From positions 1 to 64,000 of the forward strand of contig NZ_JAERQE010000003.1 of NCBI RefSeq assembly GCF_016734765.1: DNA of 64,000 bases, written 5' to 3'. Positions 1 to 64,000 of this stretch are shown here, piece by piece. The notes beneath the pieces were generated by a model. The model was not told the origin of the DNA. It searched no databases and saw nothing but the letters and a program-made list of their open reading frames with translations. A program made the position numbers and the translations under genes. This DNA is from Microvirga soli. Its GTDB lineage: Bacteria; Pseudomonadota; Alphaproteobacteria; Rhizobiales; Beijerinckiaceae. The stretch's first letter is position 1, and every line of letters begins with the position of its first letter.

Positions 1-77
1 GTCATCCCGCACCTCCTCACAGGTACAGAAGACCCCCACCACCCCATGCTACCAGACAGCGGGCTTTGCCGTCCTAG

Positions 78-102
78 AAAAAAAGCAGCCCCGAAGGGCT
101 GC
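78..102 (-). terminator. Rho-independent terminator downstream of the fasciclin gene
   Basis: A 7-bp perfect stem (85-91 with 96-102, loop CGAA) is followed, on the minus strand, by a run of seven T (78-84). It lies about 70 bases after the stop of the minus-strand fasciclin-domain gene and is the obvious end of that transcript. Bases 1-77 hold no gene I can support. Confidence 0.8.
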
Positions 103-128
103 TGAAGTTTATCACCACTGGGAAAACC

Positions 129-150
129 GGGCGGAGCTTTCGCTCCGCCC
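129..150 (-). terminator. Second strong hairpin after the fasciclin gene
   Basis: GGGCGGAGC (129-137) pairs perfectly with GCTCCGCCC (142-150) around a TTTC loop. On the minus strand only four T follow, so it is a weak intrinsic terminator or a 3'-end stabilising hairpin in tandem with the one at 78-102. Confidence 0.5.
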
Positions 151-168
151 GTGCCAGGCTGTGGAGGG

Positions 169-732
169 TCAGCCCGGGAGCAGAACGGTGTCGACCACGT
201 GGATGACGCCGTTCGATTGCATCACGTCGGCGATGCTGACGGTAGACTTGCCGCCCTTCTTGTCCGTGATGGTGAGTGTGTTGCCTGACGGCGTGACGGT
301 GAGCATCTCACCCTGCACGGTCTTCAGCATGGCCTTGCCGCCGCCTTCCTTCACCTTCGCGGCGAGATCCTGCGCGGTCATCTTGCCGGCCACCACGTGA
401 TAGGTGAGCACGCCGGTGAGCTGCGCCTTGTTCTCGGGCTTCAGGAGCGTGTCGACCGTGCCGGCGGGCAGCTTGGTGAAGGCCGCGTTGGTCGGAGCAA
501 ACACGGTGAACGGACCCTTGCCCTGCAGGGTCTCCACGAGGCCCGCGGCCTTCACGGCAGCCACGAGGGTCGTGTGGTCCTTCGAATTGACGGCATTGTC
601 GACGATGGTCTTGGACGCGTACATCGGGGCGCCGCCTACCGTCTTGGTCTGCTCCTGCGCCGTCACGGACAGCGTGAGAGCCGGAACGGCCAGGGCGATG
701 GCGGCGGTCATGCAGGCAATGCGAATGTTCAT
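169..732 (-). CDS. Secreted fasciclin (FAS1) domain protein
   Basis: 187 aa. A signal peptide (about residues 1-26, ending SVTAQ) precedes a single FAS1 domain. The conserved FAS1 blocks are visible as [11 protein letters not shown] (75-85) and YHVVAGK (111-117). FAS1 proteins are exported adhesion-type or surface-associated proteins; no enzymatic role is expected. The start at 732 is preferred over an in-frame start at 795 because the signal peptide begins there, an AGGGA element lies about 9 bases upstream, and a candidate ECF promoter (807-834) lies between the two. It is the last minus-strand gene after the ECF sigma/anti-sigma pair and has its own promoter of the same pattern. FAS1 proteins are also the main targets of SigK/RskA in mycobacteria, which fits this context. 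Confidence 0.92.
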
Positions 733-806
733 GGATCTGGTCCCTGAATGGATTGGATGAGGATCCCGGCTTGTTGCCGGAGACCGAAGGCTCAACCTTC
801 AGGGCG

Positions 807-834
807 GATACCCCGCGTGAATGCGATTGGATGC
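807..834 (-). promoter_or_regulatory. Candidate ECF promoter of the fasciclin gene
   Basis: On the minus strand GCATCC (834-829) is followed after exactly 17 bases by GTATC (811-807). The same element with the same 17-base gap is found on both strands of the sigma/DUF4394 intergenic region. Transcription would start around 800, leaving a leader of about 70 bases before the start at 732. Confidence 0.65.
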
Positions 835-870
835 GGGGTCGCGTTTTCGTGAAGAGAGAATTTTTTCGGG

Positions 871-1080
871 TCAGGCGGTGAATGCCGTCGGACCCCTCAG
901 GTAAGCTTCCATGCGGTCGAGCTCGACCTCTTCTGCCGTCACGAGGTGCGGTGCATCCTGCTTGATGTCAGCAATGGGCAGCTTATCGATGGCCGTGCTC
1001 TCTTGGAGGGCCTTGTGGAGGTCCTGCAGATGTTTGATCTGCTCATCGTCCGAGCTCTCAGGCGGGTGGCGCGAGGTCAT
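871..1080 (-). CDS. Small acidic hypothetical protein, third gene of the sigma operon
   Basis: 69 aa, hydrophilic, with no signal peptide or membrane segment. It is rich in Asp, Glu, His and Leu and probably mostly helical (HLQDLHKALQES around residues 17-28). AAGGAG sits 8 bases before the ATG, a strong ribosome binding site. It follows the anti-sigma factor gene by 62 bases on the same strand and is probably co-transcribed with it. I do not recognise the family. Its place in a sigma/anti-sigma operon makes a regulatory or accessory role possible, but nothing in the sequence proves it. Confidence 0.6.
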   Translation of the reverse strand: MTSRHPPESSDDEQIKHLQDLHKALQESTAIDKLPIADIKQDAPHLVTAEEVELDRMEAYLRGPTAFTA

Positions 1081-1142
1081 GACATGCTCCTTCGGGGTTA
1101 GCCGAAAGTATTGGCGCGATCCGTGTCACAAATAGGGCGCCG

Positions 1143-1877
1143 TCACAGTGCTGTGGACGCCGTTCCCTTCATCACAACAGGTCCCGTAGGCAGGCCCGTG
1201 GGGGAGCCGGTGAGCGGCTCGACCGAGATCGCGAACAGTTGATTCGAGTGCGGCCGGGGCAGGTTGCTCGGATCGAGCAGGACCGTCCTGGCGGTTTGCA
1301 CCACGCCCACGGAGACCGGCGCTCCGTTCGGCTCCGGGAAGGTCCACACTTGGATGGAGTGGTTGTGAGGGATCTCCATGTCGCCGAGCGGGGTCAGCTC
1401 GAGGCGACCGTCGGCGAAGGTGCGCAGCACGGCGCCGGGCTGGTTGGTCTCGCTCATGAGAACCGCCACAAGGGTCGGCTGGCGGGTGGCTTTGTCTGCG
1501 AAGTATCCCACGCCCAAGGCGAGCAGGAGGGCTGCCAGCGCACCGGCCATGCCGAAGCTGCGCCAGAAACTGAGGCTGTTCCAGAGCCCCTGCAGCAGGG
1601 TCTGCGAGGTGCCCCGCCGCGCGGGTGCCGCAGGCTTCGCGGCTGCCGCCACTGGTTGAGGTTCAAGGCCGGTCTCGATCCGCTGCCACAGGGATTCACC
1701 GGGCGGGAGGTCGACGGCCGTGTTGTCCCATTCCGCGAAGCGGGTGCGCCATTGCTGGACGAGGGTCTGGAAGGATGCATCGGATGTCATGAGACGCTCC
1801 GCCACTCCGCGCTCCTCGCCCTCGAGGAGGCCGAGAACGTGCTCGGCGGCCAGACGATCCTGATCGTCGCGCGTCAT
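1143..1877 (-). CDS. Membrane anti-sigma factor, RskA/ChrR-like
   Basis: 244 aa. The N-terminal cytoplasmic part (about 1-75, MTRDDQDRLAAEHVLG...) resembles the sigma-binding domain of RskA-type anti-sigma factors and lacks the HxxxCxxC zinc motif. One membrane helix follows (about 115-135, AGALAALLLALGVGYF), then a periplasmic RskA domain of about 100 residues with the typical IQVWTFPEPNGAPVSVG stretch. It should hold the adjacent ECF sigma factor inactive at the membrane until an envelope signal triggers its release or proteolysis. The start at 1877 overlaps the sigma stop as ATGA, which implies translational coupling; an upstream in-frame ATG at 1919 lies inside the sigma gene and is less likely. 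Confidence 0.9.
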   Translation of the reverse strand: MTRDDQDRLAAEHVLGLLEGEERGVAERLMTSDASFQTLVQQWRTRFAEWDNTAVDLPPGESLWQRIETGLEPQPVAAAAKPAAPARRGTSQTLLQGLWNSLSFWRSFGMAGALAALLLALGVGYFADKATRQPTLVAVLMSETNQPGAVLRTFADGRLELTPLGDMEIPHNHSIQVWTFPEPNGAPVSVGVVQTARTVLLDPSNLPRPHSNQLFAISVEPLTGSPTGLPTGPVVMKGTASTAL

Positions 1878-2419
1878 GCCATGCACTCCCGCAGGGCCAG
1901 CAGGGACCGTCGGATCCATGACTTGATCGTGCCGAGCGGCACGCCGAGGCGGCCGGCGAGTTCTCCGTGGCTGAGGCCGTGGATGTAGGCGAGCGTGATG
2001 GCCTGGCGGCGCGCGGGCTCCAGACCCTCCAGGCAGCGCTTGAGGTTTCCCGTATCGGACAGGCGCATCATCACGGTCTCGGCGCTCTCCTCTTCGCTCG
2101 TGAGCCCCATGGGCTCGAAATCCTCGACCAGATCGGTCCGGGTCTCGCCGCGCAGGATGTTGAGCGCCCGGTTGCGCAGGATCGCGTAGAGCCAGGAGCG
2201 GGCATCGCCGCGGGCGGGGTCGAAGCTGTCGGCCTTGCGCCAGACTTGGAGGAAGGTGTCGTGCACGGCTTCCTCAGCCAAAGCCCGCCGCCGCAGGAGC
2301 CGCATGGCGACGCCCAGCATCCGTGGTGCCTCGCTGTCATAGATGGTGCGCAAGGCCGCGCGATCGCCCCGGGCGCATTGGCCGAGGGCGTGGTTCAGGT
2401 CCAAGGCCGGGGAGGCCAT
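1874..2419 (-). CDS. ECF RNA polymerase sigma factor, SigK-like group
   Basis: 181 aa with the two ECF domains: sigma region 2 (about 10-85, including the VHDTFLQVWRKADSFD and ARSWLYAILRNRALN motifs) and region 4 (about 115-175, YIHGLSHGELAGRLGVPLGTIKSW). It is partnered with the overlapping RskA-like anti-sigma gene. The open frame extends upstream to 2569, but the predicted minus-strand promoter at 2468-2496 lies inside that extension, so the ATG at 2419 (GGGGGAG directly before it) is preferred. The promoter in front matches those of the fasciclin and DUF4394 genes, which implies autoregulation and a small local regulon. Confidence 0.93.
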   Translation of the reverse strand: MASPALDLNHALGQCARGDRAALRTIYDSEAPRMLGVAMRLLRRRALAEEAVHDTFLQVWRKADSFDPARGDARSWLYAILRNRALNILRGETRTDLVEDFEPMGLTSEEESAETVMMRLSDTGNLKRCLEGLEPARRQAITLAYIHGLSHGELAGRLGVPLGTIKSWIRRSLLALRECMA

Positions 2420-2467
2420 CTCCCCCAGCGCTGCCTTCACGCGCGAACTCCGTTTCCACTTGGCTAA

Positions 2468-2496
2468 GATACACCCGAACCCTGCCGTTGGATGCA
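2468..2496 (-). promoter_or_regulatory. Candidate autoregulated ECF promoter of the sigma operon
   Basis: Minus strand: TGCATCC (2496-2490), 17 bases, GTATC (2472-2468). It sits about 50 bases upstream of the sigma start at 2419. It is back to back with a plus-strand copy at 2522-2550. Confidence 0.65.
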
Positions 2497-2521
2497 AAAG
2501 GTCCGAAAAATTCACCGCCCC

Positions 2522-2550
2522 TGCATCCATAGAGGATTCCGGCGGGTATG
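2522..2550 (+). promoter_or_regulatory. Candidate ECF promoter of the DUF4394 gene
   Basis: Plus strand: TGCATCC (2522-2528), 17 bases, GTATG (2546-2550). It is identical in -35 half and spacing to the divergent copy at 2468-2496. The start codon at 2600 follows after a leader of about 40 bases. Confidence 0.65.
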
Positions 2551-2599
2551 CGCAATGTCGGTCGCTCACGGCCGGCGGTTTCAGCCGGAGGATACCATC

Positions 2600-3379
2600 A
2601 TGAAGTTTACACCCTTGGCCGCGGCTCTCATCGGGTCGTCACTTGTTGCAGGTGCGGCTCACGCGCAGAGCGTGGCGGCGCTTGTGGGAGACGACATGAT
2701 CGCCATCGTCGATGTGGCGGGCAAGAAGGTCGAGCGCTCGATGAAGGTCTCGGGCCTCTCCGGCGCGCTGGTCGGCATCGATGTGCGCCCGGCCGACGGC
2801 ATGCTCTATGGCGTTGTCGCCGACGGAACGGTGGTGACGATCGATCCGGTGACGGGCAAGGCCACCATGAAATCCAAGCTCGACACCATGCTGGCGCCCG
2901 GCACCCTGGCGACCGTCGATTTCAACCCGGTGGCGGACCGACTGCGGATCATCGGCTCGGACGGCATGAACCTTCGCGCCAACGTGGATGACGGCAAGGT
3001 CACGAAGGACGGCCAGCTGAAGTTTGCCGATGCCGACATGCACAAGGGCAAGATGCCCAAGGTGGTGGCCGGCGCCTACACGAATTCCATGAAGGGCGCG
3101 AAGGAGACGGTGCTCTACGACATCGAAGCGAGCGGCGTGCTCGTCCGGCAGGTGCCTCCCAACGACGGCGTGCTGAACTCGGTCGGCATGATGGGTATGG
3201 AAGCCGCCGCTGCTGCCTTCGACATCGTGTCCAGCGATGCCACAAACGAAGGTTGGCTCATGAGCGGCAAGTCGCTCTACAAGGTCGATCTGGCAACCGG
3301 CAAGGCCTCGGAAGTGGGGATGATCGCGGGCGTGGACGGGACCGTGCGCGACATCGCCGCGATGCCGAAAGCCATGTAG
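2600..3379 (+). CDS. Secreted DUF4394 domain protein
   Basis: 259 aa. A clear signal peptide (1-23, ending AGAAHA) is followed by a DUF4394 domain spanning the rest, with repeated short beta-type units such as GIDVRPADGMLYGVVADGTVVTIDPVTG and VDFNPVADRLRIIGSDG (about 50-125). The family is exported and has no known enzymatic role; a propeller-like fold is likely. GGAG at 2587-2590 supports the ATG at 2600; an in-frame extension to 2492 would run across the predicted promoter. The gene is divergent from the ECF sigma gene and probably one of its targets. Confidence 0.88.
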   Translation: MKFTPLAAALIGSSLVAGAAHAQSVAALVGDDMIAIVDVAGKKVERSMKVSGLSGALVGIDVRPADGMLYGVVADGTVVTIDPVTGKATMKSKLDTMLAPGTLATVDFNPVADRLRIIGSDGMNLRANVDDGKVTKDGQLKFADADMHKGKMPKVVAGAYTNSMKGAKETVLYDIEASGVLVRQVPPNDGVLNSVGMMGMEAAAAAFDIVSSDATNEGWLMSGKSLYKVDLATGKASEVGMIAGVDGTVRDIAAMPKAM

Positions 3380-3421
3380 TCCGATAGCGGCGCGCCGGTG
3401 ATCTTCGGCGCGCCATTCCGC

Positions 3422-3811
3422 TCAGGCGCAGCTGCGGCCCATGGCGTTGAGGCCCTCGTCCAGAAGGTCGGCGAGGTTCGGGATGCCGATGAGCCAGTCG
3501 GCGGTCGAAGCGGAGCTCGCCTCGTCGCGCTCGCGGGCCAGGCGCACGGCGGCGCCCCATTCCTCAGGCTCCATGTCGCCACGGCCGATATAGACCAGGG
3601 CGATCAGGTCGGCGCGCTCGTCGTCGTTGAGGCCGGCGATCACATCGCGCACTTCCTCCTCGGTCGCGTCGTCCGGGGAAGCCGTCAGCGCGTCGATGCT
3701 GCCGTCGTCGGTGGGGTTCGAGCCCGAAGCCGGGTCGGTCATGCCTTCCTTCACATCGATGGCCCTGGCCCGGAGAATGAGTTCGCAAACCTTATCGAGC
3801 GCGATATCCAT
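3422..3811 (-). CDS. DUF3775 domain protein
   Basis: 129 aa, soluble and very acidic. The pattern LDKVCELILRARAIDVKEG at the N-terminus, ...GSNPTDDGS..., and the C-terminal ADWLIGIPNLADLLDEGL are typical of DUF3775, a family common in Rhizobiales without a known function. The start at 3811 carries a GAGGG element upstream; the much longer open frame reaching 4429 runs opposite the C13 peptidase gene and is not credible. Confidence 0.82.
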   Translation of the reverse strand: MDIALDKVCELILRARAIDVKEGMTDPASGSNPTDDGSIDALTASPDDATEEEVRDVIAGLNDDERADLIALVYIGRGDMEPEEWGAAVRLARERDEASSASTADWLIGIPNLADLLDEGLNAMGRSCA

Positions 3812-3964
3812 AGAAACCCTCTTCGAAGTCCGCTTGGGGAAGCCCTTGGGAACAGTCGTTTCGTCACTTGGCTGACAGGGAAACCCGGAAGAGGGGATTC
3901 GGTTCAGCTGAGGTTGGCGTTGAGGGCGCTCTGCGCGTAAGGTGGACGAGGTTGGGGATATAAC

Positions 3965-4735
3965 ATGCGCCGATCGATCGTTGTCTGGCTGGTGGGGCTG
4001 TCCCTCGCCGCCGTTCCCGTTCAGGACTCCTTCGGGCAGGCTGCCCGCCGGGCCGATCCGTTCCAGATGGCGCCGCAGCGTCCGGGACAAACCGACGTTT
4101 ATCTCCTGTCCTTCGGTCTCTGGGGACCGCAGAGCGTGTTCGAGAGCGAAGCGAAAGGCGCAGCCCGCGTTCTTGAAGCACAGCTCGGCGCAAAAGGCCG
4201 CTCCATCGTCCGCTTCAACACCAAGCGCCGGGCTGGCGCGACCCCGCCGACCCTCCTGGCCGCTGCCGAGGCCGTCGGCCGCACGCTCGATCCCGCCGAG
4301 GACATCGTGGTGCTCGTCCTGACCTCCCATGGAGCGCCGGAGGGCATCGGTCTCGTGGCCGGACGCGATACCCGCCTCGTGACGCCCGGTGACGTGAGGG
4401 CCCTGCTCGAGAGAACCAGGGCGCAGCACCGGGTGGTGATCGTCTCAGCCTGCTATTCGGGTGTTTTCGCCAACGCGCTTGCCGACGCGAGAACCCTGGT
4501 GATCACCGCGGCCGCGGCCGACAAACCGTCCTTCGGCTGCCGGGACGGGGCGACCTGGACCTATTTCGGCGATGCCTTCTTCAACAAGGCCCTGAGGGGC
4601 AACGCGCGCCTGGATACGGCGTTTGAGAGGGCCCGCGGCCTTGTCACCCAGCGGGAGAAGCGGGAGGGCTTCGATCCCTCCAATCCGCAGATCGCCGGCG
4701 GCTCTCGGGTTCTGGAGCGCCTGTACGCCCGTTAA
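3965..4735 (+). CDS. Exported C13 (legumain-like) family peptidase
   Basis: 256 aa. A signal peptide (about 1-25, ending DSFGQA) precedes a caspase-fold domain. The catalytic pair is visible: His122 in LTSHGAPEG and Cys163 in VSACYSG, each at the end of a hydrophobic strand as in clan CD peptidases. The bacterial C13 family is poorly characterised; periplasmic or envelope proteolysis is an inference. The ribosome binding site is weak. The 3' end overlaps the convergent DUF1499 gene by the shared palindrome TTAA (4732-4735), so each stop codon lies within the other's. Confidence 0.85.
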   Translation: MRRSIVVWLVGLSLAAVPVQDSFGQAARRADPFQMAPQRPGQTDVYLLSFGLWGPQSVFESEAKGAARVLEAQLGAKGRSIVRFNTKRRAGATPPTLLAAAEAVGRTLDPAEDIVVLVLTSHGAPEGIGLVAGRDTRLVTPGDVRALLERTRAQHRVVIVSACYSGVFANALADARTLVITAAAADKPSFGCRDGATWTYFGDAFFNKALRGNARLDTAFERARGLVTQREKREGFDPSNPQIAGGSRVLERLYAR

Positions 4736-5253
4736 GACAGCTGCCGTGCGGCCAGCGCGCCGATGCGGGCAACCCAGCGCTCGATCCGCCGCCTGTTGAC
4801 GCCGAAATCCGAGCTGCCGACCTGGCTGCGGGAATACACGGCGAGGGTCGATGCATCATGGCCTCGGTCGAACACCTGCACGACCACGGTATCGGGAAAG
4901 CGCATGAACCGGGTGCGCACGAGATAGCGATCCTGCTGCGGGCCCCTGTCGATGAGGCTCGTGCCGGGCTCCGCCAAGGCTGCCTCTGAGACGAGGCTGC
5001 GCAGGCGGGCGCCGGGAACGGGAAAGACCGAAGGCTCGGCATCGGGCTTTGCTTGAGGGCAGATGTCTTGAGGGCAGATCAGGGCGTCGTTCGGCGTGGT
5101 GCGGCGCCTGAGGGTCGCGAACTCCACAGGCCCGAGATCGGGCGAGCCGAACAGGCCCTGCCATGTTCGCTCAAGCCCCGTTTCCCAGCCGCGCCACAGG
5201 CCATAGCCGAGACCGACGCTCACAAGTCCGATTGCCACAGCCTTCTTTCGCAT
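4732..5253 (-). CDS. DUF1499 domain protein
   Basis: 173 aa. A single N-terminal hydrophobic segment (about 5-20) suggests a membrane anchor or signal. The rest matches the DUF1499 pattern, with RTRFMRFPDTVVVQVFD and the C-terminal VYSRSQVGSSDFGVNRRRIERWV (about 110-160). Function unknown. It ends in a 4-base overlap with the convergent C13 peptidase gene. Confidence 0.83.
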   Translation of the reverse strand: MRKKAVAIGLVSVGLGYGLWRGWETGLERTWQGLFGSPDLGPVEFATLRRRTTPNDALICPQDICPQAKPDAEPSVFPVPGARLRSLVSEAALAEPGTSLIDRGPQQDRYLVRTRFMRFPDTVVVQVFDRGHDASTLAVYSRSQVGSSDFGVNRRRIERWVARIGALAARQLS

Positions 5254-5340
5254 GTTCTGCCCATTCCCCACGGCTTGACAGCCCGGCTGAGAAGAATAGG
5301 GCAGGGCGCGCCTCCCTCCTAGCCATTCTCCGGAAGTCCA

Positions 5341-5682
5341 ATGAGCCCTCACGTTGCCCCCATCCTGATGCTGGTCGCCTCGAATGTCTTCATGACCTTC
5401 GCGTGGTATGGGCATCTCAAGTACAAGACATCGGCTCTCTGGATGGCGGTGATCGTCAGCTGGGGCATCGCCTTCTTCGAATACTGGCTCGCGGTGCCGG
5501 CCAACCGGATCGGTTCCGCGGTCTATTCGGCCGCCGAGCTGAAGACCATGCAGGAGGTCATCACCCTGTTGGTCTTCGCAGGGTTCTCGGTGCTCTACCT
5601 GAAGGAGCCGCTCGGCTGGAACCACTTGATCGGCTTCTGCCTCATCGCCGGAGGGGCCGCGTTCATCTTTCAGGGTCGATGA
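5341..5682 (+). CDS. DMT-superfamily small membrane protein (DUF486)
   Basis: 113 aa with four predicted membrane helices. The sequence ...[13 protein letters not shown] near the start and the C-terminal [16 protein letters not shown]-like segment (here [16 protein letters not shown]) are typical of DUF486. The family resembles small multidrug-resistance transporters, but the substrate is unknown. It lies 10 bases before a second four-helix gene and is probably co-transcribed with it. Confidence 0.88.
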
Positions 5683-5692
5683 CGAAAAGGCC

Positions 5693-6013
5693 ATGGCGCT
5701 TCTCATCTATGCAGGCGCGGCGCTCGCCGAGATTGCAGGCTGCTTCGCCTTCTGGGCGTGGCTGCGTCTTGGAAAGACAAGCTGGTGGCTCCTGCCCGGC
5801 ATGGGGTCGCTGGCGCTGTTCGCCTATCTCTTGACCCTCGCTCCGAGCGATGCCGCTGGGCGCGCTTACGCGGCCTATGGCGGCATCTACATTCTTGCCT
5901 CGATCCTTTGGCTCTGGATTGCGGAAGGCTCGCGCCCTGACCGATGGGATATCGCCGGCGGTGCGATTTGCCTTGCGGGCGCGGCCCTCATCCTGTTCGG
6001 GCCGAGAGGATGA
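5693..6013 (+). CDS. YnfA/UPF0060 family membrane protein
   Basis: 106 aa with four membrane helices. The motifs [17 protein letters not shown] (12-28), AAYGGIYI (60-67) and the C-terminal [21 protein letters not shown] are characteristic of YnfA. The family belongs to the small drug/metabolite transporter fold; physiological substrate unknown. It is second in a two-gene unit with the DUF486 gene. Confidence 0.92.
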
Positions 6014-6050
6014 GCTCTAACGCTGTTCCTGGAGTAGCCAAGACTCCGAC

Positions 6051-6135
6051 GTCATCACCGGCCTTGTGCCGGTGATCCCGATCCGGGAAACGCCTCACCT
6101 CAAGCAATCGGGATGGCCGGGACATGCCCGGCCAT
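6051..6135. repeat. REP-like palindromic element, two hairpins
   Basis: The first hairpin has a 9-bp stem (6054-6062 with 6068-6076) and the loop CTTGT. The second has ATGGCCGGG (6113-6121) pairing with CCCGGCCAT (6127-6135). The same CTTGT-loop hairpin with a GCCGG stem recurs at 32761-32787, and a related ATCCCGG/CCGGGAT pair at 8151-8243. It fills the convergent gap between the YnfA gene and the sugar dehydrogenase gene. Confidence 0.7.
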
Positions 6136-6164
6136 GACGTCGAGAAATTATCGAGGTTGGCGCC

Positions 6165-7304
6165 TCACGTCGCAGGCTTCATGCGCAGGATGCGGCCGTT
6201 GCGGGAATCTGTCAGCAGATAGACGAAGCCGTCCGGACCCTGGCGCACGTCGCGGATGCGCTCGCCGAGCTGCTGCAGCATGCGCTCCTCGCCCGTCACC
6301 CGGTTGCCGTTGGTGTCAAGCCGCGAGACGAGCTTGCCGGCGAGCGCGCCGACCAGAATGCTGCCGCGCCAGGCCGGGAACTTGTCGCCCGTATAGAACG
6401 CCATGCCGGACGGGGCGATGGAGGGATCCCAGTAATAGACCGGCTGCTCCAAGCCTTCCTTCTTCGTGCCTTCGCCGAGTTTCGCTCCCGAGTAATCGAC
6501 CCCGTAGGAGATGACCGGCCAGCCGTAGTTCTTGCCCTTCTGCGGGATGTTGACCTCGTCGCCGCCGCGCGCGCCGTGCTCCACGGTCCAGAGCTCGCCC
6601 GTGGTCGGATGAAGCGCCGCCGATTGCAGGTTGCGGTGGCCGATGGACCAGATCTCCGCCCGAGCGTCCTCGCGGTTCAGAAACGGATTGCCCGGGGCAG
6701 CACCCCCTTCAGGCTTGATGTGGACGATCTTGCCGATGTGGTTCTCGGGGTTCTGCGCCTGATTGCGCAGATCGAAGCGGTCGCCCAGGGTCACGAACAG
6801 GTTGCCCTCGCGGTCGAACACCAGGCGAGAGCCCCAATGGTTCGGTCCCGTATAGGACGGCTCCTGGCGGAAGATGACGGCCAAGGATTCAAGCGCCGTT
6901 CCGTTCTCGGCAAGCCGCGCCCTCGCCACGCTGGTGCCGGCGCGGCCCTCGCCGCGATCCTCGGCATAGCTGAGGTAAACGAGTCGGTTCTGGGCGAAGC
7001 TGGGATCGAGAGCCACGTCCAGCAGTCCTGCCTGCCCACGCACGGCAATTCGGGGCAAGCCTTCGATCGGCGCGGAGAGGGTTCCATTCGCATCGACGAT
7101 GCGCAGGCGCCCGGCGCGTTCGGTGACCAGCATGCGGTCGTCGGGCAGGAAGGCGAGGCCCCATGGGTTCTGGAGATCGCGGGCGACCGTCTCGACGATC
7201 ACCTCCACCTTGTCGGTGCGGAAACGCTGGGTGTCCTGGGCCAGAGCGGGGGAAAGGGCGCCGAAGGTCAGGGCGCAGGCCAGGGCAACACGAAGCTTGA
7301 ACAT
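6165..7304 (-). CDS. PQQ-type soluble aldose sugar dehydrogenase
   Basis: 379 aa. The signal peptide (1-22, ending LSPALA) sends it to the periplasm. The rest is the six-bladed GSDH/Asd propeller: NPWGLAFLPDDRMLVTERAGRLR (about 46-68), the active-site-type stretch VEHGARGGDEVN (about 237-248), and YWDPSIAPSGMAFYTG. Family members oxidise aldoses with PQQ. No PQQ synthesis genes are in the window, so the cofactor must come from elsewhere, and some family members have unproven activity. Confidence 0.9.
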   Translation of the reverse strand: MFKLRVALACALTFGALSPALAQDTQRFRTDKVEVIVETVARDLQNPWGLAFLPDDRMLVTERAGRLRIVDANGTLSAPIEGLPRIAVRGQAGLLDVALDPSFAQNRLVYLSYAEDRGEGRAGTSVARARLAENGTALESLAVIFRQEPSYTGPNHWGSRLVFDREGNLFVTLGDRFDLRNQAQNPENHIGKIVHIKPEGGAAPGNPFLNREDARAEIWSIGHRNLQSAALHPTTGELWTVEHGARGGDEVNIPQKGKNYGWPVISYGVDYSGAKLGEGTKKEGLEQPVYYWDPSIAPSGMAFYTGDKFPAWRGSILVGALAGKLVSRLDTNGNRVTGEERMLQQLGERIRDVRQGPDGFVYLLTDSRNGRILRMKPAT

Positions 7305-7382
7305 ACATCTCTCCGTCGGTCGGATGCCGGAGAGCTAGACTCTTGCAGCAGGGCGTCAACCGTGCCGTCGTTCACTCACGCG

Positions 7383-7574
7383 TTATCGCGGAGAATAGAC
7401 GTGGATGGTTTTCGTGTCCTGGGCGGAGAGCGTCTGGGTGGTGGCCATGACGGAGAGCGTTGCCAGGCCCATCAGCATGATCAGAGCCAGGGAGCAGCGG
7501 CTTTCCTGGCGCCGGTCAAGACGCTGGACACGGGATGAAACATGGCAGGTGTTTCTGGTCTGGAAGGTTTTCAT
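7383..7574 (-). CDS. Small exported hypothetical protein
   Basis: 63 aa. A basic N-terminus with six Arg or Lys is followed by one hydrophobic segment (about 30-45, LALIMLMGLATLSVMA) and a short tail with a possible cleavage site after LSAQ. GGGGAAG lies about 5 bases before the ATG at 7574. I do not recognise it. The gap around it holds no other gene, but a small unrecognised ORF in GC-rich DNA could be spurious. Confidence 0.4.
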   Translation of the reverse strand: MKTFQTRNTCHVSSRVQRLDRRQESRCSLALIMLMGLATLSVMATTQTLSAQDTKTIHVYSPR

Positions 7575-7734
7575 CGGTTCTTCCCCTAGCAACCGAACGA
7601 CGATCACAGGAGGAAAACTTGTTTGATTCAAGAAAGTTCCAGGGTGCGGCGAAAGTGCTGCTTGCGGACTCTTGGCTAAGTCTTTGTTAACCAATTGTTA
7701 ACTATTGTGGCAAGCCATTTGCCGATAGCCGATG

Positions 7735-8130
7735 TCACACAACGGCCGATGGGGCGGCTCGTTCCCTCGCGCCGTGATGCACCGCTTCGATGTTGTGACC
7801 GTCCGGATCGAGGGCAAAAGCCGCGTAGTAACCAGGATGGTAGGAGCGCTCCCCAGGCCCGCCATTATCCCGTCCGCCAGCGCCGAGAGCGGCTGCGTGA
7901 AAGGCATGAACGCTCTCCCGGTCCTTGGCCTGAAACGCGAGATGGACCCGCGAGACCGGGCCGTTCGCCTTGTCGACCCAAAGCTCGTCGCAGGCGAAAT
8001 GCTCCGGGCTCTCGGAGGTGAAGTCATGGCCCAAGGCATGCAGGACCGCGCGATAGAAGCGCCGGCTTGCTTCGAGATCGGAGACGCGCAGGTGAATGTG
8101 ATCGATCAGGCGGCCTTGGTGGCGCTGCAT
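7735..8130 (-). CDS. VOC family (glyoxalase-fold) protein
   Basis: 131 aa with the two-repeat VOC fold: IDHIHLRVSDLEASRRFYRAVL (9-30) and the second half ...GYYAAFALDPDGHNIEAVHH (about 101-120), whose Glu is the usual metal ligand. The family includes lyases, dioxygenases and resistance proteins, so the substrate cannot be named. It is a single gene, separated from the upstream TctC gene by a palindromic repeat. Confidence 0.88.
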   Translation of the reverse strand: MQRHQGRLIDHIHLRVSDLEASRRFYRAVLHALGHDFTSESPEHFACDELWVDKANGPVSRVHLAFQAKDRESVHAFHAAALGAGGRDNGGPGERSYHPGYYAAFALDPDGHNIEAVHHGARERAAPSAVV

Positions 8131-8150
8131 GCCGGTTTCCTTCGGCTGTC

Positions 8151-8243
8151 ATCCCGGGGCTGCGCAGCAGAACCCGGGATCGTGTGACGAGAATCGCGCC
8201 TCATCCTAGCGGCGATCCCGGATCGGCTTTCGCCGTCCGGGAT
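8151..8243. repeat. Palindromic ATCCCGG/CCGGGAT repeat, two hairpins
   Basis: ATCCCGGG (8151-8158) pairs with CCCGGGAT (8173-8180), and ATCCCGGA (8215-8222) pairs with TCCGGGAT (8236-8243) around an inner GC stem and a TTTC loop. It lies between two minus-strand genes and has the look of a REP-type dispersed intergenic element. Confidence 0.65.
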
Positions 8244-8259
8244 GACGCCATTGGAAGGT

Positions 8260-9240
8260 TTACTCAGCCTTGATGCCGGCCGCCTTGATGATCTCTGCCC
8301 AGGTCTGGATTTCCTTGTCGAGATACGGCCTGAAGGCGTCCGGGTTGCGGACATTCAGGGTGAACCCGAGCTTGGTGATCCGCTCCTTCACGTCGGGCCG
8401 GTTGAGGATCGCGATGATCGTGCCCGACAGCTTGTCGAGAATGGGCTTGGGCGTGTTCACCGGAGCGAGGAAGGCAGCCCAGGATTCCGCGTCCGCGTTG
8501 GTGATGCCCTGCTCGCGCAGGGTCGGCACGTCCGGCGCCTGCGGGTTGCGCTGCGGGCTGGCGATGCCGATGGCGCGCATCTGTCCGGCCTGGAACTGGG
8601 AGAGCACGCTCGGCAGGGTCGAGTTCGACACGTCGATGCGCCCGCCCATGATCTCGGTCACCAGGGGAGCGGCGCCCCGGAAGGGCACATGGGTCATCTT
8701 GGTGCCCGTACGGGTCATGAACAGCTCGGTGGCGAGATGCGAGCCCGAGCCCACGCCGGTGGAGCCGTAATTCAGCTTGCCCGGATCCTTCTTGGCGAGT
8801 TCCACCAGCTCGGGGATCGTCTTCACGGGCAGGTCGTTCTTGACCACGAACACGTGCTCGAAGGCGCCGGCCCCGGCGAGCGGCGCGAAGTCCTTCACGG
8901 CGTCGTAGCCCGGCTCTTTGAGCAGGAACATGTTGTTCCCGTGGGTCTGGTTGTTGCCGAACACGATGGTGTAGCCGTCGGGATCCGCCTTGGCGACCGT
9001 GCGGGTGCCGACCGCTCCGGAGGCGCCGGCCAGATTCTCGACCAGCACGTTCTGGCCGAGCGACTTGCCCATCTCCTCGGCGACGATGCGGGCGATCACG
9101 TCGGTGGGGCCGCCGGCCGGGTAGGGCACCACCATCTTGATGACGCGGGTGGGGAAGTCCTGCGCGGAGGCAGCAGAAGCGAAGAGAGCGGCGCCGGCGA
9201 AAAGGCCGAGCGCGAGGCGGCGGGTGAGGGAATGGGTCAT
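8260..9240 (-). CDS. Tripartite tricarboxylate transporter substrate-binding protein (TctC/Bug)
   Basis: 326 aa. The signal peptide (1-26, ending ASAASA) is followed by the Bug family fold. Typical stretches are IKMVVPYPAGGPTDVIARI (about 34-52) and GYTIVFGNNQTHG. Such proteins bind carboxylates or amides in the periplasm for TctAB-type transporters. No tctAB genes are adjacent, so this is an orphan binding protein, as is common in this family. Ligand unknown. Confidence 0.93.
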   Translation of the reverse strand: MTHSLTRRLALGLFAGAALFASAASAQDFPTRVIKMVVPYPAGGPTDVIARIVAEEMGKSLGQNVLVENLAGASGAVGTRTVAKADPDGYTIVFGNNQTHGNNMFLLKEPGYDAVKDFAPLAGAGAFEHVFVVKNDLPVKTIPELVELAKKDPGKLNYGSTGVGSGSHLATELFMTRTGTKMTHVPFRGAAPLVTEIMGGRIDVSNSTLPSVLSQFQAGQMRAIGIASPQRNPQAPDVPTLREQGITNADAESWAAFLAPVNTPKPILDKLSGTIIAILNRPDVKERITKLGFTLNVRNPDAFRPYLDKEIQTWAEIIKAAGIKAE

Positions 9241-9342
9241 CAGAAAAGGCGTCTCCTCAAAAACCCGTCTCGAACGGGCTGTTTTGCTTGCTTGGACAGC
9301 TTCGCCGCTTTAGGGTCCGCCGCCGTCACGGTCCCTTTCTAA

Positions 9343-10565
<1,223 letters not shown>

Positions 10566-10566
<1 letters not shown>

Positions 10567-10841
10567 TGACCCTGCCGCGGACCTTCCATCCCGATCCCGC
10601 GGCAGAGCCCTACCGGGCCAATCCCGCCTCCACGCACCGCGTGAAGTTCGACGCCCGCGTCGACTTCACCAACGGCGGCTACGTGGAGGCAAAGGATTTC
10701 CTGCTCGACATCGAGGGTGACGGCATTGCGCCTGAACGTCTTGCCGAGATGATCGTCTCGGCCATGAACCTTTTGCGCGCCGGTCCCGTGACGATCTCGG
10801 CCATGCGCGTGGTGAGACGCGGCGAGCATCAGGACGGGTGA
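10566..10841 (+). CDS. Small conserved-type hypothetical protein
   Basis: 91 aa, soluble. It contains VKFDARVDFTNGGYVEAKDFLLDIEGDGI (about 26-54), a regular beta-rich stretch, followed by one helix (PERLAEMIVSAMNLL). Start and aminotransferase stop overlap as TGATG, so translation is probably coupled. I do not recognise the family; the context suggests a function linked to the aminotransferase. Confidence 0.6.
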
Positions 10842-10849
10842 CCGTTTTG

Positions 10850-10900
10850 CCCTCTCCCCGAAGCGGGAGAGGGTGGCCTGCAAAGCAGGCAGGGAGAGGG
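10850..10900. repeat. CCCTCTCCC/GGGAGAGGG intergenic palindrome
   Basis: CCCTCTCCC (10850-10858) pairs with GGGAGAGGG (10865-10873). Next comes a small GCCTG/CAGGC hairpin (10876-10890) and then a further GGGAGAGGG (10892-10900). It fills the gap between two convergent genes and may act as a bidirectional transcript end. This composition is a familiar dispersed repeat type in Hyphomicrobiales. Confidence 0.5.
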
Positions 10901-10904
10901 CCTG

Positions 10905-13136
10905 CTACAGCACGAACCAGCTCTTCTGCAGCTCGAGTGAGCCCTTGATCTTGATCACGCCTTCCGCTGACCGGTCATTGTCGGTGTTGAGGTACACATA
11001 AGTCGCGCTCTTCGTCTTCTCGAAGCGCACCTCGCCGGCCTTGCTGAAGTTCTTGTCATCGCCGATGAACGAGAACTTCTGGTCGCCCCGCTTCTTCGTG
11101 TTGGCGTCCACCGCCTTCAGGTCGATCTTGTCGCCGCGCCGTCCGGAGAAGTCGGTGAGGTAATCGGCCCGGCTCTTCGACGAACTCGTCTCCCGGTCGT
11201 CGAACACGAAGGTGTCGCGCCCTGTGTTGCCGGTCAGAGTGTCCTTGCCCGTGCCGCCGGACAGGCGGTCGTTGCCGGCGCCGCCCGAGAGTTTGTTGGC
11301 GCCGGCATTGCCGGTGAGGCTGTTAGCAAGGCCGTTGCCGCTGAGCACCAGGCTGGCAGTGCCGTCCACTGCCCTCAGGTTTTCCACCTGAGCATGCGCG
11401 GCAAGCGAGAAGCTGAGGCCCGTGATGACGGTGTCGGTGCCATTGCCGGCGGCTTCGATAATCATGTCCGTCCCGTCGGTCACATAGATGTCGTCGCCGG
11501 CGCCGCCGTCCAGAACGTCCGCGCCCGCGGCGCCGTCCAGCCTGTCGTTGCCGCCTGCACCATTGAGGATGTTGGCAAAGGCATCTCCCGTGAGGATGTC
11601 GCTGTCCGCGCCGCCGGAGAGCGTGTCGGCCACGGCGGTGTTGCGCACCATGGTGCTGCTGCTCGTGTCGATGGTGTGCGCCACGCTCCAGGTCAGCGCC
11701 CCTTCGGTCAGGATCACAGTGGCGGCCTTGGCGCCGGTGCTGGCATAAACGTGGTGGAAAGCGGCGCTGCCGCCGGCAGGCGTCGCGGTGCTGCTGGTGC
11801 CGTCTCCCCAGGCAATGGTGGCGCTGGAGGCATTGCCCACTGCCAACGTGGTCTCGATGAAGCGGCCCTCCGCGATGGCAGAAGCATTGGCCTTGTACAG
11901 CAGGTCGACCCGGAACACGTCGTCATTCTCGTTCATATCGCCGGGAGCAAGATTGCCTGAAGGGCTCGTGAAGAGCGCATAGCGGCCGTCCGGGCTAATG
12001 TGAGGCACGTAGTCATCGCGTTGTGATCCACTATCCGCGGATAGGACTGTTATGGCTCCGGTGACGAGATCCTTGACGAAGACGTTCTTCGCGCCCGCCG
12101 GGCTCCCGGCGACGAGGTTGCTGGCATCGCTCTTGAAGATCACGTAACGCCCGTCGGCGCTGATGCGGGCTCCCTCGGAACTCGCATTCGCCGCCCCGCC
12201 ATTGGCGGCAGCCGACACCAGGATGACCTCGCCGGTCTGCAGATCCTTGCGGAAGATGTCCCGCGTGCCGTCCAGGCCGCCGCCGAGGTCTTTGGCATGG
12301 CTCTCGAACACCACGTAGCGCCCGTCGGGTGTAAGATGCGGGTTGTAGGAGTGGTCGTCGCCGAGAGCGTTGCCGGCGCCTGACACCAGGTTGACGGCGC
12401 CGGTCACCATGTCCTTGCGGTAGATATCTGAGCGCCCGTTGAGGTCCGTTCCTCCAAGATTGTTGGCGTTGGTCTCGAAGACCACGTAGCGCCCGTCCGC
12501 GCTGAGCTGCGCGTTCTTGGAGTCGTTGCGTCCCTCGGTGCCCCCTTGCGAGACCGAGACCAGTTCGGTCGTTCCGCTCCAGGTGTCCTTCCTGTAGATG
12601 TGGGCACGACCCAGAGCTGTGCCGGCAACGAGAGTGTTGGCGCCGCTCTCGAAGACCACGTAGCGCCCGTCCGCGCTGACCTGGGTTTTTTGAGATGCCT
12701 CATTGGCTTCGTCTCCCAGCGTGCTCGTCGACACGCGGGTCAAGAGGCCGGTACTCAGATCCTTGAGGAAAATGTCATCGTCGGTATTCGTGTCATCAGC
12801 AACGAGATTATTGGCGCTTGAAGCGAACACCACAAAGCGTCCATTCGCGCTGATCGCTGAAGAAAAAGAGTCGCCATCCGCCTGCACGCCTCCTTGCGTG
12901 ACGGAGACCAGGCTGAGGCTTCCTGTCAGCGTGTCCTTCAAAAATATTTTCGTCCCTGTGAATGGGACATTAGGGACGATATTGCTGTCACTGTCGAAGA
13001 CAATATACCGGCCTCCCATGCTCAGTTGCCCGCCCCACGAGGGGTCGGTCTCCTGCCCTCCATTAACAGCAGCGCTGACACGCTGGATGATTTCGCTCGC
13101 TTGAGGCTTGCGGACGGACTGGACGGAGAGAAACAT
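10905..13136 (-). CDS. Large secreted beta-propeller/PKD/RTX calcium-binding protein
   Basis: 743 aa with no N-terminal signal peptide. Seven PD40-type repeats of about 50-57 residues run over about 45-410, each with a GRYVVFES-like core; seven units suggest a closed seven-bladed TolB-like propeller. A PKD-like domain follows (about 425-495, TIAWGDGTSS...FHHVY). RTX nonapeptide repeats are near 510-560 and 615-650 (GGAGNDRLSGG type). The C-terminus ends in the hydrophobic SWFVL expected of a type I secretion signal. GGAG lies about 6 bases before the ATG. No type I exporter genes are nearby. Ligand or target unknown. Confidence 0.85.
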   Translation of the reverse strand: MFLSVQSVRKPQASEIIQRVSAAVNGGQETDPSWGGQLSMGGRYIVFDSDSNIVPNVPFTGTKIFLKDTLTGSLSLVSVTQGGVQADGDSFSSAISANGRFVVFASSANNLVADDTNTDDDIFLKDLSTGLLTRVSTSTLGDEANEASQKTQVSADGRYVVFESGANTLVAGTALGRAHIYRKDTWSGTTELVSVSQGGTEGRNDSKNAQLSADGRYVVFETNANNLGGTDLNGRSDIYRKDMVTGAVNLVSGAGNALGDDHSYNPHLTPDGRYVVFESHAKDLGGGLDGTRDIFRKDLQTGEVILVSAAANGGAANASSEGARISADGRYVIFKSDASNLVAGSPAGAKNVFVKDLVTGAITVLSADSGSQRDDYVPHISPDGRYALFTSPSGNLAPGDMNENDDVFRVDLLYKANASAIAEGRFIETTLAVGNASSATIAWGDGTSSTATPAGGSAAFHHVYASTGAKAATVILTEGALTWSVAHTIDTSSSTMVRNTAVADTLSGGADSDILTGDAFANILNGAGGNDRLDGAAGADVLDGGAGDDIYVTDGTDMIIEAAGNGTDTVITGLSFSLAAHAQVENLRAVDGTASLVLSGNGLANSLTGNAGANKLSGGAGNDRLSGGTGKDTLTGNTGRDTFVFDDRETSSSKSRADYLTDFSGRRGDKIDLKAVDANTKKRGDQKFSFIGDDKNFSKAGEVRFEKTKSATYVYLNTDNDRSAEGVIKIKGSLELQKSWFVL

Positions 13137-13491
13137 GGAAGGGCTCCAACAGAAAAGCTAGCTTCTACAAAGACGCGGTTTGACCCTATCAATTGAGAAA
13201 AGCTTCCCCTGCGCAACTCTCCAAACAGAGGGGATGCTGCGCGCCGATCTTCGCCTATTCGTGGCCTTCAGCCTGAGTTGAGGCCGTCTCTTTGCTTCGA
13301 ACGTTCGACGAGGCTGGCTGTCCGATTGCGTTGAACGGCGGTTGCGGCTCGACTGGCCTGAGCTTGGCTTTAAGGGTCCGGAGCATCCCCACAAAACCCC
13401 TTGCCATTCCGCAACGACAGGCAGAGCATCATCCTCAACGCGTCCTGGACAAGAGCGCGCCAACAGCGGGGGCAGGGAAGGATGATGTCCT
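13137..13491. other. 355-base divergent intergenic region without a supported gene
   Basis: The region separates the minus-strand RTX gene from the plus-strand EF-G-like gene and must hold both promoters. I see no convincing small ORF, RNA gene or long palindrome in it. Confidence 0.5.
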
Positions 13492-15531
13492 ATGGCACCC
13501 AACGGCAGACTAGGTGCGGGCCCGCGATGCATCGCGATCGTCGGCCCGTTTCAGAGCGGCAAGACCACGCTTCTTGAGGCCATCCTGGAGCGGACCGGAG
13601 CCATCTCGCGGGCCGGCCGCGTGGCAACGAAGGACAGCGTGGGGGATGCGAGCGCCGAGGCCCGCGCCCATGCCATGAGCATCGAGCCCAATGTGGCCAC
13701 GGTGAATTTTCTCGGCGAGAACCTGACCTTCGTCGATTGCCCCGGCTCCACTGAATTCCTGCACGAAATGCGCAACATCACGCCGGTCTGCGACGCGGCG
13801 ATCGTCGTATGCGAGGCGGATGAGCGCAAGATCCCGGCGCTCGAAATCATCCTGCGCGAGTTGGAAGAAGCCGACATTCCGCGCTTCCTCTTCATCAATA
13901 AAATCGACACGGCCAACCAGCGCATTCGCGACACGCTCGCGATCCTGCAGGAAGCCTCGCGCACGCCGCTGCTCCTGCGCCAGATCCCGCTCTGGAAGGA
14001 CGGCATCGCGATCGGCTTTATCGATCTCGCGCTCGAGCGCGCCTTCATCTATCGCGAGCATGCGCCGAGCGAGATCGTGGATCTGCCCGAGGGCGAGCTG
14101 CCGCGGGAGAAGGAAGCGCGCTTTGCCATGCTGGAGCGACTGGCCGATTATGACGACGAGCTCATGGAGGAGCTGATCTCGGAGATCGAGCCCCCGCGCG
14201 ACCAGATTTTCGATGATCTGTCGAAGGAGCTGAGGGAACGTCACGTGGTGCCGGCGCTCATCGGTTCGGCCGAGCGCGGCAATGGTGTCACGCGGCTTCT
14301 CAAGGCGCTGCGCCACGAGGCGCCGGATCTTGCGCAGACAAGGGCACGCCTCGGCATTGCCGAAGAAGGGGCGCCCCTGGCCCAGACCATGAAGACCCTG
14401 CACCAGGGGCAGGGCGGCAAGCTCTCCGTGGCCCGCGTCATGCGCGGGACCTTCCGAGAGGGCGACACCGTGGTGGGCTCCCGCGGCGGCGAAGGACGCA
14501 TCGGCAGCCTCCTGACGATGATCGGCACCACCACGACCCGGACGGCGGAGGCTGTTGCCGGGGATACGGTTGGCTTCGGCCGCCTGGAGGGGATTGCCAC
14601 GGGCGACAGCTTCGTGGCCGGAAAAACGCGGCCCGAGGCTATTCTGTCGGTTGCGCCGCCCGAGCCGGTCTATGCGATGGCCCTCAAGGTCAAGGACCGC
14701 AAGGACGACGTGCGCCTCTCGAGCGCGCTGGCCAAGATCACCGAGGAGGATCCTTCGCTGGTGATCGAAACCCGGCCCGAGATGGGTGAGATCCGGCTTC
14801 ATGGGCAAGGCGAGATGCACCTGCGGGTAGCAGTCGAGAAGCTAGCCTCGCGCTTCCAGGTCGGCGTGGAGACCGCCAAACCCAGGGTGGCCTATTGCGA
14901 GACGATCAAGCTGCCGGCCGCGGCGAGAGGACGCCACCGCAAGCAGACCGGCGGCCATGGCCAGTTCGGCGATGTGATGATCGAGATCAAGCCGTTGCCG
15001 CGCGGCGAGGGCTTCGCCTTCCAGGACCGGATCACCGGCGGCGTGGTGCCGCGCCAGTACATCCCGTCCGTGGAGACGGGGGTGCGGGACGCCCTCAGAT
15101 GCGGGCCACTCGGCTTTCCCGTGGTGGATCTCGCCGTATCGCTGACGGATGGCTCCTACCACACGGTCGATTCCTCGGATGCGGCCTTCCAGGCGGCGGC
15201 GAAGCTCGCGCTGGCGGAGGCCCTGCCGAAGGCCAAGCCCGTGTTGCTGGAGCCGGTGCTCTCCGTGGAGATCACGATCCCGTCCGAGGCCCTGTCCAAG
15301 GCCACGGCCCTGGTGACCGGCCGGCGCGGGCAGATCCTCGGCTATGACGAGCGGCCCGGCTGGTCAGGCTGGCAGGTCCTGAGCGCCACGATCCCGGAAT
15401 CCGAGATCGGCGATCTCATCGTGGAGCTGCGTTCAGCGACGGCCGGTGTGGGAACGTTCTCGACCCGGTTCGATCACATGGCCGAACTCAGCGGCCGCCC
15501 GGCCGACATGGTGCTGCAGAAGGCACACTGA
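13492..15531 (+). CDS. Divergent elongation factor G paralogue
   Basis: 679 aa with the complete EF-G domain order: GTPase (1-265, P-loop GPFQSGKTT at 18-26, NKID near 140), domain II (about 290-370), domain III (about 390-465), domain IV (RHRKQTGGHGQFGDV, about 482-496) and domain V. Two features are not canonical: the G3 motif reads DCPGS instead of DTPGH, so the histidine that activates water in EF-G/EF-Tu is Ser here, and switch I lacks the RGITI motif. This places it with the EF-G2-type paralogues whose role in translation is unclear. The canonical fusA is not in the window. AAGGA precedes the start. Confidence 0.85.
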   Translation: MAPNGRLGAGPRCIAIVGPFQSGKTTLLEAILERTGAISRAGRVATKDSVGDASAEARAHAMSIEPNVATVNFLGENLTFVDCPGSTEFLHEMRNITPVCDAAIVVCEADERKIPALEIILRELEEADIPRFLFINKIDTANQRIRDTLAILQEASRTPLLLRQIPLWKDGIAIGFIDLALERAFIYREHAPSEIVDLPEGELPREKEARFAMLERLADYDDELMEELISEIEPPRDQIFDDLSKELRERHVVPALIGSAERGNGVTRLLKALRHEAPDLAQTRARLGIAEEGAPLAQTMKTLHQGQGGKLSVARVMRGTFREGDTVVGSRGGEGRIGSLLTMIGTTTTRTAEAVAGDTVGFGRLEGIATGDSFVAGKTRPEAILSVAPPEPVYAMALKVKDRKDDVRLSSALAKITEEDPSLVIETRPEMGEIRLHGQGEMHLRVAVEKLASRFQVGVETAKPRVAYCETIKLPAAARGRHRKQTGGHGQFGDVMIEIKPLPRGEGFAFQDRITGGVVPRQYIPSVETGVRDALRCGPLGFPVVDLAVSLTDGSYHTVDSSDAAFQAAAKLALAEALPKAKPVLLEPVLSVEITIPSEALSKATALVTGRRGQILGYDERPGWSGWQVLSATIPESEIGDLIVELRSATAGVGTFSTRFDHMAELSGRPADMVLQKAH

Positions 15532-15540
15532 ATGCCCTGA

Positions 15541-15567
15541 CCTGAACGATCGATCAGATCGTTCAGG
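15541..15567. repeat. Perfect 10-bp inverted repeat between the EF-G-like and ligase genes
   Basis: CCTGAACGAT (15541-15550) pairs with ATCGTTCAGG (15558-15567) around a 7-base loop. No T run follows on either strand, so it is either a Rho-assisting hairpin just after the EF-G-like stop or an operator for the ligase gene 100 bases downstream. Confidence 0.5.
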
Positions 15568-15671
15568 TCTAAACTATTCCATCGACAAAAGGACTCTTCC
15601 GCGCCAAGTTAAGCTTTGACGGAGACGCCATCTCCCATGAAGCCAACCTCGCCCCGAAGCGGAGGACGACG

Positions 15672-17408
15672 ATGAACGCCACAACCCCTGCGCCTGCCCC
15701 GGCTGGTGCTCCGGATCCTTCAGCCGCCCGCCCCTGGCTCAAATCCTATCCCGCAAGCGTTCCGCCTACAATCGATGAGGCCAGGATCGGCACGCTCAAC
15801 GACATCTTCCGCGACGCCCTTTCCAAATATCCGAACCGTCCGGCCGCCGAGAGCTTCGGCAAGCGCGTGACTTATGGTCAGCTCGGGCGCGATGCGGATG
15901 CGGTTGCCTCCTGGCTCCAGGGGCAGGGGCTGAAGAAGGGCGACCGGGTCGCCATCATGATGCCGAACGTCATGGCCTATCCGGCGGTCCTGTTCGGGAT
16001 TCTTATGGCCGGCGGCACGGTGGTGAACGTCAACCCGCTCTATACCCCGCGGGAGCTGACCTACCAGCTCAACGATTCCGGCGCCCGCTTCTTGTTCGTG
16101 CTCGAAAATTTCGGCACGACGGTCCAGGAGGCGCTGCCGGAGATCAAGCTGGATCGGGTCATCGTCGTCGCGCCGGGCGATCTGCTGGGCCTCAAGGGCG
16201 CGATCATCAATCTCGTCTCGCGCCGCGTGAAGAAGGCCGTGAAGCCGTTCACCCTGCCGCACGCCGTACCCTTCAAGGCCGTCATGGCGGAGAGCGCGCG
16301 GAAGAAGCCGCAGCCGGTTGCCGTTGCGCCCGATGACATCGCCTTCCTGCAATATACGGGCGGCACGACCGGCGTTGCCAAGGGCGCCACGCTGCTCCAT
16401 CGCAACGTGGTGGCCAATGTGCTGCAGCTGGAAGCCTGGATGGCGCCGTTCTTCGGCGAGCGGGAGGATCATGTGATGGTGACGGCCCTGCCGCTCTATC
16501 ACATCTTCGCCCTCACGGTCTGCGGGTTGCTGATGACCAAGATGGGCGGCTGCCAATTGCTGATCGCCAATCCGCGCGACATTCCGGGCTTCGTCAAGAC
16601 ATTGCAGAAGAGCCGCATCACGCTGATGTCGGGCCTCAACACGCTCTACAATGCCCTGGCTCATGCGCCGGGCATCGAGAAGGTGGACTTTTCCCAGATG
16701 GTGCTGGCCGTATCCGGCGGCATGGCCACCCAGGAAGCCGTGGCCAGGAAGTGGAAGCAGGTGACCGGGCAGCCGATCGTGGAGGGTTACGGCCTCTCAG
16801 AGACCTCGCCTGTGGTCTGCGCCAACCGTCTCGACATCGAGGAGTTCACCGGCACCATCGGCTATCCGCTGCCGTCGACCGACGTGAGCGTGCGCTCCAG
16901 CGACGGGACCAGCCTGCCTCTGGGCGAGCGCGGTGAATTGTGCGTGAAGGGCCCGCAGGTGATGGCAGGGTACTGGAACCGCCCCGACGAGACCGCCAAG
17001 GTCATGACCTCAGACGGCTGGTTCCGCACCGGAGACGTGGCGGTCATCCTGCCCGACGGTCAGGTCAAGATCGTGGACCGCATGAAGGACATGGTCCTCG
17101 TGTCCGGCTTCAACGTCTATCCGAACGAGGTCGAGGATGTGCTCGCCAAGCATCCGGGCGTAATGGAATCGGCGGTCATCGGGTTGCCGGACGAGCATTC
17201 GGGCGAGGCGGTGGTGGCCTACGTGGTCCGCAAGGACGCGAACATCACGGCCGACGAGCTGCGTCAGTTCTGCCGGGAGCACATGACCGGCTACAAGGTG
17301 CCCCGCCGGATCGAGTTCCGCGAGGCCCTGCCGAAGACCAATGTGGGCAAGGTTCTGCGCCGTGCGCTGAAGGAGGAGGCGGAGCAGTCCCACGTCCGCT
17401 GGAGCTGA
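15672..17408 (+). CDS. fadD: Long-chain fatty acid-CoA ligase
   Basis: 578 aa, usual length for FadD. The adenylate-forming signatures are present: YTGGTTGVAKGA (P-loop-like, about 228-239), GYGLSETSPV (about 373-382), GWFRTGDVAVILPDG and the C-terminal lysine region PKTNVGKVLRR. It activates fatty acids to acyl-CoA with ATP for beta-oxidation or lipid synthesis; chain-length preference is not visible. It is a single gene preceded by a 10-bp inverted repeat. GGAGG lies 6 bases before the ATG. Confidence 0.92.
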   Translation: MNATTPAPAPAGAPDPSAARPWLKSYPASVPPTIDEARIGTLNDIFRDALSKYPNRPAAESFGKRVTYGQLGRDADAVASWLQGQGLKKGDRVAIMMPNVMAYPAVLFGILMAGGTVVNVNPLYTPRELTYQLNDSGARFLFVLENFGTTVQEALPEIKLDRVIVVAPGDLLGLKGAIINLVSRRVKKAVKPFTLPHAVPFKAVMAESARKKPQPVAVAPDDIAFLQYTGGTTGVAKGATLLHRNVVANVLQLEAWMAPFFGEREDHVMVTALPLYHIFALTVCGLLMTKMGGCQLLIANPRDIPGFVKTLQKSRITLMSGLNTLYNALAHAPGIEKVDFSQMVLAVSGGMATQEAVARKWKQVTGQPIVEGYGLSETSPVVCANRLDIEEFTGTIGYPLPSTDVSVRSSDGTSLPLGERGELCVKGPQVMAGYWNRPDETAKVMTSDGWFRTGDVAVILPDGQVKIVDRMKDMVLVSGFNVYPNEVEDVLAKHPGVMESAVIGLPDEHSGEAVVAYVVRKDANITADELRQFCREHMTGYKVPRRIEFREALPKTNVGKVLRRALKEEAEQSHVRWS

Positions 17409-17429
17409 GGCCTGAGGTGCTCTGAAAAG

Positions 17430-17454
17430 AAAAAAGCCGGGCCAAAGGCCCGGC
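17430..17454 (-). terminator. Rho-independent terminator on the minus strand
   Basis: An 8-bp GCCGGGCC/GGCCCGGC stem with a three-base loop is followed on the minus strand by TTTTTTCTTTTC. Its polarity excludes fadD and points to the lysR transcript or a separate small RNA. Confidence 0.75.
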
Positions 17455-17546
17455 AAAAGTAGAGGTCCGACAAAGAAGTCAAAACCTTCCAGAGGGAACG
17501 GCCGACACGGCATCGCCGGGAGGAAGAAAGCGACGCCGCGTTGAAA

Positions 17547-17624
17547 TCAGCCACCGCTCATATCGACCGCATCATGCCTCTTTGCAATGCAGCATGCCTC
17601 ATGAAAGGGCTGCACAGAACGCAT
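17547..17624 (-). CDS. Possible 25-residue peptide inside the candidate small RNA
   Basis: An ATG-initiated frame of 25 codons begins MRSVQPFHEACC and ends AVDMSGG-stop, about 90 bases before the minus-strand terminator. No Shine-Dalgarno sequence is visible upstream. The paired Cys and the Gly-rich end make it look less random than most short frames. It could be a leader or stand-alone small protein, or chance. Confidence 0.25.
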   Translation of the reverse strand: MRSVQPFHEACCIAKRHDAVDMSGG

Positions 17625-17686
17625 GGCTTAGGTCACGTCGCTGACAAAATCCCGCCAGCTATCGAGCTTGGCTAGAGGAAGCTCAA

Positions 17687-18577
17687 TTAGAACGTCCAGC
17701 GCTGGGCTTTGGAGATGAGAAAGTCACGGAAGGCCTGAACGCGCGCCACGGAGCGCATCTCCTCGGCATAGACCAGATAGCTGTCGAGGGAGGGCATCTC
17801 CACATCGCGCAGGACCTGTATGAGGTCCGGGTTTCCCACCACCGCATAATCCGGCAGCACGGCGATGCCGGCGCCTGTCTCGACGGCCAGCTTCAGGGCC
17901 GTGATGTTGTTGACCACGTAATGGTACTGGCGCGGCTCGCGTCCCTCGCGTCCGGCCGTCGAGAGCCAGTGAACGGCCATGAGATACGACGGCTGTTGGC
18001 CGCCGAAGGACACGATCCGGTGCTCGTCCAGGTCCTCCAAGGTCTTGGGCTCGCCGAACCGCTTGATGTAGTCGGCCGAGGCGTAGACGTGGAAGTGGAT
18101 GGTGAAGAGGCGGCGCTGAATCAGGTCGGGCTGGGCCGGGCGACGTAGGCGGATGGCGACATCCGCCTCCCGCATGGCGAGATCCAGCTCCTCGTTGGAC
18201 AGGATCAGCTCGACCCGGACGTCCGGGTAGAGGTCGAGAAACTCCGCAATGCGTTGCGCCAGCCAGATCGATCCGAGGCCGACGGTCGTCGTCACCTTCA
18301 GCTCGCCCGAGGGGCGCTCGCTGGTCTCGACAAGGCGGGCCTTGGTGGTCTCAAGCCGCATGCGCATGTCGCGGGCGGCCCGGAACAGCAGGTCGCCCTG
18401 CTCGGTGAGGATCAGGCCTCGGGCATGGCGGTGGAACAGCGGGGCCTTCAGCTCCCGCTCAAGCGCGCTGATCTGGCGGCTGACGGCAGACTGACTCAGG
18501 CCCAGATCGTCACCGGCCCGCGTGAAGCTGCCCGCTTCCGCGACGGTGTAGAAAATCCGGATCTTGTCCCAGTCCAC
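17687..18577 (-). CDS. LysR-type transcriptional regulator
   Basis: 296 aa, normal for the family. The N-terminal winged helix-turn-helix (about 1-60: AEAGSFTRAGDDLGLSQSAVSRQISALE) is followed by a LysR substrate-binding domain (about 90-290). It lies 115 bases downstream of trxB on the same strand; the lrp/ELM1/trxB/lysR neighbourhood recurs in Rhizobiales. Target and inducer unknown. Confidence 0.93.
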   Translation of the reverse strand: MDWDKIRIFYTVAEAGSFTRAGDDLGLSQSAVSRQISALERELKAPLFHRHARGLILTEQGDLLFRAARDMRMRLETTKARLVETSERPSGELKVTTTVGLGSIWLAQRIAEFLDLYPDVRVELILSNEELDLAMREADVAIRLRRPAQPDLIQRRLFTIHFHVYASADYIKRFGEPKTLEDLDEHRIVSFGGQQPSYLMAVHWLSTAGREGREPRQYHYVVNNITALKLAVETGAGIAVLPDYAVVGNPDLIQVLRDVEMPSLDSYLVYAEEMRSVARVQAFRDFLISKAQRWTF

Positions 18578-18692
18578 GGCATTCCCCTGATGCCTTGCAT
18601 GCTTCTAACGCAAGGCACTTCTTATCTCTTATGAGCCGTGGGCCCGATGCAACAGGAAATCGGCCGGAGGGCTAAAGGGTTGTTAACAAATC

Positions 18693-20668
<1,976 letters not shown>

Positions 20669-20840
20669 TCGATCAATGAGCCTGTGGAGTTCATGAAGTT
20701 CGTTGCGACTTAAGCGCCCGTCCTCCTTGTGCCGATCCTTTATACGGTCTAGTCAGCCAAGACGAGATTTTTTGACCTGATCTTGCATGATCCAAGCGTT
20801 TGGCCGGTTTCGCCCGCTCGATCATGCCTACGGAGTTACC

Positions 20841-21326
20841 GTGCGCGGACGCCTCGATTCCATCGACTGGGCCATTCTGAAAGAACTGCAGGCCGACGGC
20901 AGCATCACCAATGTGGAGCTGGCCCGCCGGGTCGGCCTGTCCGCGCCCCCGTGCCTGCGCCGGGTGCGGGCGCTGGAGAGCGCCGGCATCATCAAGGCCT
21001 ACCGGGCCATCCTCGACCCGAAGAACCTCGGCTTCGAGATCGTCTGCTTCGCCATGGTGCAGCTCGACGTTCAGGGCAAGAAAGAGCTTAGGGAGTTCGA
21101 GCAGCGGGTGAAGGACTGGGCCATGGTCCGCGAGTGCTGGACCCTGTCCGGCGACATCGACTTCATCATGAAATGCGTGGCCCCCAACCTCGCGTCGTTC
21201 CAGGGGCTGGTCTCCGAGCTCACCTCCCTGCCGAACGTGCGCAACGTCCGCACGGCGTTGACCCTCGACCTGATCAAGGATGAGCCGCTGGTTCCAATCG
21301 AGGACGTGGCGGCCGTCGAAGGCTGA
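20841..21326 (+). CDS. Lrp/AsnC family transcriptional regulator
   Basis: 161 aa. The N-terminal helix-turn-helix (LDSIDWAILKELQADGSITNVELARRVGLSAPPCLRRV, about 4-41) is followed by the RAM/AsnC ligand-binding domain (about 65-145). A GTG start at 20841 is chosen because CGGAG lies 5 bases before it and the protein then begins at the usual position; the frame is open to an ATG at 20787. It is divergent from the ELM1-trxB pair. Confidence 0.9.
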   Translation: MRGRLDSIDWAILKELQADGSITNVELARRVGLSAPPCLRRVRALESAGIIKAYRAILDPKNLGFEIVCFAMVQLDVQGKKELREFEQRVKDWAMVRECWTLSGDIDFIMKCVAPNLASFQGLVSELTSLPNVRNVRTALTLDLIKDEPLVPIEDVAAVEG

Positions 21327-21338
21327 ATTAGCCGAGAC

Positions 21339-21842
21339 TTAGATCTGCCGTCTCAGCCAGCGCACCCAGTGCTGTGTCACGGCCACGGTGCGACCCTGCT
21401 CGTTGGGGGCGACGCTGGGAGCATGGGCGCTGAGCGCGGCCAGCATCGGGTGCCGCGCGAAGATCTCGCCACGGCGGCCGACAGCCAAGGCTTCGCCTTC
21501 CACCGTGTCGTCTCCCCCGCCGTCACCGCCGCGCCAGCGGGAACCTCCACCCCCTCCAGGGAAGGGGGTCAAATAAACGCTGGTCAGCCGGACGACGAGC
21601 CGCGGGCCTCGCGGGTCCAGTCTGTCGGCAAAGGAACGCTGCAACTCGTCGAGCGCGACAGCTCCTACGAAATCGGCATAGGGCCCGAGGCCCTTGGCCT
21701 TCAGGGCGCTTACATCCACGGAGAAGGACGAGAAGGCTTGCGGAAAGGTCTGCGCCTGAACGGGCACGGCAAAGCCTGCACCGGCGAGACCGGCACAGGC
21801 AAGGGCTTTCAGAAGAGAGCGGCGGGAGAGAGGGGACGTCAT
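21339..21842 (-). CDS. Twin-arginine exported hypothetical protein
   Basis: 167 aa. The N-terminus MTSPLSRRSLLKALACAGLAG with a following AQA cleavage site (about residue 31) is a Tat-type signal. The mature part has a Gly-rich low-complexity loop (about 96-113) and no motif I recognise. It follows greA by 34 bases on the same strand and may share its transcript. The start at 21842 is preferred over an in-frame ATG at 21920 because the signal peptide begins there and the longer frame overlaps greA. Confidence 0.65.
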   Translation of the reverse strand: MTSPLSRRSLLKALACAGLAGAGFAVPVQAQTFPQAFSSFSVDVSALKAKGLGPYADFVGAVALDELQRSFADRLDPRGPRLVVRLTSVYLTPFPGGGGGSRWRGGDGGGDDTVEGEALAVGRRGEIFARHPMLAALSAHAPSVAPNEQGRTVAVTQHWVRWLRRQI

Positions 21843-21876
21843 CGGATTTCTCACGGTTGAAGCCCCCTTCTTCGCA

Positions 21877-22353
21877 TCAGGCGCCGAACTGGACGCCGAC
21901 AACCTCATAGGACTTGCCACCGCCGGGGGTCGAAACCTCCACCGTGTCGCCGATGGTCTTGCCCATCAGGGCGCGGGCGATGGGGGAGGCGACCGAGACG
22001 CGGCCCGAGCGCACGTCGGCTTCGGGCTCACCCACGATCTGGTAGGTTTTCTCCTCCTCGGTGTCCTCATCGACGAGCTTCACAGTCGCGCCGAACATGA
22101 TCCGGTCGCCCGAGAGCTTCGTGATGTCGATGATTTCGGCACGGGAGATCAGGCTCTCCAGCTCAAGGACGCGTCCTTCGTTGAGGGACTGGGCTTCCTT
22201 GGCGGCGTGATATTCGGCGTTTTCCGACAGGTCGCCAAGCGCGCGGGCTTCCGCGATTGCCTGGATGATCCGGGGGCGTTCCACCTGCTGCCGGTGCTTG
22301 AGCTCTTCCTCGAGCGCCGCAAAACCCTTGATCGTCAGAGGGACCTTGTCCAT
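21877..22353 (-). CDS. greA: Transcription elongation factor GreA
   Basis: 158 aa, exactly the usual size. The N-terminal coiled coil (about 1-75, with [20 protein letters not shown] and the acidic tip) inserts into the RNA polymerase secondary channel to promote cleavage of backtracked RNA. The C-terminal FKBP-like domain contains [18 protein letters not shown] (about 125-142). It lies about 100 bases after carB on the same strand, as in many Rhizobiales. Confidence 0.97.
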
Positions 22354-22459
22354 CGTTTGTCTCGTCCAAAAAGAGGTACGAGGCCGCTGTCGCCAGCGCC
22401 CTCGCATGTCAACGAAAACTTACCAGAAGCTTCGCAGTTCCAATGTGAGGCCGGATGCC

Positions 22460-25930
<3,471 letters not shown>

Positions 25931-26185
25931 TGGGCCACCCAGGCGTGTCCAGCCGCGCGGCCGTAGAGCTACGGCGCTTCAAGCGCAGCCGGGATGTGAT
26001 CGGATTATAGGTTGAGAGAGGCTCTTACACGGACCTTGGGCAAATTCAAAGGCCTGAGCCATGATTTAGACAGGCTATGCCCATGCGGTACGATCCGCCG
26101 AGGGTGGGTCATCGGGGAGCCGGGATCATACGGCCCCGTTCAGGCGAGGGGTGACGGGCGGGGCGGAAGCCGCTATCGAAGCACC

Positions 26186-26581
26186 GTGACCGCCTCCAAA
26201 CCCCTCCATCACTTGGCTCGCCAGTTCACCGCCTTCTTCGGCGTGGGCCTTGTGGCGGCTGTCGTCCATTATGGGCTCCTGATCGGTCTCGTGGAGGGCG
26301 CCAGCCTTCACCCGGTGTCGGCGACGCTGGCCGGTTATGTGGCGGGAGGGTTGGTGTCCTATGTGCTCAACCGCCGGCACACCTATGGCAGCGAGCGGCC
26401 GCACCGGGAGGCGACCTGGCGCTTCGCCGTGGTGGCCTTCGTCGGCTTCCTGGTGACCTGGTTTTTGATGCATGCTTTCACGGTGTGGCTCGAAGGGCCT
26501 TATCTGCCGTCGCAGATCATCACCACCGGGGTGGTGATGATCTGGAGCTTTATGGCGCATAGGATTTGGACATTTGCCTAG
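26186..26581 (+). CDS. GtrA family membrane protein
   Basis: 131 aa with four membrane helices. The pattern QFTAFFGVGLVAAVVHYGLL (about 12-31), GYVAGGLVSYVLNRRHTY (about 47-64) and the C-terminal WSFMAHRIWTFA define GtrA-like proteins, which take part in translocating lipid-linked sugars or in polysaccharide synthesis. The start is uncertain: a GTG at 26186 keeps the domain intact, while the frame is open to 26012. No glycosyltransferase partner is adjacent. Confidence 0.8.
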   Translation: MTASKPLHHLARQFTAFFGVGLVAAVVHYGLLIGLVEGASLHPVSATLAGYVAGGLVSYVLNRRHTYGSERPHREATWRFAVVAFVGFLVTWFLMHAFTVWLEGPYLPSQIITTGVVMIWSFMAHRIWTFA

Positions 26582-26752
26582 GCCCACTTGCTTTTGGTGA
26601 GCAATGTCGAGGGTCCAAGCTTCTAGCGCAGCCCAGGGCTGCATTAGGGCGGGTCCCGCAAATCTCCTTGCGGTGCAATATAACGGTCACGAGAATGCGG
26701 CATCCGTCCCGCCTCGCGTTCAATCATCCCATCGCCGAAAGTCTGAAGCCTC

Positions 26753-28003
26753 ATGTCCGACATGGCCATTGCCGAGGAAGTTCGCCTCGCCGCGGACGAC
26801 AAGGCCGCGGCCGTTCCCCGCTCCCGCCTTGCGGTGGCCCTGATCGAGCTGGCGCTCGCCGTCGGCAGCTTCGGCATCGGGACCGGCGAGTTCGCCATCA
26901 TGGGGCTGCTGCCCAACGTGGCCCAGGAGTTCAACGTCACCACGCCTGAGGCCGGATACGCGATCAGCGCCTATGCGCTCGGCGTCGTGGTGGGCGCGCC
27001 CATCATTGCCGTGCTGGCGGCAAAGCTGGCGCGCCAGACGCTGCTGCTGATTCTCATGGCGGTCTTCGCTGTCGGCAACGTTGTGAGCGCCGTTGCGCCG
27101 AGCTTCGAATCCTTCGTGCTTCTGCGCTTCCTCACGGGCCTGCCGCACGGAGCTTATTTCGGCGTTGCGGCATTGGTGGCCGCATCCCTGGTGCGGCCCA
27201 ACAAGCGCACTCAGGCCGTCGCCCGCGTCATGCTGGGCCTCACCGTGGCGACCCTGCTCGGCACGCCGGTGGCGACCTTCTTCGGGCAGGCCGTCAGCTG
27301 GCGCATCGCCTTCGCGGCTGTCGGCGTCATGGGCGCGCTGACCGTGCTGCTGATCTGGCTGTTCCTGCCGAAGGACAAGGTGCAGGAGGGCGCAAGCCCC
27401 ATGCGGGAACTCGGCGCCTTCAGGCGCAAGCAGGTCTGGTTCACCCTCGGCATCGGAGCCGTGGGTTTCGGCGGCCTGTTTTCCGTATTCTCCTATATCG
27501 CATCGACAGCCACCCAGGTGGCCGGAATGCCCGAGAGCGCCGTTCCCATCATGATGGCCCTGTTCGGCTCCGGCATGATCGCGGGCAATCTCGTGGGCGG
27601 GTGGCTTGCCGACAAGAACCTGATGGCCACCATCGGCGGAACGCTCGCCGGCAGCGTGGTGGTGATGACGGTGCTCTGGCTCACCGCCGAAAACCCCACC
27701 ATGCTCTCGGCCTGCGTGTTCCTCGTCGGTTGCAGCGTCGCCATCGGTCCCGCGCTCCAGACCCGGCTCATGGATGTGGCGGCGGACGCGCAGACGCTTG
27801 CGGCGGCCCTCAACCACTCCGCCTTCAACATCGCCAATGCGCTCGGCGCCTGGCTCGGCGGTCTCGCGATTGCGGCCGGTTACGGCTTCGAATCGACCGG
27901 ATGGGTTGGCGCGGTTCTGGCAGCCGCAGGCCTCGTCGTGTTCGGCCTGTCGCTGGCAAGCGATCAGCGCTCCGTCAGATCCTCGTCGATCTCGCGAGCC
28001 TGA
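26753..28003 (+). CDS. MFS drug/sugar efflux transporter (AraJ/YdhP-like)
   Basis: 416 aa with twelve predicted helices. The family stretch FGIGTGEFAIMGLLPNVA (about 39-56) and the RFLTGLPHGAYFGVA motif (about 123-137) are typical of DHA1 arabinose-efflux-like exporters. Substrate unknown. Its 3' end overlaps the convergent methyltransferase gene by 40 bases (27964-28003), so the last 13 codons of each gene are antisense to each other. Confidence 0.92.
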   Translation: MSDMAIAEEVRLAADDKAAAVPRSRLAVALIELALAVGSFGIGTGEFAIMGLLPNVAQEFNVTTPEAGYAISAYALGVVVGAPIIAVLAAKLARQTLLLILMAVFAVGNVVSAVAPSFESFVLLRFLTGLPHGAYFGVAALVAASLVRPNKRTQAVARVMLGLTVATLLGTPVATFFGQAVSWRIAFAAVGVMGALTVLLIWLFLPKDKVQEGASPMRELGAFRRKQVWFTLGIGAVGFGGLFSVFSYIASTATQVAGMPESAVPIMMALFGSGMIAGNLVGGWLADKNLMATIGGTLAGSVVVMTVLWLTAENPTMLSACVFLVGCSVAIGPALQTRLMDVAADAQTLAAALNHSAFNIANALGAWLGGLAIAAGYGFESTGWVGAVLAAAGLVVFGLSLASDQRSVRSSSISRA

Positions 28004-28689
28004 GCGGGGCGGCCCACGAAGGTCATGCGGGCCTGATTGTGCCCGAGATTGCGTAGCGAGCGCTCCGGCGTGAACCCGGCATCCTCTAGGAGATCCACGA
28101 TCTCCTCCTCTCTGTACTGCGCCAGCCCGACTTCCTCGCGGATCTTGCGGTACTCGGAGAAAACCGTGCGGGCGAGGCCGGTCAGCGCCGAGCGCAGGAA
28201 GCCGCCCTGCCAGGCGAAGGAGAGCAGCGCCCTGGCATCGGTCACGGGGCTGATGTCGGGCGGGATGATGTCGCCGAGGATCAGCCTCCCATCCTCCTTC
28301 AGCTTGTCATGCGCGAGCCTCAGAAGAGCGCGGAATTCATCCAGGGAAAGGTACTGGACGAGGGAGTTCACGATGATGAGATCGAAGGAGGCGTCCGGCA
28401 GATCGGCGACATCGTCCGTCGACAGCACCGTGATCCGTCCGTTGCCCTTGAACCGCTCGTTCAGGCGCTCACGCACCAGCGGCGCTGCATCGCTTAAAGT
28501 GAGGCGGGCGCATTTCGCCGCGATCTTGTCGGCAAACAGCGCCTCGCCGCAGCCATAATCGAGCACCATCGCATCGGGGGAGGGAATGAGACCGATGATG
28601 TCGTTGGCGATCAAGCGGTAATGCAGCAGCTTGTGCCGCTCGCCCGTGTAGATCGGCGTGTCCTGATTCCAGTAGTCGCGCCAGTCCAT
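27964..28689 (-). CDS. Class I SAM-dependent methyltransferase
   Basis: 241 aa. The SAM-binding motif I VLDYGCGEALFADKI is at about 42-56, followed by the acidic loop LSDAAPLV (about 64-71), and DLIIVNSLVQYL (about 103-114) is the usual post-motif strand. Substrate unknown. It lies 23 bases after the ohrR gene on the same strand, so it may be co-transcribed with that regulator. The C-terminal end overlaps the convergent MFS gene. Confidence 0.85.
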   Translation of the reverse strand: MDWRDYWNQDTPIYTGERHKLLHYRLIANDIIGLIPSPDAMVLDYGCGEALFADKIAAKCARLTLSDAAPLVRERLNERFKGNGRITVLSTDDVADLPDASFDLIIVNSLVQYLSLDEFRALLRLAHDKLKEDGRLILGDIIPPDISPVTDARALLSFAWQGGFLRSALTGLARTVFSEYRKIREEVGLAQYREEEIVDLLEDAGFTPERSLRNLGHNQARMTFVGRPAQAREIDEDLTER

Positions 28690-28712
28690 CGATAAAGCTT
28701 TCCCTGCTCGGT

Positions 28713-29171
28713 TCAGGATTTCGCCAAAAGCGAGGCCGAGTCATGAAGCCTGCCGCGCAGTTTCGCAACCTGCTCGGTCAGTGCGCGAAGTTCATCGACG
28801 GGCAGGCCCAGCATGCAGCCGACCTGCCGGGGGATCTCTTCGGCGTTCTCTCGCAGGGTGCGGCCCATCTCAGTGAGGGAAATGCGGACCTGCCGCTCGT
28901 CCTTCTTGTCCCGCGCCCGGCGGATGTGGCCGGCGGCCTCAAGGCGTTTCAGCAGCGGGGTCAGGGTGCCGGAATCGAGAAACAGCCGATCCCCGATCTC
29001 CCTCACGGTGAGCCCGTCCTGCTCCCAGAGCACCAGCAGAACAACGTATTGGGGATAGGTGAGGCCGAGCGGGTCCAGGAACGGGCGATAGGCCCGGCTG
29101 AACGCATGGGAGACGGAATAGAAGGCGAAGCATAACTGGTTGCTCAGCGCCAAGGGGCTGGATTTTGTCAT
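28713..29171 (-). CDS. ohrR: Organic-hydroperoxide sensing MarR-family repressor
   Basis: 152 aa. The reactive cysteine expected in OhrR is present as Cys14 in [10 protein letters not shown]. The winged helix domain ([40 protein letters not shown], about 38-77) is followed by the dimerisation helices. Oxidation of the Cys by organic peroxides releases DNA. Of three successive ATGs (29177, 29174, 29171) the last has the best spacing to GGAG. It is divergent from ohr, with operator-like palindromes between. Confidence 0.92.
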
Positions 29172-29209
29172 CATCATCTCCACTGCACCCAACTTACGAA
29201 AGAAATAGG

Positions 29210-29268
29210 TTGCGCACAATCTAATTGCGGTTTATAGGTCGATATAGATTGTACGCAATTGAATTGTA
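29210..29268. promoter_or_regulatory. OhrR operator region
   Basis: Two OhrR-like palindromes lie between ohrR and ohr: CAATC-T-AATTG (29217-29227) and CAATT-G-AATTG (29256-29266), with centres 39 bases apart. Both resemble the known CAATTnAATTG core. They are also the halves of a larger inverted repeat, TTGCGCACAATCTA (29210-29223) against TAGATTGTACGCAA (29245-29258), which matches at 13 of 14 positions. The arrangement suits repression of both divergent genes by two dimers. Confidence 0.75.
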
Positions 29269-29322
29269 ATCGTGCAGTTTGGCAGCCTGCCGGTCAGGTG
29301 TGACAATCCAAGGAGCTTTCCG

Positions 29323-29742
29323 ATGACCCCTCTCTACACAGCCCATGCCTCAGCCCAGGGTGGGCGCGAAGGCGTTGCCGCTTCCAACGACGGAAAGCTG
29401 GAGGTTCGCCTCTCCACGCCGAAGGAGCTCGGCGGCGCGGGCGGCGAGGGGACCAACCCGGAGCAGCTCTTCGCAGCCGGCTATTCCGCCTGCTTCCTGG
29501 GCGCCCTGAAGTTCGTGGCCGCCCAGAACAAGGTGGCGCTCCCGGCGGAGACCCATGTCGAGGCCAAGGTGGGCATCGGCAAGCGTGACGACGGAGCGGG
29601 CTTCGGGCTGGTGGTCGAGCTGAAGGCCAGCCTGCCGGGGCTGCCTCAGGAGCAGGCGACAGACCTGCTGCACAAGGCCGACGTGGTGTGCCCGTATTCG
29701 CACGCCATCCGCGGCAACGTTCAGGTTACGCTGTCGGCCTAA
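29323..29742 (+). CDS. ohr: Organic hydroperoxide resistance protein
   Basis: 139 aa, normal for Ohr. The two catalytic cysteines are Cys57 (GYSACFLGAL) and Cys123 (DVVCPYSHAIRGN). It reduces organic and lipid hydroperoxides with dihydrolipoyl reductants in the cytoplasm. AAGGAG lies 7 bases before the ATG at 29323; the longer frame starting at 29272 lacks this. It is divergent from ohrR and followed by a terminator. Confidence 0.97.
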   Translation: MTPLYTAHASAQGGREGVAASNDGKLEVRLSTPKELGGAGGEGTNPEQLFAAGYSACFLGALKFVAAQNKVALPAETHVEAKVGIGKRDDGAGFGLVVELKASLPGLPQEQATDLLHKADVVCPYSHAIRGNVQVTLSA

Positions 29743-29771
29743 TAAAAAAATCTATCGACGCCGTAGGGGCG

Positions 29772-29806
29772 AAGGCCTCCTGCTCATCGGGCAGGGGGCC
29801 TTTTTC
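29772..29806 (+). terminator. Rho-independent terminator after ohr
   Basis: AAGGCCTCCTGC pairs with GCAGGGGGCCTT and is followed by TTTTT. It lies about 30 bases after the ohr stop and just before the convergent cupin gene, which it may also serve through the A-rich left flank. Confidence 0.8.
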
Positions 29807-29810
29807 TTGC

Positions 29811-30359
29811 TCAGGTCCACAGCTTCGTAAGCGGCCCGTCGGCACCGTCAACCGGATCCGAATCCGGCAAGGGAACCTGGGCAATGCGCTGCTGTGAGGA
29901 GGCCAGCGCCTTGGGATCGTCGCGCACGGTGTCGTAATCGGCTCCGTTCGGATAGGCGCCGACGACGGCAAAGTCGTCGCTGGCGTTGACGAGCGCATGC
30001 GCGACGCCGGCCGGAACGACAACCACATCGCCCTTCGTGACGGAGACGAGATCGCCATCCTCCCCGCCGAAGCGGATCTGGCCCGAACCCGACACGATGC
30101 CGAGCACCTCATGGGTGTTGGGGTGGTAGTGGTGATAATCGTGGATGCTGTCGAGCCAGGCGTTCGTCCAGCCGTTCTTGGCGAAGGTCGCCTTGAAGGC
30201 CTTGGTCGGGTCATCCTGAGAGGGCGGGATCGCCCCGCGGCGGACGATCAGCGGCAGCGATGAATTCGGCACGATGCCGTTGCTGCGGAAGACGTAAGTG
30301 TCCGTTCCGAGCGGTGCGTTGTAGCCCCGCGGATCGCCATATCCTTTCGCCTGCGCCAT
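29811..30359 (-). CDS. Cupin domain protein
   Basis: 182 aa. One cupin barrel is visible: HDYHHYHPNTHEVLGIVSG (about 73-91), supplying the His-rich first motif (HxHxxxxE-like), and PAGVAHALVN (about 116-125) as the second motif. A metal-dependent enzyme or sugar-binding role is possible; I cannot name the reaction. It is a single gene convergent with ohr. Confidence 0.83.
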   Translation of the reverse strand: MAQAKGYGDPRGYNAPLGTDTYVFRSNGIVPNSSLPLIVRRGAIPPSQDDPTKAFKATFAKNGWTNAWLDSIHDYHHYHPNTHEVLGIVSGSGQIRFGGEDGDLVSVTKGDVVVVPAGVAHALVNASDDFAVVGAYPNGADYDTVRDDPKALASSQQRIAQVPLPDSDPVDGADGPLTKLWT

Positions 30360-30441
30360 GCGTCTCTCCCTTTTCCGGTCGGGAGTGAACGCCTAGTACA
30401 GGCGAAAGATCGAGCGGAGCTGTTTGAAAACCTGTCAGACT

Positions 30442-30816
30442 TTACATGCCGATGAGCATCGCCGCGACGGCGCGGTCGATGGACAGGTAGAACATGCCGA
30501 AGGCCACCATCGCCGCGAAGGCGAACTCGATGATCTGGTTCTTGAAGATGCGGAACTGCGCAAACAGGTTCTGGCCGAAGATCGAGATCAGCCAGGCCGT
30601 GGTGAGCACCACCGGGAAAATGAAGAGGTACGACCAGGTGCTCTCGACCGGGCCCACATTCGCAGGGTCGATCAGCGGGCGGATGTTGCGCACCCACGGA
30701 GCATAGAAGGCGGCATAGAGCGAGGTCAGCCAGGAGAGCGTGACGGCGATGCCGAGGTGGAACGTGAACAGGTTGTGCAGCCGGCTGAACTCGCCGGAAT
30801 CGTCATCGAAATTCAT
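30442..30816 (-). CDS. Hypothetical inner-membrane protein
   Basis: 124 aa with four predicted membrane helices (about 20-38, 62-80, 91-107 and 109-122). The N-terminus is acidic and cytoplasmic-looking (MNFDDDSGEF). I do not recognise the family. It lies downstream of carA on the same strand, after a 122-base gap. Confidence 0.65.
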   Translation of the reverse strand: MNFDDDSGEFSRLHNLFTFHLGIAVTLSWLTSLYAAFYAPWVRNIRPLIDPANVGPVESTWSYLFIFPVVLTTAWLISIFGQNLFAQFRIFKNQIIEFAFAAMVAFGMFYLSIDRAVAAMLIGM

Positions 30817-30938
30817 GGTTGAAATACCCCCAAATCAAGGCCCGAGATCATTTTCGTTTTATGGTTAATGATCGGTTAGCGTGATTTGGGCGGCTGGCGC
30901 AACCGACCCGTTTGTCGCGGCGCCAGCCTCTATGATTG

Positions 30939-32144
30939 TCAGGCTTGGGTTTTCTTCTGATCCATCAACTGCACAAAGCGGTCGAACAGATAGTGGCTGT
31001 CCTGCGGGCCGGGCGAGGCCTCCGGGTGGTACTGCACCGAGAAGGCCGGGCGGTCAGTCAGCGAGATGCCACAATTGGAGCCGTCGAACAGGGACACGTG
31101 GGTCTCCACCGCGTTCTTCGGCAGGGTCTCCGGATCTACTGCGAAGCCGTGGTTCATGGAGGTGATCTCCACCTTGCCGGTGGTCCTGTCCTTCACCGGG
31201 TGGTTCGCCCCGTGATGGCCCTGGTGCATCTTCTTCGTCTTGGCGCCCACGGCTAGGCTCAGCATCTGGTGGCCGAGGCAGATGCCGAAGGTCGGAATCT
31301 TCTCGTCCAGCACCTTGCGGATGACCGGCACGGCATATTCGCCGGTGGCGGCCGGATCGCCGGGGCCGTTGGAGAGGAACACGCCATCGGGCTTCAATGC
31401 CAGCACGTCCTCGGCCGTGGCGGTGGCAGGCACGACCGTGACCTTGCAGCCGGCCTCGGCCAGCAGCCGCAGGATGTTGCGCTTCACCCCGTAATCGATG
31501 GCAACCACATGGTGCTTATGGGAGCCGTCCTGGTGGCCATAGCCTTCGCCCCGGTTCCAGGTGGTCTCGTCCCAGTCGAAGCGCTGGCCGCTGGTGACCA
31601 GCGGCACGAGGTCCTGTCCGTCCATGGACGGGAGGGCCGCGGCCTTGGCCTTCAGGGCCTCGATGTCGAAATTGCCTTCGGGATCATGGGCGATGACCGC
31701 ATTGGGCATGCCCCTGTCGCGGATCAGGGCCGTCAGCGCCCGGGTGTCGATTCCGGTGAGGCCCACGATCTGGCGCGCTTTCAGCCAGGCGTCGAGGTCG
31801 CGGGAGGCGCGCCAGTTGGACGGCTCGGTAATCGAGGCCGCCAGCACGACACCGCGCACGCCCGAGGAGGAGGCGGCGTTGACGCTCTCGGTGTCTTCCT
31901 CGTTGGTGCCCACGTTGCCGATATGCGGGAAGGTGAAGGTGATGATCTGGCCGGCGTAGGAGGGGTCCGTCAGGATCTCCTGGTAGCCGGTCATGGCGGT
32001 GTTGAAGCAGACCTCGCCGGTCGCCTCGCCCAAGGCGCCGATGCCGAAGCCCTCGAGAACCGTGCCGTCCTGGAGCACGAGAACGGCCGTCGCGCGCGGC
32101 TCTGCCCAGCCACCCGCCGTGTCTTTGTCTTGCAGCATCGTCAT
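30939..32144 (-). CDS. carA: Carbamoyl-phosphate synthase small (glutaminase) subunit
   Basis: 401 aa from the ATG at 32144 (GAGAT upstream). The N-terminal CPSase domain (about 20-170, with FNTAMTGYQEILTDPSYAGQI) precedes a class I glutamine amidotransferase domain. The latter carries the nucleophile in FGICLGHQML and the catalytic His/Glu in QYHPEASPGP near the C-terminus. It supplies ammonia to CarB. It is divergent from yqeY, as in many alphaproteobacteria. Confidence 0.97.
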   Translation of the reverse strand: MTMLQDKDTAGGWAEPRATAVLVLQDGTVLEGFGIGALGEATGEVCFNTAMTGYQEILTDPSYAGQIITFTFPHIGNVGTNEEDTESVNAASSSGVRGVVLAASITEPSNWRASRDLDAWLKARQIVGLTGIDTRALTALIRDRGMPNAVIAHDPEGNFDIEALKAKAAALPSMDGQDLVPLVTSGQRFDWDETTWNRGEGYGHQDGSHKHHVVAIDYGVKRNILRLLAEAGCKVTVVPATATAEDVLALKPDGVFLSNGPGDPAATGEYAVPVIRKVLDEKIPTFGICLGHQMLSLAVGAKTKKMHQGHHGANHPVKDRTTGKVEITSMNHGFAVDPETLPKNAVETHVSLFDGSNCGISLTDRPAFSVQYHPEASPGPQDSHYLFDRFVQLMDQKKTQA

Positions 32145-32280
32145 GATCTCTTTAAGTCCGGGGCCAATGGGCCGTGCTTGAGCAGGCCGCATCCGGGCCG
32201 CCCTTGAACTGTCCTGCGTGACTTAAGGGGCCGGTCGCCGTCAGTCAACGCTCAAGCGACCGAAAACCAAGGAGATATCC

Positions 32281-32739
32281 ATGCTGCGCGAACGTTTCAC
32301 CGCCGACATGAAGGAGGCCATGAAGGCTGGGGAAAAGGGGCGCCTGGGTGCCATTCGCCTGATCCAGGCCGCCCTCAAGGACAAGGACATCGAGGCCCGC
32401 GGCAACGGCAAGGAGCCGCTCTCCGACGAGGAGATCCTGGCCATGCTGCAGAAAATGGTGAAGCAGCGCCAGGAATCGATCACCATGTACGAGCAGGGCG
32501 GTCGCACCGAGCTCGCCCAGCAGGAAAAGGACGAGGTGACGGTCATCACCTCCTACCTGCCGCAGCAGATGGACGAGGCCGAGACCAAGGCCGCCATCGA
32601 GGCCGCCATCGCCGAGACCGGCGCCGCCTCCATGAAGGACATGGGCAAGGTCGTCGGTGTTCTGCGCGGCAAGTATGCCGGCCGCATGGACTTCGCCAAG
32701 GCGAGCGGCCTGGTGAAGGACATGCTGCCGAAGGGCTAA
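32281..32739 (+). CDS. yqeY: GatB/YqeY domain protein
   Basis: 152 aa, the standard length for stand-alone YqeY. The family pattern RLGAIRLIQAALKDKDIEARG (about 21-41) and MGKVVGVLRGKYAGRMDFAKAS (about 121-142) is clear. YqeY resembles the tRNA-binding tail of GatB and may act in tRNA-dependent amidation or editing; its role is not settled. It is normally followed by dnaG and rpoD in Rhizobiales; here about 6 kb of other genes intervene. Confidence 0.93.
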   Translation: MLRERFTADMKEAMKAGEKGRLGAIRLIQAALKDKDIEARGNGKEPLSDEEILAMLQKMVKQRQESITMYEQGGRTELAQQEKDEVTVITSYLPQQMDEAETKAAIEAAIAETGAASMKDMGKVVGVLRGKYAGRMDFAKASGLVKDMLPKG

Positions 32740-32760
32740 GTCATTCCCGTACTGCATTCG

Positions 32761-32787
32761 TCATGGCCGGCCTTGTGCCGGCCATGA
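32761..32787. repeat. REP-like hairpin with CTTGT loop
   Basis: TCATGGCCGGC (32761-32771) pairs perfectly with GCCGGCCATGA (32777-32787) around the loop CTTGT, the same loop and inner stem as the hairpin at 6054-6076. It lies between the convergent yqeY and ialB-type genes. Confidence 0.7.
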
Positions 32788-32812
32788 CGGGAGGGGAAGT
32801 CTGCCTGGGCTC

Positions 32813-33568
32813 TTATGGCTTGGCCGCAGGCGCTCCCGCATTCGCCTCGGGCGCCTGGTCGGGATTGCCGACATTGCCCATCCGGCCGCGTTGCTCTTCC
32901 GCCCGCTTCTGAAGCTCCTCCTGGATCTTCTTCTGCTGCTCGGCCAGGACCTGCGGATCGACGGGCGGCCCATCGAAGGCCTTGCCGAAACCGTCCGTCG
33001 GTATGGCAAAGGTCACCTCCTTGCCGGCTTGGTTCCGGGCGCTGACATTCAGGGCCGTTCCCTTCTTGAGGGCAGCGACGAGGTCGTCCTTCACGGCCGC
33101 TTCCGCGAAGCAGCCATGCGGGAAGCAGGTGGAGTATCGGCCGGCCAGGGGCTGGCTCTTCTCCGCGGAGATCCGGATGCCGGGCGGCACGAGCAGGCCC
33201 AGCGGCATCAGGATTCGCAGGGTCTTCGGCGCGTTCTTGGCCTTTACATCATAGAGGGCCACGGCAACGATGCGCTGCCCCTTGTCGGTCACGAAATCGC
33301 GCGTCGTGTAGCAGATCTCCGCATTCGCGCCCTCATCCTTGGCGCAGACCTTCGTCCATTCCGGCTGTGACGGCGACGCCTTGAGTTGAACCAATACGGG
33401 AGCGGCGGCAGGGGGCCGGGCCTGCTGGTTTTTCGGTGCGGGCTGCTCTTTCTGCGCCGGCTGCTTCGGCTTCGGAGCCTGCCCTGAAGTCTGTGCCAGA
33501 CCCGGCACGGGGCTGAGAGCCAGAGCGGTGGCGATCACGGCCCCAGGAAGGCGGGATGCGATGGGCAT
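32813..33568 (-). CDS. Invasion-associated locus B (IalB) family protein
   Basis: 251 aa from the ATG at 33568. A signal peptide (about 1-24, ending PVPGLAQ) is followed by a Pro/Lys/Gln-rich linker (about 25-60) and then the IalB domain with EICYTTRDFVTDKGQRIVAVALYD (about 85-108). Four Cys in the domain (KVCAKDEG, EICYT, YSTCFPHGC) probably form disulfides. A C-terminal Glu/Gln/Lys-rich coil-like tail follows. Named after a Bartonella erythrocyte-invasion gene, the family is widespread in free-living Rhizobiales, so no virulence role is implied. Confidence 0.87.
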   Translation of the reverse strand: MPIASRLPGAVIATALALSPVPGLAQTSGQAPKPKQPAQKEQPAPKNQQARPPAAAPVLVQLKASPSQPEWTKVCAKDEGANAEICYTTRDFVTDKGQRIVAVALYDVKAKNAPKTLRILMPLGLLVPPGIRISAEKSQPLAGRYSTCFPHGCFAEAAVKDDLVAALKKGTALNVSARNQAGKEVTFAIPTDGFGKAFDGPPVDPQVLAEQQKKIQEELQKRAEEQRGRMGNVGNPDQAPEANAGAPAAKP

Positions 33569-33732
33569 TTCGGGAGTTTTCCTCTCGTTGAACTGAACTG
33601 TGATCGGCCGGCTCTCCCAGGAGCCGAGTGGCGCTCGGCTGGAACCCGCCTTGGGGATCGGCCGTCTATCGGGGAGGTTGATGTCAGAATTTGGATGATG
33701 GGTCGTTAAGGCCCACCTGCAGGAGAGCATGA

Positions 33733-33975
33733 ATGAACAAGGGATTCGGTGTAACCGTGACGGTACCGCAGCCGGACGGCCAGGAGCCCAAGACCGCTCC
33801 CCTGGTGGTGGTCGCCCGGGACGAGCGTGATGCCGAGCTGGTGGCCGCACAGGCAGCAGGGCCGCAGGCCTCGGCTGAGACTCTGCGCGAACTCACGGAC
33901 GAGGAGGTTCTGGCCTATGATCTCGACCTCCAGGCGCATGGGAGCGCGAAAGTTCTGCCGATCCTCAACCTCTAG
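33733..33975 (+). CDS. Small hypothetical protein
   Basis: 80 aa, soluble and acidic, with an Ala/Glu-rich middle (DERDAELVAAQAAGPQASAETLRELTDEEVLAYDL). AGGAG is 6 bases before the ATG. I do not recognise the family. An imperfect EcfG-type promoter (GGAAC at 33641-33645, 17 bases, CGTC) lies upstream but misses the consensus CGTT, so stress control is only a possibility. Confidence 0.55.
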   Translation: MNKGFGVTVTVPQPDGQEPKTAPLVVVARDERDAELVAAQAAGPQASAETLRELTDEEVLAYDLDLQAHGSAKVLPILNL

Positions 33976-34211
33976 CGATCCCGGATCAGGGCGAAGCGCC
34001 GCAGCGATCGGCCCCATGGTCTGATGTTCAAGCTTCGGCTTTACTGCTAGGCAGGTTCAAGATTCCGTGATCCTCTCCCTAATGTCCTTGCAGACCATGA
34101 TCGACGCTCTCCTGACCCATAGGCGGGTCCTGTCTGCCAGCACCGGGATGGTGCGAGGGAGGAATTGCCACGCGGGTTATGCGTGGGATGTCCGTCTGGC
34201 TCAGGAGGATC

Positions 34212-36389
34212 ATGCCACCGGTGAGAGCAATGCACGGTAAGCCGGACGCTTCCGTGCGCGCTCCAGGGGATGCTCCGAGAGATCGCCTGCAGCTTTTCTT
34301 TCAGCAGGCGCCGGGGATGATCGCCATCGTCAGTGGGCCCGAACACGTCTTCGAATTCGCCAACACGGCTTATCTCGAGCTCGTCGGCCGGCACGAGGTT
34401 GTCGGCCAGCGGGTGCGCGATGTGCTGCCCGAACTGGACGAGCAAGGCACCGTGGCGCTTCTCGATAACGTGTATGCGACTGGGGAGCCGTTCATCGGGC
34501 GGCGGATGCCTGTCGCTTTCCGGCGACGGGCGAACGCTCCGGCGGAAACCCGATACATGGACTTCGTCTACCAGCCGGTGGTGAACGATCAGGGCCGGGT
34601 GACGGGCATCTTTGCCCAGGGCTTCGATGTCACCCGGCAGGTCGAGACCGAAGCAGCCTTCCATGAAAGCGAAGCCCGGTATCGGCTCTTCTCGGAGGAG
34701 ACCCGGGAAGGCGTGGTCGTTCACAACGGCAAGATCATCCTCGACTGCAACCCGGCCTATGCCCGCATCTTCGGTTACGGCAGCGTCGCCGAGGTGATCG
34801 GGCTTCCCAGCACGGCCTTCGTGAGCCCCAAGAGCGCGGCCCTTCTTCAGGAGAAGGGTGCACATGATAGCGAGGAGCCTTACGAGATCGAGGCGATCCG
34901 CAAGGACGGCTCCGTCTTTCCGGCCGAGTTCGTCGGCCGGCCCAGCATCTGGCAGGGCCAGAAGGTGCGGATCGGTCTGGCGCGCGATCTGACCGAGCGC
35001 AAGCGACGCGAGGCTGCTCTGCGTGAGAGCGAAGCGCATTTCGCCGCGATCTTCGACCAATCCGCCGCTGGCTTCGGCGAGGTCGATCTGACCGGGCACT
35101 TTCTCCGCGTGAACGACCGCTTCTGCGAAATATCCGGCTACACGCGAGAGGAGCTTCTGAGCGGCCGGCGCATGCAGGACATCACCCATCCCGACGACCT
35201 GCCCGAGAATGTCCGCCTGTTCCGGCATGCAGTCGAGTCCGGCGAACCGTTCGAGATCGAGAAGCGCTACGTTCGACCGGACGGTTCGGAAGTCTGGGTC
35301 AGCAATACCGTGACCTTGATCCACGATGCGACGGGACGGCCGCAAACGGTTGCCTCGGTGAGCATTGACCTCACGGCCCGTCGGGAAGCCGAAGCGGCGT
35401 TGCGTCAGAGCGAGGCCAGTCTGCGTCTGGCTCTCGATGCTGGCCGGATGGCCGTGTGGGAAACCGACACCCGCACCAACTCCGTGACGACCTCTCCTGA
35501 ACTTAACCGTCTTCTTGGCTTCCCGGAGGGGGCGAACCCGACCATCGAGGAGATCAGGGCCCGTTATGCGCCGGGAGCCCAAGACCGGATCCGCGCCGCC
35601 GCCGCCGCCGCGCTCGGACGGGGAGAACGCTACGTCGAGGAAGAGATCGAGATCATCTGGCCGGACAATTCCCATCATTGGCTGCTCCTCCGGGCGGACC
35701 TGGAGGTCACGCCGGGAGCCGACGGGACCGCTCAGGTCAAAGCAACGGGCGTTGCCTTCGAGATCACCGAACGCAAGCTGTGGGAAGAACGCCAGCGCCT
35801 GCTGATCAACGAGCTGAACCACCGGGTGAAGAATACCCTGGCGACCGTGCAGTCGATTGCTGCTCAGAGCTTCCGCGATAGAGACTCCACCAGCGGGCCG
35901 AACTTCACGGCCTTCCAGGAACGCCTGTTCGCCCTGGCCCGCGCCCATGACATCCTCACCCGCGACAATTGGGAGGGGGCGGAGCTTCGCGACATTGTCG
36001 GCGAGGTGATTGAGCCCTATTGCCGCCCATCGCATGGACGCTGCCACATCGACGGGCCTCGTGTCCGGTTGACGCCGAGTATGGCGCTGGCCCTGTCCAT
36101 GGCCGTGCATGAGCTTGCGACTAACGCGGCGAAATATGGAGCCTTGTCCGCACCGGCAGGGCAGGTGTCGATCTCGTGGTCCGTTCTGCCCGGCAGCCCG
36201 CGGCAGCTGACCCTGTGCTGGCAGGAGCGGGGAGGGCCTTCCGTCGCGTTGCCGGAGCGCAGGGGATTCGGCACAAGGCTGATCGAGCGCAGCCTAGCGC
36301 AGGAACTCGCCGGCGAGGTGAGCCTCGCCTATGTTCCCACAGGCGTCGTCTGCACGGTCAAGGCTCCGCTGCCGGACAGCATGGTCTAG
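34212..36389 (+). CDS. Multi-PAS sensor histidine kinase of the HWE family
   Basis: 725 aa, no membrane segments. Four PAS/PAC units are visible (about 25-140, 145-260, 265-385 and 390-515), each ending in an ...ITERK-like PAC. The kinase domain has the phospho-acceptor His537 in ELNHRVKNTLATVQS and the diagnostic WE pair in RDNWEGAEL. The N box is MAVHELATNAAKYGALS, and GFGTRLIER follows. HWE kinases sense light, redox or other small-molecule cues and often feed the alphaproteobacterial general stress response. No response regulator gene is adjacent. The start is placed at 34212 after AGGAGG; an earlier frame opening at 34179 has no such site. Confidence 0.9.
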   Translation: MPPVRAMHGKPDASVRAPGDAPRDRLQLFFQQAPGMIAIVSGPEHVFEFANTAYLELVGRHEVVGQRVRDVLPELDEQGTVALLDNVYATGEPFIGRRMPVAFRRRANAPAETRYMDFVYQPVVNDQGRVTGIFAQGFDVTRQVETEAAFHESEARYRLFSEETREGVVVHNGKIILDCNPAYARIFGYGSVAEVIGLPSTAFVSPKSAALLQEKGAHDSEEPYEIEAIRKDGSVFPAEFVGRPSIWQGQKVRIGLARDLTERKRREAALRESEAHFAAIFDQSAAGFGEVDLTGHFLRVNDRFCEISGYTREELLSGRRMQDITHPDDLPENVRLFRHAVESGEPFEIEKRYVRPDGSEVWVSNTVTLIHDATGRPQTVASVSIDLTARREAEAALRQSEASLRLALDAGRMAVWETDTRTNSVTTSPELNRLLGFPEGANPTIEEIRARYAPGAQDRIRAAAAAALGRGERYVEEEIEIIWPDNSHHWLLLRADLEVTPGADGTAQVKATGVAFEITERKLWEERQRLLINELNHRVKNTLATVQSIAAQSFRDRDSTSGPNFTAFQERLFALARAHDILTRDNWEGAELRDIVGEVIEPYCRPSHGRCHIDGPRVRLTPSMALALSMAVHELATNAAKYGALSAPAGQVSISWSVLPGSPRQLTLCWQERGGPSVALPERRGFGTRLIERSLAQELAGEVSLAYVPTGVVCTVKAPLPDSMV

Positions 36390-36409
36390 TTCTTACGGCT
36401 TTCGCTTCA

Positions 36410-36631
36410 TCACGATTGCGACTTGGGGATCGGTGCCGAATGCCGGGGCTTCGGAGCCTCCACGAGCCGGAACCGTACGGGAGCGGATGTCCAGCCGGAG
36501 GGCAGCTTCAGAGGGACATCGCACGCCGTGAAGAGGCTCTGTCCCTCCGCATTCCTGACCTCAAAAATATAGCCGGGCCGCTGGAGCTGCGAACAGTCCT
36601 TCCACCGCTCGAAGTCAACCCACTCGCTCAA
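36410..36631 (-). CDS. Small hypothetical protein with TTG start
   Basis: 73 aa if translation begins at the TTG at 36629-36631, which has GGGAGAG about 5 bases upstream. It contains PGYIFEVRNAEGQSLFTACDVPLKLPSGW (about 19-47), a compact beta-rich unit, and a basic/Pro-rich tail. It starts 12 bases after the serralysin-like gene on the same strand and may be co-transcribed. Family not recognised. Confidence 0.5.
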   Translation of the reverse strand: MSEWVDFERWKDCSQLQRPGYIFEVRNAEGQSLFTACDVPLKLPSGWTSAPVRFRLVEAPKPRHSAPIPKSQS

Positions 36632-36643
36632 GGCTCTCTCCCG

Positions 36644-38764
36644 TCACAGATAGAAGTCCGCCGACTTCAGGGACAAGACCTTCGAAAGCCGGATCTGGAA
36701 ATCCGCCACGGCGTCGCCATTGACGTCGCCGGACAACACGCCGCCGTGGAACTTCAACTGCCCGGCCTTGTGCGTGAAGGCATTGCTGCCGATGAACGAG
36801 AAGGCTTGGTTTCCGGAGACCTTCGTGTCGGCATCGATGCTGCGCAGATGGATTTTGTCTGTGCCGGACACGAAATCCTGGATGATATCCCGCGCGCCTG
36901 GTGCGCTCTCGCCCCGCGATTTGAAGACGAAGACATCGGCACCTGTTCCGCCGGACAGAACATCGACCCCTGAACCACCATATAGGGTGTCGCGGCCGCT
37001 GCAGCCGTACAGAATATCGGCGCCGGCACCACCCTCGAGGTTGTCGTTGCCGCTGGCGCCGTCGAGCCGGTCGGAGCCGCCGCGGCCGTAGAGAGAATCC
37101 GATCCGGAGCCGCCGGCGAGCTTGTTCGCGGCATTGTTGCCTTTCAGCACATCGGCATAGGCGCTGCCCGTCAGGTTCTCGATGCTGACATATCGATCCC
37201 CGGCAGCATCCTGCGTGTTCCGCAACGTGGCCATGAGATCCGCCATGACGCCGGCCTCAGCCGTCGCGTAGCTGGCGGTGTCCATGCCGGCGCCGCCATC
37301 GAGGATGTCGCCGCCCGATCCGCCGATCAGGATGTCATATCCTGCCTGACCGTAAATAGAATCGTTTCCAGCCTCGCCCATGAGGCTGTCGGCACCAACT
37401 GTGCCGGTGAGCACGAGATCCTGACTGACGAGGGGAGCCGCCGTAACAAGCGTCTCGTCCGTCGCGGGCGGCTCTTCCACGATGACATCCACGATGGGAG
37501 GTTCACTCGTCACCGTCTGCTTGGCGGCGGTCAGTTCCGCAAGCGAGTAGGTTCTGTCGCTGAACCGGACGATCTCGATGGACCGAATGGTGTCACTGCC
37601 GTCCGGTGTGCCTGTGCGCAGGTCTGAGACCTGCAGCGATCCGTCGGCCAGCAGGGTGACGCCATAATCCGAGCGCCGGCTCGCGAAGACGGCTGTGTCG
37701 CTCCCGGTTCCTCCGTCCAGCATGTCGTTGCCTGCCGCGCCGGTCAGCCTGTCGTTACCGGCATTGCCCTTGAGCGTGTTCGCAATCTGGTTGCCGACGA
37801 TCACGTCCGCGCCCGTTCCGCCTATGGCGTTCTCGATGAGGGAGCGCGTGTCACCTTGATGGAGCAGGGCATTGGCGATATTGCCGGCGGCAAGCCGCGA
37901 GCCGTCGCGGTGCAGCTTGGCGAGCTGGTTCGCCGCCGTAGTGGTCCAGTTTCCAGGCTGCAGGTCGACCTTCAGGTTGCTGCCGTAATTCGAGAAGTCA
38001 TTGGTGTCGCTGCCGCCGCCGTCCCATGTCGTCAGCAGGATCCGGTTGCCGCCGGGGGCTCCCTGGCCGACGCCATCGATGAACATCTCGCCGGTCGTGG
38101 CGCTCCAGCGATAGACGGTATCGGTGCTGTTGGTGGTGTAGTCGGCACCGTAGAGATGCTGCAGGGCTGCAATGTCGAGCATCATCAGCGACTGGGCATA
38201 ACCCCAGGTCTCGTTGGGATAGCCGTCTGTCGTCGAGGCGTTGATATAGGAGCGGTAGCTCATGACCGTGTACTCCATGGAGTCACGGTTGACCGGCAGG
38301 CCAGCCTCATGAGGGTGCGCCAGCCCGAGGGCATGCCCGATCTCGTGAATGAAGGTCAGAAAGGCATAATTGCCCTTCAAGGGTGTGCTGTAGGCGCCGC
38401 TCGACTTGTTGAGCCAGACGTCGCCCCCCTCGTCCTCCGTTGTCGGAAAGTAGGCCCAGGCAGTGCCTGGCACGTTGGACAGACCGAACCGCAGGTCCGC
38501 ATGGGCGGTCGTACTTTCGGCGATCTCCGTGAAGGTGACATTCGCCACCGAGGCAAACATCGACAGGGCGGTGCGGGCGGTCGCCTGCTGGATGGAGCTC
38601 AGGATGCCGAAGGTCGCGGTCTCTCCCTCACCATAGGATGTGCCGTAAAGGGATGCGCTTCTCGGGAAGCTGTAGGTGAAATTGCTGACGGCCCATTTCA
38701 GGTTTTCAAGAAGGCCATCAATGTAAACGTCGTTAGCTGAACCAATTGTCGTAACAGCGGGCAT
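36644..38764 (-). CDS. Serralysin-like RTX metalloprotease (M10)
   Basis: 706 aa with no N-terminal signal peptide. The zinc site HEIGHALGLAH (His140, Glu141, His144, His150) and the Met-turn VMSY (Met168) mark an M10B metzincin domain (about 30-240). Behind it lie RTX repeats in two blocks (about 310-350 and 450-600, GGxGxD type), a Pro/Glu-rich linker (about 420-440), and a C-terminal end SADFYL fitting a type I secretion signal. It should be a calcium-stabilised secreted protease. The ATG at 38764 has GGAG 9 bases upstream. No type I exporter or protease inhibitor is adjacent. Confidence 0.9.
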   Translation of the reverse strand: MPAVTTIGSANDVYIDGLLENLKWAVSNFTYSFPRSASLYGTSYGEGETATFGILSSIQQATARTALSMFASVANVTFTEIAESTTAHADLRFGLSNVPGTAWAYFPTTEDEGGDVWLNKSSGAYSTPLKGNYAFLTFIHEIGHALGLAHPHEAGLPVNRDSMEYTVMSYRSYINASTTDGYPNETWGYAQSLMMLDIAALQHLYGADYTTNSTDTVYRWSATTGEMFIDGVGQGAPGGNRILLTTWDGGGSDTNDFSNYGSNLKVDLQPGNWTTTAANQLAKLHRDGSRLAAGNIANALLHQGDTRSLIENAIGGTGADVIVGNQIANTLKGNAGNDRLTGAAGNDMLDGGTGSDTAVFASRRSDYGVTLLADGSLQVSDLRTGTPDGSDTIRSIEIVRFSDRTYSLAELTAAKQTVTSEPPIVDVIVEEPPATDETLVTAAPLVSQDLVLTGTVGADSLMGEAGNDSIYGQAGYDILIGGSGGDILDGGAGMDTASYATAEAGVMADLMATLRNTQDAAGDRYVSIENLTGSAYADVLKGNNAANKLAGGSGSDSLYGRGGSDRLDGASGNDNLEGGAGADILYGCSGRDTLYGGSGVDVLSGGTGADVFVFKSRGESAPGARDIIQDFVSGTDKIHLRSIDADTKVSGNQAFSFIGSNAFTHKAGQLKFHGGVLSGDVNGDAVADFQIRLSKVLSLKSADFYL

Positions 38765-39072
38765 ATATCCATGCTCCAAAAATCATTGGTTGTCGTTTTT
38801 GCAATGCTTATAGGCTGGCGCTTGGCCGTTAATAATCTTGAAACAAACTACGCGACGTCTACGAATTTGGCTCCTGCATGGCAGGCGAATCACCCAGCGT
38901 AAGCGGTTAAGCGGGCCTTGAGAAGACGCCTTCGGATGCGCTGCAACGGGGGCTGGCGCGGGATCAGAGCCTGCCTCCTGTGGATTATGGGCACAGAAAA
39001 GCTTGACCGTTCTGTTTTGCGCTCCCGCCCCGCCGCCCTAGGTTATGCAACAGGTTTGGAGACCGACGCCTC
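38765..39072. other. 308-base divergent region between the RTX protease gene and dnaG
   Basis: No gene is supported here. It holds the RTX protease leader with CAATGATTTTTG (38777-38788, minus strand), ATAAGC and CCAAGC, elements shared with the CAP-domain RTX gene at 47.7 kb. The right half, with GGAG at 39058-39061, carries the dnaG leader. Confidence 0.5.
38777..38825 (-). promoter_or_regulatory. Conserved leader of RTX secreted-protein genes, copy 1
   Basis: Minus strand, 5' to 3': CCAAGC (38825-38820), ATAAGC (38811-38806) and CAATGATTTTTG (38788-38777), then AGCA and the start codon 12 bases on. The same elements in the same order precede the CAP-domain RTX gene (47702-47739). Whether this is promoter or mRNA leader cannot be decided by eye. 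Confidence 0.45.
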
Positions 39073-40965
39073 GTGCGATACCCGCCCCAGATTTTGGAAG
39101 AGATCCGCGCCCGGCTGCCGGTTTCGGCTGTGGTCGGCAAGCGCGTGCGCCTCAAGAAGGCCGGGCGGGAATGGAAGGGGCTGTCGCCCTTCAACGCGGA
39201 GAAGACGCCGAGCTTCTACGTGAACGACCAGAAGCAGTTCTACCACTGCTTCTCCTCCGGCAAGCACGGAGACATCTTCACCTTCCTGATGGAGACCGAG
39301 GGGCTGTCCTTCCCCGAGGCCGTCGAACGGCTGGCAGGCGAAGCGGGGGTTCCGCTCCCCAAGCTGTCCCAGGAGGACAGGCAGGAGGAGGTCAAGCGCA
39401 AGAGCCTCTACGACGTCATGGAACTGGCGGCCGTATTCTTCGAGGCTTCGCTGCAGGACAGGGTCGGGACCAAGGCGCGAGACTATCTGGCCGGTCGAAC
39501 TTTAAGCCGGGACACGCAGACGCGGTTCCGCATCGGCTATGCGCCGCCCGAGCGCTTTGCCCTGCGGGATCATCTCGCCGGCAAGGGCGTGCCCATCGAC
39601 ATGATGGTGGAGGCGGGGCTTCTGATCGCCGGCGAGGAGGTGAAGGTTCCCTACGACCGCTTCCGCGACCGGGTGATGTTCCCGATCTGCGACCTGCGCG
39701 GCCGGGTGATCGCCTTCGGCGGGCGCGCCATGAGCGCGGACATTCCGGCCAAGTACCTCAACTCCCCGGACACGCCGCTCTTCAACAAGGGGCGGCTCCT
39801 CTACAACTACCATCTCGCCCGCCAGCCGGCCCATGACCGGGGCACCGTGATCGCGGTCGAGGGCTATGTGGACGTGATCTCGCTCAACGTCGCGGGCTTC
39901 CCCCATGCGGTGGCGCCGCTGGGCACGGCGCTCACGGAGGACCAGCTCACGCTGCTCTGGCGCCTCGCCGAGGAGCCGATCCTCTGCTTCGACGGCGACA
40001 AGGCCGGCCAGCGGGCGGCCTACCGGGCCCTCGACGTGGCCCTGCCGAACCTGATGCCGGGGAAATCCCTGCGCTTTGCCATGCTGCCCGAGGGTCAGGA
40101 CCCGGACGATCTCGCCCGCGCCAGTGGCCCTGCCGCCGTAGAGCGGGTGCTTAGCTCGGCTCGGCCCCTGGTGGACGTGCTCTGGACCCGGGAGTTCGAG
40201 GCGGGGCCGCTCGACACCCCCGAGCGGCGGGCCGCTCTGGAACGGCGCCTGCGCGAATCACTTGCCCTGATTCGCGATGAAACCCTGAAGAAATATTACC
40301 GGGAGGAGGTACAGAGCCGTCTGGCGGCCTTAAGTCCCGACACCCGGCCGAACCGCTTTAACCGTCAGGGCGGGGGAGCGCGGCGTGATTTCCAGAAGCC
40401 TCAGCCGATGACGCCGAGCTCCCCCTTGAGCGTCTCGCCGATGCTTGCCCGCTCTGCGCTCTTTGCCGGCGGAACGGCCGAAAGCCCCCGGGAGGCGATG
40501 ATCCTCTGCACCTTCCTGGTCCACCCGGAACTCCTGCAAAATCATGCAGAAACCCTTGCAGATCTTGAACTTGAGCGCCGCTCTACCCAAATGGTGCGCA
40601 GTCTCCTGCTCGATGGAGCGGCGAGCGGCGAACCTGCCGACCAGTCTGTTATGAGGGCCCGTCTTGAGCGGGCCGGTCTGACGATCGAGGCCGACAGGCT
40701 GACGGCCCTGGTCCGTCCCGGCGACCGGTGGATGCTGGATCCACACGCGGATCCCTTGCGTCTTGAGGACGCATTGAGGCAAGCCATCACCTTGCATCGC
40801 CGCGCACGCACGTTACATAGCGAACTTCGAGCCGCGGAGCGCGCACTCGCCGAAGAGGACAATGAGGCCAATCTCGCCTGGCTGCGGGAGGTCCAGAACC
40901 AGCTGTCCTCCGTCGAAGGTGCCGAGGCGGACATGGACGATGCAGGGGTCCCCGGGGGTCACTGA
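39073..40965 (+). CDS. dnaG: DNA primase
   Basis: 630 aa, GTG start with GGAG 11 bases upstream. The N-terminal zinc-binding domain, catalytic core and TOPRIM (VEGYVDVISL near 260, FDGDKAGQRAA near 309) and C-terminal helicase-binding region are all present. The CHC2 zinc motif is degenerate: SPFN replaces CPFH and HCFSSGKHG replaces HCFGCGxHG, so three of the four usual zinc ligands are missing. The surrounding EKTPSF core is conserved. This kind of loss is, as far as I recall, shared by other Rhizobiales. It primes replication and is followed by rpoD. Confidence 0.96.
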   Translation: MRYPPQILEEIRARLPVSAVVGKRVRLKKAGREWKGLSPFNAEKTPSFYVNDQKQFYHCFSSGKHGDIFTFLMETEGLSFPEAVERLAGEAGVPLPKLSQEDRQEEVKRKSLYDVMELAAVFFEASLQDRVGTKARDYLAGRTLSRDTQTRFRIGYAPPERFALRDHLAGKGVPIDMMVEAGLLIAGEEVKVPYDRFRDRVMFPICDLRGRVIAFGGRAMSADIPAKYLNSPDTPLFNKGRLLYNYHLARQPAHDRGTVIAVEGYVDVISLNVAGFPHAVAPLGTALTEDQLTLLWRLAEEPILCFDGDKAGQRAAYRALDVALPNLMPGKSLRFAMLPEGQDPDDLARASGPAAVERVLSSARPLVDVLWTREFEAGPLDTPERRAALERRLRESLALIRDETLKKYYREEVQSRLAALSPDTRPNRFNRQGGGARRDFQKPQPMTPSSPLSVSPMLARSALFAGGTAESPREAMILCTFLVHPELLQNHAETLADLELERRSTQMVRSLLLDGAASGEPADQSVMRARLERAGLTIEADRLTALVRPGDRWMLDPHADPLRLEDALRQAITLHRRARTLHSELRAAERALAEEDNEANLAWLREVQNQLSSVEGAEADMDDAGVPGGH

Positions 40966-41164
40966 CGGTTTCGATTTCAAGAAAATGCGGCAGGCAGGGC
41001 GGCTGTCGCAAGGTGAACAGGGGATGGTTAACGGTTAGTCAAACGATTGACTGTTTATACTTGGCAATGAATTTCGGGTGGCGGAGCCTTTTAAGGCTTG
41101 CCGCCCTTTCGCGCGGCGCAGGTCCTGTAGGGGGGACGGGCGGGGCGCTGGAGTTGAGCAAAGC

Positions 41165-43168
<2,004 letters not shown>

Positions 43169-43180
43169 GCGACTTGAAAA

Positions 43181-43205
43181 GGCGGGCCTCAGAGCCCGCC
43201 TTTTT
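43181..43205 (+). terminator. Rho-independent terminator of rpoD
   Basis: GGCGGGC (43181-43187) pairs with GCCCGCC (43194-43200), followed by TTTTT. It starts 12 bases after the rpoD stop. Confidence 0.92.
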
Positions 43206-43298
43206 CATATCGTGCTCAGGCTGCTGCCGAATGAGGGTTTGTTTACACAATAACACTCATATGAAGCGCGTCAGCACGTCGCCCACGGGACGAGGCCA

Positions 43299-43811
43299 AT
43301 GACCGACACTGTGCTTAAGAGGACTTCAGGGAAGCCGGAAAAGATCATGAAGACGGCGAATGCCAAGCCGGCTGCTGTGCAAGCCGCGCCGCCGCCTCTG
43401 CTGTCGGGCGGCAACCCTCAGATTGCGAAGGGATATGGCGATGCTCCCGTACAGGCCTATATCGCCGCCATGCCGGGCTGGAAGGCCGATGTCGGATGCC
43501 GCCTCGACGCGCTCATCACGCGCACCGTCCCCGGCGTGCACAAGGCCGTCAAATGGAACTCGCCGTTCTACGGCGTCGAATGTCAGGGGTGGTTCCTCGG
43601 AATCCACTGCTTCGCGAAGTACATCAAGGTGGCGTTCTTCCGTGGTGCCTCGCTGAGCCCTGTTCCTCCCGAAACATCCAAGCAGAAGGATGTGCGCTAT
43701 TTTCATATCCGAGAGGGCGACCGGCTCGATGAGGAGCAGTTCGCCGCCTGGGTGAAGCAGGCGAGCCAATTGCCCGGCGAGAGAATGCAAGGAGCCTGCC
43801 GCTCCGGGTAA
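43299..43811 (+). CDS. DUF1801 domain protein
   Basis: 170 aa. After a low-complexity Ala/Lys/Pro-rich N-terminus (about 1-45), the DUF1801 core follows: YIAAMPGWKADVGCRLDALITRTVPGVHKAVKWNSPFYG (about 54-92) and KYIKVAFFRGASLSPVPP (about 107-124). The fold resembles YdhG/frataxin-like small domains of unknown function. GAGG lies about 4 bases before the ATG. Confidence 0.85.
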   Translation: MTDTVLKRTSGKPEKIMKTANAKPAAVQAAPPPLLSGGNPQIAKGYGDAPVQAYIAAMPGWKADVGCRLDALITRTVPGVHKAVKWNSPFYGVECQGWFLGIHCFAKYIKVAFFRGASLSPVPPETSKQKDVRYFHIREGDRLDEEQFAAWVKQASQLPGERMQGACRSG

Positions 43812-43818
43812 GCAAGCC

Positions 43819-44928
43819 TTATAGCGGTGCCCGGGACGATGGCTGCTCGCCAGGTTCGATGCTCCCGGCCGTGTCCTCCTGTTTCGACAGAAGCGCCGGA
43901 ACGATACCGTCGGCGACGAGCGTGTGGAGCTGGCCGATATAGTTGTCCTCCCGTGAGGGCTCCGTCGGGTCGGAGGTCATGGTGATCGTCAATCCGAGAC
44001 TCGGGATCACATAGAGCATCTGCCCGCCGAAGCCCCACGCGTAATGGGCCGTGTGTCCGCGCATGTCGCGCATGAACCAGCCATAGCCATAACGGTCGCC
44101 GGTGAAGGGCGAGGACGTGCGCGGCGTCCACGATTCCCTGATCCAGTTCTCCGACACCACGCGCTTGCCGTCGATCATACCGCCCTGACGATACATTTCG
44201 CCGAAGCGGTGCAGCGCACGCGGCGAGAGCGCCATCTCGTTGCCGCCGAGATAGATGCCCTGCGGATCACGCGTCCATGGCGCGATGGTGATGTCGAGCG
44301 GCTCACCGAGCCACTCGCGGGCAAGCCCCAGCATGCTGCGCTTCGAGGCGCGCGTCAGCGCCGCCGAGAGCAGATGCGTGCTGCCCGTCGAATAGAGCAT
44401 GCGCCCGCCGGGCTCATCCACGAACGGCCGCGAGAGAGCGTCACGCACCCAGTTGCCGCTGCTGATCCAGGCGCCGTAGTTGCGGCCTGAGGTGCGCTCC
44501 AGCCCGGCCTGCATGGAGAGCAGATGCCCGATGGTGATCTGCCTGACGCGTGGGTCGGCATCAGACGGGATGCTCCGATCGAGGATCGACGCCACAGGCT
44601 GATCCACGCCCTGCAGAACCCCACGCTCGATGGCGATGCCCACAAGAGCCGACATGATGGTCTTGGAGGCGGACTTGATATTGGTCGGGCGATCCAGCCT
44701 CGCGCCGCCGGGCGCCTGCTCCGTCAAAACGGCTCCGTTATGGGTGACGATGAGCGAGCGGAGATTGGGCAGGCTCTTGGCGCGTTCGACCGTCTCTTCA
44801 ATTAGCCGGGCGTCGGGGGTGACCGGGGTCGGGGAGGCGGGTTGTGCCATCGCACTGACGCTGCCGGCGATTAGGAGCAGGAGCGACAATCCAGCTTTTC
44901 GGAAGCCGAGATGAAGACAAGAGGGCAT
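43819..44928 (-). CDS. Exported serine hydrolase, class C beta-lactamase fold
   Basis: 369 aa from the ATG at 44928. A signal peptide (about 1-28, ending VSAMAQ) precedes a beta-lactamase/D-Ala-D-Ala peptidase-like domain with the nucleophile motif S86-A-S-K89. A YSTGS stretch stands where YxN is expected, and a GHTAHYAWGFGG segment replaces the KTG-type third motif. This fits esterase/EstB-like or peptidase members rather than a true AmpC. The ribosome binding site is weak, so the start is uncertain. Confidence 0.85.
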   Translation of the reverse strand: MPSCLHLGFRKAGLSLLLLIAGSVSAMAQPASPTPVTPDARLIEETVERAKSLPNLRSLIVTHNGAVLTEQAPGGARLDRPTNIKSASKTIMSALVGIAIERGVLQGVDQPVASILDRSIPSDADPRVRQITIGHLLSMQAGLERTSGRNYGAWISSGNWVRDALSRPFVDEPGGRMLYSTGSTHLLSAALTRASKRSMLGLAREWLGEPLDITIAPWTRDPQGIYLGGNEMALSPRALHRFGEMYRQGGMIDGKRVVSENWIRESWTPRTSSPFTGDRYGYGWFMRDMRGHTAHYAWGFGGQMLYVIPSLGLTITMTSDPTEPSREDNYIGQLHTLVADGIVPALLSKQEDTAGSIEPGEQPSSRAPL

Positions 44929-45126
44929 GGTCAATTCGGATATCTCGTTACCGTCGGACAAAACCCGAGATGGGACCCCGTTCCTCATGCTCAACGCCGC
45001 CACACACCATTGTGAGTCGTGGCTATCCATGCACTTGGGCAGCCTCAGCCCTGCGCCTGCGACATTTGCGCTCCGGCCATCCATTCGCTATTTTGCAAAT
45101 ACTCTCGTAAATATAAGGCAATTCAC

Positions 45127-46401
45127 ATGTTGCAATCGTGGTTTACCCGGCCGCTCTGGCAGAGGGTCGCGGTGGGCTTTGCCCTCGGCATCATCGCGGG
45201 CGTCCTCGCCGGCGAGCAGGCAGCCGTCTGGTTCAAGCCGCTCGGCGACATCTACCTGAACCTGGTGCGGATGATCGTCATCCCGCTCGTGTTCTTCACC
45301 ATCACGTCCAGCGTGGCGAAGCTCGCGGAAGCCGGCAACGTGGCTCGCTTAGGCTTGCGCACCTTGTTCTGGTTCGTCGCCACCTCGGCTATCGCCGTTC
45401 TCGTCGGCATCGCGTTCGGCCATCTGATCGATCCAGGCCTTGGCCTGTCGAACCTGCCGCTCGGCGAGGTGAAGCCGCGCACGATTCCGACCCCGCTCGA
45501 GGTGCTGATCGGCATCGTGCCGACGAACCCGATCAAGGCGATGGCCGATACCAATGTGCTGCAGGTGCTTTTCTTCTCCGGCATCGTCGGCGCTGCCCTC
45601 GTGTCGCTCGGCGAGAAGACGGCTGGCATCCGGGGCCTCGTCGACCAGGGCGCCACGCTCGTGTTCCGCATCACCCGCTGGGTGCTGCAGCTCACGCCCA
45701 TCGGCACCTTCGGCCTCATCGCCTGGGTGGTCGGACGCTACGGCCTATCGTCGCTGCTGCCGCTGGGCAAGTTCATCGCGGCCATGTATCTCGCCTGCCT
45801 GTTCCACATCATCGTGGTCTATGGCGGTCTCCTGAAGCTGCACGGCCTGAAGGTCGGCCGCTTCTTCCGCGGCGCAGCGCCCGCGATGCAGATGGCCTTC
45901 GCGACCTCGTCGAGCCTCGCCACCCTGCCGATGTCCCTGCGCGTCGCGGTGGAGAAGCTCGGCGTGCCGCAGAGCTATGCGAGCTTCGCGGTGCCGCTCG
46001 GCGCCAACGTGAAGATGGACGGTTGTGGGGCGATCTATCCGGCTATCGCATCGATCTTCATCGCGCAGTATTTCGGCCTTGATCTGACTGTCACGCAATA
46101 TGTGCTCATCGGCCTCACGGCGGTTCTCGGTTCGCTCGGCACCGCCGGCGTGCCCGGCACATCCATCGTGATGCTCACGCTCACCTTGAGCACGGCTGGC
46201 CTGCCGCTGGAAGGCATCGGCTACATCGTCGCCATCGACCGCGTGGTCGACATGATGCGCACCATGACCAACGTCACTGGCCAGGTTCTCGTGCCCGTGC
46301 TCGTGGCGAAGGAGGAGGGCGTTCTCGATCAGGCGGTCTATGACGGCGCCATCGAAACGCGCACGCCTGCGAGAGAGACGGTTCTCGTCGCAGCCGAATA
46401 A
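45127..46401 (+). CDS. Dicarboxylate/amino acid:cation symporter (DAACS family)
   Basis: 424 aa. The family signatures are visible: the Ser-rich hairpin ATSSSLATLPMS (about 259-270), PLGANVKMDGCGAIYPA (about 291-307), GTAGVPGTSIVML (about 340-352) and DRVVDMMRTMTNVTG near the C-terminus. It imports C4-dicarboxylates or glutamate/aspartate with protons or sodium. The usual NMDGT motif reads KMDGC here, so substrate range may differ from DctA. AAGG lies 8 bases before the ATG at 45127; the frame opens earlier at 45019. Symbol withheld. Confidence 0.9.
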   Translation: MLQSWFTRPLWQRVAVGFALGIIAGVLAGEQAAVWFKPLGDIYLNLVRMIVIPLVFFTITSSVAKLAEAGNVARLGLRTLFWFVATSAIAVLVGIAFGHLIDPGLGLSNLPLGEVKPRTIPTPLEVLIGIVPTNPIKAMADTNVLQVLFFSGIVGAALVSLGEKTAGIRGLVDQGATLVFRITRWVLQLTPIGTFGLIAWVVGRYGLSSLLPLGKFIAAMYLACLFHIIVVYGGLLKLHGLKVGRFFRGAAPAMQMAFATSSSLATLPMSLRVAVEKLGVPQSYASFAVPLGANVKMDGCGAIYPAIASIFIAQYFGLDLTVTQYVLIGLTAVLGSLGTAGVPGTSIVMLTLTLSTAGLPLEGIGYIVAIDRVVDMMRTMTNVTGQVLVPVLVAKEEGVLDQAVYDGAIETRTPARETVLVAAE

Positions 46402-46422
46402 GAGATACGGCAACCGAGCAGC

Positions 46423-46451
46423 AAAAAGGCGGGCCGAAAGCCTGCCTTTTT
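46423..46451. terminator. Bidirectional terminator between the symporter and the CAP/RTX gene
   Basis: AAAAAGGCGGGC (46423-46434) pairs with GCCTGCCTTTTT (46440-46451) with one G-T pair. A-run and T-run flank the stem, so it can stop transcripts from both convergent genes. Confidence 0.85.
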
Positions 46452-46471
46452 CTTTGTCCAGAGAGGTGAGT

Positions 46472-47686
46472 TCAGAACAGGAAGTCGGAGACGCCGATCA
46501 GCGATAGCTTCACATTGAGCAGCGCGATCGACTGGCCGTCGGCCTTGATGATCACGTCGTCCATCTTGCCATCGCTGTCGCCGTTGCCTTGTGCGATGCT
46601 GAGTTCGCCGAAGCTCAAGCCACTGCCGCGCAGGTCGATGCGGTCGACGCCGTTCCTGAAGTCGGAGACCTTGTCCGCACCCCACTTGCCCGTGAAGCGG
46701 AAGGTGTCAGCATTGGTGCCGCCGCTCAGGATGTCGCTGCCCGCCCCGCCCGTCAGGATATCCTTGCCGTCGCCGCCATAGAGCTTGTCCTTTCCAGCTT
46801 CACCGAAGAGCCTGTCGGCCCCGGTGCCGCCATAAAGCTTGTCGTTGCCCGAACGGCCATAAAGCTTATCGTTGCCCGCCAGACCCTTGATGGTGTTGGC
46901 AGCCGAGGTGCCGGAGAGCGTCTCGCCCACTGCCGTGCCGCTGACCCCGCTGCTGCTCGTGGTGGTCGTGCCGCCTGTTGTCGGATCGATGAGGTCGAGC
47001 TTCACGTTCGCACTCCCGATGGTCACCTGCTTGGTGACAGGGGCATAGCCGCCTCCTGAGAACGTGACCGTATAGGTGCCGGCTGCGAGGGCCAGGTTGT
47101 AGCCGCCTGCGCTCCCCGTCGTGGTCGTGTATCTGGCGCCGCTCGCGCTGACGGCCGAAACGGTGACACCGCCGAGGCCTTCACCGATATCGTAGAATCG
47201 GTCGCCGTCCTTGTCGTCCAAGGTGACGCCGGTCAGGAAGACCTTGGTGCCCGAGCGGGCGAAGTTCTGCGTGACGAAGGCCGCGTCCCAAGTCATATAG
47301 CCGCCGGTCTGAAATCCGATGCCGGCTTCCTGGAAATTGCCGTTGAGGATGTTGGCCTTATGGCCTGCGCTGTTCATCAGGTTGGTGTGCAGGAGTTCCA
47401 CCTCGTCCTGCAGTCCTGTCGGTCCCCGGAGGCTCGCCCAGGCAATGTTCTCGCCTGAGGCATAGGCGCCGGTGAAGCTGTAGCCGGCCTTGACCATCCG
47501 CTGGTGCGGCAGCGAGCCGCCTAATCCCGTGTGGTTGAAGATATCGTTCGAGATCATCCAGTTGCTGTGCTGGTCCGCCGACTCGTTGAGATCCCCATTG
47601 AAGGCAAGCGGCTGGGCGCCGGTCTTGGCGCGCTCCCGATTCACCAGTTCGAGCATCAATTGCTCGTAGGACGTGGCCTGAGACAT
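46472..47686 (-). CDS. CAP-domain (SCP/PR-1-like) RTX secreted protein
   Basis: 404 aa, no signal peptide. The CAP domain spans about 1-145 with the cavity residues in SADQHSNWM, FNHTG, SGENIAWAS and SAGHKANILN. A beta-sandwich of the carboxypeptidase-regulatory/SdrD type follows (about 155-240, GLGGVTVSAVSASG...AGTYTVTFSG). RTX nonapeptides come next (about 265-340, GNDKLYGGTGADRL type), then a C-terminal DFLF end suited to type I secretion. The activity of bacterial CAP proteins is unknown. AAGGGG lies 6 bases before the ATG at 47686. Its leader resembles that of the RTX protease. Confidence 0.88.
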   Translation of the reverse strand: MSQATSYEQLMLELVNRERAKTGAQPLAFNGDLNESADQHSNWMISNDIFNHTGLGGSLPHQRMVKAGYSFTGAYASGENIAWASLRGPTGLQDEVELLHTNLMNSAGHKANILNGNFQEAGIGFQTGGYMTWDAAFVTQNFARSGTKVFLTGVTLDDKDGDRFYDIGEGLGGVTVSAVSASGARYTTTTGSAGGYNLALAAGTYTVTFSGGGYAPVTKQVTIGSANVKLDLIDPTTGGTTTTSSSGVSGTAVGETLSGTSAANTIKGLAGNDKLYGRSGNDKLYGGTGADRLFGEAGKDKLYGGDGKDILTGGAGSDILSGGTNADTFRFTGKWGADKVSDFRNGVDRIDLRGSGLSFGELSIAQGNGDSDGKMDDVIIKADGQSIALLNVKLSLIGVSDFLF

Positions 47687-47701
47687 GAAACACCCCTTGC
47701 T

Positions 47702-47739
47702 CAAAAATCATTGTCCCGGTTGCCGGGCTTATTGCTTGG
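47702..47739 (-). promoter_or_regulatory. Conserved leader of RTX secreted-protein genes, copy 2
   Basis: Minus strand, 5' to 3': CCAAGC (47739-47734), ATAAGC (47732-47727) and CAATGATTTTTG (47713-47702), then AGCA and the start codon 15 bases on. It matches the leader of the RTX protease gene at 38777-38825. A CCCGGCAACCGGG hairpin sits between the second and third elements only in this copy. Confidence 0.45.
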
Positions 47740-47961
47740 TTTTGGTCATTAGAGTTCAAATGGGAAAAAGTTGTGACCGATGCGATACTTTGTTGCATTA
47801 ATGGCAGTATCTGACCGGAATAGGAGCCTTGTCCCGCCTGCACTGTAGCCCTGGAATGCAGGATCGGCAGGAGATCGGCATCCGGTTCTGGGCTATAGGA
47901 GGATCGGAAACGCCGCAGAAGGCCCGAGACTCAGGCTTGGTCCGATAACAAAGAACATCTG

Positions 47962-49182
47962 ATGGACACCAAAACACCCGCCATGCCTACAGCATCCCTC
48001 CAGACCTCGGCCGAGAGGGTTGCGGTGCCCATCCTGGCCGCCATCAGCGTGTCGCACCTGCTGAACGACCTGATCCAGTCGCTGCTTCCGGCAATCTACC
48101 CCATCCTGAAGGACAATTACCGTCTCGACTTCGGCCAGATCGGCCTGTTGACGCTCACCTTCCAGATGAGCGCGTCTCTGCTGCAGCCGCTGGTCGGCAC
48201 GTTCACGGACCGCAAGCCGCAGCCCTTCTCCCTCGTGGTCGGCATGGGCTTCACCCTCATCGGCCTGCTGACGCTCTCGCAGGCCCATTCCTATCCGATG
48301 CTGCTTCTGGGGGCTGCGCTCGTCGGCATGGGTTCCTCGGTGTTCCATCCGGAATCCTCCCGCGTCGCCCGCATGGCATCGGGCGGACATCACGGGTTGG
48401 CCCAATCGGTGTTCCAGGTCGGCGGCAATGCGGGCACGGCGCTGGGGCCGCTCTTGGCCGCCTTCATCGTCGTGCCATTCGGGCAGGGCAGCATTGCCTG
48501 GTTCTCCGCTGTCGCCCTGCTGGCCATGCTGATCCTGTCCGCGGTCGGGCGCTGGTATCGGGACAAGCTGGTGGAGATGAGGACAAAGCCGAAAGCGGCA
48601 CCCAAGACCTCGCCTGTTTCGCGCCGGCGCATTGCCGTATCGATCACGATCCTGATGCTGCTGGTCTTCTCGAAGAACTTCTACATGGCCGGGCTCACCA
48701 GCTATTACACCTTCTACCTGATCGCGAAGTTTCAGGTGTCGGTGCAGGATGCGCAGATCTACCTGTTCATCTTCCTCGGCGCGGTGGCGGCCGGCACGCT
48801 GCTCGGCGGCCCGGTCGGTGATAGGATCGGACGGCGCTACGTGATCTGGATCTCGATCCTCGGCGTGCTGCCGTTCACGCTCCTGCTGCCCTATGCCAGC
48901 CTGTTCTGGACCGCAGTGCTGAGCGTCATCATCGGCATCGTGCTCGCCTCCGCGTTCTCGGCCATCCTCGTCTATGCGACCGAGCTCGTGCCTGGCCGCG
49001 TCGGCATGATGGCCGGCCTGTTCTTCGGCCTGTCCTTCGGCATGGGGGGCCTGGGCGCTGCGGCCCTGGGATACCTCGCGGACATGACGAGCATCGAAAC
49101 CGTCTACAAGGTCTGCTCGTTCCTGCCGGCCATCGGGCTGCTTGCCTACTTCCTGCCGAAGATCGAGAAAGCGCGCGCTTGA
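47962..49182 (+). CDS. fsr: MFS exporter of the fosmidomycin-resistance type
   Basis: 406 aa with twelve predicted helices. The stretch HLLNDLIQSLLPAIYPILKDNY (about 32-53), GMGSSVFHPESSRVARMASGGHHGLAQSVFQVGGNAG (about 126-162, with the FHPE motif) and SRxxYMAGLTSYYTF-like segment (here KNFYMAGLTSYYTFYL) are characteristic of Fsr-type transporters. They export fosmidomycin or related compounds; the natural substrate is unknown. It is a single gene. Confidence 0.88.
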   Translation: MDTKTPAMPTASLQTSAERVAVPILAAISVSHLLNDLIQSLLPAIYPILKDNYRLDFGQIGLLTLTFQMSASLLQPLVGTFTDRKPQPFSLVVGMGFTLIGLLTLSQAHSYPMLLLGAALVGMGSSVFHPESSRVARMASGGHHGLAQSVFQVGGNAGTALGPLLAAFIVVPFGQGSIAWFSAVALLAMLILSAVGRWYRDKLVEMRTKPKAAPKTSPVSRRRIAVSITILMLLVFSKNFYMAGLTSYYTFYLIAKFQVSVQDAQIYLFIFLGAVAAGTLLGGPVGDRIGRRYVIWISILGVLPFTLLLPYASLFWTAVLSVIIGIVLASAFSAILVYATELVPGRVGMMAGLFFGLSFGMGGLGAAALGYLADMTSIETVYKVCSFLPAIGLLAYFLPKIEKARA

Positions 49183-49198
49183 TTTGAAGTCAGCCCTG

Positions 49199-49963
49199 TC
49201 ACAGCAGGGCTGCCCTCGCGGCGTTCTCAAGCGCCTTCATCATCATCCGATAAGGACCCGGTCCATGGCTGACGCGGGCGACGCCGAGCTCTGCGAGGCG
49301 CGCAGCCGAGGGCGCCGATGAGCTCGCCATGATGTTGACCGGCAGAGGCGAGCCTTCGACGATACGGGCGATCAAGGTCTCGTCGACGAGGCCCGGCACG
49401 AAGAAGCCGTCGGCGCCGGCATCGGCATAGGCTCGGCCGCGTTCGAGCGCCTCCGCAACGAGTCCCTCATGGGCATCGGCCGGAGCGATGAGAAACACGT
49501 CGGTGCGCGCATTGAGGAAGGCGGGAATGCTCAAGCGTTCGGCTGCCTGCCGCGCACCCTTGAGCCGCGCCGCTTGTTCGGAGATCGCACGCAAAGGCCC
49601 GGTCTCACGCGCGCTGTCCTCGAGATTGCAGCCGATGGCACCCGCCTGCAGCGCGCGGGCAACGGTTGAGCCAACCTCATCAGGATTCGCGCCGTAGCCG
49701 CTCTCCAGATCGATGGTCACCGGGAGATCGGTGGCGGCCGTGATGCGTTCCAGATTGGTCAGCGCGAGATCGAAGGGCATATGCTCGCCGTCCTCGAAGC
49801 CATGCGCGGCAGCAACCGACCAGCTGCCGGTCGCGAGCGCTTTCGCGCCGCTTGCCGCTACGGCTTTCGCGGTGCCCGCGTCCCAGACGTTGAACAGGAT
49901 GATCGGATTGCCCGGAACGTGGAGTGCCTTGAACGTCTGGGCTTTTGTGACTTGATCGGACAT
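49199..49963 (-). CDS. Isocitrate lyase/PEP mutase family enzyme
   Basis: 254 aa. The PEP-mutase/ICL TIM barrel is visible: NPIILFNVWDAGTAKAVAASGAKALATGSWSVA (about 18-50), DLPVTIDLESGYG (about 78-90, metal-binding Asp/Glu), GAIGCNLEDS (about 107-116) and ARTDVFL (about 147-153). The small family includes phosphonopyruvate hydrolases and 2-methylisocitrate-type lyases; the substrate cannot be decided here. It follows ada by 8 bases on the same strand, so it is probably co-transcribed. Confidence 0.88.
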   Translation of the reverse strand: MSDQVTKAQTFKALHVPGNPIILFNVWDAGTAKAVAASGAKALATGSWSVAAAHGFEDGEHMPFDLALTNLERITAATDLPVTIDLESGYGANPDEVGSTVARALQAGAIGCNLEDSARETGPLRAISEQAARLKGARQAAERLSIPAFLNARTDVFLIAPADAHEGLVAEALERGRAYADAGADGFFVPGLVDETLIARIVEGSPLPVNIMASSSAPSAARLAELGVARVSHGPGPYRMMMKALENAARAALL

Positions 49964-49971
49964 CTCTCACC

Positions 49972-51033
49972 TCAGGTCTGCGATTCTGATGTCGTCATGC
50001 GCTGCTCGTGATTCAGCAGCCATTGCTTGCGCCAGATCTTGCCGCCGTAACCAGTCATCGAGCCATCGGCGCCGATCACCCGATGACAGGGGATGATGAT
50101 CGCCACCTGATTGGCACCGTTCGCCCTGGCCACCGCCCGCACTGCGCTGGGGCGGTCCATTCCATGGGCGAGCGCACCATAGCTGCGTGTCTGGCCGACT
50201 GGGATCTGTTGCAAAGCATCCCAGACGCTCGCCTCAAAAGCCGTGCCCTTCTGGACGATAGGTACGGTGAATGCCGTCAGCTGCCCTGAGAAATATCGCT
50301 CCAGCTCACCGGCAAGAATGTCGAGCATCGGGTGATGCCCGAAGCGGATCGGCCCGACACGCTCGCGCAACCGCTTGATCTCGTTGGGAAGCGCCTTCCG
50401 TTCGGCGAATTCGAGGAGGTGGACGCCCGCATCGTCCACGACGGCCAGCATGGCGCCTATGGGGGTGTCGAGCCATTGTGCCGTGAGGATCTGGTGTGCT
50501 GTCATGCGGGTCGGCGCATCGCCGATGAGCCTGCTGATGGCCTCGCGAAAACCGCTTCCGGATTCGTAGCCGGCATCGAGCTGCGCATCCATCACCGAGC
50601 CCCCCTGCTGCAGGGTGCCGACCGCAAGCCCCAGCCGCTGCGACCGGGCATATTGCACGAAGGTGACGCCGTATTCGCGCTGGAAGGCGCGGCGCACGGT
50701 CGAGGGATCATAGCCCAGCGCCTTCAGGTCTTCCGCGCTCCATCGCCTGTCGGGCTCAGCCTTGATCCGGTCTTTCAGCGTATGGAGGGCCCCGCTCGCA
50801 GGCGGCTTGATGTCGAGGGGCTTGCAGCGCAGGCATGCGCGAAAGCCCGCTTCCTGGGCGGTGTCCCGGCAGGCGAAGAACACGACATTCGTGCGCTTCG
50901 GCTTGCGGGCCGGGCAGGTGAGCCGGCAGAAGATTCCGGTCGTCTTTACGCCCACATAGGCGAACCCTTCGTAGGAGGGGTCTCGGGCTATCAGCGCCGC
51001 AAAGAGGGTGTCGTCGTCACGAGGCATTGGCAT
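49972..51033 (-). CDS. ada: Ada: bifunctional methylated-DNA repair protein and activator
   Basis: 353 aa with all Ada parts. The N-terminal zinc/methyl-sensing domain has four Cys (36, 40, 67, 70), of which Cys36 takes the methyl group from phosphotriesters. An AraC-type helix-turn-helix follows (about 85-180), then the O6-methylguanine methyltransferase domain with the acceptor Cys316 in IPCHRV. Methylation at the N-terminal site should convert it into an activator of its own operon, here ada plus the PEP-mutase-like gene. Confidence 0.95.
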   Translation of the reverse strand: MPMPRDDDTLFAALIARDPSYEGFAYVGVKTTGIFCRLTCPARKPKRTNVVFFACRDTAQEAGFRACLRCKPLDIKPPASGALHTLKDRIKAEPDRRWSAEDLKALGYDPSTVRRAFQREYGVTFVQYARSQRLGLAVGTLQQGGSVMDAQLDAGYESGSGFREAISRLIGDAPTRMTAHQILTAQWLDTPIGAMLAVVDDAGVHLLEFAERKALPNEIKRLRERVGPIRFGHHPMLDILAGELERYFSGQLTAFTVPIVQKGTAFEASVWDALQQIPVGQTRSYGALAHGMDRPSAVRAVARANGANQVAIIIPCHRVIGADGSMTGYGGKIWRKQWLLNHEQRMTTSESQT

Positions 51034-51109
51034 GACGATGTTTTAGCGCAGATTCCGGATCCGTGTCGCCGGAAACGAGGCGTGTATTTTTCTCTCCGTC
51101 GTTGCTGCC

Positions 51110-52444
51110 TCAGTGGGCCTGTGCCGTTGAGACGGTCACGCTCAACCGCATGTCCGGGTGAATGCCGCAGATCACGTCGTATTGCCCCGGCTGATCGAAC
51201 CCGATGGTCACCGTATCGCCAGGATTCTGGGCATCCGAATTGAAGCTCTTGGCCGGCCCGTCCACTCGGACATTGTGCACGCGGGTATCGTCGTTGAGGA
51301 TACGCAGGGCCTCGCCCACCTTCATGAGGATTGCACCGGGCGAAAACCGGCGATCCTTCTGGCTGACCGTGGAAGCTGCGACGGCGTCTGCGTTCGTGCC
51401 CCAGGCTATCGTCTTCGCAGGAAGGTTCGCAGGCCGTGGGGGATCGTCGCTGGACAGGGTGTTCAGAAACGCCACCAGCTGCGCCCGCTCCGTCGCGCTG
51501 AGTTCGATCTCCTTCGGCAGATCGGCCGAGAGGGTGGGACGCTTCACGATGCGATCCGCATAATGATCGACCACATCCTCGAAGGTGGTGAGCGAGCCGT
51601 CATGCATGTAGGGCGCGCTCCACACGCGCTCGCGCAGACTCGGTGTCTTGAAGGCGTGATCGGCCGCTGGCACGCCCAGCACCGGCCCACGTCCCTTGTC
51701 GGTGCTCGGAAGGCCGATGTCGTGGAAAGCCTCGTCGGTGAAGCGCCAGCCCTGATGACAGGCGACGCAGCCCGCCTTGCCGACGAAGAGGGAGAAGCCT
51801 GCCAGCTCCTCTGGCTCCAGCGCCTTGTCCTCGCCCTTCACCCAGCGGTCGAAGCGTGTTTCCGGCGAGACGAGGGTTCGTTGAAAGGCCGCGAGGGCCT
51901 TTGCCAGATTGCCCTGCGTGACGGTAGGATCCTCCGGGAAGGCTGCGGAAAAATCCTTCCGCATTCGGGCATCGGAAGCAAGGGACTGCAGGGCTGTCTG
52001 CAGGTTGCCCGCCATCTCGCGCTCATTCTCGATCGGAACCATTGCCTGGGTCTCGAGGCTCGAGGCTCGTCCGTCCCAGAAGAACGACAGGCCCCAGGCG
52101 AGATTCCACAACGCTGGCGTCCGGCGGTCGAGAGGCTGCCCATCATGACCGACATGCCGGTCAACGCCGTCGGAGAAGGATAGATCGGACTGATGACAGG
52201 TCGAACAGGCGGTCATGCCATCGCCCGACAGGCGGGTGTCATCGAACAATCTCGCTCCGAGCGCCACTTTCTCCGTCGTGGTCGGATTGTCCGGCGGTGT
52301 CGGCGTGTGATCGGGACGCGCAAAAACCTCGCGCCAGTGCGCGGCATCGAGCGGAGCAGGCCTGTCGGCTGCTCCGCTCACAAGACCTGCGAGCACGAGG
52401 CTCGCAAGCACACGACCGGTCCTGGCAAGACCTTCGCGCATCAT
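51110..52444 (-). CDS. Di-heme cytochrome c peroxidase fused to a C-terminal cupredoxin
   Basis: 444 aa. A signal peptide (about 1-26) is followed by two c-type heme sites, C80xxCH84 (ACSTCH) and C226xxCH230 (GCVACH), in the bacterial CcpA/MauG-like arrangement (residues 40-335). A linker leads to a ~75-residue cupredoxin-like unit (about 370-440) with candidate copper ligands His390, Cys426, His429 and Met432 (VICGIHPDM). CcPs reduce hydrogen peroxide with electrons from small c cytochromes or cupredoxins, so the fused copper domain may be the electron donor. It is 5 bases after an unknown secreted-protein gene and divergent from an iron-dioxygenase gene, with an iron-box-like palindrome upstream of the operon. 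Confidence 0.88.
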   Translation of the reverse strand: MMREGLARTGRVLASLVLAGLVSGAADRPAPLDAAHWREVFARPDHTPTPPDNPTTTEKVALGARLFDDTRLSGDGMTACSTCHQSDLSFSDGVDRHVGHDGQPLDRRTPALWNLAWGLSFFWDGRASSLETQAMVPIENEREMAGNLQTALQSLASDARMRKDFSAAFPEDPTVTQGNLAKALAAFQRTLVSPETRFDRWVKGEDKALEPEELAGFSLFVGKAGCVACHQGWRFTDEAFHDIGLPSTDKGRGPVLGVPAADHAFKTPSLRERVWSAPYMHDGSLTTFEDVVDHYADRIVKRPTLSADLPKEIELSATERAQLVAFLNTLSSDDPPRPANLPAKTIAWGTNADAVAASTVSQKDRRFSPGAILMKVGEALRILNDDTRVHNVRVDGPAKSFNSDAQNPGDTVTIGFDQPGQYDVICGIHPDMRLSVTVSTAQAH

Positions 52445-52449
52445 CGATC

Positions 52450-53310
52450 CTAGCGCAGATTCCCGAGCTGCAGTTCGAACTTCGCGATGGTGCTCAGGAA
52501 CTCACTGGAATCCTTGACGGCCTGCTTCGGCGGCGTCACGGACGGGAAGACGGCTTTTAGATCGGCGAGGCTCGCCTGAACGGCCTTGGCGGCATCCGCA
52601 TTCTTTGCGGTCGCAGCGGGCATGACCGTTCCCACGAGACGATCCACCTCCATGACGAAGCCGCGCGCATCCTGATACTCGATCACATTGGCGATGCGGC
52701 CCTTCTCGACGGCCTCCGCGTATTCATCGGCGGCCTGCTGCAGAACCTCGAGTGCAGTCTCAAGCACGAAATACGTGCCGTTCTCTTCCTTGGCCTTCAC
52801 GGCCATCTCGGCGGCGGCGAGGCGCTCCTCGATCGCCGCACGGGCACGGGCATAGGCCTCCTTGTTCTTGGCCTTCACCGTCTGGGAGAGCGACTTCAGG
52901 GCCACCTGAAAGGGCGCGATGCTAAAGGTCTTCAGATCATCGCGAATGCTGGCGTAGATCTCTTCCTCCGGATGCAGGAAGTGCGGCAGGGCATCCGCCC
53001 AGCGGCCGGCCTCGATCAGCTCACCGCCGACGAGGAGATGGCCGCGGATCATCTCGATGCCGCGATAGAGGTGCAGCGCCGGTGGAAGCTGTGCGGCGCC
53101 GGCCCCGCCCTCGTCACCTTCTCCGCCCGAGGTTGCGGCCGGAGCTGCGGCGCCATGACCCTGATGCTGGGCAAGATGAAGCAAGGGCTGGTCCGCCTTG
53201 GCTTCGATCTGCGGGAGAGCCTGCGTTGGCGTAAACGATGCCTGCGATACTGCCGGTGCCGCGACCAGGACTGCGGTGCTCAGGCCTGCCCAAATCTTCC
53301 GTCTTTTCAT
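52450..53310 (-). CDS. Secreted helical protein of unknown function, partner of the peroxidase
   Basis: 286 aa. A signal peptide (about 1-24, ending AVSQA) is followed by a His-rich stretch with Gly/Ala (about 44-75, LLHLAQHQGHG) and then a long, mostly helical region (about 80-285). I do not recognise the family. A distant link to the helical EfeO/imelysin periplasmic iron proteins is possible, but the diagnostic GxHxxE motif is not seen. It is first gene of a two-gene unit with the di-heme peroxidase (5-base gap) and is 39 bases from the iron-box-like palindrome. Confidence 0.7.
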   Translation of the reverse strand: MKRRKIWAGLSTAVLVAAPAVSQASFTPTQALPQIEAKADQPLLHLAQHQGHGAAAPAATSGGEGDEGGAGAAQLPPALHLYRGIEMIRGHLLVGGELIEAGRWADALPHFLHPEEEIYASIRDDLKTFSIAPFQVALKSLSQTVKAKNKEAYARARAAIEERLAAAEMAVKAKEENGTYFVLETALEVLQQAADEYAEAVEKGRIANVIEYQDARGFVMEVDRLVGTVMPAATAKNADAAKAVQASLADLKAVFPSVTPPKQAVKDSSEFLSTIAKFELQLGNLR

Positions 53311-53348
53311 ACTGTTCCCCTACGATGGGCCAATCCATCCGCGTTCAG

Positions 53349-53363
53349 TTTAGAATTTCTAAA
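53349..53363. promoter_or_regulatory. Perfect palindrome resembling an Irr iron-control element
   Basis: TTTAGAA (53349-53355), one T, then TTCTAAA (53357-53363): a perfect 15-base palindrome in the only gap between a peroxidase operon (minus) and a PKHD hydroxylase gene (plus). The arms are like those reported for Irr (ICE) boxes in Rhizobiales; I am not certain the published spacer is the same. It could regulate both directions according to iron status. Confidence 0.6.
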
Positions 53364-53434
53364 AACTACTTGCCTTTACAATGACTTAGCTACTGAATAT
53401 GGGGTGACCTGGCAAGCGCGAAGGTGCCTCACCC

Positions 53435-54094
53435 ATGCTGATGACGATTGCAGATATCCTAGCTCCGGCTGATCTTGAAGAGGTGCGGGCCATGCTCGGA
53501 TCCATGCGTTTCGAGGATGGCCGCGCGACAGCGGGATGGAGCGCCAAGCTCGTCAAGGATAACGAGCAGGCGCGGGAGGGGGCCGCCCTGACCCTGGTTC
53601 GGGAAAAGGTGGCGAAGGCCATCATGGCAAACGAGGTTTTCAGCCTCGCCATTCGCCCGAAGGCCCTGACACCGCTGATTTTCGCGCGTTACGGCCAAGG
53701 CAAGGAATACGGTTCCCACGTGGACAATCCGCTGATGAGCGGGATCCGCACGGACGTATCCTTCACCCTGTTCATTGCCGATCCGGCCACTTACGACGGC
53801 GGCGAGCTCGTGATCGAGTCTGTTTCCGGCGAGGAGGAGGTGAAGCTCCCGGCTGGCCATCTGGTGGCCTATGACTCGACGAGCCTGCACCGGGTGGCAC
53901 CCGTCACTCGCGGCGAGCGCCTCGTCGCCGTAGGCTGGGCGCAGAGCTATGTGCGCGACAGCGCCAAGCGTGAGCTTCTCTTTGACTTGGAGAGCGCCAA
54001 GCGGAATCTCTTCACCCAATCCGGCAAGTCGCCGGAATTCGACCTGCTGGCGAAGAGCAGCGCCAATCTCTTCCGGATGTGGGCGGACGTTTAG
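53435..54094 (+). CDS. PKHD-type Fe(II)/2-oxoglutarate hydroxylase (PiuC/YbiX family)
   Basis: 219 aa. The Fe(II) triad is His95, Asp97 (YGSHVDNP) and His152 (SLHRV), and the 2-oxoglutarate arginine is probably Arg162 (GERLVAVGW). The family includes PiuC, an iron-regulated protein whose gene often lies by siderophore receptors. The hydroxylated substrate is unknown. AAGG lies upstream; a second in-frame ATG at 53441 is possible. An iron-box-like palindrome sits 72-86 bases upstream. Confidence 0.93.
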   Translation: MLMTIADILAPADLEEVRAMLGSMRFEDGRATAGWSAKLVKDNEQAREGAALTLVREKVAKAIMANEVFSLAIRPKALTPLIFARYGQGKEYGSHVDNPLMSGIRTDVSFTLFIADPATYDGGELVIESVSGEEEVKLPAGHLVAYDSTSLHRVAPVTRGERLVAVGWAQSYVRDSAKRELLFDLESAKRNLFTQSGKSPEFDLLAKSSANLFRMWADV

Positions 54095-54097
54095 GTT

Positions 54098-54718
54098 CTA
54101 CTGCCAGGAATAGTTGAAGCTGATGCTGATGCGCTCGGATTCTGCCTCGTTCAGGGGCACCTCGTGGCGCAGCCAGCTTTCCCACAGCAGCACCGTGCCG
54201 GGAACCGGCTTCATATAGGCGAACTGCCGGTTTTCAGGCTTGGCCTTGGCCTTGCGGGGAGGGGCCGCCATCATGAAGCCGAGGCGCGGGTCCTCGAGCT
54301 TGAGGGCGCTCGCCCCCGCGGGAATCGTCACGTAATAGGTGCCGCTGATCACAGAATGCGGGTGGATGTGCGACGTGTGGATGCCGCCGGGAGGCAGGAT
54401 GTTGATCCAGAGGCTGTCCATGACGAGCTTGCGGCCCTGGAGGTCGTATTCCAGTTCCTTGGCGAAGGCCGCCACGTGCTTGTCGATCTCCTTCAGGAGA
54501 TCCCCAAAAACCGGTATCCGCCAGGGCAGGTCGTTCAGGGAGGCGTAGGACGTGTAGCCCGGATAGCCGTGCTTGGCGCACCAGCGCTGGCCGGCCTCAT
54601 CGTCCTCGGCGATGGATAGGGAGGCCGCCTCAAGCTCGGCATTGCGCTGCTCGGCCTTGGAGCCGGTCAGCTCGGCGCGGTAGACTTTGGTGACGAAAAG
54701 CGTATCGATGCTTGCCAT
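54098..54718 (-). CDS. Putative 2OG-Fe(II) oxygenase (TIGR02466 family)
   Basis: 206 aa. The double-stranded beta-helix is recognised by HTSHIHPHSVISGTYYVTIP (about 118-137) and the distal WLRHEVPLN (about 185-193), which would supply the second histidine. The pattern IDTLFVTKVYRAEL at the N-terminus fits TIGR02466. Substrate unknown. It is convergent with the PKHD hydroxylase (3-base gap) and divergent from the nucleotide-cyclase gene. Confidence 0.82.
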   Translation of the reverse strand: MASIDTLFVTKVYRAELTGSKAEQRNAELEAASLSIAEDDEAGQRWCAKHGYPGYTSYASLNDLPWRIPVFGDLLKEIDKHVAAFAKELEYDLQGRKLVMDSLWINILPPGGIHTSHIHPHSVISGTYYVTIPAGASALKLEDPRLGFMMAAPPRKAKAKPENRQFAYMKPVPGTVLLWESWLRHEVPLNEAESERISISFNYSWQ

Positions 54719-54843
54719 GGTTCGGCTCTGTAGGGGCTGAACCCCTTGTCAAAATGATTGCCCAATTGAGGCGCATAGCAGCTTTCCCGGGCGAATGCCT
54801 CCCCCGACTTGAAGGTTTCACGGGGACACCACACCTTGGCCTT

Positions 54844-56064
54844 ATGACGCTTCCTGCCGCTACAGCCTTTTCGGACGATCTCCTGACCTTGGCCAAGAGC
54901 CTCGACAAGGAGAGCTTGTCGCGCGTCGTCGCCCTGCGGGACTGGCTCGTCACCATTGCGGCCCGGATGGAGGATGCGAACGAGGTCCTGACCGGCTTCC
55001 TCAACCGGCTGATCGACCTGGGACTGCCTATCGACCGGGCGGTTTCGGCCATCGAGGCGCTGCATACGGAATATGCCGGCATCGGCCGATTCTGGACCCG
55101 GGAAGAGGGCACGGTCGTGCGCTACCTGCCGCATGGCGACCGCCGCGAAAGCATCTACCAGGCAAGCCCCTTCGCCCATGTGAATCGCACAGGCGAGTGG
55201 CTCATCCTCGACCTGGACAAGACTCCCGAAGACCTCTTTCCGGTCATCCCGGAGTTGAAGGAAGCCAGCTACCGGCAATACGTCACGGTTCCGATCCTGT
55301 TCACCAACGGGGCCGAGAACGCGATCTCGTTTGCGACCAGGACACCAGGCGGCTTCGGCCAGCGCGAGATCACGATCCTGCGCATGGTCATGCCGTCCTT
55401 TGCTGTCGTCACCGAGTTGCGCGCGACGAGCAACCGCCTCGACCAGGTGCTGCGCATCTATGTAGGCGACGACCCCCATAAGGCGATCCTGTCCGGGGCG
55501 ATCCAACGTGGGCAGGTCACACGCATCCGCTCGGCCATCCTGTTCGCCGACATGCGCGACTACACGCATATCTCGTCGACCCTCAGTCCCGAGAGCGCGG
55601 TCGAGCTGCTGAACACCTATTTCGACTGCCTCGTGCCGCCCATCGAAGACGAGGGAGGCGAGGTGCTGAAATATCTGGGCGACGGTGTGCTGGCGATCGT
55701 GCGCGACAAGGGCGACGACACGGGCGGCGCGGCTCAAGCGGCCCTCACAGCCGCCACCAATGCGCTTCGCCGCATCGAGGTGGCGAACATCGAAGGGCGC
55801 TTTCCTGTGCCGATCAGCGTGGGCTTTGCCCTGCATCACGGCGATGCAGCCTATGGCAATGTGGGCTCCGGCCAGCGCCTCGACTTCACCGTGATCGGAC
55901 GCGACGTGAATCTCGCCAGCCGCATTGCCGAACTGAACAAGCGGCTGGGTGAGCCGCTGCTCATGTCGAAGCCCTTCGTGGAGCACTTGTGGGGCAATCC
56001 GTCGCCGCTTGGAGCCCATGCGGTGGAGGGCTTCGCCGAGGAGATCGAGGTCTACCGGCCCTGA
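54844..56064 (+). CDS. Soluble class III adenylate/guanylate cyclase
   Basis: 406 aa from the ATG at 54844 (the longer open frame from 54712 overlaps the divergent oxygenase gene). An N-terminal helical and GAF-like sensor region (about 1-195) precedes a cyclase catalytic domain (about 228-400). The two metal-binding Asp are in FADMRDY (D236) and YLGDGV (D280). The transition-state Asn/Arg region is DVNLASRIAEL (about 360). It makes cAMP or cGMP; the signal is unknown. The 3' end overlaps the convergent reductase gene by 13 bases. No ribosome binding site is obvious. Confidence 0.88.
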   Translation: MTLPAATAFSDDLLTLAKSLDKESLSRVVALRDWLVTIAARMEDANEVLTGFLNRLIDLGLPIDRAVSAIEALHTEYAGIGRFWTREEGTVVRYLPHGDRRESIYQASPFAHVNRTGEWLILDLDKTPEDLFPVIPELKEASYRQYVTVPILFTNGAENAISFATRTPGGFGQREITILRMVMPSFAVVTELRATSNRLDQVLRIYVGDDPHKAILSGAIQRGQVTRIRSAILFADMRDYTHISSTLSPESAVELLNTYFDCLVPPIEDEGGEVLKYLGDGVLAIVRDKGDDTGGAAQAALTAATNALRRIEVANIEGRFPVPISVGFALHHGDAAYGNVGSGQRLDFTVIGRDVNLASRIAELNKRLGEPLLMSKPFVEHLWGNPSPLGAHAVEGFAEEIEVYRP

Positions 56065-57038
56065 AGCCCCTCGCGGCCATGAGGCTCATCGAGATCCATC
56101 ATAGGCCCGACGGGCACGATGCCGGTCGGATTGATGGTCTTGTGGCTCTCGTGATAATGCCCTTTGATATGCACCATGTTCACGGTCTCGGCGATGCCGT
56201 CCGTCTGGTAGAGATCGCGCAGATAGCCGGACAGATACGGGTAATCCGCAATCCGCCGCAGGTTGCACTTGAAGTGTCCGACATAGACCGGATCGAAACG
56301 CACCAGCGTGGTGAACAACCGGATGTCGGCTTCAGTGAGCCTGCTGCCGCAGAGATAGCGGCGTGAGGACAGGCGCTCGTCGAGCACATCGAGTGTCTCG
56401 AAGAGTGGGCGCACGGCCTCCTCATAAGCCTGCTGCGTCGTGGCGAAACCCGCCTTGTAGACGCCGTTGTTGATATGATCGTAAATGCGCGCGTTCAACG
56501 CGTCGATCTCGGGCCGGAGATCCTCAGGGTAGTAGTCGCCGGTCTTTGCCCCGATGCCGTCGAAGCCTGAGTTCATCATGCGGATGATCTCGGCGGATTC
56601 GTTGCTGACGATGGTGCCCTTCGCCTTGTCCCAAAGCACCGGTACCGTCACGCGCCCCGAATAGTCGGGCTTGGCGGCCGTGTAGACCTGATCCATGTAG
56701 CGGGCGCCATGGATGGGGTCCTGGACGACGCCGGGTCCGTCCTCGAAGGTCCAGCCATGGTCCAGCATGCGCCAATGCACGACGGAGACGCCGATCATCG
56801 CCTCCAGGCCTTTCAGCCGTCGCATGATCAGGGTGCGGTGCGCCCACGGGCAGGCCAGCGACACGTAGAGGTGATAGCGCCCGCTCTCAGCCTTGAACCC
56901 GCCCTCGCCGGACGGGCCGGGGGAGCCATCCGCCGTGATCCAATGGCGGAAGACCGCATTCGTCCGCACAAAGCGGCCGCCCGTGCTCGTGGTGTCGTAC
57001 CACCGATCCTGCCACACCCCGTCGACAAGTAGCCCCAT
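56052..57038 (-). CDS. Glutathionyl-hydroquinone reductase (Xi-class GST, YqjG/ECM4 type)
   Basis: 328 aa. The Xi-class active-site motif CPWA with Cys63 (VSLACPWAHRTLI) replaces the Ser/Tyr of usual glutathione transferases. The C-terminal helical GST domain contains SSRRYLCGSRLTEADIRLFTTLVRFDPVYVGHFKCN (about 228-262). It reduces glutathionyl-hydroquinones. GGAGG lies 5 bases before the ATG at 57038. The 3' end overlaps the convergent cyclase gene. Confidence 0.95.
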   Translation of the reverse strand: MGLLVDGVWQDRWYDTTSTGGRFVRTNAVFRHWITADGSPGPSGEGGFKAESGRYHLYVSLACPWAHRTLIMRRLKGLEAMIGVSVVHWRMLDHGWTFEDGPGVVQDPIHGARYMDQVYTAAKPDYSGRVTVPVLWDKAKGTIVSNESAEIIRMMNSGFDGIGAKTGDYYPEDLRPEIDALNARIYDHINNGVYKAGFATTQQAYEEAVRPLFETLDVLDERLSSRRYLCGSRLTEADIRLFTTLVRFDPVYVGHFKCNLRRIADYPYLSGYLRDLYQTDGIAETVNMVHIKGHYHESHKTINPTGIVPVGPMMDLDEPHGREGLQGR

Positions 57039-57167
57039 CTTTTCCTCCACCGGCGATGAACCCAGACAGATGGTCGAATTCCATACGGATCAAGAGCCGG
57101 CCCGGCATGCGATAGCCACGGAGCTGCCGTCGGAGCAGGCACAAGCGTCTCGAATCATGGAAGATAT

Positions 57168-57243
57168 TGGTGGGCCCGGCAGGACTCGAACCTGCAACCA
57201 GACCGTTATGAGCGGCCGGCTCTAACCATTGAGCTACAGGCCC
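57168..57243 (-). tRNA. tRNA-Ile(CAU)
   Basis: 76 bases with encoded CCA. The acceptor stem GGGCCTG/CGGGCCC, D arm GCTC/GAGC, anticodon stem GGCCG/CGGTC with loop CTCATAA (anticodon CAU) and T arm GCAGG/CCTGC with TTCGAGT all fold. The overall sequence matches the ileX-type isoacceptor whose wobble C becomes lysidine to read AUA, rather than elongator or initiator tRNA-Met. Confidence 0.93.
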
Positions 57244-57485
57244 TTCCGAAGAAGGAGGGTTACCCTCTGCCAAGGAGGAAATGCTTCCTGCCCGGCTGGT
57301 GCCGGATCATGTTCGGCGCCCTCTCATGTTCCTGTAATACATCGTGTCCCCCGTCAAGCCGGTTCTGCCATGACTGTCCTGACCCGGCTGTCGCATGGCC
57401 TGTGCCGGCACTCGGATCGGCAGCGGCCCAGGATTGCTCTGCGGAACGCTCCTTGTGTTAAGTTGACGGCGATTGGGAGCCTTTG

Positions 57486-58553
57486 ATGACCGGACGAGCC
57501 AAGAAGACCAGCCGCCTTGTCCGTGGGCTGAGAAGCCCGAACGCCGAGAAGCCGGTTTCGCTTGCCTTGCAGGGCGGCGGGGCTCACGGCGCCTTTACCT
57601 GGGGCGTTCTCGATTATCTGCTCGAAGATGGCCGCCTTGCCATCGAGGCGATCACAGGTGCCAGCGCCGGGTCCATGAACGCGGTGGTTCTCTTCGAGGG
57701 CTGGCTTGAAGGCGGGCGGGATGGCGCGCGCGAGCAGCTTCGCACGTTCTGGCAGCGCGTCAGCCTGGACGGCATTCTGTCGCCGGTGCAGCGCTCGCTC
57801 TTCGACCGCATGCTGAACTTCTGGAGCATCGGTGACGCAACGACGCATCTTTGGCTCGACGCCTGGTCGCGGGTGGCGAGCCCTTACGATCTGAACCCGC
57901 TCGACATCAATCCCCTGCGGGATGCGCTCAACGAATTGATCGACTTCGAGCGGGTGCGCGCCTGCCAGGATGCAAAGCTCTTCATTGCGGCGACCAATGT
58001 CTGGTCCGGAAAGATCCGGATTTTCACCGGCTCCGAGCTGACTGTCGACCACGTTCTCGCCTCGGCCTGCCTGCCCATGATCTTCAAATCGGTCGAGATC
58101 GATGGCGAGCCCTACTGGGATGGAGGGTACACCGGCAATCCTGCGTTGTTCCCGCTCTACTACGAGACGCAGGCCGACGACATCGTGCTCGTCCAGATTA
58201 ACCCGATCGAACGTCGGTCGACCCCGCAGAGTGCTCGGGAAATCCAGAACCGTCTCACGGAGATCACGTTCAACGCCAATCTGCTGCAGCAATTGCGCTC
58301 AGTCGATTTCGTCACGCGCCTGATCGACGAGGGCAAGCTTTCGACACAGGACTACAAGCGGGTGCTGATGCACCGGATCCATGGCGGCGAAAAGCTCGAC
58401 GAATTTTCGGCCGCTTCGCGCCTGAGCGCCAAATGGGAGTTCTTCGAAACGCTCAGGGATCTGGGCCGGGAGGCCGCCAGAACCTGGCTTGCAGAGAACT
58501 ACCAGAATGTCGGAGAGAGAAGTACTCTCGACCTGCGCAGCGCCTATTCTTGA
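57486..58553 (+). CDS. Patatin-like phospholipase
   Basis: 355 aa. The oxyanion loop GGGAHG (30-35), nucleophile elbow GASAG with Ser60, and catalytic Asp212 in the DGG motif (YWDGGYTGNP) form the Ser-Asp dyad of patatins. Cytosolic or membrane-associated phospholipase/lipid acyl hydrolase activity is expected. GGGAG is 6 bases before the ATG at 57486; a TTG just before it is also in frame. It ends convergent with the glycerol transporter operon and shares a bidirectional terminator-like hairpin with it. Confidence 0.93.
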   Translation: MTGRAKKTSRLVRGLRSPNAEKPVSLALQGGGAHGAFTWGVLDYLLEDGRLAIEAITGASAGSMNAVVLFEGWLEGGRDGAREQLRTFWQRVSLDGILSPVQRSLFDRMLNFWSIGDATTHLWLDAWSRVASPYDLNPLDINPLRDALNELIDFERVRACQDAKLFIAATNVWSGKIRIFTGSELTVDHVLASACLPMIFKSVEIDGEPYWDGGYTGNPALFPLYYETQADDIVLVQINPIERRSTPQSAREIQNRLTEITFNANLLQQLRSVDFVTRLIDEGKLSTQDYKRVLMHRIHGGEKLDEFSAASRLSAKWEFFETLRDLGREAARTWLAENYQNVGERSTLDLRSAYS

Positions 58554-58565
58554 CCTGCTGTATGA

Positions 58566-58595
58566 AAGGACCCCGCCCGCGAAGGCGGGGTCCTT
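58566..58595. terminator. Perfect 12-bp hairpin between the patatin gene and glpV
   Basis: AAGGACCCCGCC (58566-58577) pairs with GGCGGGGTCCTT (58584-58595). It lies between two convergent stops and can act in both directions, although T runs are short. Confidence 0.7.
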
Positions 58596-58601
58596 CGTTG
58601 A

Positions 58602-60365
<1,764 letters not shown>

Positions 60366-60456
60366 TGTGTTCCTCCCAAGTGATGCCCTGCCGATTGATG
60401 CACCGGTCTTGATCCCCACGGTCCGGGCGAACCGTAAGGTCTTGATATGTCTCTCC

Positions 60457-60738
60457 TCACACGTAGCGGAACACCGCTGCCGCATAGAGAAGCGAAAGAG
60501 CAGAGGCCCACCACAGGTCAGGGCCGACGAGCCCAAGCCAGGCGAGGTGGATGAAAGCGGAGCCGAGAAGCGAGATGAAGAGCCGGTCGCCGCGCGTCGT
60601 CGGGATGCGCAAGAGGCCGACGCGCTCCGTCTCGGGTCGATAGGCCGCCAGCAGAGTCATGATCAGCAGCAGACTTGCGATGATGGCAAAGAAGAGACCG
60701 GTCTGCCATGTCCAGGCCATCCAGGCAAAATCGGGCAT
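60457..60738 (-). CDS. Small membrane protein of the glycerol transporter operon (DUF2160)
   Basis: 93 aa with three predicted membrane helices. It has AWMAWTWQTGLFFAIIASLLLIMTLLAAYRP (about 5-35), then HLAWLGLVGPDLWWASALSLLYAAAVFRYV at the end. DUF2160 genes occur inside glpSTPQV-type operons between the permeases and the binding protein; their role is unknown. GGAGGCACCC precedes the ATG at 60738, 10 bases after glpQ. Confidence 0.87.
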   Translation of the reverse strand: MPDFAWMAWTWQTGLFFAIIASLLLIMTLLAAYRPETERVGLLRIPTTRGDRLFISLLGSAFIHLAWLGLVGPDLWWASALSLLYAAAVFRYV

Positions 60739-60748
60739 GGGTGCCTCC

Positions 60749-61629
60749 TTAAACCCGCCCCAGGGCAAAGCCCTTGGCGATGTAGTTGCGGACGAACCAG
60801 ATCACCAGCGCGCCAGGCAGGATGGTAAGCACGCCCGCGGCGGCCAAAAGGCCCCAATCCATGCCCGAGGCCGAAACGGTGCGGGTCATGGTGGCGGCAA
60901 TGGGCTTGGCGGTCACGGAGGTGAGCGTACGCGCCAGCAGCAACTCGACCCATGAGAACATGAAACAGAAGAATGCCGCGACGCCGACGCCCGAGGCGAT
61001 CAGCGGCATGAAGATCTTCACGAAGAAGCGCGGGAAGGAATAGCCGTCGATGGCAGCCGTCTCATCGATCTCCCGCGGTACGCCGGACATGAAGCCTTCC
61101 AGAATCCACACGGCGAGCGGCACATTGAACAGGCAATGGGCCAGAGCCACAGCCCATGGCGTGTCGAAGAGACCGATGGCGGAATAGAGATTGAAGAAGG
61201 GCAGGGCGAAGACCGCCGGCGGCGCCATGCGGTTGGTGAGCAGCCAGAAGAACAGGTGCTTATCGCCGAGGAACCTGTAGCGGGAGAAAGCGTAGGCGGC
61301 CGGCAGCGCGAAGGAGATCGACAGCACCGTGTTGATGAGCACGTAGGTGAGCGAGTTGATGTAGCCCGAATACCAGCTCTCGTCCGTGAAGATCTTGATG
61401 TAGTTGTCGAAGGTGAGGTCGCGCGGCCAGAGCGTGAGGCCGGAGGTGATCTCCATATTGGTCTTCAGGCTCATGTTCACGAGCCAGTAGATCGGCAGCA
61501 TGAGGAACAGAAGATAGAGGGTCATCACCACCACCCGGCCGGTCACGCGCGGACCCGACAAGGCGCGGTTTGCCGCCAGCGGTGCCGCGACAGGCTCCAC
61601 ATCCGAAGAGCCAACGGCGATGGTTCCGC

Positions 61630-61633
<4 letters not shown>
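60749..61633 (-). CDS. glpQ: Glycerol ABC transporter permease GlpQ
   Basis: 294 aa with six predicted membrane helices. The EAA loop with the ATPase-contact motif is visible as EIDETAAIDGYSFPRFFVKIFMPLI (about 190-214). The start overlaps the glpP stop as ATGA (61630-61633). It forms the channel together with GlpP. Confidence 0.9.
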
Positions 61634-63623
<1,990 letters not shown>

Positions 63624-63632
63624 TGGTCTGTC

Positions 63633-64000
63633 TCACGCGGCTTTCTGAGTCGGGTCGACTGCTGCGAGGCGGCCATCCGGATCGAAGAGGAAGAGGCGGC
63701 GGGGGTCGAGATAGGCGGTCACCGGGGATTTCGGCTCCAGGCGCCGCACGCCGGGCACCAGAGCCACGAAGCGATGGTCGCTCGCATCGAGATGCACGTA
63801 GCTCTCCGATCCTGTGATCTCGGCCACGGACACGGTCGCGGGGATCGTGATCTCATGGGTGTCCGTGGGCTCAAGATTGAGATGATGGGCTCGAAATCCA
63901 ACCGTGTATTCGCCGTCTGGAACGCTGGCGAGAGGCCCGATTGCAGGAGCTTGCCCGCCGGTGCTCAAGGTGGCGATGCCATCCGCCTTGCGGGCTTTCA
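63633..64000 (-). CDS. glpS: Glycerol ABC transporter ATPase GlpS, C-terminal part
   Basis: About 122 codons of the C-terminal end are in the window. The frame stays open to the right edge, so the gene continues upstream of the window. The visible part (GEYTVGFRAHHLNLEPTD, VAEITGSESYVHLDASDHRFVALVPG, DPRRLFLFDPDGRLAAVD) is the TOBE-like regulatory domain of an ABC ATPase. It sits in the first position of the glpSTPQ operon, 9 bases before glpT. Confidence 0.85.
   Translation of the reverse strand, partial: KARKADGIATLSTGGQAPAIGPLASVPDGEYTVGFRAHHLNLEPTDTHEITIPATVSVAEITGSESYVHLDASDHRFVALVPGVRRLEPKSPVTAYLDPRRLFLFDPDGRLAAVDPTQKAA

Follow-up and report, generated by a model that had tools for sequence, protein, structure and literature searches.

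Near the start of a 64,000-nucleotide stretch of the Microvirga soli genome, which opens a contig and which we call the window, the same element, GCATCC-N17-GTAT, lies in front of a fasciclin gene, a sigma/anti-sigma operon and a gene of the uncharacterised DUF4394 family. This raises the question whether the three sites are promoters of one small regulon, whether the adjacent sigma factor is the one that reads them, and whether the gene set is an old triad inherited as a whole.

The element and the genes of the locus

All three sites (Table 1) are exact matches and the spacer is 17 in each of them, as an earlier note on this DNA had claimed; the ends given there were one base off and have been corrected. 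A fourth match in the window (7327-7303, minus strand) has a spacer of N15 and overlaps a start codon, so we counted it as chance. In 100 shuffled windows, with spacers of N15-19 allowed, the mean was 0.36 matches and four or more were never reached. Genome-wide (6.25 Mb) the pattern with N16-18 occurs 27 times compared to 4 times for the reversed pattern, and ten matches have a spacer of N17. The other seven N17 matches all lie within open frames of 299-743 codons, which is a weak test, since in this GC-rich genome the window sites at 2469 and 2523 are themselves inside frames that run for 303 codons from stop to stop. The three window sites are distinguished by their clustering within 1.8 kb and by their conservation, the latter being the stronger evidence. 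A chance origin of the motif was rejected on the shuffles and genome counts together with the conservation in relatives described below.

Table 1. Features of the locus, in window positions
Feature	Position	Strand	Remarks
Fasciclin-domain protein, 187 aa	169..732	-	candidate target; PF02469, 126.8 bits vs cut-off 22
Putative fasciclin promoter, GCATCC-N17-GTAT	808..834	-	75 bp from site to start codon
69-aa ORF in the fasciclin/rskA interval	870..1080	-	kept at 40-91% in close Microvirga relatives
RskA-type membrane anti-sigma factor	1143..1877	-	PF10099 (RskA_C), 82.9 bits vs 29.4
ECF sigma factor, SigK-like	1874..2440	-	Pfam sigma regions 2 and 4, above cut-offs
Conserved ACGGAG block, where ribosomes likely bind for the sigma gene	2448..2453	-	invariant in 12 aligned Microvirga loci
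Putative sigma-rskA operon promoter, GCATCC-N17-GTAT	2469..2495	-	exact match
27-bp gap between the facing -35 hexamers	2496..2522		A/T block 2506-2512 near centre; proposed shared UP-like element
Putative DUF4394 promoter, GCATCC-N17-GTAT	2523..2549	+	exact match
DUF4394 protein, 259 aa	2600..3379	+	candidate target; PF14339, 238.6 bits vs cut-off 29.6

The rskA gene lies directly downstream of the sigma gene, its start overlapping the sigma stop by 4 bp as read from the sequence. The conserved ACGGAG precedes position 2440, which suggests that the sigma gene starts at the GTG at 2440 and not at 2419. The fasciclin gene is the sole fasciclin match in the genome, and the DUF4394 gene is divergent from the sigma operon. 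Judged by eye both proteins have a hydrophobic N-terminus, and on N-termini assessed in this way the DUF4394, fasciclin and RTX (see below) proteins are probably exported. For the DUF4394 protein no solved relative was found by sequence at E <= 1. Its predicted model is all-beta (pLDDT 86.6, pTM 0.83) and the 50 matches listed in a fold search include beta-propellers at TM 0.39-0.56 (query) and indicate no specific function; a beta-propeller-like fold is therefore a prediction from the model. The 69-aa ORF gave no match in a Pfam search. Named relatives of the window DUF4394 protein at 85-97% identity belong to Microvirga, and in most close Microvirga relatives genes for DUF3775 (3422-3811, minus strand) and Peptidase_C13 (3965-4735, plus strand) adjoin the locus.

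Conservation of the promoter and its mirror-image arrangement

In the 19 genus genomes that have this sigma factor GCATCC-N17-GTA precedes 18 of 21 sigma copies, and it was found before 14 of 14 copies with an identity of at least 81%. The three copies without it are the sigma gene of G297 and the second copy in each of G712 and G716. An alignment of 12 Microvirga sigma promoters leaves GCATCC, GTGTAT, ACGGAG and one single column invariant while spacer and flanks vary; since only promoters with the site were admitted to it, GCATCC and GTAT are invariant partly by construction, and the unselected count is that of the 21 sigma copies.

We then considered the best 80 named DUF4394 loci of one collection scan, a sample chosen by DUF4394 in which some loci are cut by contig ends. 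In 66 of them the gene is divergent from a sigma-RskA operon, nine have DUF4394 and sigma in tandem and five have no sigma gene in the stretch. Of the 66 divergent loci, 38 have the exact GCATCC-N17-GTA before DUF4394 and 52 have it before the sigma gene; 29 have it at both places. With GCATCC-N16-18-[GC]TA these counts become 55, 61 and 52, the [GC]TA variant having been admitted only after inspection of the nine tandem loci (Methylobacterium and kin), where a site with CTA for GTA lies before DUF4394 in all nine and before the sigma gene in none. Stretches of equal length used as control gave 6 matches in 128, and each of these six is the promoter of a Microvirga fasciclin gene.

With a sigma gene nearby, GCATCC-N17/18-GTA precedes DUF4394 in 12/13 window relatives and 49/75 named loci, two sets that overlap in genomes, as well as in 3/8 class, 5/8 phylum and 0/7 plasmid loci. 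Where no such sigma is nearby the site is rare, the counts being 1/16 (class), 0/13 (phylum), 1/5 (plasmids) and 2/4 (named). Before the sigma gene itself the site was found in 60/75 named, 4/8 class, 5/8 phylum and 0/9 plasmid loci, and before sister sigmas without DUF4394 in 7/29. The exact motif thins in deeper lineages and is absent from the plasmid set. At sister sigma-RskA loci without DUF4394 the motif was seen before ferritin-like genes (L283 and L297, Ferritin_2 in Pfam; L303, by likeness) and before a DUF4331 gene (L290), a pattern which suggests that the promoter was kept and the cargo swapped.

Plasmids provide some further observations. In Microvirga sp. VF16 (L122 / L435) an FAD monooxygenase gene that runs divergently to the sigma gene has GCATCC-N17-GTA 150 bp upstream and is a possible further target. 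Two Streptomyces plasmids (L430 and L431) carry DUF4394, fasciclin and molybdopterin oxidoreductase genes together, one of them also DUF4331, with no annotated sigma gene in the stretch. Their DUF4394 and fasciclin genes are without the motif, as is a third DUF4394 gene, and the grouping could possibly reflect a functional link without this promoter. A further actinobacterial fasciclin gene, on a Tsukamurella plasmid, has no annotated sigma gene nearby.

The earlier note had described two of the sites as placed back to back in one intergenic region, and this geometry is kept across loci. Both sites are present in 68 divergent loci, among which several genomes are counted twice; there the gap between the facing -35 hexamers measures 24-35 bp in 64 cases with a mode of 28-29, and its standard deviation is 5 compared to 30 for the whole intergenic stretch. 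When 55 distinct gaps of 24-35 bp are considered, their centre is 95% A/T versus 35% for the loci overall, and in 54 of them the central 11 bp are richer in A/T than the edges. Seventeen fasciclin promoters are also rich in A/T over a stretch that lies 10-30 bp ahead of GCATCC. The central A/T block looks like one UP-like element that would serve both directions. A more far-reaching reading takes the pair as a coupled device: with a single A/T element and a fixed gap, self-amplification of the sigma factor would oblige synthesis of the DUF4394 protein, an exported propeller protein that would be one element of the sensing loop, for instance by acting on RskA's outer domain, instead of a mere output. 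We regard this as possible but rather doubtful.

DUF4394, fasciclin and RTX genes as probable partners of the sigma factor

The gene set had been interpreted as a sigma/anti-sigma/fasciclin triad conserved between phyla, with DUF4394 as an addition. The first part agrees with a published cassette: according to excerpts from PMC7509140, which cites Veyrier 2008, mpt83-sigK-rskA and the SigK site are conserved in Gram-negatives such as Yersinia. The order of events appears to be reversed here: in 66 of the 80 named loci DUF4394 lies opposite a divergent sigma-RskA operon, and fasciclin occurs mainly in Microvirga. In a sigma tree of 118 rows, whose bootstrap had not settled, a group of 77 rows (support 94/77) contains 67 with DUF4394 nearby, a number inflated because most rows were sampled through DUF4394. 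Within this group fasciclin, scored only when nearby, is confined to a nested Microvirga group (98/92) and two plasmid rows (Shinella, Alloyangia). On account of this distribution the tree suggests that DUF4394 is the old and usual partner of this sigma clade in Alphaproteobacteria, and that fasciclin is a late addition mainly in Microvirga.

A sample independent of DUF4394 was also assessed. Among 289 class genomes 36 have a sigma match at E <= 1e-30; eight of the nine best (E 4.1e-51 or lower) have an adjacent DUF4394 gene, and among the remaining 27 only that of G257 does. When the DUF4394 genes of the class are taken as the starting point, most of the 25 regions retrieved (17) have no such sigma within 6 kb. 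Carriers of DUF4394 include many soil and plant bacteria, among them Bradyrhizobium, Methylobacterium, Xanthobacter, Bosea and Microvirga.

These distributions bear on the idea that one triad was inherited intact from an ancestor common with mycobacteria and that DUF4394 was added to it. The gene types are identical to those of the published mpt83-sigK-rskA cassette (PMC7509140, in the excerpts available), and the single Pantoea fasciclin-sigma-antisigma cassette examined, whose sigma is 40% identical to ours, has GCATCC-N17-GTAT before fasciclin and no site before the sigma gene. Against intact inheritance stands the 77-row group, in which DUF4394 predominates, even if inflated by sampling, and fasciclin is nested; we consider such a history unlikely.

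Within the genus, a close fasciclin gene (at least 64% identity) was found in 19 of 48 genomes and the sigma gene likewise in 19, with 18 genomes in common. In G303 (L421) the fasciclin gene carries ACATCC-N17-GTAT, although this genome gave no sigma match at E <= 1e-50 and its syntenic position is without DUF4394. That the fasciclin promoter was lost in this sigma-less genome was considered and rejected: the exact pattern is absent but a site one mismatch away remains, so G303 was left out as evidence for the sigma factor.

The regulon had been proposed to be purely local, and this had to be given up, as an unlinked gene for an RTX-type calcium-repeat protein bears the same promoter. When 10 Microvirga genomes were searched with a stricter motif there were 57 matches, 28 of them at this locus and 29 elsewhere, compared to 3 for the reversed pattern. 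Of the 29, 22 were examined (20 retrieved regions, the window match at 61655 and the match in G301:C67): three are putative RTX promoters and 19 lie in open frames of at least 227 codons, a weak sign of coding because two window sites are likewise in long frames. RTX homologues at E <= 1e-15 are present in 9 of 48 genus genomes, close ones (at least 69% identity) in seven. The site before the close homologues is exact in six cases and has one mismatch in the seventh, 111-149 bp upstream; before three weaker homologues and one fragment no site was found. All seven genomes with a close RTX gene carry the sigma gene, which is present in 19 of the 48 (p ~7e-4 if genomes were independent, a value that is too optimistic for close kin such as the Microvirga genomes). 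The RTX gene of G319 is part of the sigma locus and adjoins fasciclin there, and that of M. ossetica is divergent from a second sigma-RskA pair.

The sigma/anti-sigma pair and a proposed mechanism

The best PDB match of the sigma factor is M. tuberculosis SigK (4nqw, E 3.8e-25). Cys136 and Cys186, numbered from the GTG at 2440, align with SigK C133 and C183 in the 4nqw alignment, and both cysteines are kept in 101 of 102 aligned rows, some genomes being represented twice. Against the NCBIfam SigK model PRK09646 the protein scores 139.2 bits, below the cut-off of 226, and we therefore call it SigK-like and not SigK; its best NCBIfam model is PRK12537 (208.6 bits of 261). The best structural match, the cysteine pair and the RskA_C anti-sigma factor downstream support the SigK/RskA-like pair that the earlier note had recognised.

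From the observed sites, their conservation, geometry, linkage and co-occurrence we infer the following mechanism, which we hold to be highly probable in its outline. RskA in the membrane would hold the SigK-like ECF sigma factor until an envelope signal frees it. The free sigma factor would read GCATCC-N17(18)-GTA promoters and amplify its own operon, while the mirror-image promoter 27 bp away would produce the DUF4394 protein. The fasciclin protein would be made from a third promoter, and the calcium-repeat protein from a fourth at an unlinked place. The central A/T block would probably be bound by the RNA polymerase alpha subunit for both directions. A shared ECF-type promoter and autoregulation of the sigma factor, both anticipated in the earlier note, are supported.

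As to the signal, envelope oxidation is weakly suggested by the conserved cysteine pair and by Msr-type genes beside a few relatives. MsrA, MsrB, MsrPQ or molybdopterin-oxidoreductase genes lie beside fasciclin or sigma loci of Ruegeria (L276), M. ossetica and VF16 (L434 and L435, both Microvirga plasmids) and Mesorhizobium (L428). A scan for Msr and oxidoreductase genes gave matches in three of the 80 named DUF4394 loci, only of molybdopterin-oxidoreductase and cytochrome-b type, and none among the class (25), sister-sigma (29) and phylum (19) loci. Such genes are rare at the other loci, and we take the methionine-sulfoxide link as a weak hint.

It could also be that a different ECF sigma factor of this bacterium is the main reader of the sites, the adjacent one being no more than a neighbour. 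At E <= 0.001 there are 13 places in the genome that resemble this sigma factor, itself included, and the one-mismatch fasciclin site of G303 occurs without a close sigma. However, the sites go with this sigma factor where the genes are in tandem or have been relocated, the occurrence of close fasciclin and RTX genes follows that of the sigma gene, and S. meliloti ECF promoters look different in the portions of PMC6180224 consulted. We regard another reader as very unlikely. Least likely of all, to a degree that we hardly expect it, is that the motif does not consist of -35 and -10 elements but serves some DNA-binding regulator as its operator: the fasciclin copy (808-834) does overlap an inverted repeat, ACCCCGC/GCGGGGT, whose 7-bp arms match perfectly in 9 of 14 promoters, but with up to one mismatch allowed the repeat is missing at the sigma promoters of the window and 3/4 relatives and at the DUF4394 promoters of the window and 1/2 relatives, and the two separate blocks have a 17/18 spacer and a promoter-like distance to the starts. 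In L420 and L423 both repeat arms changed together (CCCCGCA/TGCGGGG to CCCTGCA/TGCAGGG), which suggests that the repeat at the fasciclin promoter (L110, L420, L423 and others) may be an extra operator in addition to the promoter.

The proposed SigK-like switch can be compared with three known systems. The second-best PDB match of the sigma factor, 2q1z, points to R. sphaeroides RpoE-ChrR (ECF11), which has a zinc-type anti-sigma factor and a promoter different from the GCATCC-N17-GTAT type. A stress-responsive fasciclin is known there as well, RSP_1409, which rises under photooxidative stress (a table of PMC7074977). The same source, as far as its excerpts go, places Rhodobacter capsulatus RpoE/ChrR closer to SigK/RskA than to the R. 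sphaeroides pair, so that it resembles ours as an alphaproteobacterial SigK/RskA-like pair; unlike here, its locus is near photosynthesis genes. With mpt83-sigK-rskA of Mycobacterium and Yersinia our locus shares an ECF sigma factor, RskA, an adjacent fasciclin gene whose promoter is of the same type as that of the sigma operon, the cysteine pair and a very small regulon. The SigK regulon is described as remarkably small in the excerpts of PMC10540498, and Yersinia SigK is assigned to ECF19 and mycobacterial SigK to ECF18 in those of PMC7509140. Unlike that cassette, the locus has DUF4394 as the main divergent target, an RTX-repeat target and the back-to-back promoter pair. As far as the literature searched goes these three features, including the mirror-image pair with its fixed gap, are new: no mention of DUF4394 was found in it, which may still be listed in supplements to ECF classifications, and no paper on Microvirga with sigma factor and fasciclin.

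Our data suggest that one sigma/anti-sigma device seems to exchange its cargo, DUF4394, fasciclin and RTX here and Ferritin_2 and DUF4331 with sister sigmas, while keeping the promoter. The fixed-gap pair would represent a compact natural bidirectional promoter usable in synthetic work, and for the uncharacterised DUF4394 family there are now a candidate regulator, promoter word and compartment that can be tested.
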